In this document: one piece after another, positions 1 through 35,606 of the stretch
Position numbering within the stretch: position 1 is the stretch's first letter
How the letters are laid out: each line of letters starts with the position of its first letter
Assembly (NCBI GenBank): GCA_019428945.1
Contig: JAHYJM010000011.1
Coordinates: forward strand, 1 to 35,606
Length of the DNA stretch: 35,606 bases
From: Bacillota bacterium
GTDB taxonomy: Bacteria > Bacillota > Dethiobacteria > DTU022
Reading direction: 5' to 3'
The notes under the pieces: generated by a model
Told to the model about the DNA's origin: nothing
Database searches by the model: none
What the model saw: the letters and a program-made list of their open reading frames with translations, nothing else
Translations under genes and position numbers: made by a program

Positions 1-1
1 T

Positions 2-937
2 GCCGATCATTATGGAATCAAGAATGAAAAAGATGCGCTAAGAGCCGAAACAGAAATACCGAGTCTCTTTGATGCCGGTATAACCTCCATTGCCATCGAT
101 GCATCACATCAACCTGATGCTCAAAACCTGATCACGAATATAGCAATGAACAGGTTTGTTCCCGCCTGGGCGGGCCTTGAAACCGAAGTCGGCGAAATCA
201 AGGGATCACAGGGTTTATCAACTCCGGAAGAGGCTCTGTTTTTGATTCAGGGTCTTAATGCGAATAAAATCTTTCCCGACTGGATCGCCCTGAATAATGG
301 AACCACCCATGGCATTGAAGAGAGTGATGCCGGCATTCAGGTTGAGTTGACTGCATCTATTCACAATGCCATTGCAAAATACAGAGTTTCAGGTGCTCAA
401 CATGGCACCTCCGGAAACAGTTCGGAACGCTTGCGTGAAATTGCGACAAAAACCAATACCACCAAAGCCAATGTTGCCACTGCCCTGCAGATGATTTCTT
501 GGGGTGTCCAGGTAAATGACTATGGAAATGCCATATTAGATGATAATGGAAATTTCATAAAACTAGAAGGGGCTGGAGTTACAGAAGAACTCTGGGCTGA
601 AATGGTTTCTTATGCCGATGCCAATCAACTCAGAAAGGGAGATTACAAAAAGCTGAATCTCCCCTTTGAAAATAAAATATTAGGACAGGCCAGGGAAATA
701 CGTGACCGGATGGCTGAAGGTGTGGAAAGGTTCGTTTTCGACCTTCTGACCAATGTATTTAATGCCGCCGATACTGCCCCCCTGGTAACTGAAGCTATCT
801 TAAAAAGCGGATCCTTCGATCCGGGCCCAAAGGCGGAGATCTTTGAAGATTCAGCCGAGTGGACAGCAGAAAAAATTAAAGAAAAAGCAAAAAGCCTTCC
901 CGAAGATAAAGGCCTGGCGGGAAACTTTGACGATTAG
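2..937 (+). CDS. Class II (fructose-bisphosphate-type) aldolase family protein, 5' end missing
   Basis: The reading frame is open to the left edge, so the N-terminus lies outside the window; an internal ATG at 146 is not the real start, because protein-like sequence (ADHYGIKNEKDA...) precedes it in frame. About 311 residues are visible. The motifs ADHYG, GLETEVGEIKG, NNGTTHG and SGAQHGTSGNSSE fit the metal-binding and phosphate-binding loops of class II zinc aldolases, where His residues in such loops bind the metal and a Gly-rich HG.SG loop binds the phosphate. The likely role is cytosolic cleavage or formation of fructose-1,6-bisphosphate or a related ketose bisphosphate. The gene ends just before a strong terminator at 968-1014. 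The family call is from motif memory; the exact substrate is not settled. Confidence 0.7.
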   Translation, partial: ADHYGIKNEKDALRAETEIPSLFDAGITSIAIDASHQPDAQNLITNIAMNRFVPAWAGLETEVGEIKGSQGLSTPEEALFLIQGLNANKIFPDWIALNNGTTHGIEESDAGIQVELTASIHNAIAKYRVSGAQHGTSGNSSERLREIATKTNTTKANVATALQMISWGVQVNDYGNAILDDNGNFIKLEGAGVTEELWAEMVSYADANQLRKGDYKKLNLPFENKILGQAREIRDRMAEGVERFVFDLLTNVFNAADTAPLVTEAILKSGSFDPGPKAEIFEDSAEWTAEKIKEKAKSLPEDKGLAGNFDD

Positions 938-967
938 TTTAGACGAGGTTTCAGGCATAACAATAAT

Positions 968-1014
968 AAAACCACCTTTAATGAGAAAGTGAAAACAACA
1001 TTAAAGGTGGTTTT
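968..1014. terminator. Bidirectional rho-independent terminator
   Basis: A perfect 15-bp inverted repeat (arms 968-982 and 1000-1014) encloses a 17-nt loop. The arms begin with AAAACCACC and end with GGTGGTTTT, so a T-run closes the stem in either direction. It lies between the convergent aldolase (+) and cupin (-) genes and probably terminates both. Confidence 0.85.
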
Positions 1015-1045
1015 GTAGTTTTATTATAAGTATTTTTAACTAAGT

Positions 1046-1420
1046 CTACTTTTCATCACATACCATGCAAGCCCGGGTGCCTTTAGGCACAACGCAAATA
1101 AAGTCAAATTGATCACCGCTACAAATGAAATGGTGTTGTTCATCCGGAGCGACAAAAACTGCACAACCAGGCAATAATTCAACTTCTCTGTCTGTTGTCT
1201 TCAATTTTCCTTTTCCTTTAACTACAAAAGCCTGATGTTCCCATTTATGATTGTGCCAATCTGTGGAAATATCACCGGTAAGGGAAAAATAACGCATTTC
1301 AAAATTAGGGGCGCCTTCAGGTTCACCGAGCAGCCAGCGAACTGTAACTCTGCCTTTTCCTTTCATGCTATTGGGAGTAATTTCGATTTCTTCAGTCTTT
1401 TCCAAATCGGTAACATACAT
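1046..1420 (-). CDS. Small single-domain cupin protein
   Basis: This 124-residue protein has a single cupin barrel. The first metal-binding motif is WHNHKWEHQ (H-x-H and E/H, near residues 56-64), then KGKG (strand turn), ELLPGCAVFVAPDEQHHF with the second-motif His, and a C-terminal ACMVC that adds two cysteines. Such stand-alone cupins bind a divalent metal and serve as small-molecule dioxygenases, isomerases or sensors; the substrate cannot be told from sequence. The ATG is preceded by GGAGG with about 7 nt spacing. It is a single gene between the aldolase terminator and the NmrA-like gene, reading in the same direction as the latter. Confidence 0.75.
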   Translation of the reverse strand: MYVTDLEKTEEIEITPNSMKGKGRVTVRWLLGEPEGAPNFEMRYFSLTGDISTDWHNHKWEHQAFVVKGKGKLKTTDREVELLPGCAVFVAPDEQHHFICSGDQFDFICVVPKGTRACMVCDEK

Positions 1421-1485
1421 AACTTCAGCCTCCTATCAGTAAATACCAGAAATACCACACCGGGATGATTCCTATAATATAGAAT

Positions 1486-2343
1486 TTAATGCCTGAAAAA
1501 TTCACGTGCAACGAAATCTGTTAAGCTGTGAGGATCACGCTCAAGGATCTGCCGCAGAACGAAATTATTACCGCATAAACCATATGAAGCATAATATTCA
1601 AACATTCTGATTAACATTTCAATCTCATACTGTCCCATTCCTATTTCTTCAACATCAGAGCGCCAAATCTCTAGTTCAATTTCTTTAACTTTGACCGGCT
1701 GTTCCAAAACCCTGGATAAAACAGCTGCCACTTCACCCTGTGTTAAACCTTTCGAACCGACTATTTCATAAACTGCTTCCTTATGACCGGGTTCTGTCAG
1801 GACAACAGCTGCAGCCCTGCCTAAATCAACAAGGTCAACCATGCTGAGTTTTGTATCTGCAGGGTATGGAATCCTGTAATAGCCTTCATCTAAGATAGAT
1901 TTTTTTCCGGCAAGGATATTCTGCATGTAAGGGGCCGGCTGTAAAATTGTGTATCTAAGACCTGATTCAAACAGAAGCTCTTCAACCTGTAATTTTCTCC
2001 AGTGGTGCAACATTTTTTCAGTTTGGGGATGAAGAACTGAATGATAAACAAAATGTTCGAGGCCGAATTTTTGTGCTGCATTGATCGCCATACGGCCAAT
2101 TTCAACTTCACCTGGATGCATATTCGGGCAAATATGGTAAACAGCCTCTGTGCCTTTCATAGCTTCCTCAAAACTGCCTGATTTGGTCATATCACCAATG
2201 ATGGCATCTGCTGCACCCAATTTTATCAGTATTTCAGCCTGTTCCTGACTGCGGACCAAAACCCGCACCGTTTCCCCACGCTCTAAAAGTGCGTTTAATA
2301 CTGCCTGACCAGTCTTTCCTGCCGCTCCGGTAATCAGGATCAT
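1486..2343 (-). CDS. NmrA-like NAD(P)-binding protein (atypical short-chain dehydrogenase)
   Basis: I place the start at the ATG at 2343 (285 aa), because GGGGAGG lies about 8 nt upstream and the protein then begins with the canonical MILITGAAGKTGQAV Rossmann strand and GxxGxxG loop. A longer frame reaching 2529 adds 62 unlikely residues without a ribosome site. Further features are RVLVRS (NADP-type Arg after strand 2), GDM at the end of strand 3, and VYHSVLHP followed by LHHWRKLQVEELL in place of the classic YxxxK. The family includes redox sensors and quinone or isoflavone-type reductases. Many NmrA relatives bind but do not turn over NAD(P). The neighbour across a short gap is transhydrogenase, reading divergently. 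Confidence 0.8.
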   Translation of the reverse strand: MILITGAAGKTGQAVLNALLERGETVRVLVRSQEQAEILIKLGAADAIIGDMTKSGSFEEAMKGTEAVYHICPNMHPGEVEIGRMAINAAQKFGLEHFVYHSVLHPQTEKMLHHWRKLQVEELLFESGLRYTILQPAPYMQNILAGKKSILDEGYYRIPYPADTKLSMVDLVDLGRAAAVVLTEPGHKEAVYEIVGSKGLTQGEVAAVLSRVLEQPVKVKEIELEIWRSDVEEIGMGQYEIEMLIRMFEYYASYGLCGNNFVLRQILERDPHSLTDFVAREFFRH

Positions 2344-2604
2344 TAAAAATCTTCCTCCCCTGAAATATTGTATTATAAGATTACTATAAGCCCAGGTAAA
2401 GCTCAATAGCCAAAAATTAAGCAGACTAGCCTGGTAAGCCTTTTGTCGGTTTATTCTCTCGGATATCTCTGGTATAATGTTGTAGAATATGTGATTGCTT
2501 CCAAATATGATATGGCTTAACTCAAACAAAATTTTTTATTTTCCGCTTATCTGCATATGGCATAGAATAATGGTTTGACCAAACAATTACAGGAGGTAAT
2601 TGTA

Positions 2605-3780
2605 ATGCAATTTACCGGAATTACGATAGGGATACCCCGTGAAATTATGCCTGGAGAAAGAAGAGTTGCAGCTGTTCCCGAAACAATCAGTAAAATGATC
2701 GCGGCCGGTGCAGATGTACTTGTCGAAACCGGAGCCGGTAATGGAGCCTATATTGACGATGATAGTTACAGGGACAAGGGCGCTGAAATTATAAGCGATC
2801 CGATTGAACTTTATAAACGGTCTAACCTGGTTATAAAAGTTAAAGAACCGCGCTACCATGAAAAACTCGGCAAACATGAAGCTGAACTTCTTCAACAGGA
2901 CTCCATCCTGATTGGTTTTCTGCACCCGGCCCACTCTGTAAATCATGCCGGCCTGAAAATACTGGCTGAGCGCAATATAACCAGCTTTACTCTCGATGGG
3001 ATCCCCCGTATTTCAAAAGCCCAGCAGATGGATGCTTTAACTTCAATGAGCACTGTTGCCGGATATAAAGCGGTAATTTTCGCGGCGGGTCATCTTGGTC
3101 GCTTTATTCCAATGATGCCGACTTCCTTCGGCATTATCCAACCAGCTCAGTTTCTAGTAATCGGTACCGGCGTAGCAGGACTGCAATCTATTGCTACAGC
3201 GAAACGTCTTGGCGCCAAGGTAAAAACTTTAGACATTCGCCCTGATGCAAATGAACAGGCACGGAGCCTGGGTGCAGAAAATATTGAGTTTAACATACCA
3301 AAAGAAGTTGCAGTTGGCACAGGCGGCTATGCCCGCCGACTGGATGAAGAATGGTATGCCCGCGAACGAGATGCAATTGCCCCGCATATTGCCCAGAGTG
3401 ATGCAGTGATATTAACTGCTCTTATCCCCGGTGAAGTAGCTCCCAGGTTAATCGATGAACAAATGGTCAGCACAATGAAAAAAGGATCTGTTATTGTAGA
3501 TATTGCTGTTGACCAGGGAGGCAACTGTACTCTGACTTGCTGCGGTGAAGATTACGAGTACAATGGAATTATTATCAGCGGGATAATGAACATCCCTGCC
3601 ACACTACCTGTAGATGCTACGAATATGTTCGCTCAGAACGCCTGGCACTTTATATCTTACCTGGTTCAGGAAGGTAAGGTTAATACAGACATTGATGATG
3701 ACATAGTACATCCCACACTGGTTACTACCGGAAAGAGAATCGTCCATCACGGCGCGCTCATGGCCATGGGGATTGAATAG
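2605..3780 (+). CDS. pntAA: NAD(P) transhydrogenase subunit alpha, part 1 (NAD(H)-binding domain I)
   Basis: The 391-residue protein starts at ATG 2605, with AGGAGG at 2591-2596; an upstream TTG frame adds 10 residues and is less likely. It begins IGIPREIMPGERRVAAVPET, the alanine-dehydrogenase/PntA signature, and has the Rossmann loop VIGTGVAGLQ near residue 193 and the family segment GTGGYARRL. It lacks membrane helices, which are in the next gene, so the alpha subunit is split. Domain I binds NAD(H) on the cytoplasmic side and transfers hydride to NADP+ on PntB, coupled to proton movement. It is the first gene of a tight three-gene operon (14 bp to pntAB, then a 10-bp overlap to pntB). Confidence 0.93.
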   Translation: MQFTGITIGIPREIMPGERRVAAVPETISKMIAAGADVLVETGAGNGAYIDDDSYRDKGAEIISDPIELYKRSNLVIKVKEPRYHEKLGKHEAELLQQDSILIGFLHPAHSVNHAGLKILAERNITSFTLDGIPRISKAQQMDALTSMSTVAGYKAVIFAAGHLGRFIPMMPTSFGIIQPAQFLVIGTGVAGLQSIATAKRLGAKVKTLDIRPDANEQARSLGAENIEFNIPKEVAVGTGGYARRLDEEWYARERDAIAPHIAQSDAVILTALIPGEVAPRLIDEQMVSTMKKGSVIVDIAVDQGGNCTLTCCGEDYEYNGIIISGIMNIPATLPVDATNMFAQNAWHFISYLVQEGKVNTDIDDDIVHPTLVTTGKRIVHHGALMAMGIE

Positions 3781-3794
3781 GAGCTGATTGATTA

Positions 3795-4097
3795 ATGTTG
3801 ACCTCAATTCTTATCATCCTGATCGCTTCGGCCCTGTTTGGCTACAGGATCATTTCCGCAGTACCCGCCCTCCTTCATACACCACTGATGTCAGGAATGA
3901 ACGCCCTGTCGGGTATTACTGTTATCGGGGCCCTGACTGTTTTTATTTCAGCACCTGCAGAAGCTGCAGGGTGGGCAGCAGCAGCCCTAATCCTGGCAAC
4001 TATAAATGTGGTGGGCGGTTTTTGGGTAACTGAACGGATGCTGCGCATGTTTAAAGGCAAAAAAAGTGAAGGTGAGGTAGAAACACCATGGCAATAA
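3795..4097 (+). CDS. pntAB: NAD(P) transhydrogenase subunit alpha, part 2 (membrane domain)
   Basis: This 100-residue hydrophobic protein has three or four predicted membrane segments and the conserved segment HTPLMSGMNALSGI that marks the membrane part of the alpha subunit. It begins 14 bp after pntAA, with AGGAG overlapping the end of the previous gene, and its last 10 bp overlap the start of pntB, so translation is probably coupled. Together with PntB it forms the proton channel of the enzyme in the cytoplasmic membrane. The split alpha arrangement is common in bacteria other than enterics. Confidence 0.92.
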   Translation: MLTSILIILIASALFGYRIISAVPALLHTPLMSGMNALSGITVIGALTVFISAPAEAAGWAAAALILATINVVGGFWVTERMLRMFKGKKSEGEVETPWQ

Positions 4098-5482
4098 CAA
4101 TCATCATCGCCTCACTTATAATCTGTGGATTCCTGGCCGGGATCCGCCTGATGCAATCACCCCGCAGCGCATTATGGGGCAACCGTCTCGGCGCTCTGTC
4201 AATGTTGACAGCTATTATATATACCTATATAGCCACCGGCCATGGCGCTCCGACCAGTACTCTGATTTATATCGCTATTGGCACTCTGACAGGCTTTGTA
4301 CTGGGCCAGAGTGTTAAAATGATTCACATGCCTCAAACTGTAGCTCTTTTAAATGGTCTCGGAGGCGCAGCTTCAGCGCTTGTTGCCTGGGTTGCATTAA
4401 GCAGTTCAGGAAATAAGGTGGTTTTTCTCTTTACAGCAGGCCTTGCAGTTGCTATCGGCGCCCTGACTTTCAGTGGAAGTGTAATCGCCGTTTTAAAGCT
4501 GCAGGGGCTGGCTTTCCGTCACCCTGTAAATCTTAAAGGTCACGGTCATATCTTGCGTTTGGCTATTTTATTATCCTTATTAGCTGTAATTATAAATAGT
4601 TTTAGCCCGGGATACAGTTCACTTACAGTTATTGCTGCAGGTTTGGCATTGCTGGCCGGTCTGCTGATGGCACTGCGCATCGGAGGAGCAGATATGCCAA
4701 TTGTAATATCTTTACTTAATTCACTTTCAGGTATAGCTGCCGCAGTGGCAGGTATAGCTGTTGAGAATTTGATTCTGACCGGAACGGGCGCACTGGTAGG
4801 CGTTGCCGGTCTAATCTTAACCCGGATAATGTGCCGGGCAATGAACCGCAGTCTGCTGTCAGTGCTGGCCGGATTCGTACCGACAGCTAAGAAAGATATA
4901 GACTCAGGGGACAGGGAAACATTAGATAAAGAATCAGGCCAACCCGGCGTGGCGGAAACACCTGAAAAACCAACGCTGGAGTTTATTATTAACGACGCTC
5001 AAAAGATCATCATTGTTCCAGGTTACGGGATGGCTGTCGCCCAGGCCCAGATGGCCGTACGCGAACTGGTTGATACCCTTGAAGCTCAGGGAAAGGAAGT
5101 TAAATTCGCTATCCACCCAGTAGCAGGCCGTATGCCCGGACATATGAACGTCCTTCTGGCTGAAGCAGGAATCGATTATGATAAACTACTCGATATGGAC
5201 ACAATTAACCCCCAGTTTGAGCATGCAGACCTGGTCATTGCCATAGGAGCATGCGACGTTATTAATCCGGCTGCCAACAGCGCTGAAAACACACCAATCA
5301 CAGGGATGCCAATTCTTGAAGCTGAAAAAGCCAGACATATTATAATCTGTAACCTTGATGAAAAACCAGGATATTCAGGGGTAGACAACCTACTCTACAG
5401 CAAATTGAATGTAACCACCATCTGGGGCAACGCTTCAGAAACAGTTCCGGAACTTACAGCCAGATTAAAGAATCATAAATAA
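4088..5482 (+). CDS. pntB: NAD(P) transhydrogenase subunit beta
   Basis: The 464-residue protein has an N-terminal half of about eight to nine membrane helices (residues 1-260), a linker rich in acidic residues and prolines, and a C-terminal NADP(H)-binding domain III. Domain III shows VPGYGMAVAQAQ (dinucleotide loop), IHPVAGRMPGHMNVLLAEA and IGACDVINPAA, all hallmarks of PntB. It completes the proton-translocating transhydrogenase, which interconverts NADH + NADP+ and NAD+ + NADPH at the expense of, or generating, proton motive force. In an anaerobe it may balance NADPH supply. The end converges with the DUF2177 gene 64 bp away. Confidence 0.95.
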   Translation: MAITIIIASLIICGFLAGIRLMQSPRSALWGNRLGALSMLTAIIYTYIATGHGAPTSTLIYIAIGTLTGFVLGQSVKMIHMPQTVALLNGLGGAASALVAWVALSSSGNKVVFLFTAGLAVAIGALTFSGSVIAVLKLQGLAFRHPVNLKGHGHILRLAILLSLLAVIINSFSPGYSSLTVIAAGLALLAGLLMALRIGGADMPIVISLLNSLSGIAAAVAGIAVENLILTGTGALVGVAGLILTRIMCRAMNRSLLSVLAGFVPTAKKDIDSGDRETLDKESGQPGVAETPEKPTLEFIINDAQKIIIVPGYGMAVAQAQMAVRELVDTLEAQGKEVKFAIHPVAGRMPGHMNVLLAEAGIDYDKLLDMDTINPQFEHADLVIAIGACDVINPAANSAENTPITGMPILEAEKARHIIICNLDEKPGYSGVDNLLYSKLNVTTIWGNASETVPELTARLKNHK

Positions 5483-5516
5483 CCAGTTCTGATTTGATGC
5501 TTCATGGATGAAGTTA

Positions 5517-5537
5517 TTATTCTACAGAAGAGAATAA
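5517..5537. terminator. Weak AT-rich hairpin between convergent pntB and DUF2177 genes
   Basis: Arms TTATTCT (5517-5523) and AGAATAA (5531-5537) can pair around a 7-nt loop and are followed by CATCTTTT. It is the only terminator-like element in the 64-bp convergent gap. The stem is short and AT-rich, so confidence is low. Confidence 0.3.
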
Positions 5538-5546
5538 CATCTTTTG

Positions 5547-5951
5547 TTAGAAGATACTCCTGCCGTATAAAAAACCGATTAGCGAAAGAAGAGCAGAAAG
5601 AGTTGAACCCCAGGCTAAATCAACCAGGGTTACTTTCAGAGGCCAATTCCTTAAAGTTGCCAGGTTGGTCAGGTCATATGTGGCATAGCAGATAAAACCG
5701 AAAAAAGCTCCCGAGAAAAATGCATAAACCCCACTATCCCGCAATATTGCCGGATAAGTAACAAAATAGATTAATCCAACTATAAAGGCGAGGTAGAATA
5801 CGATCGCTGCCGGCCAGTTTACCTTTGGGGCCATAATAAAACCTAATTGATCACGGTAAAACTTCTTTGCCACCAGACCCAGCCAGATCATATCAATGAC
5901 AAAAAAAGCAGCAAGGGTTACCAGGTATAACTGCAAATATTTAATCAGCAT
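5547..5951 (-). CDS. DUF2177 family membrane protein
   Basis: The 134-residue protein has four predicted membrane segments. The central and C-terminal parts, with GAFFGFICYATYDLTNLATL and KVTLVDLAWG, are the hallmark of DUF2177. The ATG is preceded by GGAGGG with a good spacer. It lies 20 bp downstream of the DUF1295 gene in the same direction, so the two are probably one transcript. The biochemical role is unknown. In proteobacteria DUF2177 and DUF1295 proteins often accompany cyclopropane-fatty-acid or membrane-stress genes (family knowledge); such partners are not seen next to it here. Confidence 0.85.
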   Translation of the reverse strand: MLIKYLQLYLVTLAAFFVIDMIWLGLVAKKFYRDQLGFIMAPKVNWPAAIVFYLAFIVGLIYFVTYPAILRDSGVYAFFSGAFFGFICYATYDLTNLATLRNWPLKVTLVDLAWGSTLSALLSLIGFLYGRSIF

Positions 5952-5971
5952 TTAAAATCCCTCCGGTCTTA

Positions 5972-6745
5972 TTAATTTTTTTTCGGAAACCATGGGAAGA
6001 ACTTATTTGTTACTTTTGCATATTCCTGAAATTCAGCATTATCCTTATACTTACGCTCCAGCATAGGTACACCGGAAACATAAAGCAGCAATAAAGTAAT
6101 GGTAAGCGGGCTGATAATGGCACTGTAGCCATCGGGCACAGATAAAGAAAGCAAAAAGATTCCCCACCACATTGTTGCTTCCCCAAAATAGTTTGGATGT
6201 CTGGTATACTTCCAAAGTCCGCTCTTGATAACATGCCCTTTGTTGGCAGGATCCTTCTTGAATTCTGCCAGCTGTTTATCACCAACAGATTCGAAATAAA
6301 AACCAATAATCCAAACCAGCAAGCCAAGATAATCGAAAAAATTTAAACCAGGCTGTGGATTGGCGTTTACGAGAATTATCGGGTAACCGATCACAAGCAT
6401 GAGAAAACCCTGGAGCATAAAAACCTGTAATAAAGCACGGGGAATCAACCAGCGGCCCCACTCCTCACGCCATTTGGCATAGCGAAAATCTTCAGGCTTA
6501 CCCCAGTTGCGCTTGATTATGTGATAAGCCAGACGTCCTCCCCAGATTGTAACCAGTATGGTCAAAAGGATGTTTCTCTCCGCATATGCACCCTGGCTGA
6601 TCAAGGTAAAAAAAGCAACAAGGACAAAACCTGCCCCCCAACCCATATCTACGATAGAATTATTTTTAATGATCTGAGCCACCAGGAAAAATATCACGAA
6701 GTATACAAATACCACTAATGCTGTTTGCCAAAACAGTTGTGTCAT
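5972..6745 (-). CDS. DUF1295 family membrane protein (steroid 5-alpha-reductase / isoprenylcysteine methyltransferase-like fold)
   Basis: The 257-residue protein has about six to seven membrane segments. The early [10 protein letters not shown], the central WGGRLAYHI, and the C-terminal [15 protein letters not shown] (the conserved RHPNY/E loop shared with ICMT and steroid-reductase folds), followed by PMLERKY, define DUF1295. Family members are thought to act on lipid-like substrates with a cofactor bound near the RHPNYxxE loop; no activity can be assigned. It is first in a two-gene unit with the DUF2177 protein and is divergent from the MBL-fold hydrolase gene. The start is the only in-frame ATG with family-like sequence; the upstream purine run (AGGA) is about 13 nt away, so initiation may be weak. 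Confidence 0.85.
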
Positions 6746-6925
6746 AATAGCATCACTATCCTTTCTTATTAATAATGTAATATTCGGTTTTAATACTATA
6801 TCATATACCTGTTACTGTAAAAACAAGGTTTTCGATATTTAATTCAAGTAAATAATCTCTGGTTCAAAATATGCGCTTTGCATTTTAAACAGATGCAGAA
6901 TTGTTTGATTTATTATATAATATTT

Positions 6926-6954
6926 TTCACAACTGCAATATGAAAAAATATTAT
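6926..6954 (+). promoter_or_regulatory. Putative promoter of the MBL-fold hydrolase gene
   Basis: TTCACA (6926-6931) and TATTAT (6949-6954) are separated by 17 nt, and a TATAAT overlaps just downstream. The start codon is at 6976, giving a very short leader. The surrounding sequence is AT-rich, so a chance match is possible. Confidence 0.4.
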
Positions 6955-6975
6955 AATGAACAGCGGGGTTAAATA

Positions 6976-7746
6976 ATGGAAATTAAGTGGTATGGCACAG
7001 CATCGCTGGAAATTAAAGATATCGGCTCTTCGATTATCTTTGACCCTTTTTTCTCATTGAACAAGGATCTGTCCGTTCCCAAGCCCGACCAATTCTCCGG
7101 AGGCAGTGATATCTTTATTACTCATGGTCATTTTGATCATTTAATGCACCTACAGCAAATCCTCGCTGGAGGACAGATGAATGTATACTGCTCAAAAGAA
7201 GCAGCAGATAGCCTGCGAAGAGATGGTGTGGATGTAAACAGGGTTAATATAATAAACCCCGGAGACATTATCGAAAAAGGCCCCTTAAAGATTGAAGTTC
7301 TTAAAGGAGCCCACATTCGCTTTGACTTACCTTTAATCATAAAGACCCTTTTCAGTCGCAGAGCAATATCCCACTTCAAAGAGTTGAAAGAACTTATAAA
7401 GCTTGCAAAATTGTATCCCGAAGGCGAAGTTCTTATCTATAAAATATCGAACGGCAGCAAATCAATTTTACACCTGGGCAGTCTCAACCTTGACCCAAAT
7501 GAAACCTACCCGGCAGATATTGATCTGCTCACATTACCTTTCCAGGGACGCAGCGATCTGGACAGTTACGCTGTTCAGTTTATTGAGAAACTCAGACCAA
7601 AGACCCTTTACCTGCATCACTTTGATGATACATTTCCGCCCGTATCAAGCCCGGTAAACATAGCACCTTTTACAGCCAAAATTGCAAAGATTTATCCCGA
7701 GATGTCTCTTTATATACCGGAATATGGAAAACCAATGATCATATAA
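6976..7746 (+). CDS. MBL-fold metallo-hydrolase (UlaG-like)
   Basis: The 256-residue protein starts MEIKWYGTASLEI and then has the metallo-beta-lactamase motif THGHFDH (residues about 50-56), which supplies metal ligands, followed by a later LHLGSLN (in place of the usual HxGD/DxGD strand) and YLHHFDDTFPP near the C-terminus with another ligand His. This is the pattern of small UlaG-like or YycJ-distant MBL hydrolases. The substrate is unknown; candidates are a lactone, a phosphodiester or a metal-sensing role. It is monocistronic, with CGGGG shortly before the ATG, and is convergent with the DNA glycosylase gene. Confidence 0.8.
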   Translation: MEIKWYGTASLEIKDIGSSIIFDPFFSLNKDLSVPKPDQFSGGSDIFITHGHFDHLMHLQQILAGGQMNVYCSKEAADSLRRDGVDVNRVNIINPGDIIEKGPLKIEVLKGAHIRFDLPLIIKTLFSRRAISHFKELKELIKLAKLYPEGEVLIYKISNGSKSILHLGSLNLDPNETYPADIDLLTLPFQGRSDLDSYAVQFIEKLRPKTLYLHHFDDTFPPVSSPVNIAPFTAKIAKIYPEMSLYIPEYGKPMII

Positions 7747-7856
7747 ACCGGTTTTACTATTTTCCTGCTACCTCTCAGAAGGATTTAACTACAACTAAGC
7801 CCTCCTGCCGGCAAATCTACAGGAGCCACTAAAATACTGAGATCGCTTGATTACTC

Positions 7857-8459
7857 TTATTCTGCTGATAGCTCCCATAAATAAAGGGAGGCTACAGAGC
7901 CGTATGGTGAAAATCTTTGACGATACCTTTCAAATTCTTTGCTTGTCAGATCTTTCAAGCCGTAAAGATTGATCATTCCCCTGCGGATAGCCAGATCCCG
8001 ATAGCTTACAACATCAGGGCGGCAGAGTGAGAATATAAGCAGCATTTCTGCTGTCCATACCCCGACTCCATGAAGGGCAGATAGTTTTTCTATAATATGC
8101 TCATCAGACATTAATCTCAGACCGGGGAAATCAATTTTACCCGATACTGCTGCTTCAGCTATCCCTCTGATATACCCGGCTTTCCTTTCCGACATACCGC
8201 AGTTTTTAATATCAATGAGATTCGCCCTGAGGATCTTATCCGGAGTTAATTCGTCCAGCAAACTAAATAACCTTGTCTTTATGGTTGCTGCCGCTTTCTT
8301 CGATATCTGCTGGCTGATAACACTTAAAATCAAAGCCGTAAAGGGATCGGGTGTAATTTCACGTTTGATCATCCCAATCTTATCGATGGCGGCACCCAGT
8401 TTTTTATCCCTGCTTTTCAGGTATTCAGCTTCAGTTAGACCATACTTGAATATATCCAT
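7857..8459 (-). CDS. DNA-3-methyladenine glycosylase II-like protein (HhH-GPD family)
   Basis: The 200-residue protein is an HhH-GPD base-excision glycosylase. The early SVISQQISKKAAATI is typical of the AlkA/MAG group. The hairpin-helix-hairpin LHGVGVWTAEMLLIF spans about residues 128-142, and the catalytic Asp is in VVSYRDLAIRRG. It would remove alkylated purines from DNA. It lacks the extra N-terminal domain of E. coli AlkA and, with no four-Cys cluster, is not an EndoIII-type iron-sulfur enzyme. The ATG at 8459 has AAGGA 8 nt upstream. It follows the LiaF-like gene by about 115 bp in the same direction and may be co-transcribed. Confidence 0.85.
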   Translation of the reverse strand: MDIFKYGLTEAEYLKSRDKKLGAAIDKIGMIKREITPDPFTALILSVISQQISKKAAATIKTRLFSLLDELTPDKILRANLIDIKNCGMSERKAGYIRGIAEAAVSGKIDFPGLRLMSDEHIIEKLSALHGVGVWTAEMLLIFSLCRPDVVSYRDLAIRRGMINLYGLKDLTSKEFERYRQRFSPYGSVASLYLWELSAE

Positions 8460-8574
8460 AACCGATTCCTTTTCTCTGCACTCTCTTATTCTAAAACAGA
8501 TTTAGCTTCATCTATATCTTACAGGCACTATTGCCCTGGGTTGAGTATCACTTACTATTATTTCATTAATACAT

Positions 8575-9093
8575 TTACCTCTCTTTGTTACGTCGAACGC
8601 TGCTTACGATCAACCATGTACCCAAACCAATCAAAACTGCAATCCAGAGATAGTTTAAGAGGTTTAGCCGTTCAACCAGCTGACCTGTTGAACCGAGAGA
8701 AATAATCACAGCCAGCAGCAGCAGGCCTGCTGCCGGATAAAGCGGCCAAAATCTTTCACCGTGGTCCATTTTTCTGTACCAGTAAGTGTGAACCAAAAAT
8801 ACTGCAAGAAAACTTATGCTTAAACCTATAAAAAAGAAGGCCGGGCTCAAACCGCCACCGCCGAATGCTTCCGAAAAGGAAGCATAGAGGGCAATTGAAA
8901 GAAGGACCGTTCCCGGGATTAAGAAACCGACATTCCCATATTCTTTTCTGGCCCCCAGGAGTACATAAGTTGCAATAAAGCCAAGGGCGAGCAAAAAAAG
9001 AAATGCCTGTCCAGGAATCACACCAAGCTGATTAAGGAGCAAAAATACTCCGGCAATAATTAAAAGAATTCCGCCTTTAATTGATTTAGTCAT
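8575..9093 (-). CDS. LiaI/LiaF-like multi-pass membrane protein
   Basis: The start is set at ATG 9093 (172 aa), which has AGGGAG 9 nt upstream; a frame reaching 9195 would add 34 charged residues and no ribosome site. The protein begins MTKSIKGGILLIIAGVFLL, the LiaI/LiaF-type transmembrane region (DUF5668-like), and has six or so membrane helices. It lacks the cytoplasmic or extracellular C-terminal domain of full LiaF. It is the third gene after a histidine kinase and a response regulator of the LiaRS type, where LiaF proteins act as membrane modulators that restrain the kinase until cell-envelope stress occurs (family knowledge). Role here is inferred from context. Confidence 0.65.
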   Translation of the reverse strand: MTKSIKGGILLIIAGVFLLLNQLGVIPGQAFLFLLALGFIATYVLLGARKEYGNVGFLIPGTVLLSIALYASFSEAFGGGGLSPAFFFIGLSISFLAVFLVHTYWYRKMDHGERFWPLYPAAGLLLLAVIISLGSTGQLVERLNLLNYLWIAVLIGLGTWLIVSSVRRNKER

Positions 9094-9212
9094 ACTAATC
9101 ATCTCCCTTGTTTTTCTTAATTGTAAACAAGGAACCTTAGCCGGCCAAGTCACCGTGGTCACGAAATATTTATCTGCAATTATGACCACAGTCACATTTT
9201 ATAAAGTACCCG

Positions 9213-9872
9213 CTAGATTAAATTATTTTTTAAAGCCAGTAATACCGCCTGGGTGCGATCATTTGTCCCTAATTTACTGTATATTATGCTGACCTGATTT
9301 TTAACTGTACCCTCGCTTAGAAACAGTGTGGAAGCAATATCGCCGTTGTTTAAACCTTCGGCCATCAAAGACAGTATTTCTTTTTCACGGCTGGTCAGAG
9401 TAACCAGCGATCTTCCGGATGGTAAAACCTCTGCTGAAACCAATTCGCCCGAAGCCCGCTCAACCAGCTTTGCTGCGATTTCGGGCTGCATCACTATATC
9501 GCCCCTGTAAGTAGCCCTGATCACTGCCAGTAATTTTTCAGAAGGCAGATCTTTTAACAGGTAAGTTTTTGCTCCTGCTTTCAGGGCTTTGACAATCAGT
9601 TCGTCGTCATCAAAGGTTGTTACTACAATTACTTTGGTTTTCAGGCCCGCTGCGCTTATTTGCCTGGTTGCTTCAACGCCATCCATTTCAGGCATCCGGA
9701 TATCCATCAATGCTATGTCGGGTTTTAAACTGCGGCACAAGTCAAGGGCTTCTTTACCATTAGCTGCCGTGCCCTGAACGATAATATCCTTTTCCAGTTC
9801 AAGAATTGTTTTGAGTCCTTCTCTCATTAGCTGTTGATCATCGGCTATAACAACCTTTATAATCTCTTTCAT
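9213..9872 (-). CDS. NarL/LiaR-family response regulator
   Basis: The 219-residue protein has a receiver domain with the acidic pocket DD (residues 11-12), phosphoacceptor D57 in ALMDIRMPEMDG, and K at about 107, followed by a LuxR-type helix-turn-helix (LTSREKEILSLMAEGLNNGDIA...) at about residues 153-210. It starts at ATG 9872, preceded by GGAGGAG, and its first 4 bp overlap the stop of the kinase gene, so the pair is translationally coupled. It would activate or repress target genes after phosphorylation by the neighbouring kinase, probably including this operon. Confidence 0.95.
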   Translation of the reverse strand: MKEIIKVVIADDQQLMREGLKTILELEKDIIVQGTAANGKEALDLCRSLKPDIALMDIRMPEMDGVEATRQISAAGLKTKVIVVTTFDDDELIVKALKAGAKTYLLKDLPSEKLLAVIRATYRGDIVMQPEIAAKLVERASGELVSAEVLPSGRSLVTLTSREKEILSLMAEGLNNGDIASTLFLSEGTVKNQVSIIYSKLGTNDRTQAVLLALKNNLI

Positions 9873-11053
9873 CGGTTAATCTCCTCCAGGATCAGCCTTA
9901 CCAGAAACCCTCCATTTTTATGGCTGGTAAATGATACCCGGGCGCCCATTGCTGTAGCCCTTTCCCGGATGCCCTTTAAACCGTACCCTTCAATAATCTC
10001 ATTGGCCCCACTACCATCGTCATTAATTTCGAGAATCAACCCTTCGCCTTCACACTGCAAGCTAATTCGAATCATTTTTGCATTTCCATGGCGGATACTG
10101 TTTGTTATGCTTTCCTGTATGATCCTGTAAAGTAAAGTTTCAACCGGCGCAGTCAGTTTTAATTCTTCATCCAGTATAAATTCAATTTTGCTGCCGCTGC
10201 CGGAGAAATCGCGCTCTATACCTTTAATGGCTGCAGCAAAGTCCATCCTATCAAGATCACCCGGCCTTAAGGCTTTAACAGTTAGCCGGACTTCATCCAA
10301 TCCTCTGCGGGCCTGTTCCTGACTTTTTTCAATCTCTTCCAGCGCTTTATGCAAATTTTTATCCAGCAGTTTTTTTCCTGCTTCCAGACTGACAACTATC
10401 GCAGTAAGAGTATGAGCCAGGGTATCGTGCAATTCACGGGCAAGGCGGGAACGTTCCTCAACTGCCGCCAGATGCTCTCTTTCTTTGCTAATTTCAATCA
10501 GCTTATGGTAAGCCTTCTCGAGATCGGAACGCGACCGGTCCAGTTGTTCAAGGGCATGTTCAGCCCGTTTCCTCTCTTCAAGCTGCTTTCGGGCCATGTA
10601 GCTTACTGCATATGCAAAAATAAAAAAGAGAGCATTAATAAAAACTGCTGCCATGTTTTCCCAGTTTAAGGCTGACCGCCAGATCAAACCTGCAGCGCTG
10701 ACTGAAATAAAACCGATCATTGAGAGAACAAAAATGGTATCACCGGTGGGACGGGGGTAAGTGAGTTGACTTTCTGCAATGAGAATGATCAACAGTATTC
10801 CTCCAACCGTAGAACCATCCAAAAACAGAAAAGCGAAAGCCACCAACATCTGCAGATAAAGCGAAGGAACACCCAGGGAAGGCATTTTGTGATCAATGTA
10901 ATAAGTACGTATATTATCGAGAGCAAAAAGAAACACAAAAGGGATAAGCGGACCGGTAATTACAAAACCGGTGTTACTGACAGCTACCCAGAGCACAGCT
11001 ATATAACCGCCGTATTTCCCAAGATTTAAAATAAAAGTGGTTTTCTGATCCAT
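9869..11053 (-). CDS. Membrane sensor histidine kinase (HisKA_3, NarL/LiaS type)
   Basis: The 394-residue protein has about five or six N-terminal membrane helices (residues 10-155) with hardly any extracellular loop, a coiled-coil stretch (155-200), the HisKA_3 dimerisation motif RLARELHDTLAH with phosphoacceptor H209, and an HATPase domain with the N box (ESITNSIRHG) and the G box (DDGSG, GYGLKGI). The intramembrane-sensing layout matches LiaS/DesK-like kinases. It starts at ATG 11053 with GGGAG upstream. It is the first gene of a kinase-regulator-membrane-protein operon, a pattern known from envelope-stress systems. The signal is not evident from sequence. Confidence 0.93.
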   Translation of the reverse strand: MDQKTTFILNLGKYGGYIAVLWVAVSNTGFVITGPLIPFVFLFALDNIRTYYIDHKMPSLGVPSLYLQMLVAFAFLFLDGSTVGGILLIILIAESQLTYPRPTGDTIFVLSMIGFISVSAAGLIWRSALNWENMAAVFINALFFIFAYAVSYMARKQLEERKRAEHALEQLDRSRSDLEKAYHKLIEISKEREHLAAVEERSRLARELHDTLAHTLTAIVVSLEAGKKLLDKNLHKALEEIEKSQEQARRGLDEVRLTVKALRPGDLDRMDFAAAIKGIERDFSGSGSKIEFILDEELKLTAPVETLLYRIIQESITNSIRHGNAKMIRISLQCEGEGLILEINDDGSGANEIIEGYGLKGIRERATAMGARVSFTSHKNGGFLVRLILEEINR

Positions 11054-11114
11054 TCAAGTGTCTCCCGGCTTATTATATGCTGCCTTCAACTCTGTATAGA
11101 ATTACTAAACAGGA

Positions 11115-11216
11115 TTAACTATTTAAAAGCATATCTTTTGAAGCTTCACAAATAGTTAATATGCCTAATGATGCCCCCGTATAGAGATTCTCCCCGTTAC
11201 GCGTATGAATTAGCAT
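11115..11216 (-). CDS. Possible 33-residue small ORF / leader peptide ahead of the kinase operon
   Basis: An ATG at 11216 is preceded by GGGAGG with a 6-nt spacer, an excellent ribosome site, and opens a 33-residue frame (starts MLIHTRNGENLY, ends KDMLLNS). A TATAAT-like hexamer occurs about 35 nt upstream. It reads toward the kinase gene, which begins 62 bp after its stop. I do not recognise the peptide; it may be a leader, a small protein or a truncated gene end. Confidence 0.35.
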   Translation of the reverse strand: MLIHTRNGENLYTGASLGILTICEASKDMLLNS

Positions 11217-11303
11217 AAATTCCCTCCCGAATAAATACTTATTTCAGGTCTGCTTATTATAAAAGAATTGTTGAGGTTATATCTTTCGGTAAGAATAGCC
11301 TGA

Positions 11304-13085
11304 TCAACCTCCGGCAGAACGCATTCTCTTTTCTAAAAAAGTGCATTCATCCAAAAGTTTTTTGGGGAACCTTGAACCAAAGTGGCTAAAAAAACGGCGA
11401 TTATCGGCCGCTTCTTTTAGCCACTTTTCACGATCAATTTCGAAAAGAGTCTGAAGATCTGCATTCTCTATCCTTAATCCATCAAGGTTTAAACCGCCGG
11501 GTTCCGGTATGTAACCGAGGGGTGTTTCAACCGCTTTTGCATAACCTTTGACTCGTTGAATAATCCAATCTAAAACCCGCAGGTTTTCACCAAATCCAGG
11601 CCAAATGAAATCGCCATCTTCATCCTTACGAAACCAGTTTACATGGAATATCCCGGGAGGGTTTTTGATCTTCTTTCCTATTTCAAGCCAGTGATTGAAA
11701 TAATCACCCATATTGTAACCACAAAAAGGCATCATCGCCATCGGATCATGACGCACTTTGCCAAGTCTACCATACTGAGCTGCAGTAAGTTCGGAAGACA
11801 TAGTAGCCCCGGTGTATACTCCGTGATTCCAGTCAAAAGCTTCAAAAACCAGGGGAACCAGATCAGAACGCCGCCCGCCAAAAATAATGGCCGATAGCGG
11901 AACACCCTGTGGGTTGTCCAGTTCCGGCGAAGCAATGGGGCACTGTTTAAAAGGCGCTGTAAAGCGTGAGTTAGGGTGTGCACCAGGCACAGGCAAACCA
12001 TCTTCGCCAGTCATACCCCACCTCCAGCGTCTGCCGTCCCAGGCTGTTCCTTCTAAAGGAGCCGGTCCTTCACCTTTCTCCCACCAGACACTGGCGTCAT
12101 CGGTTAAGAGCACATTTGTAAAGATCGTATTACGGCGAATTGTCTCAAGGGCATTTGGGTTTGATTGTGAATTAGTACCCGGTGCTACTCCAAAAAAACC
12201 GCTCTCCGGGTTCACTGCCCAAAGACGACCATCATCGCCTAACCTAATCCAGGCAATATCGTCACCAACTGTCCAAATTTTATAGCCCCTGGCACTGTAT
12301 GATTCAGGAGGAACAAGCATCGCCAGATTCGTCTTACCACAGGCGCTGGGAAAGGCGGCGGCGATATAATCAATACTACCGGAAGGATCTTCAACCCCCA
12401 TGATCAGCATATGCTCTGCCAACCAACCTTCACTCCTGCCCAGATAACTTGCTATTCGCAGACTTAGACACTTTTTCCCCAATAAAACATTTCCTCCATA
12501 TCCGGAGCCGACACTCCAGATAGTGTTATCCTCAGGGAAATGAAGGATTAATCTTTTTTTTTCGTCAAGGTCGGCCTTGCTGTGTAAACAACGGGTGAAA
12601 TTATCACCGGAGTCCAGCTCTTCGAGAATCCGGTTTCCCACCCTGGTCATGATCAGCATATTTAAAACAACATAAATACTATCAGTTAATTCAATCCCAA
12701 TTTTACTGAAAGGTGAACCGACAGGGCCCATGGAAAAGGGAACAACGTACATGGTTCTTCCACGCATAGATCCATGAAAATATTCTCCGGCCTGCCGGTA
12801 GGCTTTTTCCGGCACCATCCAATTGTTATTGGGACCGGCGTCTTCTTTATTTTCGGTGCATATATAGGTGAGGTTTTCAGTTCTGGCTACATCGTTTACC
12901 GCTGTGCGGTGATAAAAACATCCCGGCCATTTGTTCGGTTTTAATTTAATCAATTCCTGCGAAGCTACTGCTTCCTCTTCCAATTTCGCCTGCTGCTCAT
13001 AGCTGCCATCAATCCAAACGATATCGTCAGGTTTACACATCCGGGCCACATCTTCAATCCAGTTAAGCAGGTATGCATTTTTCAT
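11304..13085 (-). CDS. pckG: Phosphoenolpyruvate carboxykinase (GTP)
   Basis: I choose ATG 13085 (593 aa), with GCGAGGAT upstream and family-like first residues MKNAYLLNWIEDVA. A longer GTG-initiated frame to 13157 would run through a terminator-like hairpin. The protein carries the GTP-PEPCK signature FPSACGKTNLAML (about residues 245-257, the kinase-1a P-loop with the reactive Cys), the substrate-binding MRGRTMYVVPFSMGP, the metal-binding VGDDIAWI segment, and FGGRRSDLVPLV. It interconverts oxaloacetate + GTP and PEP + GDP + CO2 in the cytosol, for gluconeogenesis or, in anaerobes, anaplerosis. Upstream elements suggest regulation by transcription attenuation (see leader entry). It is of normal length. 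Confidence 0.95.
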   Translation of the reverse strand: MKNAYLLNWIEDVARMCKPDDIVWIDGSYEQQAKLEEEAVASQELIKLKPNKWPGCFYHRTAVNDVARTENLTYICTENKEDAGPNNNWMVPEKAYRQAGEYFHGSMRGRTMYVVPFSMGPVGSPFSKIGIELTDSIYVVLNMLIMTRVGNRILEELDSGDNFTRCLHSKADLDEKKRLILHFPEDNTIWSVGSGYGGNVLLGKKCLSLRIASYLGRSEGWLAEHMLIMGVEDPSGSIDYIAAAFPSACGKTNLAMLVPPESYSARGYKIWTVGDDIAWIRLGDDGRLWAVNPESGFFGVAPGTNSQSNPNALETIRRNTIFTNVLLTDDASVWWEKGEGPAPLEGTAWDGRRWRWGMTGEDGLPVPGAHPNSRFTAPFKQCPIASPELDNPQGVPLSAIIFGGRRSDLVPLVFEAFDWNHGVYTGATMSSELTAAQYGRLGKVRHDPMAMMPFCGYNMGDYFNHWLEIGKKIKNPPGIFHVNWFRKDEDGDFIWPGFGENLRVLDWIIQRVKGYAKAVETPLGYIPEPGGLNLDGLRIENADLQTLFEIDREKWLKEAADNRRFFSHFGSRFPKKLLDECTFLEKRMRSAGG

Positions 13086-13125
13086 CTGTAATATCCTCGC
13101 TATATGCTTTGATAAATGCTGCATT

Positions 13126-13156
13126 AAAAAGATGTCAAGAGGCATACCTCCTGACA
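13126..13156 (-). terminator. Hairpin plus T-run in the pckG leader (attenuator or upstream-gene terminator)
   Basis: On the minus strand, TGTCAGGAGG (13156-13147) pairs with CCTCTTGACA (13142-13133) across a TATG tetraloop, ten pairs with one G-U, followed by TCTTTTT. It lies between a good promoter (13189-13217) and the pckG start at 13085, so it can act as an attenuator. It could equally be the terminator of the selenoprotein gene that ends at 13274. Confidence 0.65.
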
Positions 13157-13167
13157 CCCTGCTTCAT
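13135..13167 (-). CDS. Putative 10-residue leader peptide overlapping the pckG hairpin
   Basis: An ATG at 13167, with AGGAG about 10 nt upstream, reads MKQGVRRYAS and stops with TGA inside the 3' arm of the hairpin at 13133-13156. A ribosome translating it would disrupt the hairpin. This is an inference from geometry; very short ORFs arise often by chance. Confidence 0.3.
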   Translation of the reverse strand: MKQGVRRYAS

Positions 13168-13188
13168 ATATTTGCCACTCCTGTTAAG

Positions 13189-13217
13189 ATTATAACATGG
13201 AGGCGGTGAGCTCTCAA
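13189..13217 (-). promoter_or_regulatory. Putative sigma-A promoter for pckG leader
   Basis: On the minus strand TTGAGA (13217-13212) and TATAAT (13194-13189) are separated by exactly 17 nt. Transcription would begin near 13182, about 100 nt ahead of the pckG start codon, and run first through the hairpin at 13126-13156. Confidence 0.55.
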
Positions 13218-13273
13218 TAACTGTCATCATCAGATGGATTTGGGATCGATTCCAGGCTTTGATTAAAAAGACT

Positions 13274-13849
13274 TCACTGAAGAATTGGCAAGATTAGTTC
13301 CTGCATCTGTTCAAAGCTAAAAACACCTGCTTCTCCTGAGATTATTATTCCTTCACTATCAATAAAATAAAACATGGGAATATAACTAAATTGGAATTCT
13401 TCCATTTCGAGGAATCTACCTGTTTCTGATATGCTGAAATCAGCTATAATAAATTCCACCTCATCTTCATAGAAATCTATAAGAGCCATGATCACGGGCT
13501 CCATCATTACACAGGCGCCTCAGGTATCAGAATAAAACTTAATAACGATCGGCTTTCCATTAGCAAGCGCTTCATTATAAACCTTAAAAGGATTTTCTGT
13601 ATAACTAAACCCGATCTCCTCAGCAACATCTGCGTTACTGGCCTCTTTTTTTTCAGCTTCTTTTACTTCATCTTCATCATCGTCGGCAATTTGATCAGGT
13701 TCAATATTCTCTGCTTCTTTTTCTTGAACAAGGTCAACCGGATTCTCTTCAGGCGAAGTTAAAACATTCATATCAGAGTTCAGCATTAATATGACAACCA
13801 GAGCAGCAGCGATGATTATAAGCGTGATATATTTTATTTTTTTGGACAT
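13274..13849 (-). CDS. Membrane-anchored thioredoxin-like selenoprotein (in-frame UGA = Sec)
   Basis: Two frames are joined in the same phase by one TGA at 13520-13522, giving 191 residues. Order: Lys-rich start, one membrane segment (7-23), a very acidic linker (33-71), then a thioredoxin fold with IVIKFYSDT-U-GACVMMEPV, where Sec110 replaces the first Cys of the CxxC redox motif and Cys113 is the resolving Cys; P158 in FSYIPMF is the expected cis-Pro. Homologous thioredoxins have W-C-G-P-C at this place. The protein would be a thiol-disulfide reductase or oxidant defence protein facing outward. ATG 13849 has GGGAGG upstream. The sequence after UGA can fold into a bacterial SECIS-like hairpin. 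A standard gene caller would split this into a truncated protein and an orphan fragment. It stands alone, divergent from the HD-domain gene. Confidence 0.85.
13488..13507 (-). promoter_or_regulatory. Candidate bacterial SECIS hairpin
   Basis: On the minus strand ATGAT (13507-13503) pairs with ATCAT (13492-13488) around a 10-nt loop that begins GG. The loop begins 18 nt after the UGA, within the range for bacterial SECIS elements, and G in the first loop positions fits the known consensus. An alternative stem GAGCC/GGCTC (13501-13497 with 13487-13483) overlaps it. The structure lies in coding sequence as usual in bacteria. Confidence 0.55.
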
Positions 13850-14067
13850 ATATCCTCCCACAAACTTTTATAATATCTGTAATTATTATAGCATATGATA
13901 GGAAGTGATTTGCTTGCATTTAAACCGTTCTAACAAGGCAGGAAATTCAGGATCTTTACGAGAAAAGAAATATAAAGATTTCGTTGATTATCATTAGCTT
14001 TGTTTGAAACAGCTGTTAATTAGTTTGCAGTAAAATTATACCAGATGAAAGAAGTGAAATTAAAAAA

Positions 14068-14646
14068 ATGCCTGAGAAACCTACACGTAAAGAAGCAATG
14101 GCCCTTTTAAAAAAGTACAATCAAAGTGATGCCCTGATCAAGCATGCCATGGCTGTAGAAGCAGTTATGGGTCATTTCGCAGAAATGCTTGGTGAAGAAG
14201 ACCCTGAAAAATGGAAAGTAATAGGTCTTATTCACGATCTGGATTATGAAAAGTATCCTGAACAGCACTGCACCAAAACTAAAGAAATTATGACAGAAGA
14301 AGGCTGGCCTCAGGATTATATCAAAGCTGTGATCAGCCATGGTTGGGGCATATGCTCCGATGTTGAACCGGTTGAAAAAATGGAGAAGGTTTTATATACC
14401 ATTGATGAACTTACCGGTTTAATTGTCGCAACTGTGCTGATGCGCCCCAGTAAAAGTATTTTGGATCTGACAGTCAGCTCGGTGAAAAAGAAATATAAGA
14501 ATAAAAATTTTGCCGCCGGTGTTGACCGCGGTATTATTGAAAAAGGCGCAGATATGCTGGGAATGGAATTAACAGAGATTATTGATGAAACAATTAAAGG
14601 AATGCAGGCATCAGCTGAAGAGCTCGGGCTCAAAGGTGATTTGTAA
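14068..14646 (+). CDS. HD-domain (HDIG-type) putative metal-dependent phosphohydrolase
   Basis: The 192-residue protein has the HD-domain ligand set: H in ALIKHAMAV (about residue 25), the HD doublet in GLIHDLDYEKYPEQH, H in ISHGWG, and D in TIDELTGLI. HD proteins of this size hydrolyse nucleotides or phosphate esters with bound divalent metals; the substrate is unknown. The preceding GAAAGAAG is only a weak ribosome site. It is divergent from the selenoprotein gene and convergent with the amidase gene. Confidence 0.8.
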   Translation: MPEKPTRKEAMALLKKYNQSDALIKHAMAVEAVMGHFAEMLGEEDPEKWKVIGLIHDLDYEKYPEQHCTKTKEIMTEEGWPQDYIKAVISHGWGICSDVEPVEKMEKVLYTIDELTGLIVATVLMRPSKSILDLTVSSVKKKYKNKNFAAGVDRGIIEKGADMLGMELTEIIDETIKGMQASAEELGLKGDL

Positions 14647-14714
14647 AAATCGATCGCTGAACTCAACAATTTATGTTCCGACAGTTTGATTTTTTCAAAT
14701 GACAATTAGTAAGA

Positions 14715-16970
14715 TCAGTTATTGCGTGATTTACTATCCTGCAAAGACAGAAAATATCTTTTTATGCCCTCTTTCATTGCCTGGGCGAGAACTTTCTGCC
14801 CCCATGGATGAAGAATGTACCAATTATCTTCAGGGTGCATAAGGTAACCTGCTTCAACCAAAACGCTTGGTACGTGAGAATGCCTGATTACGGCTATATT
14901 CCTCCTCCAGGTTCTAAAAGCCGGCAGATCCGTTAGCTCATCCATTGTAAGAAGCATTATCTCGGCCAGCTCTTCATTATGAGCATAATTATAGAGGATC
15001 ATCAATCCGCGTATCTCGGTTGCCGGAGCATTATGAGCATGAGCGTTTACATGAATACTGATAAAGAAGTCAGGATCATATGAATCAATCCGTTCCGGGC
15101 GGTCATAAAGATTAATAAATTCATCCCCGGTACGGGTCATGATCACATTAACACCTTCTTCCTCCAGCAGCTCTTGCAGATAGAGCCCCATTGCAAGCAC
15201 TACATCTTTTTCATGAATTTCTCCAGGACCGATTGCTCCTGTGTCAATTCCTCCATGCCCGGGATCAATGATAATAGTTTTACCTTCCAGCGGGTTGTCT
15301 ACATCAATTGAAGGCGCCTTAAATATATCTAGAACAAGCTCAGTGCCAACCCACCTGCTCCTGAAGCCTGCAATTTTATAATCCAGTTCAATGTTCAGCA
15401 TGATCAAGCCGAAATCATCAGGATTATCAACTTCAATGCTTAGATCTCTGACTGAATCCGGAAGGCGGGGTGAGATTAAATTCTCAGCTGCTTTCAACCC
15501 GTACATTTGCAGCTCAAGTTTGTCAATACCATCTTCAATCAGAAAGGGAAACCGTTCAGTGGTTTTTAATAAGACACTTACTTTTTCAGTGGAATCTAAT
15601 ATGTCCAGTTGGGATACCAAAGGTTTGAGGTTGCCTTTGCCTTCCAAAATTCTAACCATATCGCTGTGTATAAGAAATGTTTCATTTTCCTGCGGTTTTA
15701 CCCTGTAATAATTACCCAACATCCCGATAGCTTCATAACGGGTCCCTTCAATTAGGTATCTGATCACATTTGTTGAATATCCTGCTCCACCAAGGGTGTC
15801 AGATCTTATCTGAACAGGGCCGTCTTGTATCATATATAACCAACCCCTGTTTTTTAACTGATATTCATCCCTTATTTCTATTATTTTATAAAAAGGTCCG
15901 GCAAATATTGTAATTCTGCCGGGTAGCTCGCGGATAACTTCTTCCTCACCTTTCTTCAAAGAAATTGTGATTTTCATTGGCTCTGAAATACCTGAATCAG
16001 GGATAAAACTCTCATCAGTCTGATAACTTGCTGCATAAATCCCGCCTTCTCCTGCAGGACCGGCAGGGTAAGCCAGCTCGGTCATGCTGAACCGGTTGCT
16101 GTTGTCGCCGATCCAAAAACTTGCTTCACCGCCGGAGCTGCCCTGAAAAGCAACTCTCAAAGGATCTCCAGCCTTAAGAATTTGATCTTCACCCGGAATT
16201 AATAAGGTAGGATGAATTGCCAATGGCTCTCCGGGCATTGCCTGCCATAAACCCGGGTATAATACGGTTCGCTCAATAACAGTAACACCTTTACCATCAG
16301 ATGCTTCAACCACAATTGAATATTCCTCACCGCGGGGGATGGAAACCATGGTTAAAAAATTGCCTGTTCTCTGATCCAATATTTCAACCGGCACGCCGTT
16401 TACAAGCACATCAATATTTTTAAATGATTCGGTTGTTCCAAATACGAATAATTTATCACCATAATATTTAAAACCCGACACAGGGGGATAAGCCACATTG
16501 AGTAATGGCCCCTTTTGGTCCGCTATATCAATCGGATCGAATTGATCCTGTGGGGTAGTAATATATATTATCCCTGTATCTTCATCCCACTCAACAAATA
16601 AACCGAGCACTTCCTGCAGAGAGATTAGGGGCAAATAAACGAGATCGTCAATCAGCTCAGCCGGATAAACCCAGTTAACAATTTCGCTATTGACCTCTAT
16701 CTCACGGGTTCCAAGTGGAATTTCCAGGGTGTAATTTCCCATGGCAGCAGTTAATAATTCATGATTATTATTCCAAAGAATTTCAAAGCCCAGTTCATTC
16801 AGTAAGGGTTGAGCAGGAATCATAAATCCGCTGTCATGTTTTATTACCGGGTTCTCGATAGCAAGTTGTTCATTATTTACATATACCCTGATCTCAGCCT
16901 CAGGTTGGTATCTATAATAAATGATAACGGTTATTAAAATAATTAATAAAACCAACATTATCTTTCGCAA
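14715..16970 (-). CDS. Secreted N-acetylmuramoyl-L-alanine amidase with stalk and SH3-like domains
   Basis: The 751-residue protein probably starts at TTG 16970 (AGGTG 7 nt upstream). A signal anchor (residues 5-20) is followed by a copper-amine-oxidase-N / stalk domain (about 28-140), Ig-like regions, an SH3-like segment (about 390-445), an AMIN-like strand-rich part, and a C-terminal Amidase_3 domain. Zinc ligands and catalytic residues are visible in IIDPGHGGIDTGA, GEIHEKDV, SIHVNAHAH and VLVEAGYL. It would cleave the amide bond between muramic acid and the peptide in peptidoglycan during growth or division, outside the cell. The leader upstream holds interlocking inverted repeats. Length is greater than most amidases because of the non-catalytic N-terminal parts. 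Confidence 0.92.
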   Translation of the reverse strand: MRKIMLVLLIILITVIIYYRYQPEAEIRVYVNNEQLAIENPVIKHDSGFMIPAQPLLNELGFEILWNNNHELLTAAMGNYTLEIPLGTREIEVNSEIVNWVYPAELIDDLVYLPLISLQEVLGLFVEWDEDTGIIYITTPQDQFDPIDIADQKGPLLNVAYPPVSGFKYYGDKLFVFGTTESFKNIDVLVNGVPVEILDQRTGNFLTMVSIPRGEEYSIVVEASDGKGVTVIERTVLYPGLWQAMPGEPLAIHPTLLIPGEDQILKAGDPLRVAFQGSSGGEASFWIGDNSNRFSMTELAYPAGPAGEGGIYAASYQTDESFIPDSGISEPMKITISLKKGEEEVIRELPGRITIFAGPFYKIIEIRDEYQLKNRGWLYMIQDGPVQIRSDTLGGAGYSTNVIRYLIEGTRYEAIGMLGNYYRVKPQENETFLIHSDMVRILEGKGNLKPLVSQLDILDSTEKVSVLLKTTERFPFLIEDGIDKLELQMYGLKAAENLISPRLPDSVRDLSIEVDNPDDFGLIMLNIELDYKIAGFRSRWVGTELVLDIFKAPSIDVDNPLEGKTIIIDPGHGGIDTGAIGPGEIHEKDVVLAMGLYLQELLEEEGVNVIMTRTGDEFINLYDRPERIDSYDPDFFISIHVNAHAHNAPATEIRGLMILYNYAHNEELAEIMLLTMDELTDLPAFRTWRRNIAVIRHSHVPSVLVEAGYLMHPEDNWYILHPWGQKVLAQAMKEGIKRYFLSLQDSKSRNN

Positions 16971-16989
16971 GATTTTTCACCTGCATTTC

Positions 16990-17045
16990 TTATTTCATGA
17001 GATCCGGTGTTTTTTAGATGAAATAATCCACCATGAACTCACCGG
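16990..17045 (-). other. Interlocking inverted repeats in the amidase leader (pseudoknot topology)
   Basis: In minus-strand RNA order the segments are CCGGTG (17045-17040), TTATTTCAT (17026-17018), CACCGG (17009-17004) and ATGAAATAA (16998-16990). The first pairs with the third (6 bp) and the second with the fourth (9 bp), an H-type pseudoknot order. It lies between a promoter-like sequence and the TTG start at 16970. No known riboswitch class was recognised. Confidence 0.35.
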
Positions 17046-17057
17046 GTAGCTAACACT

Positions 17058-17084
17058 ATTATATACAATATTCATTAATGTCAA
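17058..17084 (-). promoter_or_regulatory. Promoter-like sequence for the amidase gene
   Basis: On the minus strand TTGACA (17084-17079) and TATAAT (17063-17058) occur with a spacer of only 15 nt; a less perfect -10 (TAATAG) gives 17 nt. The hexamers are ideal but the spacing is not. Confidence 0.4.
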
Positions 17085-17102
17085 CCTGACTAACTTTTAT
17101 AT

Positions 17103-17132
17103 TTGACGAATCGTCGAATTTACTGTTATTAT
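17103..17132 (+). promoter_or_regulatory. Putative promoter of the sirtuin gene
   Basis: TTGACG (17103-17108) and TATTAT (17127-17132) are 18 nt apart. The -35 is followed by a small dyad GACGA-A-TCGTC that overlaps it and might bind a repressor. The sirtuin ATG is at 17192 with AAGGAG upstream. Confidence 0.45.
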
Positions 17133-17191
17133 AAAGCTATGATTAGGTAAATTTTTGCAATTACTTTGCAATGTGAAGGAGCTGATCGCTC

Positions 17192-17953
17192 ATGAAAAAA
17201 CTGATCGGGAAAGTAACCAAATTAATGGAAATCCTTGTAAAAAGTAAATATGCCGTGGTTCTCACCGGGCCCGGGATCACAGCAGAATATGATAGTTCCT
17301 ATACAAAAAACCTAAACAACAGGCTGATGACCATGCTGGACCCCGAAGAGTTTACCATCGGCAGATATAAAGATGACCCTGAATCTTTTTATGATCTGGG
17401 AGCGCCCTTTTTCAGTATGATTTACGAAACCGCACCAAACGAGGTTCACCTGGCACTTGCTGAACTTGAAAAACAAGGCCTGATTAAATCAGTAATTACT
17501 CAAAATGTTGATGGACTGCAGAAAGTAGCAGGCTCAAAGAAAGTCTTTGAAATTCACGGTACTATAAAAACAGCAAGCTGTACACATTGCAATCGCAAGG
17601 TGGCAATCGAAGATGTCATCCCTGAAAACGGCGAGTGTGAACTACCGCTTCATTGTCCGGACTGCGGAGAACCGCTAAAACCTGATGTGAGGTTACATGG
17701 AGAACCGCTGCCAGAGGATTTTTACAAAGCAAAAGAGGAAGCCCGCAGGGCCGATCTTATGATCATTATTGGGTCTGCAATAGATTTATCACCTGATAAT
17801 GAATTACCGGCTGCATGCAAAAACATAGTAACAATAAACGCGGAACCAACTGTTTATGACGGAAAAGCAATTTTGAGTATACAGGAAAAACCTGTGTTGG
17901 TTCTGAAACTCTTGCTGGAAGTAATTGATAAAAGGGACATAAACATTAAATAA
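17192..17953 (+). CDS. Sir2-family (sirtuin-like) protein with divergent NAD-binding loop
   Basis: The 253-residue protein keeps VITQNVDGLQ (residues 101-110), the catalytic His in FEIHGT (H122), and a zinc ribbon formed by C130, C133, C155 and C158. The end shows IIIGSAIDLSPDNELP in place of the usual GTSLxVxPA. The first cofactor loop, normally GAGxSxxSGIPDFR, reads LTGPGITAEYDSS, without the expected Phe-Arg. Canonical sirtuins deacylate lysines using NAD+. Loss of the loop residues may mean reduced activity, ADP-ribosyl transfer or a binding-only role. The gene is monocistronic and ends before a strong bidirectional terminator. Confidence 0.85.
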   Translation: MKKLIGKVTKLMEILVKSKYAVVLTGPGITAEYDSSYTKNLNNRLMTMLDPEEFTIGRYKDDPESFYDLGAPFFSMIYETAPNEVHLALAELEKQGLIKSVITQNVDGLQKVAGSKKVFEIHGTIKTASCTHCNRKVAIEDVIPENGECELPLHCPDCGEPLKPDVRLHGEPLPEDFYKAKEEARRADLMIIIGSAIDLSPDNELPAACKNIVTINAEPTVYDGKAILSIQEKPVLVLKLLLEVIDKRDINIK

Positions 17954-18008
17954 TAGCAGTTCATGTTAATTATAAATCACTATTAAGTAAAAACCTGACT
18001 TAATCATA

Positions 18009-18055
18009 AAGCAGATACCGTCCCCCCTGATTAAAATAGGATACGGTATCTGCTT
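18009..18055. terminator. Bidirectional terminator between sirtuin and universal stress protein genes
   Basis: A perfect 13-bp inverted repeat (AAGCAGATACCGT at 18009-18021 with its complement at 18043-18055) encloses a 21-nt loop. It lies between convergent genes. There is no long T-run beyond the closing TT, but the stem is strong. Confidence 0.7.
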
Positions 18056-18067
18056 AATGCATAATTG

Positions 18068-18529
18068 TTATTTGACTATAAGCACACTGGAGTTTTTTGC
18101 TTCCTGGGCAACAGCATTACTTACACTGCCAAGCAATATTTTTTTAAGACCACCAAGGCCCCTGCTGCCAATTACGATAATATCAAAACCCTCTTCTTCA
18201 GCTACTTCAACTATTGTATGAGATGGATGACCTTCCTTTAATATAGCCCGTACTTGAACATTTTTTTCTTCAAATACTTTTTGAGCTTCCTGCAAGATAA
18301 TCTTTCTCTTTTCTTTCTCTTCTTCATGCATCATTTTTAAACGCTTAATGTCTTCTTCAGTTATTGCATAATCTCTGCCGCCCCATGAAGCTGACGAAAA
18401 ATCCATTTTACCATCATAGACATGAATCAGAGCTACATCTTCTACAAAAGCAGCTGTGGCAAGAATAGCAGCTTTTTCCAGGGCTTTTTGACTATGTTCC
18501 GATCCATCGGTACAGACTAACAATTTCAT
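18068..18529 (-). CDS. Universal stress protein (UspA family)
   Basis: The 153-residue protein starts at ATG 18529, with AGGGGTG upstream; a longer frame to 18574 adds 15 residues with no ribosome site. It begins MKLLVCTDGSEHSQKAL and has the C-terminal ATP-binding loop IVIGSRGLGGLKKILLGSVS (G-2x-G-9x-G-S type), which marks the ATP-binding Usp subgroup. The middle VRAILKEGHPSHTIVEVAEE is also typical. It is a cytosolic stress-related protein with unknown direct target. An unusual inverted repeat surrounds the -10 region of its promoter (see separate entry). Confidence 0.92.
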   Translation of the reverse strand: MKLLVCTDGSEHSQKALEKAAILATAAFVEDVALIHVYDGKMDFSSASWGGRDYAITEEDIKRLKMMHEEEKEKRKIILQEAQKVFEEKNVQVRAILKEGHPSHTIVEVAEEEGFDIIVIGSRGLGGLKKILLGSVSNAVAQEAKNSSVLIVK

Positions 18530-18539
18530 ATTTATCACC

Positions 18540-18595
18540 CCTTGTCGTCCTGTAAGAAGCCAACAACCTTTCAATTATATTATACTACGACAAGG
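18540..18595. promoter_or_regulatory. Inverted repeat flanking the usp promoter
   Basis: Perfect 9-bp arms CCTTGTCGT (18540-18548) and ACGACAAGG (18587-18595) flank a 38-bp AT-rich segment containing overlapping TATAAT hexamers for the minus strand (18574-18584). The arm near the gene overlaps its ribosome site. It may be a regulator-binding dyad, or, if transcription starts farther upstream, an RNA stem that hides the ribosome site. Confidence 0.4.
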
Positions 18596-18667
18596 TGTCA
18601 TATGTAAGATTTATTTTTTTATTTCGAAAACTCTTTATATATGCGTTTAAAATTGAGCAGGATCTTT

Positions 18668-19129
18668 TCATACATATTTGAGATTTTCAAGCACTCTTGG
18701 AATGGCTATGCTCATAAGCACACCCATAGTGGTTTTCGATAAATCAACCATTATAAACTGCTGGTGCCCGCCCAGGCCGTGACTTGTATTAATACCGCTT
18801 CCTTCAGTCAATAAACCTGCCTCAGCATGACTGGTTTTTATATTGAGCACAACGACAACCCGGTTATTTTTCAGATTTATAAGGTAGTAATCGCCAAGCG
18901 CATGATAGTCTGATTCCAACAGAGCCCGGTTCAGTATCCCGGAGATTTCACTGAATGTTTTTATATGCTTTGGAACTACTCCATATCTCGGGATTAAACC
19001 GGGTTGATGGTGAAAAGCAATTGACTTATTGGAGCTTACATTCCAAATATCAGTATCGACAAATCCATCTCCCAGATCTTCTCTTAAGCCGTCGATAACT
19101 TTCTTTATATTTTCAAGTGTAATATTCAT
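18668..19129 (-). CDS. Roadblock/LC7-like small protein, longer paralogue
   Basis: The 153-residue protein aligns with the next gene upstream through DLGDGFVDTDIW near the N-terminus and VDLSKTTMGVLMS near the C-terminus, so the two are tandem paralogues. It has two insertions relative to the shorter copy, at about residues 40-57 and 97-120, the second rich in Gly, Ser and His. The predicted order helix-strand-strand-helix-three strands-helix matches the Roadblock/LC7 fold of MglB-like regulators of small GTPases, but no family motif confirms it. ATG 19129 has a GAGGGGTG upstream. No GTPase gene is nearby. Function unknown. Confidence 0.6.
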   Translation of the reverse strand: MNITLENIKKVIDGLREDLGDGFVDTDIWNVSSNKSIAFHHQPGLIPRYGVVPKHIKTFSEISGILNRALLESDYHALGDYYLINLKNNRVVVVLNIKTSHAEAGLLTEGSGINTSHGLGGHQQFIMVDLSKTTMGVLMSIAIPRVLENLKYV

Positions 19130-19260
19130 ATGCGCAGCACCCCTCTACCTTATACAGACCCCTTTTTTATCAGATTAAAAGATAGTATTTTAATCTTTAT
19201 AATAACTTAAACATAACACACGACCTTTGATAAATGTTTATTTAAATCAGAAATTAAGTG

Positions 19261-19635
19261 CTAAGAAATTGCTTCTTTCAGGCTTGCGTGTAATTTTGGT
19301 AAAACCACGCTCATTAATATTCCCATGGTTGTCTTAGATAAATCAACCAGCATCCCCTGCTGGTAGTCCCCCGACTTAGTTATCACAACCAGTAATCCAC
19401 TTTCCAAATGCACCATGTAATAATTACCCAGCCCCGGATATTCTGCGCCTGCCAGAGTTTTATCCAGAGTTCGGGTTACTTCATTAAAAAGTGCAACTGC
19501 TTTAGGCTGTGAATTATATCCCGCCAGTGACTGTGCGTCTTTGCTGTGCCAAATATCTGTAGCAACAAATCCTTCACCTAAATCTGACTTTAGTTCTTCA
19601 ATAATTAAATTAAAACTATCGATTATCTTACTCAT
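19261..19635 (-). CDS. Roadblock/LC7-like small protein, shorter paralogue
   Basis: The 124-residue protein starts at ATG 19635 (GGAAGG about 9 nt upstream); an ATG at 19644 lies too close to that site. It shares DLGEGFVATDIW and VDLSKTTMGILMS with the adjacent downstream gene. Its predicted secondary structure is alpha-beta-beta-alpha-beta-beta-beta-alpha, the Roadblock/LC7 order. Such proteins form homo- or heterodimers and regulate Ras-like GTPases in gliding, polarity or signalling (family knowledge). The two copies may form a heterodimer (inference). There are 131 bp to the downstream copy, which can hold a promoter. Function unknown. Confidence 0.6.
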   Translation of the reverse strand: MSKIIDSFNLIIEELKSDLGEGFVATDIWHSKDAQSLAGYNSQPKAVALFNEVTRTLDKTLAGAEYPGLGNYYMVHLESGLLVVITKSGDYQQGMLVDLSKTTMGILMSVVLPKLHASLKEAIS

Positions 19636-19730
19636 GGTTCTCATCCTTCCCTATAATTAATTAATAATGTACTTCTGATCAATACTGTCCGGATAAATAT
19701 GAACTCTTATATCATGGTTCCAGCCCTAAC

Positions 19731-21446
19731 TTACGAGTCAAAATCTTCCATAAAATCTTCAACTGTGAAGACCTCTTCCTCCCAGTCATTATAATCAATG
19801 CTGCCTACATCTACATTCCCGGTTCTCCTGCTTTTCTCTTCTTCCACCAATATACGCCGGAGGAGTTTGCCGACATTACTTTTAGGTAGTTCATTACGGA
19901 ATTCTATAATACGCGGCAGTTTGTAAACAGCCAACCTCTTGGAACAGTAATCAAGCAATTCTTCCTCAGTCACTGTTTCACCGTTTTTTTTAACAACATA
20001 GGTTTTTATTGCTTCTCCATAATATTCATCGGGAATACCTGTACTTAAAACTTCAATAACTTTAGGGTGATGGGATAAAACCTCATCCACTTCACCGGGG
20101 AAAACGTTTAAACCTCCGGTAATAATCATATCTTTCTTTCTACCGACAATGTAAAAAAAACCACCACTGTCCATCTTGGCTATATCTCCGGTGTACAGCC
20201 AACCGTCACGCAGGGTTTCCGCAGTTTCAGCAGGGCGTTTCCAATAACCTTTCATTACCTGTGGTCCCCTGACAATAAGTTCCCCTTCCATACCTACAGG
20301 TAGATCTTTCGTGCCACTTTCCAAATCAACAATACGGCAATCGGTATCAGGAAATGGCAGTCCAATACTGCCAAATTTACGAATACCCCTGAAAGGATTT
20401 GCATGAGTGGTTGGAGAAGCTTCGGTCAGCCCGTATCCTTCAATAATCTTAAGGCCATTTCGGGCTTCAAAACGCTCTATTACATCCACAGGCATGGGCG
20501 CTCCCCCGGTACGCCATATATCGACTGATTTTAGATCATGCTTTTCTGCATCCGGATGATTGGCGATGGAGGTAAATATCGTTGGTACCCCCATAAAAAA
20601 AACAGGCCGATACTTATCAATTAAATCCAAAGTATCATCTACATTAAAATTAAGTGTGAGGAGCAAACCGAAAGGGACATTTAATCCGAAATTCATAACA
20701 GCCGTCATTCCGGTAGCATGGAAAAATGGCATAATAGCCAGCCCATAATACTGGGCAATTCCATTATTAAACTTCTCCTTGAACCAGTCAGAAAACCATT
20801 CTCTTTTCTGAACTACGTTACAGATAATATTATGATGTGTTAGCATAGCAGCTTTAAAAGATCCAGTTGTTCCGCTGGTGTATTGGAGAACTGCTATATC
20901 ATCTTTCGGAGAAATCTCTGCTTCGGGAGAGGCTGGAGGATATTTTTCAAGAAGTTCATCGAACCACAAATCTTCATCTTCAGATTGTATTTTTCCATTT
21001 AACCTGTTTACAATTACATGTTCAATATCAAGTCTGTCCCTCACTGCCTGGAAGGAATCAATCACCAAATCAGCGACTATAATTACTTTTGCATCCGAAT
21101 CTTTTACAGCAAGTTCAACTTCGGATGGCATACACAATGGGTCTATCTGTACTTCAATTGCCCCAATCTTCATACAGGCATAATAGGCATAAACATATTC
21201 AGGACAATTGGGCATGATCAGCGCCACGCGATCACCTTTTTGAACGCCAAGATCAAGCAGGGCAGCTGCAAAACTGTCTATTTTCAAATGCATCATTTTA
21301 AAGGATATTTTTTCTCCTGAAAACATCATGGCAATTAAATCATCATGTCGTGCGGTGTTATCTCTCATGTAACGGTAAAGTGAAGTTTCGGGATATGTCA
21401 GGTTCCATTGAACCGGATAATTTTTTAACCATATACGTTCAGACAT
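19731..21446 (-). CDS. AMP-forming acyl-CoA synthetase (long-chain fatty-acid-CoA ligase type)
   Basis: The 571-residue protein starts at ATG 21446, 9 nt after GGGAGG. It is a full ANL-family enzyme: the P-loop-like LQYTSGTTGSFKAAMLTH, the A5 motif GYGLTEASPTTHANP, the A7 motif YTGDIAKMDSGGFFYIVGRKKD, GGLNVFPGEVDEVL, and the C-terminal catalytic Lys in PKSNVGKLLRR. It activates a carboxylic acid, most likely a fatty acid, to acyl-AMP and then acyl-CoA in the cytosol. It is typical of FadD-type ligases of fatty-acid-degrading anaerobes. The C-terminus has an extra acidic tail of about 35 residues. It follows the MORN gene on the same strand by 74 bp. Confidence 0.92.
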   Translation of the reverse strand: MSERIWLKNYPVQWNLTYPETSLYRYMRDNTARHDDLIAMMFSGEKISFKMMHLKIDSFAAALLDLGVQKGDRVALIMPNCPEYVYAYYACMKIGAIEVQIDPLCMPSEVELAVKDSDAKVIIVADLVIDSFQAVRDRLDIEHVIVNRLNGKIQSEDEDLWFDELLEKYPPASPEAEISPKDDIAVLQYTSGTTGSFKAAMLTHHNIICNVVQKREWFSDWFKEKFNNGIAQYYGLAIMPFFHATGMTAVMNFGLNVPFGLLLTLNFNVDDTLDLIDKYRPVFFMGVPTIFTSIANHPDAEKHDLKSVDIWRTGGAPMPVDVIERFEARNGLKIIEGYGLTEASPTTHANPFRGIRKFGSIGLPFPDTDCRIVDLESGTKDLPVGMEGELIVRGPQVMKGYWKRPAETAETLRDGWLYTGDIAKMDSGGFFYIVGRKKDMIITGGLNVFPGEVDEVLSHHPKVIEVLSTGIPDEYYGEAIKTYVVKKNGETVTEEELLDYCSKRLAVYKLPRIIEFRNELPKSNVGKLLRRILVEEEKSRRTGNVDVGSIDYNDWEEEVFTVEDFMEDFDS

Positions 21447-21520
21447 ATCGGGCTGCCTCCCATGCAAAAACGGTTAAGATCGGAATTAAATTGGACCGTT
21501 ATTTTGATATCCGCAATGAT

Positions 21521-22852
21521 TTACCTGAGGAAGATTAACCAAATAGAAAGTAATGCAGTAAGCAACAAAGCCGATATAATAATGTTCCAAATCCACAATG
21601 CTCTATTGCTAATCTTTTCCTTTTTCTGCTCTTCCCTGTCTAACCTTTCTCTGAGTTCTGCTATTTGCTGTTTCAGATCCGGCTCTCCGCTATTTTCCTT
21701 GCAAGCCAAGCTATCTTGATCATCTGCAGCCGATTTACTTGTCTCTTGATCATTAAGTGCATCACTCTTGTTTTCATCCGTCACTAAGTCAGGGGCAGGA
21801 AGTGCCTGCATCAGATTAACTTTTTCTTCAACAACCTGAGGCTCAACAGTGGGAGTATCGGCAATGCGGGGTACAAACTCATCGTCTGCCCATTCACCGG
21901 TAAATTTAGTCCCGTCAGTATTAATCACAGTCCCGGGTCCTTTTTTCTTGTCATTTTCCCAGGACCCTACAAAAATACTTCCATCATCATAAAACATAGT
22001 ACCATAACCATGCCTTTTACCTTCAGATCTTTCTCCGATATACTTCAGACCGTCGGCATAAAGCATGATACCTTCACCCTGCATGGAGTCGTTACGCCAC
22101 TCCCCAATATATTTTTTACCATTCGGGTAAACCAGCGTTCCCTGGCCGTGCCTTTTTCCGTCTTTCCATTCTCCGATATACTGTCTTCCATTTTGCCATG
22201 TTACAATACCCAGATCGAGGTTCTGTTCCGCCTCTTGAGCAGCGGCGTGCTCACAATTATCTTGATTAAGCCATATCTGCTCACCATTTCTTTTACCATC
22301 TTTCCAAACACAAAAAAACTTGCGGCCATTTGCATAAACCATAGTTCCCTGTCCGTACCTCTTACCATCTTTCCATTCACCGAGATGACTGCCTACATAC
22401 CTGTTTTCTTCCAGGTAAGTCATTATTCCCTGCCCGTACCTCTTGCCATCTTTCCACTGTCCCACATATCTTTTACCATCAGGCCAAGAAATTATACCCT
22501 GCCCACTGGGCTTATCATCTTTCCATTCGCCTAAATATTTAGCTCCATTTCTTTGACTCCATGAACCGAGTCCGTCTCTTTTGCCATTTTTATGAGTCCC
22601 CTCGTACCTACTGCCATCAGACCATTCAAGAACGCCCTGCCCATGAGGTTTGTCGTTTACCCATTCACCCGAATATTTTTTACCGTCGGCATAAACAATT
22701 GTTCCCCGGCCATGCTTTAACCCTGCCCTGAATTCACCATCGTACTTGCTGCCATCTGAATACAATTTCGTACCCTGGCTGTCTTTCTTACTTTCAGTCC
22801 ATTCGTGAGGCTGCTTTCTTCCTTCTGGAAAAAGGTATATTCCTGTACTCAC
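21521..22852 (-). CDS. MORN-repeat protein with C-terminal coiled coil and tail anchor
   Basis: The best start is GTG 22852 (443 aa), with GGAAGG 9 nt upstream; a TTG at 22870 adds six residues. About eleven to twelve MORN units of roughly 23 residues follow one another (YxGEWKDGKxxGQGxxxYxDG type), the seventh interrupted by a Cys-, Gln- and Glu-rich insertion. Then come a Pro/acidic linker, a Glu/Lys-rich coiled coil (about residues 385-420) and a single C-terminal membrane helix (IIISALLLTALLSIWLIFL). Bacterial MORN proteins are poorly understood; eukaryotic ones organise membranes and bind lipids or partners. Its leader contains a c-di-GMP riboswitch, so it may act in a cell-surface or motility process controlled by that messenger (inference). 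Confidence 0.88.
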   Translation of the reverse strand: MSTGIYLFPEGRKQPHEWTESKKDSQGTKLYSDGSKYDGEFRAGLKHGRGTIVYADGKKYSGEWVNDKPHGQGVLEWSDGSRYEGTHKNGKRDGLGSWSQRNGAKYLGEWKDDKPSGQGIISWPDGKRYVGQWKDGKRYGQGIMTYLEENRYVGSHLGEWKDGKRYGQGTMVYANGRKFFCVWKDGKRNGEQIWLNQDNCEHAAAQEAEQNLDLGIVTWQNGRQYIGEWKDGKRHGQGTLVYPNGKKYIGEWRNDSMQGEGIMLYADGLKYIGERSEGKRHGYGTMFYDDGSIFVGSWENDKKKGPGTVINTDGTKFTGEWADDEFVPRIADTPTVEPQVVEEKVNLMQALPAPDLVTDENKSDALNDQETSKSAADDQDSLACKENSGEPDLKQQIAELRERLDREEQKKEKISNRALWIWNIIISALLLTALLSIWLIFLR

Positions 22853-23029
22853 AATTATCTTCCTTCCCAACCCTGTATTATTGAAGAGCCGTAATTCTCA
22901 TGTTTGCCAAAGGGCTTTTTTATTTGATCAGCACACCTTACCAACATTGTGCATGTAAACCTTGCCGGGTAACTGCATAGCAGCCCAGATTTTTATCTGA
23001 AAACATACTCTATATCCTATTGCGATCAA

Positions 23030-23152
23030 TTAGATTTGATGGATAATCGAAACTACAGACAGTATATATGCTGCGATTGATATAATTAAAATAAATTCTA
23101 TGCCTGCAGGAAAAAGAAATTTCGTGGTTGACAAATACGCAAAAAAGCCCAT
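23030..23152 (-). CDS. Possible 40-residue single-helix membrane peptide downstream of the riboswitch
   Basis: An ATG at 23152 opens a 40-residue frame (MGFFAYLSTTKF...) with a hydrophobic helix from about residue 13 to 36. The start lies only 2 nt after the last base of the riboswitch P1 stem and has no ribosome site; the ATG would sit inside the presumed expression platform. It could be a chance frame in AT-rich DNA. Confidence 0.22.
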   Translation of the reverse strand: MGFFAYLSTTKFLFPAGIEFILIISIAAYILSVVSIIHQI

Positions 23153-23154
23153 TT

Positions 23155-23230
23155 TGGCAACCAGGCTGTCATAGTTAAAATAAACCTTAGACCCTTGGTT
23201 TTGCGCCCCTGTCTTTCAACAGGTTTGCCA
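23155..23230 (-). ncRNA. Cyclic di-GMP-I (GEMM-I) riboswitch aptamer
   Basis: Reading the minus strand from 23230: TGGCAAACC, then a hairpin CTGT-TGAAAG-ACAG with a GAAA-type loop, GGGCGCAAAACC, AAGGGTCTAAGG, a variable stem, ATGACAGCCTGG and TTGCCA. P1 is UGGCAA/UUGCCA. These are the conserved blocks of the class I c-di-GMP aptamer (GGCAAACC, GCGCAAA.CC, GG.CUAAG, AUGACAGCC.GGUUGCC). A consensus promoter lies 39 nt upstream. Just after P1 comes GGGCTTTTTT, which with AGCCT of the aptamer's 3' part can form a terminator, so the switch probably acts on transcription. The first well-supported gene downstream is the MORN-repeat protein. Confidence 0.88.
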
Positions 23231-23268
23231 TTATCATTAGGCTCTAATACTTAGCAAATATTGATTAT

Positions 23269-23297
23269 AGTATAACTATTGCTGTCAATTATGTCAA
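23269..23297 (-). promoter_or_regulatory. Promoter of the riboswitch / MORN transcript
   Basis: TTGACA (23297-23292) and TATACT (23274-23269) on the minus strand are exactly 17 nt apart. Transcription would begin near 23262, about 30 nt before the c-di-GMP aptamer. A second TTGACA overlaps the spacer. Confidence 0.65.
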
Positions 23298-23411
23298 TCT
23301 TGAATAATTAATAGCTGCTTATTTTTTCGTGCCGTCCCAGTTTACAAACCTGCACTTTTTAAATTCTTCATTTTTCTATATAAAGGTTAGGAAAACAGCC
23401 TTTACATCTAT

Positions 23412-23440
23412 TTGACATGAGCAACTCACTTTTATATAAT
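23412..23440 (+). promoter_or_regulatory. Consensus sigma-A promoter of the acyltransferase gene
   Basis: TTGACA (23412-23417) and TATAAT (23435-23440) match both consensus hexamers with a 17-nt spacer. The leader is only about 15 nt before the TTG start codon and includes GGAGGAGG. Confidence 0.75.
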
Positions 23441-23462
23441 TTCAGCCGGAGGAGGGTTCAGT

Positions 23463-24041
23463 TTGCTAAAATTTATTGCTATATTTATGTTTAAGTTATC
23501 TGGCTGGACGCTTATGGGCCAAATGCCGGCCGATGTAAAGAAGTCTATTATTGTAGGAGCTCCGCACACCAGCAATCTTGACCTGATTATATCCCTGGGT
23601 GGGTTTCACAAAATGAGGCTACCGATACGTTTTTTAATCAAAAAGGAATGGCTCCGGTATTTCCCCGTAAATAAAATATTACGGTCAGCCGGTGCTCTGG
23701 GTATAGAAAGAGAAAAAAATAATACAATGGTAGACAGTATTGCAGATTTAATCTCCTCTTCAGATGAAAGGATGGCTATTCTGATCACTCCTGAAGGTAC
23801 AAGGAAAAGGGAGTGTAAATGGAAAACAGGTTTCTATTATATTGCATTAAAAGCAGAAATTCCTATTTTTTTAAGCTACCTGGATTACTCAAAGAAGCTT
23901 GCAGTTCTAGGACCGAGCTTTATGCCAAGTGGTAATTTTAAAAGCGATATGCAAATAATCAGGGATTTTTACAAAGATGTAGTTCCGAAATATCCTGAAA
24001 ACTTTTGTCTGGATATTTACCAGGATAGTGATTTTGAATAA
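23463..24041 (+). CDS. PlsC-like 1-acyl-glycerol-phosphate acyltransferase family protein
   Basis: The 192-residue protein starts with TTG 23463, about 9 nt after GGAGGAGG. It carries the acyltransferase block I PHTSNLDL (H-x4-D, about residues 34-41), block II FLIKKEWLRYFP, and block III ITPEGTRKR (about 108-116), and a hydrophobic N-terminus that may lie in the membrane surface. Family members transfer an acyl chain to lysophosphatidate or related lipids. It is shorter than typical PlsC (about 230 residues) and belongs to the compact group often seen with unknown acceptors. It has its own consensus promoter and is convergent with the truncated oxidoreductase. Confidence 0.85.
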   Translation: MLKFIAIFMFKLSGWTLMGQMPADVKKSIIVGAPHTSNLDLIISLGGFHKMRLPIRFLIKKEWLRYFPVNKILRSAGALGIEREKNNTMVDSIADLISSSDERMAILITPEGTRKRECKWKTGFYYIALKAEIPIFLSYLDYSKKLAVLGPSFMPSGNFKSDMQIIRDFYKDVVPKYPENFCLDIYQDSDFE

Positions 24042-24128
24042 ATTTTAGGCTGGCAGCCCTGAGATCATTCACTCCAATACTCAGGCTGGTCAAGCTTGTC
24101 GGCACATATTACTTTGCCTTTCACTGTA

Positions 24129-24530
24129 CTAATTAAACTCGGCTTCAGGTCCTTCCTCATCTCCGAATGCCAATTTTTCAACTTCCAGTAATTCATGTAA
24201 ATCCGCTGCAACAGAATCATCCCAGTTACCGGTTGTTTCACGAACACGATCTGAAACCTGTTTCCAATCGGGGATAACTTCAGCATGGCCTGCCATACCG
24301 TTAAGTCGTTCTGCTTCCTTCAAAACATTGGCTGCCCTAACCATAACTTTTGAAGGCAGGCAGGCATAGTATGGACACTCTCCTCCGACAAGAGAGGCTT
24401 CTATGCCAACTACATTCAGACCGGCATCGAGCAGTTGAAGAGAAAGATCTTCCCCACAAGATCCTACCCCAAGGATGATAACATCAACAGTAGCGTTAAC
24501 TTTAAGATTCTCTTTGCCGGTTGTACCCAT
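24129..24530 (-). pseudogene. Truncated FAD/NAD(P)-dependent disulfide oxidoreductase (mercuric reductase/lipoamide dehydrogenase type)
   Basis: Only 133 residues remain of a family that normally has about 450-480. The FAD-binding start VIILGVGSCGEDLSLQLLDA, the redox-active disulfide GGECPYYACLPSK and the following helix are kept, up to GNWDDSVAADL; then the sequence becomes an acidic tail and stops with TAG. The NAD(P)-binding and dimerisation domains are absent, and no good continuation was found in the other frames down to 24065. A strong ribosome site (GAGGGGG) precedes the ATG, 43 bp after the copper ATPase gene, so it was probably its operon partner. It may be a decayed gene or, less likely, a stand-alone short protein. 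Confidence 0.7.
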
Positions 24531-24573
24531 CAGTTATTCCCCCTCAGTCGATTTTTCAAAACACTGATTAATA

Positions 24574-26646
24574 TCAAAGCTTCCCACGCCTGAGCAGTTG
24601 CGCATTAAGGGCAACAATAACAGTGCTGGCAGACATTACGACTGCTCCCAGAGCCATAGGCATAACAAATCCGAAAGGTGCAAGGACTCCTGCCGCGAGT
24701 GGAATAGCCAGCAGGTTATAACCTGTTGCCCAGGCCAGGTTTTGAATCATTTTACTATAAACCCTTTTTGAAAGAGTAATTAAACGGACAACATCACGCG
24801 GATCGTTTTTGACCAGGATAATTCCTGCCGATTCAACAGCCACATCTGTTCCGGCTCCGATAGCCAGCCCGATGTCAGCTAGAACAAGGGCAGGAGCATC
24901 GTTAACGCCATCCCCTACCATGGCAACTGTGTAACCGTCTCCTTTTAGCTTTTCAATAATTTCGGCCTTGTTTTCCGGCAAAATTTCAGCGTAAACATCC
25001 GAAATTTCCAACTCTTTAGCTGCACTTTCTGCTGCTTCCCTGCTGTCACCAGTGAGTATTACAACCTTTATACCAGACTGTTGAAGTTCTTTAACTGCTT
25101 CCAGCGATTCCGGACGAACCCTATCACTAAAAGAAAGGTAGCCGGCAATATGGTTATCAGCAATAATGTACACCAATCCATGACCGCTTTTAGCAGCTTC
25201 TTCATCAATAACCGATATATCCTCACGCGTGTCTGTCAGTTCAAGTTTTTCAAGCAGGTTGGGCCCACCGGCATATATAGTTTTTCCTTCAATGACAGCC
25301 TTGATGCCACGGCCGGGCAAAGCAGTAAAAGAATCTGAATCAGGCAGGTTCAAATTACGGTTTTTCGCTTCTTTGACAATTGACTGGGCAATGCTGTGTT
25401 CTGAGTCTTTCTCTGCAGATGCCGCCAGTCGGAGCAGCTCGTCTTCACTGAGTGTTTTATCCAAAGATTTTATGCCGGCCAGACCCAGTTCGCCACTGGT
25501 TAAAGTACCGGTTTTATCAAAGACAACACAATTTACCAGGCGTGCTTTTTCAAGAGCCAGGCGATCTTTAACCAGTAAGCCATTTCGGGCGGCAATGGTA
25601 GTTGAAATGGCTATAACCAGGGGAATAGCCAAACCAAGGGCATGGGGGCAGGCAATAACAAGCACAGTTACTACACGTTCCATAATAAAGACCGACCCGG
25701 CCCCGAACAACACCCAAACGAAAGCAGTGATCAGGGCTGCGCTTAGAGCAATAATCGTCAGGTAAAAAGCAGCCCTGTCAGCAAGGATCTGAGTTCGTGA
25801 ACGAGATGTCTGCGCTTTTTCAACAAGGCGCATAATCCCGGCCAGAACAGTATCACCGGCCGTTTCCTGCACCTCGACACGCAGAGAGCCGTCTTCGTTA
25901 AGTGAACCGGCAATAACATGATCTCCGGTTTTTTTCGGGATTGGCCTTGACTCACCGGTTATTACTGCCTCATTAACATATGATTCCCCGCGGATTACTT
26001 TTCCATCAGCTGGCAAACTGCTACCCGGTCTTACAAGCACTACATCTCCGGGTTTAAGACTATCAACAGATACTTCTTCCTCACCGTCAGCGGTAATGAC
26101 TACTGCAGTATCGGGGATTAGCTTTGCCAGTTCCTGTAAAGCTCCATGAGCCCTGGTAACAGCATTCATTTCTATCCAGTGGCCCAGAAGCATAATCGTA
26201 ACAAGTGTGGCTAACTCCCAGAATATCTCTTCCCCGGGTAGGCCAAATGTTACCAGAACACTGTATATATAGGCAACCGATATGGCTAAACTAATCAGGG
26301 TCATCATTCCCGGACGGCGTGTCTTCAATTCATTTACAGCACTGTTGATAAAAACGATTCCGCCGTAAAAAAAGATCACTGTACTAAAAATAAAAGGGAT
26401 TAATTGAGAACCGGGAAACTGGGGAGGATGAAAGTTGAACCATTGTTGAATATGGTGGCTGTAGATTAAAACCGGAACTGTAAGAACAAGGGATAGCCAG
26501 AAGCGCTTTTTAAACATGTCAGGAGAGTGGGCGCTGTGCCCGGCATGATTTGAATGATTAGCATGTTCAGAAGTTCCGGCACCTACGTCCGCCTGGCTGT
26601 TGTGCATGCTATTATCTTCAGAATGATGGTGTTCACTATTTTTCAT
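24574..26646 (-). CDS. copB: CopB-type copper-transporting P1B-ATPase
   Basis: The 690-residue protein has a His-rich N-terminal tail (about 25% His or polar in the first 45 residues) instead of a CxxC metal-binding domain, then eight membrane helices. The ion-path motif is CPHALGLA (CPH, group P1B-3), the phosphorylation site is DKTGTLTSG, and the hinge is MVGDGVNDAPAL; a TGES actuator loop is seen as VITGESRP. The CPH and His-rich tail indicate copper export, as in CopB of Enterococcus and Archaeoglobus. ATG 26646 has AAGGAGG upstream. The truncated flavoprotein follows in the same direction. No copper chaperone or CopY gene is adjacent. Confidence 0.92.
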   Translation of the reverse strand: MKNSEHHHSEDNSMHNSQADVGAGTSEHANHSNHAGHSAHSPDMFKKRFWLSLVLTVPVLIYSHHIQQWFNFHPPQFPGSQLIPFIFSTVIFFYGGIVFINSAVNELKTRRPGMMTLISLAISVAYIYSVLVTFGLPGEEIFWELATLVTIMLLGHWIEMNAVTRAHGALQELAKLIPDTAVVITADGEEEVSVDSLKPGDVVLVRPGSSLPADGKVIRGESYVNEAVITGESRPIPKKTGDHVIAGSLNEDGSLRVEVQETAGDTVLAGIMRLVEKAQTSRSRTQILADRAAFYLTIIALSAALITAFVWVLFGAGSVFIMERVVTVLVIACPHALGLAIPLVIAISTTIAARNGLLVKDRLALEKARLVNCVVFDKTGTLTSGELGLAGIKSLDKTLSEDELLRLAASAEKDSEHSIAQSIVKEAKNRNLNLPDSDSFTALPGRGIKAVIEGKTIYAGGPNLLEKLELTDTREDISVIDEEAAKSGHGLVYIIADNHIAGYLSFSDRVRPESLEAVKELQQSGIKVVILTGDSREAAESAAKELEISDVYAEILPENKAEIIEKLKGDGYTVAMVGDGVNDAPALVLADIGLAIGAGTDVAVESAGIILVKNDPRDVVRLITLSKRVYSKMIQNLAWATGYNLLAIPLAAGVLAPFGFVMPMALGAVVMSASTVIVALNAQLLRRGKL

Positions 26647-26806
26647 AAAAATTCCTCCTTACCTATATTATGAAATTAATTATACAAGCATAGATGTATT
26701 CCTGCTTTCAGTGTTAAACTGCATTCAAGAATTATTTGTATTCTCAGGACAAATCGATCAAATAATGCTAAAATTGCATTATGTAATTTGCATGGAGGTG
26801 TGTACG

Positions 26807-27778
26807 TTGGATGATAATAAATCACTGTCTGAAACCGGATGCGTAAACGCTGAAGAAATAATGGCCGGTTATCGAAAAAAATTGCCTAAAACAACTGAAA
26901 AGATAATTAACAGCTGCCGCGAACAAAAATGCAACAGCCATGTTGATTATGAGCCGATACCCTCAAAAGAATCGGTAGTTCTTATTATTGACAAGCTTTT
27001 TGAGATTATTTTCCCCGGATTCTTTAACACAGAAAAACTTGATCCTGCAAACCTTGACTATTATGTCGGCCGGAGTGTAAACGAACTTTACGGTGTTCTC
27101 GCTGAACAGATCGTTAATAGTATCAGGCATGATTGTTACCGTTTTAACCTTACCTGCCTGGAATGTATCGATAAGGGATTTGATATAGCTTTAAATGTAC
27201 TGGACAAAATTCCTGAAGTCAGAGATATTCTTGCCACTGATGTTGAGGCTGCTTTTGATGGTGATCCCGCGGCTAAAAGCCTTGACGAGATAATTTTCAG
27301 TTACCCGGGAATTTACGCAATTACAATATACAGGGTAGCCCACCTGTTGTATAAACATGAAGTGCCATTATTACCGAGGATTATGACCGAACATGCTCAC
27401 AGCAAAACCGGGATTGATATACATCCGGGAGCTGAAATCGGAGAAAGATTTGTAATTGATCACGGAACAGGCGTTGTCATTGGAGAAACAACGGTAATCG
27501 GGAATAATGTCCGTCTCTACCAGGGGGTTACACTTGGCGCATTATCCCTGCCCAAAGATGCGGGCAAAAAAATGCGCGGACATAAGCGTCATCCAAATAT
27601 CGAAGATGACGTTATCATCTATTCAGGGGCAACAATTCTTGGCGGAGAGACCGTGATTGGCGCAAGATCGATTATCGGAGGTAATGTGTGGCTCACCGAA
27701 TCTGTTCCACCGGATATGCAGGTATTAATGGAACGGCCTGAACTGATATACAAAAATGGGATAGAAGAAGATTTTTAG
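26807..27778 (+). CDS. cysE: Serine O-acetyltransferase
   Basis: The likely start is TTG 26807 (323 aa), 8 nt after GGAGG. Upstream frames reach 26711 but then the ribosome site would be inside the gene. The N-terminal 190 residues are the helical serine acetyltransferase domain of the longer (EpsC-like) type, and the C-terminal part is a left-handed beta-helix with hexapeptide repeats. It contains the catalytic IDIHPGAEIGERFVIDHGTG and IGETTVIGNNVRLYQGVTLG. It makes O-acetylserine from serine and acetyl-CoA for cysteine synthesis. It is divergent from copB. No T-box leader is visible in the 160-bp gap. Confidence 0.9.
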   Translation: MDDNKSLSETGCVNAEEIMAGYRKKLPKTTEKIINSCREQKCNSHVDYEPIPSKESVVLIIDKLFEIIFPGFFNTEKLDPANLDYYVGRSVNELYGVLAEQIVNSIRHDCYRFNLTCLECIDKGFDIALNVLDKIPEVRDILATDVEAAFDGDPAAKSLDEIIFSYPGIYAITIYRVAHLLYKHEVPLLPRIMTEHAHSKTGIDIHPGAEIGERFVIDHGTGVVIGETTVIGNNVRLYQGVTLGALSLPKDAGKKMRGHKRHPNIEDDVIIYSGATILGGETVIGARSIIGGNVWLTESVPPDMQVLMERPELIYKNGIEEDF

Positions 27779-27842
27779 GCTTATATGAAATAGTATGGAC
27801 AGTTTATCAAGGAAACCTGAAGGATTAAGCGGTTGTTCATGA

Positions 27843-28643
27843 TCAGATATTTTTAGTTGCCAATACCTCTTTGGCTGGTGTTCTGTTGCCGTTACAGCTG
27901 ATCAAGCGTGGCGCATTCATAAACTTGAGTTCAAAACCTAACCCACTATACAGTTCAATAATCCGCTCTGTTGCCTGGTTGGAGAGGACAACCGGTCCGG
28001 GATGACAAGCTAGCCAGTTTGCCAATCGCACCTGATCGTCCCATACAAACCCTTCCTTAGAATAGTGAGTAAAATTTACGTCGTAAGGCGGATCGGCATA
28101 TATAAAATCAGCTGGCTTCAGGGAGAGCAGTTCAAAATCTACAGATTCAAATTTCCATTGCAGAAATTGGTGGCGATAATGCTTGAAATCTTGGATATAA
28201 TTTATTTTCTTGTAACTGCCAAAGGGCACATTGAACTCACCTTTTTTATTAAACCGGCAGAGTCCGTTGTAACCGGTTCGGTTAAGGTAATAAAATAGCT
28301 CAGCAGCCTCTGCGGTCTCCTCCCTGCCTTCCCGGATCAGCCTGTTGAACCGATCTCTGTAACTGTAATAGAAGTCCTCATTATTTTCCATAGAGAGCTG
28401 CAGCTGTAATCCTTTACTGATTGAGCGGAAAAAATTAATCAGATGAATGTTTATGTCATTTAACAGGGCTTCATCAGGCATCAACCCCAGGGTTATTGCA
28501 AGGCTTCCACATAAAGGTTCGACAAGACGACGCCCGGAATGTAAAGCCCAGAGCGTTTTAAGGTAAGGCACAAGCCACCTTTTACCCCCCGCCCATTTAA
28601 GCGGCGGTCTTAAGATACCGCTCTGTACCGGTGAAATAGTCAT
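27843..28643 (-). CDS. dam: DNA adenine-N6 methyltransferase, Dam type (class D12)
   Basis: The 266-residue protein has the D12 layout: AdoMet-binding PPLKWAGGKRWLVPYL (motif X/I) near the start, VEPLCGSLAITLGL (motif I), LNDINIHLINFF, and the catalytic DPPY in FIYADPPYDVNFTHYS (about residue 195). No restriction enzyme gene is adjacent, so it is an orphan methylase. Its target could be GATC, as for E. coli Dam, but this is not evident from sequence alone. ATG 28643 has TTGGAG upstream. It is divergent from the hgc operon and convergent with cysE. Confidence 0.92.
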   Translation of the reverse strand: MTISPVQSGILRPPLKWAGGKRWLVPYLKTLWALHSGRRLVEPLCGSLAITLGLMPDEALLNDINIHLINFFRSISKGLQLQLSMENNEDFYYSYRDRFNRLIREGREETAEAAELFYYLNRTGYNGLCRFNKKGEFNVPFGSYKKINYIQDFKHYRHQFLQWKFESVDFELLSLKPADFIYADPPYDVNFTHYSKEGFVWDDQVRLANWLACHPGPVVLSNQATERIIELYSGLGFELKFMNAPRLISCNGNRTPAKEVLATKNI

Positions 28644-28770
28644 TATTAATCTCCAAGTCGATCATAATAGAGAAACTTTCAACCAAACCTCACCGGTTTC
28701 CTGCACAAAGGCTGGAAAAGTATTCTTCAGCAGAAATATGCTTCGAGCATGATTAATTTCATGATGGCTG

Positions 28771-28799
28771 TTGACATCTATAAATATTAGTTGTAAAAT
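28771..28799 (+). promoter_or_regulatory. Promoter of the marR-hgcAB operon
   Basis: TTGACA (28771-28776) and TAAAAT (28794-28799) are separated by exactly 17 nt. Transcription would begin about 38 nt before the marR ATG at 28845. The -10 lies inside a dyad that may be the operator. Confidence 0.65.
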
Positions 28800-28803
28800 A
28801 CAA
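28791..28803. promoter_or_regulatory. Candidate MarR operator overlapping the -10 box
   Basis: TTGTA-AAA-TACAA is a perfect 5-bp dyad spaced by 3, covering the -10 hexamer; an overlapping 8-bp palindrome ACAATTGT follows at 28800-28807. MarR proteins usually bind such short palindromes and block RNA polymerase, often at their own promoter. No binding data; assignment is by position only. Confidence 0.4.
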
Positions 28804-28844
28804 TTGTTGCACATATCACTTATTATTTCTGGGAGATTATCTGC

Positions 28845-29309
28845 ATGAAGTCTGAAGAATTAAGTCATTTCCGTGACATTCTGCGCCAAATGCAGCGCAG
28901 CCTGGGATGGTTGGCAAAAAGTGATGCCGCTTGCTGTGGGGTTACAGTTTCCCAATGCCATGCCTTGCTGGAAATAGGAAAAACCGGCACCATAACTCTT
29001 ATTGACCTGGCTGCAGCTCTTGCCCTGGATACCAGTACAATCAGCCGCACTGTAGACAGCATGGTCAAAGATGATCTCGTTGAGCGTAAAGCAGATCCCG
29101 ATGATCGCCGTTACCTTAGGCTGACTCTGACAAAAAAAGGCCAAAACATATATGATGAAATTAATTGCACCTTTAATCTTTACTATAAAGAAATATTTAC
29201 AGGTATACCTGAAGATAAACATGCTGCAATAATCGAGAGTATCGAAATTCTGACAAATGCGCTAACAGATAAAAATAATGTTTGCTGCCGGGAGGAATTA
29301 CATAAATGA
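28845..29309 (+). CDS. MarR-family transcriptional regulator, coupled to hgcA
   Basis: The 154-residue protein has the MarR winged helix: ITLIDLAAALALDTSTISRTVDSMV as recognition part and the wing RKADPDDRRYLRLTLTKKG. Unusual are the cysteines: C30-C31 followed by C38 (DAACCGVTVSQC) ahead of the DNA-binding domain, and C147-C148 near the C-terminus. They could bind thiophilic metals such as Hg(II) or As(III) (inference). It starts at ATG 28845 with GGGAG upstream. Its stop overlaps the hgcA start by 4 bp (ATGA), so the regulator and hgcAB are one operon. It probably controls mercury methylation and its own expression from the promoter at 28771-28799. Confidence 0.9.
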   Translation: MKSEELSHFRDILRQMQRSLGWLAKSDAACCGVTVSQCHALLEIGKTGTITLIDLAAALALDTSTISRTVDSMVKDDLVERKADPDDRRYLRLTLTKKGQNIYDEINCTFNLYYKEIFTGIPEDKHAAIIESIEILTNALTDKNNVCCREELHK

Positions 29310-30445
29310 GTGCTGAGTCGAAAAAACTGCCGATGGCCGGTGATCTCCATGAAACTGAATGTTGTACTGTAAAAGAAGTAACAGCTGCTTATGCAGATCC
29401 CGGTGATGCCAATTGGGTCAAAGGAGAATTTGAAACCGCGATCGGACCTGTTCACAGGATTGCCACAACCCTTGACAGACAGGATCTCACCGGATCTGTT
29501 AAAGCGCGCTGGGGAGTTGGCCGGATGAATTATTCAGTTGCCCCCGGTCTTTATGCCGTCGGAAATCCTAATCACTTATCTGCCGTTTTGGTCTCCGCCA
29601 ACTATAAACTCAGCTTTGATTACCTGCGCCGGGAACTGGACGGGTTAGACTTGTGGATATTAGTGTTGGATACGCAAGGCATCAATGTTTGGTGCGCCGC
29701 CGGTAAAGGCAGCTTCGGAACAGCAGAATTAATCCGGATGGTTCATCAATCGCGGTTAGGCGAATTAATATCGCATCGCACCCTGGTTTTACCTCAGCTT
29801 GCCGCTCCGGGAGTTTCCGCTCACCAGGTCCGTAAGGAAATTGGTTATAAAGTGGTCTACGGACCGGTACGGGCAGCAGATATTCCTGCATTTTTAAACA
29901 CCGGGAATAAGGCAGACCGGACAATGCGTCATCCAAGCTTTAACCTCTTCGATCGCCTCACCCTGACTCCGATCGAATTGGCTGCTCTTTTCAAACCAGT
30001 ATTGCTCCTGACTGTATTCCTTTTCCTGCTCAATCTGTTATCACAGCTTTTAAGCGGTGGCAATTTTATACCAACTTTATTGCTGGAGCAGACTTTTTCT
30101 GATCTCGCTCCGTTTATAATCAGCGCTCTGATCGGAACAATTCTTGTTCCTGCTCTTTTACCCTACATCCCCGGACGTGCTCTTGCCTGGAAAGGCTGGG
30201 TGCTGGGAATAGCCTGGGCTTTGATCTATACCACGATCATTGCAGCCCCTGCAGGTTGGCTGCAGACAACGGCCTACTTTTTAACCTTACCGGTAATTCC
30301 AGCATTTTTAGGCATGAACTATACCGGCTCAACAACCTATACGTCACTATCCGGAGTAGTCAAAGAGATGAATTATGCTTTGCCGCTGATTATTATTTCA
30401 GCCTCTCTGGGTCTGACTGCTTTAATCGGGACCTATTTCATATAG
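29306..30445 (+). CDS. hgcA: Mercury methylation corrinoid protein HgcA
   Basis: The 379-residue protein contains the diagnostic cap-helix motif NVWCAAGKG (N127-G135), where C130 is the lower ligand to cobalt of the corrinoid. Around it are VKARWGVGRMNYSVAPGLYA, GNPNHLSAVLVSANYKLSFD and VSAHQVRKEIGYKVVYGPVR, all typical for HgcA. After a linker, about five membrane helices (residues 228-378) anchor it in the cytoplasmic membrane, also as expected. HgcA transfers a methyl group to Hg(II), giving methylmercury, after methylation of its corrinoid in C1 metabolism. An N-terminal extension carries C19-C20, a vicinal pair whose presence in other HgcA I cannot check. It is coupled to the MarR gene and followed 40 bp later by hgcB. 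Confidence 0.96.
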   Translation: MSAESKKLPMAGDLHETECCTVKEVTAAYADPGDANWVKGEFETAIGPVHRIATTLDRQDLTGSVKARWGVGRMNYSVAPGLYAVGNPNHLSAVLVSANYKLSFDYLRRELDGLDLWILVLDTQGINVWCAAGKGSFGTAELIRMVHQSRLGELISHRTLVLPQLAAPGVSAHQVRKEIGYKVVYGPVRAADIPAFLNTGNKADRTMRHPSFNLFDRLTLTPIELAALFKPVLLLTVFLFLLNLLSQLLSGGNFIPTLLLEQTFSDLAPFIISALIGTILVPALLPYIPGRALAWKGWVLGIAWALIYTTIIAAPAGWLQTTAYFLTLPVIPAFLGMNYTGSTTYTSLSGVVKEMNYALPLIIISASLGLTALIGTYFI

Positions 30446-30485
30446 ATAGTGTCCCTGAAAATTATTAAATGGTTTGGGAGTGTTA

Positions 30486-30797
30486 ATGATGAAATTCAGA
30501 TACTTAAAAAATGTTGTCACACTCAGGTTGGATCAAAGTAAATGTAACGGCTGCGGAATGTGCACAGAAGTCTGCCCACAACAGGTCTATACCATAAAAG
30601 ACAAGATGAGCCATATCACAGATCGCGATGCCTGTCTTGAATGCAGCGCCTGCGCAAGAAATTGCCCTCAACAGGCCATCTATGTTCGTCAGGGTGTAGG
30701 CTGCGCATATGCTGTGCTGATGGACAAACTAAATATTAAAGGCAAATGCTGTGGCGATGCCTGCGGCTGTAGCCTGGATAATATTCCTGAACACTAA
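30486..30797 (+). CDS. hgcB: Mercury methylation ferredoxin HgcB
   Basis: The 103-residue protein starts at ATG 30486 or 30489 (GGGAG 5 or 8 nt upstream; an in-frame TTG at 30474 is less likely). Two ferredoxin motifs are clear: C20-x2-C23-x2-C26-x3-C30 and C50-x2-C53-x2-C56-x3-C60, which bind two [4Fe-4S] clusters. Then comes the HgcB-specific QGVGCA, with C73, and a C-terminal tail with C88-C89, C93 and C95 (GKCCGDACGC). HgcB reduces the HgcA corrinoid and its tail cysteines are thought to hand Hg(II) to HgcA. The four-Cys tail has more cysteines than the vicinal pair I know for the family. Position directly after hgcA confirms the pair. Confidence 0.96.
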   Translation: MMKFRYLKNVVTLRLDQSKCNGCGMCTEVCPQQVYTIKDKMSHITDRDACLECSACARNCPQQAIYVRQGVGCAYAVLMDKLNIKGKCCGDACGCSLDNIPEH

Positions 30798-30937
30798 TCA
30801 TTAACATAAGGGGCAACTAATACAAATTTACTGATTTAGAATTTCCTCTTCAGTCATAGTGAATTCAGTTTTAAAGCGCCCTGCCTGATAATAATTACGA
30901 CATATGGCGTTATACAAAAATTTTTTTTGAAATACTA

Positions 30938-30966
30938 TTGCCTGTAGTAATTTCTTGTAGTATGAT
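30938..30966 (+). promoter_or_regulatory. Promoter of the blaI-M56 operon
   Basis: TTGCCT (30938-30943) and TATGAT (30961-30966) are 17 nt apart. A palindrome starts 4 bp after the -10, where a repressor would block initiation. Confidence 0.6.
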
Positions 30967-30969
30967 AGC

Positions 30970-30992
30970 AATGCTATAGTAGCTATAGCATT
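30970..30992. promoter_or_regulatory. Palindromic operator of the BlaI-type repressor
   Basis: AATGCTATAG (30970-30979) and CTATAGCATT (30983-30992) are perfect 10-bp inverted arms spaced by TAG. It covers the expected transcription start and ends 14 bp before the blaI ATG. BlaI/CopY repressors typically bind such dyads at their own promoters. Confidence 0.7.
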
Positions 30993-31006
30993 AATGGAGG
31001 GTTAAA

Positions 31007-31447
31007 ATGAAAGGATATTCTTTGGGCGGTTACAAACCAGGCAAACCGGGGCTGGAAAAAGTGTTAGGCAGCCTGGAAAATGAGGTAATGGAGATCATCT
31101 GGAAAAAAAACTGCGAAGTATCTGTTCGCGATGTCCTTGATGCCCTCACTAAGCGTCGTGATTTAGCCTACACTACAGTTATGACAATAATGGGTCGTCT
31201 TGAAGAGAAAAATATCCTTGAAAAACGCAAAGTTGGAAATGCATTTATTTTTAAACCCGTCTTGTCGCGTGAAGAATTCACCGGACAGGTTGTCGGTGGC
31301 CTGATAGACGATCTTCTAAATGATTTTAGCGATACTGCCATGAGTCATTTCATACGAAGGGTAGAGGAAAAGGATCGTTCTGTTCTGGAAAAACTTGAAA
31401 AATCTCTTACCGAGAATAAGGAGTCTGAGGATGACAGCAATATTTAA
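31007..31447 (+). CDS. BlaI/MecI/CopY-family transcriptional repressor
   Basis: The 146-residue protein has the Penicillinase_R winged helix: LGSLENEVMEIIWKKN, VSVRDVLDAL and AYTTVMTIMGRLEEKNIL, then a C-terminal dimerisation helix pair. It is longer by about 15 residues at the N-terminus (Gly-rich MKGYSLGGYKPGKPG) than BlaI of Bacillus. ATG 31007 has GGAGGG upstream. The end overlaps the M56 peptidase gene by 17 bp, the classic blaI-blaR arrangement. The repressor would bind the dyad at 30970-30992 and be inactivated by proteolysis triggered through the peptidase. It may also act on the dyad before the DUF2318 gene. Confidence 0.92.
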   Translation: MKGYSLGGYKPGKPGLEKVLGSLENEVMEIIWKKNCEVSVRDVLDALTKRRDLAYTTVMTIMGRLEEKNILEKRKVGNAFIFKPVLSREEFTGQVVGGLIDDLLNDFSDTAMSHFIRRVEEKDRSVLEKLEKSLTENKESEDDSNI

Positions 31448-32405
31448 CGAAGCACACAGCCTGATCCTCTATATTATTTTCGGTTACTCGATCCTGTTAC
31501 CGCTTACTATGGTCAGCATGAAACTTTTACGCATTACCGACCCTTTGCAGCGTTTGCGACTATACCTGGTTGCTTTTCTAACACCACCTGCTGCATTTAT
31601 CCTTTATCATTCAGTCTTGGTAAAGCGCTGCGAATCAGGTCTGACACCAGTTTGGGCTGAAGGAGCATTTCATTTTCTCTGCGCAATTTCTGAAAATATG
31701 CTTAGTCTGTTTCTTCCACTACTCAGTTTAATGATAATCTTTGCTGCTATTAAGGCTTGTGTTGCTTTAATAATGATAAAGCGTATTGAACAAAACGCAC
31801 CCGGGATAGATAAAAATATCGATGAAAATATTAGATCTATTGTCACAGACATAAGTAGAATAATAAACATTACACCACCAAAAGTTATTTACAGCAGCCG
31901 TGAAGATTTCGCAGCTTTTACTACAGGTTTTTTAAAACCTGTATTGGTAATTAACCACAAAATACCCTCAATCTTGAGCGAAAGCCAATTGGGAGCCTTG
32001 ATAGGCCACGAACTGTTTCATGTTCTGCAAAGAGATCCACTCAAGAACTGGGTTTTACACCTTCTCAGAGATATTACCCTGCTGAATCCTTTAAGTGCAT
32101 TACTGCTAAAAGGGTACCTGTTAGAGAAAGAAATGATCTGCGATCGAAAAGCAGCATTGATAGCAGGGATTTCTACCAAAGAATATGCTGCTTTACTTCT
32201 AAAAGTGTGGAGAACAGTGCTGGATTATAATACTCCAAGTGTTTTTCCGGCAAGTAGTTTTACCGGATACTGGGGTATGGAGCGCCGGGTCGGTGCATTA
32301 CTAAACAACAACCAGGAAATTTACAGGCATTCAAAACTGTCAGCTACGTTTCTTGGCATCGCAATATTCGTTTCAACAATGGTATTTCTTGGCCTTGTCT
32401 GTTAA
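31431..32405 (+). CDS. M56-family (BlaR1-like) membrane metallopeptidase without sensor domain
   Basis: The 324-residue protein starts at ATG 31431, with AAGGAG 8 nt upstream. It has about three N-terminal membrane helices, a cytoplasmic loop with the zinc motif GHELFHVLQRD (HELFH, residues 193-197) and the third ligand region LEKEMICDRKA, and a last helix at the very C-terminus. BlaR1 has in addition an extracellular penicillin-binding domain after that last helix; here the protein ends, so it does not sense beta-lactams through such a domain. The input may come from a partner protein. It would cleave or trigger cleavage of the neighbouring BlaI repressor. Confidence 0.9.
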   Translation: MTAIFNEAHSLILYIIFGYSILLPLTMVSMKLLRITDPLQRLRLYLVAFLTPPAAFILYHSVLVKRCESGLTPVWAEGAFHFLCAISENMLSLFLPLLSLMIIFAAIKACVALIMIKRIEQNAPGIDKNIDENIRSIVTDISRIINITPPKVIYSSREDFAAFTTGFLKPVLVINHKIPSILSESQLGALIGHELFHVLQRDPLKNWVLHLLRDITLLNPLSALLLKGYLLEKEMICDRKAALIAGISTKEYAALLLKVWRTVLDYNTPSVFPASSFTGYWGMERRVGALLNNNQEIYRHSKLSATFLGIAIFVSTMVFLGLVC

Positions 32406-32428
32406 AGGGAAAATTTTTTACATAGATA

Positions 32429-32442
32429 TACTACACGTAGTA
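32429..32442. promoter_or_regulatory. BlaI/MecI-type dyad ahead of the DUF2318 gene
   Basis: TACTAC-AC-GTAGTA is a perfect 6-bp dyad. It is strongly reminiscent of the MecI/BlaI operator core, which has TACTAC and GTAGTA arms with a 4-bp spacer; here the spacer is 2 bp. It lies 24 bp after the M56 gene stop and just before the ribosome site of the DUF2318 gene, so the downstream transporter genes may be under the same repressor. A TATACT hexamer overlaps it. Confidence 0.5.
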
Positions 32443-32468
32443 GTAGATATGGGAGGTTTTATAACAAA

Positions 32469-33068
32469 ATGACAGGTAATAAGATTAACGAAATCGATAA
32501 GAAAGAACAGTTTACAAAGAGAGCCAGCAATAAGTTGCCCATAATTATGGCAATAGTTGCCATTGCAGCGGTTATGATTTTCGGTGCGATGCTGTTATTC
32601 AATGATTCAAATGAACAGGCTATTGTTTCACCTTTTGGGGAACCGACAGCTAAAACAAGATCGTACATGGGCAAAGTTGTCTCAATGACAATTGTAGAGC
32701 CGGTTATAAGCACTACCCTGGCCGGTATCCCCCTGGAACAGCTTGAGAAAAATGATATTGTCTATTTCGAAGTGGAAAATTCCGATGGTCTTATGGTTCC
32801 CCTGATGGCATACATCACTCCGACAGGTCGAATTTTCACCGGCAGCAGCATGTGTGAACCATGCCAGGGAAGATATTTCTCACTGGCCGGAGAAACGCTA
32901 GTCTGTGACACTTGCCGAACCACATACACCATTGAAAGCCATGAATTTATTTCAGGCTCTGTTACATGCGGCGCTTATCCCCCGGTTTACATGGAACCGG
33001 TTATTGACAATAAGATGGTCAGCATCCCCCTTGAAGATATTTTTCAATGGAAAACAAGGGTATATTAG
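32469..33068 (+). CDS. DUF2318-type membrane-anchored Cys-rich (Fe-S-like) protein
   Basis: The 199-residue protein has a single N-terminal membrane helix (residues 23-43) and an outside domain with C129-x2-C132, C146-x2-C149 and C167 in the order SMCEPCQGRYF, LVCDTCRTTY and VTCGAYPP. This matches the C-terminal, metal- or cluster-binding part of DUF2318/FtrD-like proteins. In Campylobacter and enteric FTR1/P19 iron-import clusters a DUF2318 protein stands next to FtsX-like ABC permeases, as here (established family context). The role is probably electron transfer or metal handling at the outer face of the membrane. The ribosome site GGGAGG lies a little far (12 nt) from the ATG. Confidence 0.75.
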   Translation: MTGNKINEIDKKEQFTKRASNKLPIIMAIVAIAAVMIFGAMLLFNDSNEQAIVSPFGEPTAKTRSYMGKVVSMTIVEPVISTTLAGIPLEQLEKNDIVYFEVENSDGLMVPLMAYITPTGRIFTGSSMCEPCQGRYFSLAGETLVCDTCRTTYTIESHEFISGSVTCGAYPPVYMEPVIDNKMVSIPLEDIFQWKTRVY

Positions 33069-33091
33069 GGTTTATTAAGGAGGCCAATTTA

Positions 33092-33502
33092 ATGACTGAA
33101 AATAATGTTTCAAATAATGACAACAGTACTGGTAAAAACAAGACGCCCAAACAAAAGATCTTCAGCAAACTGATATTGAGCACATTAATTGTTGTGGCTG
33201 CTCTGACGATTTTAATAATGGTTAACAATCAGCTATCGGCACGCACATCCTCATCACTAAATAATAATCCGGTATTTGCAGGAGGTTCCTGCTGCAGAAC
33301 CGGTAACAGTACGGCCGGCGGTGAAAACCAACTGGCAATTAGCGCACTTAACTACTACAGGGATAATTACGAAGAAACTGAAGGACTTACTGCAAGAGTG
33401 GATGATTTCGGTTGTCATCAGGAAATCAGTATCTCCCGCAACGGGATAGAAGTCAGGCGATTTGGATTCAGCAATGGAACATTTTATGAAATCACTCCTT
33501 AA
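33092..33502 (+). CDS. Small membrane protein with vicinal Cys pair, unknown family
   Basis: The 136-residue protein begins at ATG 33092, after AAGGAGG; a longer frame to 33047 overlaps the preceding gene and is less likely. It has one membrane helix (about 25-45), then FAGGSCCRTGNS with C67-C68, and DDFGCHQE with C108 in a small domain that ends FYEITP. The three cysteines and His109 could bind a metal on the outside of the cell. I do not recognise the family. It lies between the DUF2318 gene and the FtsX-like permease in one direction and probably belongs to the same transport system. Confidence 0.7.
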   Translation: MTENNVSNNDNSTGKNKTPKQKIFSKLILSTLIVVAALTILIMVNNQLSARTSSSLNNNPVFAGGSCCRTGNSTAGGENQLAISALNYYRDNYEETEGLTARVDDFGCHQEISISRNGIEVRRFGFSNGTFYEITP

Positions 33503-33523
33503 TAAAATCGTGAGGGACAAAAT

Positions 33524-34723
33524 ATGAACCTTTACTCAATTGCTCTAAATAATATTGCCCGGCGGAAAAAGAGGATGCTTCTAATTCTATTTGGACTAAT
33601 GACTGGAATTGCCATTACAGTGGCTCTTTTCATGATAGTTGAATCAATGCGCCTGGCATTAGGGGATCAAATTGATGAATTCGGAGCTAATATAGTGATA
33701 GTGCCACGTGCCGAAGGAATGGATATAAGCTATGGCGGTACAAATGTTACCAGGGCTTCTGTTGATATAAACCAGTTAACTGAATCGGATCTGGAGTTAA
33801 TCAGTACTATTCCGGATTATAACAGTATTAATCTGATTTCACCAAAATTAGTTGCAGCTGTGTCAGCTAATGATCGTGATGTTATACTCGTTGGAGTACA
33901 ACCCGAACGTGAATTTATCATGAAACCATGGTTTTCACTAAGCGATCAGGCCGGACTTCCCGCCGGGGCATCTCCGGATGATCTGGCTCTGATCAAGCTT
34001 GCTGAAAATAGCTTAATTGCCGGTGCTGATACAGCCCGCAAACTAATGCTTGAAGCAGGCGACGAAGTAATTGTAAACGGCACCTTATTTATTATTGCTG
34101 CTGTAATCAGCCCTCTTGGCTCTGTGGAAGATGGTCTGCTTTACGGAAATCTTGATGCGGTTCAGAACCTGCTCGGCAGACAGGGAGAGATCTCAATGAT
34201 CGAAATCTCTGCATACTGCAACACCTGCCCCATTGAGGATATAGCCGCTCAGCTGAGTGAAGCAATTCCTGGCGGAAGAGTTACAGCATTACGCCAGGCT
34301 GCATTGCTCAGAGAAGAAACTATTAATAAATTCTCAACTTTTTCCATCCTTATCTCTACGGTGGTTCTGATCATTGCTGCGCTGCTGGTTTTAACCACGA
34401 CGATGGCCTCGGTTCATGAACGTACCCGTGAAATAGGCATTTTCAGGGCAATAGGCTTTCGCGGCAGCAATGTGTTGACAGTTATCTTACTTGAAGCTGG
34501 AATAACAGGTTTATCAGGTGGAATTATCGGTTATGTCGTGGGCAGTATCATAGCCCTGAATTTTGGTTCATATCTTACCGGGAATAATATTCCGGTTTTC
34601 TGGCAAGCTAATCTAATTGCCCCTGCAATGCTGCTTGCTTTGTTAATAACTATAACTGCAGCAGCTTATCCTGCATACAGGGCTGCCAGCCTGGACCCGG
34701 CAGAAGCGCTGCGATTTATCTAA
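33524..34723 (+). CDS. FtsX/MacB-type ABC transporter permease
   Basis: The 399-residue protein has the MacB/FtsX topology: one helix near the N-terminus (18-40), a large outside domain (about 45-270) and three C-terminal helices with FSILISTVVLIIAALLVL, TREIGIFRAIGF (the coupling segment that contacts the ATPase) and DPAEALRF at the end. The periplasmic-type domain contains AYCNTCPIED, a CxxC that may bind metal or take part in redox chemistry. It is followed by its ATPase 14 bp later and by a second permease. By neighbourhood it resembles the Cj1661-Cj1663 / FetBCD type module that supports iron uptake. Confidence 0.88.
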   Translation: MNLYSIALNNIARRKKRMLLILFGLMTGIAITVALFMIVESMRLALGDQIDEFGANIVIVPRAEGMDISYGGTNVTRASVDINQLTESDLELISTIPDYNSINLISPKLVAAVSANDRDVILVGVQPEREFIMKPWFSLSDQAGLPAGASPDDLALIKLAENSLIAGADTARKLMLEAGDEVIVNGTLFIIAAVISPLGSVEDGLLYGNLDAVQNLLGRQGEISMIEISAYCNTCPIEDIAAQLSEAIPGGRVTALRQAALLREETINKFSTFSILISTVVLIIAALLVLTTTMASVHERTREIGIFRAIGFRGSNVLTVILLEAGITGLSGGIIGYVVGSIIALNFGSYLTGNNIPVFWQANLIAPAMLLALLITITAAAYPAYRAASLDPAEALRFI

Positions 34724-34737
34724 TCGGGAGGTTAATG

Positions 34738-35481
34738 ATGAAAAATATACTTATTAAAATAGATAAAATACGCAAAACATATAACTCCGGCAGCACAGCA
34801 GTTAATGCACTACAGGATATTTCACTGAATATATCCAGGGGAGAAGCTGCAGCAATTATGGGGCCCTCCGGTTCGGGGAAAAGTACTCTGCTCAGCATTA
34901 TCGGAGGGTTAAATCAACCAACAGAAGGAAAAATATTAATTGATGGTATCGATCTCTATTCTCTGTCGAGGGAAAAACGGGCAGATTTCCGCAGAGAATA
35001 TCTCGGCTTCGTTTTTCAGCAGTTCCAGCTGATACCATATCTGAACGCCCTGGAAAATGTTATGCTTCCACTTACGACAACCCGTTACACATCAAAACAG
35101 AAACGTGATATGGCCACGCACGCCCTGCACCGGGTCAATATGGATACAAAAGCAAATCGATTGCCCAACCAGCTTTCAGGAGGAGAACAGGAGAGAATAG
35201 CGATAGCCAGAGCTGTTGTAAACGAACCGCCTTTAATATTAGCCGATGAGCCTACAGGCAGTCTGGATACAAAAACTTCGGAAGAGATTATGGGTCTCTT
35301 CAGAAATTTGAATGAAAGCGGGCTGACCCTGTTAATGGTTACCCATAATCCAGAGAATACAGCTTACATGAACCGCACCATCACTATGCAGGACGGTATG
35401 CTGATTAGCGGTAGAAAAAACACTATAGCAACAAACTCTTTACCATTTTCCATTAATGAAAGCGCTGGTGTTACAAGATGA
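34738..35481 (+). CDS. LolD/MacB-type ABC transporter ATP-binding protein
   Basis: The 247-residue protein starts at ATG 34738 (or 34735; GGGAGG is 6 or 3 nt upstream). It carries Walker A GPSGSGKST, Q-loop VFQQFQLIPYLNA, signature LSGGEQERIAIARA, Walker B LILADEPTGSLD and the switch His in MVTHNPE. The sequence is typical of the MacB/LolD group that works with FtsX-type permeases, coupling ATP hydrolysis to conformational work rather than classic import. A C-terminal tail of about 25 residues has no known function. It overlaps the next permease gene by 4 bp (ATGA). Confidence 0.94.
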   Translation: MKNILIKIDKIRKTYNSGSTAVNALQDISLNISRGEAAAIMGPSGSGKSTLLSIIGGLNQPTEGKILIDGIDLYSLSREKRADFRREYLGFVFQQFQLIPYLNALENVMLPLTTTRYTSKQKRDMATHALHRVNMDTKANRLPNQLSGGEQERIAIARAVVNEPPLILADEPTGSLDTKTSEEIMGLFRNLNESGLTLLMVTHNPENTAYMNRTITMQDGMLISGRKNTIATNSLPFSINESAGVTR

Positions 35482-35606
35482 CTCTTTTTCAGATCGCCCT
35501 GCGTAATGTAAAAAGACGTAAAAGTAAGATGGCCTTTATGCTGATTGGGCTGGTTATTGCCTCTGCTGCCGTTGTCTCGGTATTTAGTATAATAACAGCA
35601 ATGCAA
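35478..35606 (+). CDS. Second FtsX/MacB-type ABC permease, cut by the window edge
   Basis: An ATG at 35478 overlaps the stop of the ATPase gene (ATGA) and opens a frame to the end of the window, 43 residues. MTLFQIALRNVKRRKSKMAF and the helix that follows resemble the N-terminus of the first permease (MNLYSIALNNIARRKKRML). The transporter is thus probably a heterodimer of two permeases with one type of ATPase. The rest lies outside. Confidence 0.85.
   Translation, partial: MTLFQIALRNVKRRKSKMAFMLIGLVIASAAVVSVFSIITAMQ

Follow-up and report, generated by a model that had tools for sequence, protein, structure and literature searches.

The window, by which we mean the whole 35,606-nucleotide stretch of Bacillota bacterium DNA analyzed here, carries on its minus strand (13274–13849) what we take to be a complete selenoprotein gene for a membrane-anchored thioredoxin. 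Translation with one in-frame TGA read as selenocysteine (Sec, U) gives a protein of 191 amino acids, and the 191 codons are followed by a terminal TGA (13274–13276) that is read as the stop. The start ATG lies at 13849–13847, with a GGGAGGA ribosome-binding site (Shine-Dalgarno) upstream at 13859–13853. We estimate the probability that the product is a selenocysteine thioredoxin at about 0.93. As the original prediction anticipated, ordinary gene callers miss this product: ORF calling with translation Table 11 stops at the UGA and gives 113 amino acids only. Because automatic annotation ends the protein at the active site, gene catalogues lack the thioredoxin domain of a family that occurs in many Firmicutes.

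Domain organization and active site

From its N terminus the protein has a single membrane helix, then a 61-residue acidic linker and, at the C-terminal end, the thioredoxin (Trx) domain, a layout that agrees with the membrane anchor and highly acidic linker initially proposed. The transmembrane helix was assigned to residues 5–23 (13781–13837, minus strand), directly after MSKK, on a hydropathy of 2.74 and positive-inside residues; in the AlphaFold2 model a helix spans residues 3–28. The predicted topology is N-in/C-out, and we place the thioredoxin domain outside because positive residues precede the helix, acidic residues follow it, and some relatives bear a lipobox. The linker (residues 24–84; 13598–13780, minus strand) has a net charge of -17, and its low model confidence indicates that it is probably disordered.

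The thioredoxin fold of residues 85–191 (13277–13597, minus strand) is well supported by Pfam, AlphaFold2 and Foldseek. The PF00085 match spans residues 91–167 (E 6.6e-10; 39.4 bits against a gathering cut-off of 23.5) and crosses the UGA, in keeping with the earlier claim of homology on both sides in the same frame. In the structural model the domain has pLDDT values mostly above 90 and Sec110 sits just ahead of the first active-site helix; the top Foldseek matches are thioredoxins (E about 2e-7, probability 1.00).

The in-frame UGA (13520–13522, minus strand) corresponds to Sec110, the first redox residue of U-G-A-C in the context T-U-G-A-C, an assignment based on conservation of the TGA and the active-site alignment. 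Frame and alignment agree that this single TGA replaces the first Cys of the thioredoxin CxxC, as had been proposed. Cys113 (13511–13513, minus strand) is identified by sequence and alignment as the resolving residue, and the proposed cis-Pro, Pro158 (13376–13378, minus strand), is present as a candidate in a conserved Y-I-P. Neither the redox pair nor Y-I-P158 varies in the alignment, and the protein thus has both the [C/U]xxC motif and the cis-Pro that PF00085 calls for.

Conservation of the UGA codon among relatives

The presence of the TGA at the active site of relatives is well supported. A search of 43 genomes of the family returned 32 matches, each with exactly one TGA (32/32), and in all 29 distinct sequences that were read the TGA is the first residue of a UxxC motif, mostly USAC. 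Seven of the eight stand-alone (type-1) proteins have Thr before Sec, instead of the Trp of thioredoxins. When 398 genomes of the phylum were searched with a profile, the family proved widespread; most members have one TGA and some have an ordinary Cys, such as the CPAC forms in relatives L113, L116 and L117. More distant Firmicutes relatives thus have either U or C at the position. In every close relative the UGA occupies this residue, and the Cys found there in other members is redox-active; the original prediction withstood this check. No relatives were found in the viral contigs and plasmids searched.

A stop codon in one MAG, and nothing more, speaks for a pseudogene, in which a Cys codon has truly mutated to a stop, or for a fault of sequencing or assembly. 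The family matches come from separate MAGs and share the same TGA, homology and frame run on to the normal end of the gene, and the codons of the hairpin described below are frozen. We consider such an origin very improbable and, because the TGA is conserved in relatives, already refuted.

A conserved bSECIS-like hairpin

The hairpin that had been noticed after the UGA is indeed present at 13482–13502 (minus strand), and the support for it is comparative instead of coming from single-sequence folding. This 21-nt element, GGAGCCCGUG(N5)GGCUCU, starts 17 nt after the UGA and has the form GGAGCC-CGUGAUCAU-GGCUCU, with a 6-bp stem and a 9-nt loop that bears GU at positions 2–3 and lies 23 nt after the UGA. 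The published bSECIS model describes a loop of 3–9 nt, a stem of 4–16 bp, a G in the first two loop positions and a loop 16–37 nt after the UGA, with an MFE at or below -7.5 kcal/mol (PMC13188914). The stem, the loop with its G at position 2 and the spacing of our hairpin conform to this model; the energy of the hairpin itself, -7.2 kcal/mol, just misses the cut-off. When a 55-nt segment was folded as a single sequence, the MFE of -11.3 belonged to another structure, with z = -0.03, and the hairpin is not thermodynamically exceptional. In a gathering-threshold Rfam scan of the window no SECIS family was matched.

Comparison with relatives is more informative. At synonymous sites the hairpin codons are fixed: Glu is GAG in 29/29 sequences (background 25%), Pro is CCC in 29/29 (14%), Val is GTG in 29/29 (17%) and Ala is GCT in 27/29 (27%). 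The flanking codons vary much more in the same 29 family sequences (Mann-Whitney p = 0.0024, which is not an independent-sample probability because the sequences are related). The same hairpin is seen again in distant Firmicutes of many families, and in relative L118 a hairpin at the same position has another stem sequence that still pairs (AUCCCGC-GGU-GCGGGAU), which we read as the clearest individual example of compensatory change in the stem. The Cys orthologues L113 and L116 lack the hairpin, their stem-encoding MEP having become MKP. One stem pair is broken in two type-2 relatives (L042 and L043), a seventh pair (27–35) occurs in just 5 of 19 sequences, and covariation is thin because the stem sequence is nearly invariant.

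The 2.36-Mb genome contains the pattern TGA-N6-TGY-N9-hairpin at exactly two sites and a reversed control contains none; no bSECIS-like hairpin pattern follows the terminal TGA of the gene. The argument for a bSECIS is thus a comparative one, since synonymous sites are frozen, the hairpin recurs and it is lost in Cys forms, and folding of the lone sequence gives it no support; on these grounds its conservation as a putative bSECIS is well supported. The string GGAGCCCGUG-N5-GGCUCU provides a strong and directly searchable bSECIS signature, and Cys forms without the hairpin are available for contrast.

Selenocysteine machinery of the genome

A genome without Sec insertion machinery would have spoken against the original prediction; this one has selA, selB, selD and a tRNA-Sec. 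The selA (599 bits), selB (404.5) and selD (369.9) matches, each above its curated cut-off, lie side by side on contig C35, and the tRNA-Sec with a UCA anticodon is on contig C87. The selD gene (L010, G000:C35:11152-12078) contains one in-frame TGA, so SelD is probably a selenoprotein itself.

Across the 398-genome phylum sample, selA is present in 34 of the 35 genomes with the TGA form, compared with 257 of all 398 genomes (Fisher p = 3e-6); the thirty-fifth, 75% complete, has selB and no selA match. Within the family, selA and selB were not found at the thresholds used in four MAGs with TGA forms (G002, G003, G009 and G031), of which G031 is 97% complete. Missing contigs are the simplest reason for these four cases, because sel genes cluster.

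The machinery also bears on whether UGA has been reassigned throughout the genome, for example to Trp or Gly, so that it would encode something other than Sec. We found no point in support of this proposal, and it would have to accommodate a gene that itself ends at TGA, SelA, SelB and SelD alongside a tRNA-Sec with a UCA anticodon, and homologues with Cys at the aligned position; it is extremely improbable. Taken together, conservation, the machinery and the TGA-ended gene lead us to reject pseudogene, sequencing error and reassignment alike. In the reading that we favor, SelB with Sec-tRNA-Sec would decode the UGA at 13522–13520 as selenocysteine under the direction of the bSECIS hairpin directly 3' of it, and the second TGA, where the hairpin pattern is absent, would terminate translation. 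From the sequence we infer actual Sec insertion at UGA110.

Stand-alone proteins and a Sec-Trx-CcdA fusion

The second match to the genomic pattern, at C13:5990 (L122 3991, G000), joins a Sec-Trx domain in frame to a downstream CcdA/DsbD transmembrane domain and has the same bSECIS. This fusion is the only CcdA/DsbD_TM protein found in the genome and lies on a different contig from the stand-alone gene. The relatives likewise fall into two types, stand-alone proteins with a long acidic linker (eight read) and Trx-CcdA fusions (type 2, about 20), which separate in 98% of bootstrap trees, the tree comprising 102 columns only. Fusions such as that on C13 share with the stand-alone protein a homologous Sec-Trx domain (47% identity), the type of active site and the bSECIS; unlike it, they have a C-terminal CcdA/DsbD transmembrane domain, a short linker and a place in a separate tree group. 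The fusion and stand-alone genes are diverged paralogues. Every type-2 relative with enough sequence has a CcdA motif, and in 14 of the 25 more distant Firmicutes relatives such a motif is fused to the Sec-Trx gene or follows it directly; none was found in the flanks read of the window's gene or of the other stand-alone genes.

The layout of the protein had been called unusual, and this holds for one of its two elements. Linkers of the stand-alone type are 48–76 residues long with a net charge of -15 to -27, and among the sequences read the long acidic form is special to these eight proteins; those of the fusions measure 17–39 residues, and those of relatives in other families 7–33 residues and are about neutral. 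A membrane anchor, on the other hand, is usual in the Firmicutes homologues that were read; three relatives (L026, L027 and L030) have a lipobox Cys in place of the helix.

This conservation pattern is relevant to whether the UGA could act as a switch, so that scarce selenium would lead to termination and a short acidic peptide anchored in the membrane, and readthrough to the enzyme. Sec UGAs are leaky in general, and a truncated product would keep the anchor, the linker and only the first part of the Trx domain. However, we see no sign of selection on such a product, as the sequence of the linker is not conserved among relatives and its charge alone is kept, and we regard a switch as decidedly unlikely.

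Proposed function and comparison with known systems

We favor a selenocysteine enzyme made in full, an extracytoplasmic thioredoxin that would be tethered to the membrane by its one N-terminal helix and long acidic linker. The gene is in no operon with redox genes. Its recurrent neighbors are limited to an HD-domain gene (relative L124) and PEPCK (relative L129), and the neighborhood therefore gives no clue to the substrate. Most likely the Trx domain acts as a reductase in which the Sec110 selenolate attacks an oxidized extracytoplasmic partner and Cys113 resolves the intermediate; candidate partners would be a disulfide, a sulfenate or a methionine-sulfoxide enzyme. Electrons would most likely pass from cytosolic thioredoxin to the Sec-Trx-CcdA fusion, the likely donor, and from there to the tethered Sec-Trx, in a Sec-to-Sec relay across the membrane.

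A precedent for such a path is the pneumococcal CcdA1/2-Etrx1/2-MsrAB2 system, in which electrons run from cytosolic thioredoxin through CcdA and a surface thioredoxin to a repair enzyme (PMC3914529). The likeness lies in surface-anchored thioredoxin-fold proteins fed by CcdA, the mode that we propose here; the Etrx proteins differ in using Cys instead of Sec and in being TlpA-type lipoproteins, and they have an Msr partner (PMC3914529), for which no counterpart was identified here. Our best model is an extracytoplasmic selenothioredoxin reductase, probably fed by the CcdA fusion in the manner of CcdA-Etrx.

The direction of electron flow in this model deserves comment, as the protein might instead be an extracytoplasmic oxidase or isomerase (DsbA/DsbC-like), or a peroxide or metal(loid) reductase, and not a thioredoxin reductase supplied by CcdA. 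Thr in place of the thioredoxin Trp before Sec in seven of the eight type-1 proteins would fit such a role, as would a stand-alone gene whose flanks, as far as they were read, hold no linked CcdA. On the other hand, the protein matches the Trx family and has in Y-I-cisPro the Trx-type Ile before the cis-Pro, and its homologues adjoin or are fused to CcdA, a reductive electron carrier. These features argue for a reductive flow, and we think the oxidase, isomerase and peroxide or metal(loid) reductase roles unlikely.

Sec-containing thioredoxins (PF00085, UxxC) are a catalogued and experimentally verified family of prokaryotic selenoproteins (PMC13188914, PMC9312934), with entries from Carboxydothermus, Geobacter and Treponema (PMC1794560). 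The window's protein resembles them in its thioredoxin domain, in a redox motif with Sec first and Cys second, and in a downstream bSECIS, and differs from them, as far as their descriptions allow comparison, in its N-terminal anchor and 61-residue acidic linker. As Sec-Trx is already established, the gene adds a well-supported member with an unusual layout, and what would be novel is the two-step selenium relay. In the literature searched, of which coverage was partial, we found no description of a Sec-Trx-CcdA fusion or of a paired relay.

No NCBIfam model names the family of this protein, and the best matches are far under their cut-offs. Classical TrxA (TIGR01068 equivalog) was rejected at 27.1 bits against a cut-off of 96.8, and a membrane anchor contrasts with the soluble cytoplasmic TrxA. 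The DsbD-related TsoB, a rhodanese-DsbD fusion-like selenoprotein (NF045694), has Sec and is similar in its Trx fold and DsbD-type relay; membership was rejected at 18.9 bits against 805.

The closest named relatives of the organism are 'Syntrophomonadaceae bacterium' MAGs, and several of these bear isolate names that match data sets from the sediments studied in a hypersaline soda lake (PMC6146748); a haloalkaliphilic anaerobe of that group is thus likely. The long acidic linker may be a tether adapted to salty, alkaline surroundings. We put forward, tentatively and at somewhat less than an even chance, an all-selenium trans-membrane reducing relay in which the Sec-Trx-CcdA fusion feeds a second, tethered surface Sec-thioredoxin, with an acidic tether suiting a high-salt, high-pH brine. 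If this is true, a single electron path outside the cytoplasm would make use of selenium twice, and Sec use at high pH would be open to experiment in such organisms.

Other features of the window

The sole match in the Rfam scan was a c-di-GMP-I riboswitch aptamer at 23153–23239 (minus strand; 90.9 bits), upstream of a gene for a MORN-repeat protein at 22870–21521 (minus strand), a pairing that suggests c-di-GMP control of the MORN protein. An ORF at 24129–24530 (minus strand; 133 amino acids) covers no more than the N-terminal portion of a pyridine nucleotide-disulphide oxidoreductase and looks truncated or frameshifted; it adjoins a heavy-metal P-type ATPase at 24574–26646 (minus strand). 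On the plus strand, a row of genes at 32469–35481 may form a metal/redox transport cluster; it encodes a membrane protein resembling FtrD (PF10080), a small protein with Cys that has no Pfam match (33047–33502), an FtsX-like permease and an ABC ATPase.

Follow-up and report, generated by a model that had tools for sequence, protein, structure and literature searches.

The window analysed here, a stretch of 35,606 nucleotides, corresponds to contig 134 in the draft genome of an uncultured Bacillota bacterium; this assembly spans 2.36 Mb, with 98% completeness and 4.1% contamination. The window carries three consecutive genes, marR, hgcA and hgcB, all on the forward strand, the first two sharing 4 nt (ATGA), with a predicted promoter and operator ahead of them:

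28771-28776, + strand: -35 element TTGACA from the promoter scan (11/12 matches, spacer 17)
28789-28805, no strand assigned: predicted MarR operator AGTTGTAAAATACAATT, covering the -10 element; perfect core TTGTA-AAA-TACAA at 28791-28803
28794-28799, + strand: -10 element TAAAAT from the promoter scan, within the predicted operator
28845-29309, + strand: marR, MarR-family repressor of 154 aa with C30-C31-G, Q37-C38-H39 and C147-C148
28932-28937, + strand: codons of the vicinal pair C30-C31 (CCG[IV]T motif; C30 invariant in 19 aligned relatives)
28956-28958, + strand: codon of C38 (QCH motif)
29283-29288, + strand: codons of the C-terminal pair C147-C148
29306-30445, + strand: hgcA, corrinoid mercury methyltransferase of 379 aa (NF040863, 433.5 bits)
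29693-29695, + strand: codon of HgcA C130, the predicted cobalt-ligand Cys within NVWCAAGK, invariant in 16 relatives
30489-30797, + strand: hgcB, two-cluster ferredoxin of 102 aa with C72 and a C-terminal CC...C.C tail; alternative starts at 30486 and 30474

The initial annotation had described a complete hgcAB pair, on which the formation of toxic methylmercury depends, and both products indeed exceed the curated NCBIfam cut-offs. HgcA scores 433.5 bits against HgcA_corrinoid (NF040863, cut-off 275), the match extending over model positions 1-323 of 325, and HgcB scores 108.3 bits against HgcB_ferredoxin (NF040864, cut-off 99). The NVWCAAGKG motif singled out earlier is found in GINVWCAAGKGS, which contains C130; this stretch fits the N-[VI]-W-C-A-[AS]-G-K cap-helix pattern, with C130 at the invariant position of the predicted cobalt ligand. 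In a hydropathy scan HgcA displays four strong transmembrane segments, and a fifth (~320-342), below threshold, is recognized by homology only. The generic Pfam match of HgcA is CdhD, because the corrinoid domain is common to HgcA and CODH/ACS, and its sequence relatives in the PDB are corrinoid iron-sulfur proteins only. A second HgcA-like match in the host genome (C11) was rejected as another hgcA, since it reaches only 39.9 bits, is restricted to the corrinoid region and was assigned to the CODH/ACS type. An N-terminal extension (29306-29455) precedes the family model in HgcA, and its C19, invariant in 16 relatives, is possibly an extra metal ligand.

The two cluster motifs, the lone cysteine and the Cys tail ascribed to HgcB are likewise present, the residue first numbered C73 (from the ATG at 30486) being C72 when counted from the ATG at 30489. 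With the latter numbering, the cysteines are at 19/22/25/29, 49/52/55/59, 72, 87, 88, 92 and 94. Judged from the sequence, translation most likely starts at 30486/30489 rather than at the TTG at 30474, and 30489 was picked by alignment. The window genes share with ND132-type (Pseudodesulfovibrio mercurii) hgcAB the NVWCAAGK corrinoid motif, the C-terminal membrane domain, the two 4Fe-4S motifs, the lone Cys and the Cys tail, and differ in the 379-aa HgcA with its C19-bearing N-terminal extension and in the MarR that replaces the ArsR-like regulator. Purified HgcAB of ND132 methylates Hg with SAM, with a methylcobalamin intermediate and Co-thiolate ligation (PMC11588087). Methylmercury production by the host is a prediction made from a draft genome. 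The nearest named hgcA record is that of Bacillota MAG S22.Bin020 (78% identity), followed by those of two Syntrophomonadaceae MAGs.

The gene heading the operon, with the 4-bp overlap noted at the outset, encodes a true MarR fold of normal size. Its product scores 53.8 bits against Pfam PF01047 (cut-off 24.6), and its AlphaFold2 model (mean pLDDT 86) is matched by Foldseek to MarR, FabT and HpaR structures. The protein has cysteines at positions 30, 31, 38, 108, 147 and 148, which include the vicinal pairs mentioned in the initial annotation (C30-C31 and C147-C148), and it displays all the Cys features by which we delineated its subfamily, namely, CCG[IV]T, QCH (C38/H39) and the C-terminal pair. 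In fold and winged helix it is similar to redox-sensing MarRs (OhrR, MexR, E. coli MarR); the CCG..QCH..CC set is absent from the four outgroup MarRs compared. Among hgcA-linked MarRs (n=29), C30 is present in 29/29, and C31 and C38 in 20/29 each. The Syntrophales-type members keep C30 and the C-terminal Cys and lack C31 and C38, which makes a single common ligand site across the family uncertain.

Several other genes surround the operon. A Dam-type adenine methyltransferase (27843-28643, - strand) is divergent from marR, and a similar gene is found at this place in L011, a relative of the same genus, and in L013, a relative carrying hgcA without MarR. A P-type ATPase for heavy metals (copper-type), His-rich at its N-terminus, is encoded at 24574-26646 (- strand), some 2.2 kb away from the hgc operon. 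Downstream, a cluster at 31007-35481 encodes a BlaI/CopY-type repressor, an M56 (BlaR1-like) peptidase, an FtrD-like protein, a small Cys-containing protein, an FtsX/MacB permease and a LolD-like ATPase, and resembles an independently regulated unit for metals or envelope stress.

To assess how common this arrangement is, we considered 60 related genomes, 18 with hgcA (the host genome counted) and 42 without it, and the 80 named hgcA loci closest to the window HgcA, a similarity-ranked sample rather than a census. In the hgcA-positive relatives, the gene immediately upstream of hgcA encodes MarR in ten cases, ArsR in three and neither in five. In the named loci, MarR is found in 22, ArsR in 26, both in one and neither in 27, the remaining four being without upstream sequence. 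The window locus itself belongs to the MarR-only class, no gene upstream of its hgcA being assigned to ArsR/SmtB. The loci with MarR before hgcA (23/80) are distributed across several phyla, their carriers including Bacillota, Halanaerobiales, Atribacteria, Aminicenantes, Syntrophales-type Deltaproteobacteria and a spirochaete record. For two cultured methylators, Dethiobacter alkaliphilus and Geobacter daltonii, a gene of the MarR family ahead of hgcA has been noted as well, in a single sentence of a paper that mentions neither an operator nor a Cys motif nor any kinship to arsM (PMC10349881). The architecture taken as unusual in the initial annotation is therefore recurrent, and a unique MarR-hgcA arrangement can be ruled out. 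The accompanying statement that hgcAB is regulated mostly through ArsR-like proteins proved incomplete, since PrlF/AbrB-like and GntR genes, in addition to MarR genes, are also reported (PMC10349881). ArsR-type control of hgcAB with a response to arsenic is described for ND132 (PMC10349881). There, as in the window, a small HTH repressor gene lies upstream of hgcAB; the ND132 regulator is co-transcribed with hgcAB and tied to arsenic, but belongs to a protein family different from that of the window MarR (PMC10349881, PMC7438021).

When the 60 genomes were searched with the MarR profile (A3), ten proteins scored 223-247 bits, all of them encoded next to hgcA, and the remainder scored at most 66.5 bits. 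MarR is thus present in 10/18 hgcA-positive and 0/42 hgcA-negative genomes (Fisher p 5.8e-7, a value that ignores relatedness). A quick HgcA tree has 13 changes of the MarR label, at least seven of them forced by starred branches, which suggests that the regulator has been swapped repeatedly. Five hgcA-positive relatives (L008, L009, L010, L013 and L016) lack an operator as well as a nearby MarR or ArsR gene, and their hgcAB may be constitutive or otherwise controlled.

Upstream of most hgcA-linked marR genes we identified a 17-bp palindrome, AGTTGTATAATRCAACT. In the window it corresponds to 28789-28805, inside the region (28765-28812) initially suggested for binding assays, and it matches the consensus AGTTGTATAATACAACT at 15/17 positions. 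Scores of at least 13/17 against this consensus, which was drawn by eye from the hgcA-linked loci themselves, are found upstream of 23/28 hgcA-linked marR genes, compared to 0.7% of resampled sequences. The operator is absent from 16 hgcA loci without MarR, where the best scores (8-12) are shuffle-like. A stricter pattern yields nine distinct sites across the 60 genomes, seven of them at marR-hgcA promoters; two matches away from hgcA (L105, L111) lie in unrelated regions. The only exact site in the host genome is the one at the marR-hgcAB promoter. A wide MarR regulon there was rejected, since sites with up to three mismatches (22+18) are no commoner than in the reversed control (20+24). The palindrome is also phased with the promoter, a TTGACA-like -35 element being located 16-18 nt ahead of the operator's -10 at 17/23 hgcA-linked sites, compared to 13% of random positions. 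The simplest reading of this position is that the MarR would repress by masking the -10 box. In eight Syntrophales-type loci (L055, L069, L077, L083, L084, L085, L092 and L093) the operator/-10 directly precedes the marR ATG, always at -110 from the Cys codon, a fixed spacing that may leave the transcript with little or no leader. The proposal of the initial annotation that the MarR controls the operon hence gains comparative support from the conserved predicted operator on the promoter and from the exclusive co-occurrence, the control itself staying a prediction. Overall, the predicted operator and the putative repressor role are well supported by these comparisons.

A point absent from the initial annotation is the usual partner of this MarR subfamily. 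We searched 299 Bacillota genomes, drawn irrespective of neighbour genes, with a MarR profile built from hgcA-linked MarRs that had themselves been gathered via HgcA. Besides the window, 29 loci of the subfamily were examined, in which the adjacent gene is arsM (19 loci), a permease (4), hgcA (3), arsA (1), a GNAT gene (1) or an unidentified gene (1). All four arsM representatives checked against NCBIfam pass NF008823 (arsenite methyltransferase), and at 20 more distant MarR loci an arsM, hgcA or permease neighbour was found in 0/20. The four permease partners are weakly similar to SaoE / SO_0444-type efflux transporters, and the single locus with a GNAT partner has an ArsR gene nearby. At L131, the genes after a related marR encode a GNAT acetyltransferase, ArsN-like on visual inspection, and an ArsR protein. 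L136, L141 and L142 encode related MarRs without the CCG motif, with an N-terminal CC and a similar palindrome upstream; their neighbours are permeases with weak similarity to SaoE / SO_0444 efflux transporters.

C30, C31 and C38 are all present in 19/19 arsM-linked MarRs and in 0/4 outgroup MarRs, and the full set of C30-C31, C38 and the C-terminal pair is almost complete in the arsM-linked MarRs and the window clade. The MarRs preceding arsM in Bacillota belong to the same subfamily as the window MarR and share with it the CCG..QCH..CC set and a similar palindrome (at least 13/17 in 17/29 Bacillota loci of the subfamily, compared to 0/870 shuffles). They differ in having arsM as the partner and in that their palindrome, unlike that of the hgcA-linked set, is not phased with TTGACA (0/17). 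In the phylogenetic tree, the window MarR falls into a 15-row clade consisting entirely of hgcA-linked proteins (100/97), sister, with moderate support (87/86), to a 9-row clade consisting entirely of arsM-linked ones. Other hgcA-linked MarRs are found among the arsM-linked proteins, and arsM-, arsA-, permease- and hgcA-linked MarRs together form a 43-row clade (98/94) apart from the four outgroup MarRs. No arsM was found in the host genome, and none under the same MarR in its close relatives. Retention of the MarR for an arsM of the host can thus be ruled out, and it is the MarR family rather than the host organism that provides the link to arsenic. Because the subfamily usually precedes arsM, hgcAB here appears to be wired to a regulator of metal(loid) methylation. 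From sequence, the best reading of the window MarR is a metal(loid) sensor that works through thiols and represses its own gene; it would be of the arsM-associated type, putatively recruited to hgcAB more than once.

The genes and their overlap, the MarR membership, the conservation of cysteines and operator, the co-occurrence and the arsM-MarR kinship can be read directly from the sequences compared. On this basis, we consider it likely that the complete hgcAB operon is repressed by its own MarR on 28789-28805 and released by a thiophilic arsenical or Hg(II). In the absence of an inducer, a MarR dimer bound to the palindrome would cover the -10 box and keep RNA polymerase from transcribing marR-hgcA-hgcB. 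A thiophilic trivalent arsenical or Hg(II) would then bind the Cys cluster formed by C30-C31 and C38, possibly together with C147-C148, the ligand-bound dimer would leave the DNA, and marR-hgcA-hgcB would be transcribed. Finally, HgcA, with its corrinoid and Cys-ligated Co, and HgcB, with its two [4Fe-4S] clusters, would pass a methyl group to Hg(II). DNA binding, repression, ligand release and Hg methylation are steps that we infer, as is the ligand; the choice of trivalent arsenicals or Hg(II) as the inducer, deduced from gene partners and cysteines, is the least certain part. The arsM partners and the ArsR precedent speak for arsenicals, and the partner enzyme for Hg(II).

Redox-sensing cysteines are well known among MarR proteins, and the window MarR might instead repress marR-hgcAB while sensing thiol oxidation, O2 or reactive species, as OhrR and MexR do. 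Such sensing is possible: the oxygen sensitivity of HgcAB makes redox control plausible, and the nearest folds of the window MarR include MexR and AbfR. We nevertheless regard it as unlikely, because the partners in the Bacillota sample are arsM, arsA and efflux-type permeases, with redox genes absent, and because the combination of CC, QCH and terminal CC is closer to a soft-metal site than to a lone peroxidatic Cys. Somewhat less probable still is that the natural task of HgcAB is to methylate another soft metal(loid), e.g. arsenic, with methylmercury as a side product and the regulator type reflecting this. The regulator family common to arsM loci, the host genome without arsM and the arsenic-responsive ArsR control of hgcAB in other strains (PMC10349881) would fit such a task, but both Hgc proteins are full-length matches to the Hg-methylation equivalogs, the purified ND132 enzymes methylate Hg with SAM (PMC11588087), and we found no evidence of As methylation by HgcAB. 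That the MarR is a bystander or a general regulator, with hgcAB constitutive or otherwise controlled, is very improbable given the exclusive co-occurrence (10/18 versus 0/42), the marR-hgcA overlap and an operator present at MarR-linked promoters and absent from MarR-less hgcA loci, even though the five relatives without a regulator detected within ~0.9 kb suggest that regulation is dispensable in some organisms and the MarR adjacency changes at least seven times on the HgcA tree.

Repression by the MarR and its release by a soft metal(loid) thus remain our preferred reading. While hgcAB and the MarR-hgcA adjacency are already known, the conserved operator on the -10 box and the kinship with arsM-linked MarRs are, provisionally, new: in the literature searched, outside which most subscription papers lie, we found no published MarR-arsM link and no operator on the -10 of hgcA. 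In a broader scenario, for and against which the chances seem evenly balanced, a cross-phylum family of Cys-rich MarRs with one conserved operator controls both arsM and hgcAB and on several occasions has moved to hgcAB loci, alternating with ArsR. What induces hgcAB and what purpose it serves are questions of mercury biogeochemistry, on which the regulator bears. The precise predicted operator and the arsM-type repressor allow a direct test of induction by arsenicals or Hg(II) in Bacillota and Syntrophales, and would tie arsenic to mercury methylation by a second route, one without ArsR. If the cross-phylum scenario is true, hgcAB would count for the cells among the genes of a soft-metal(loid) response, and methylmercury production in these bacteria could be induced by arsenic.
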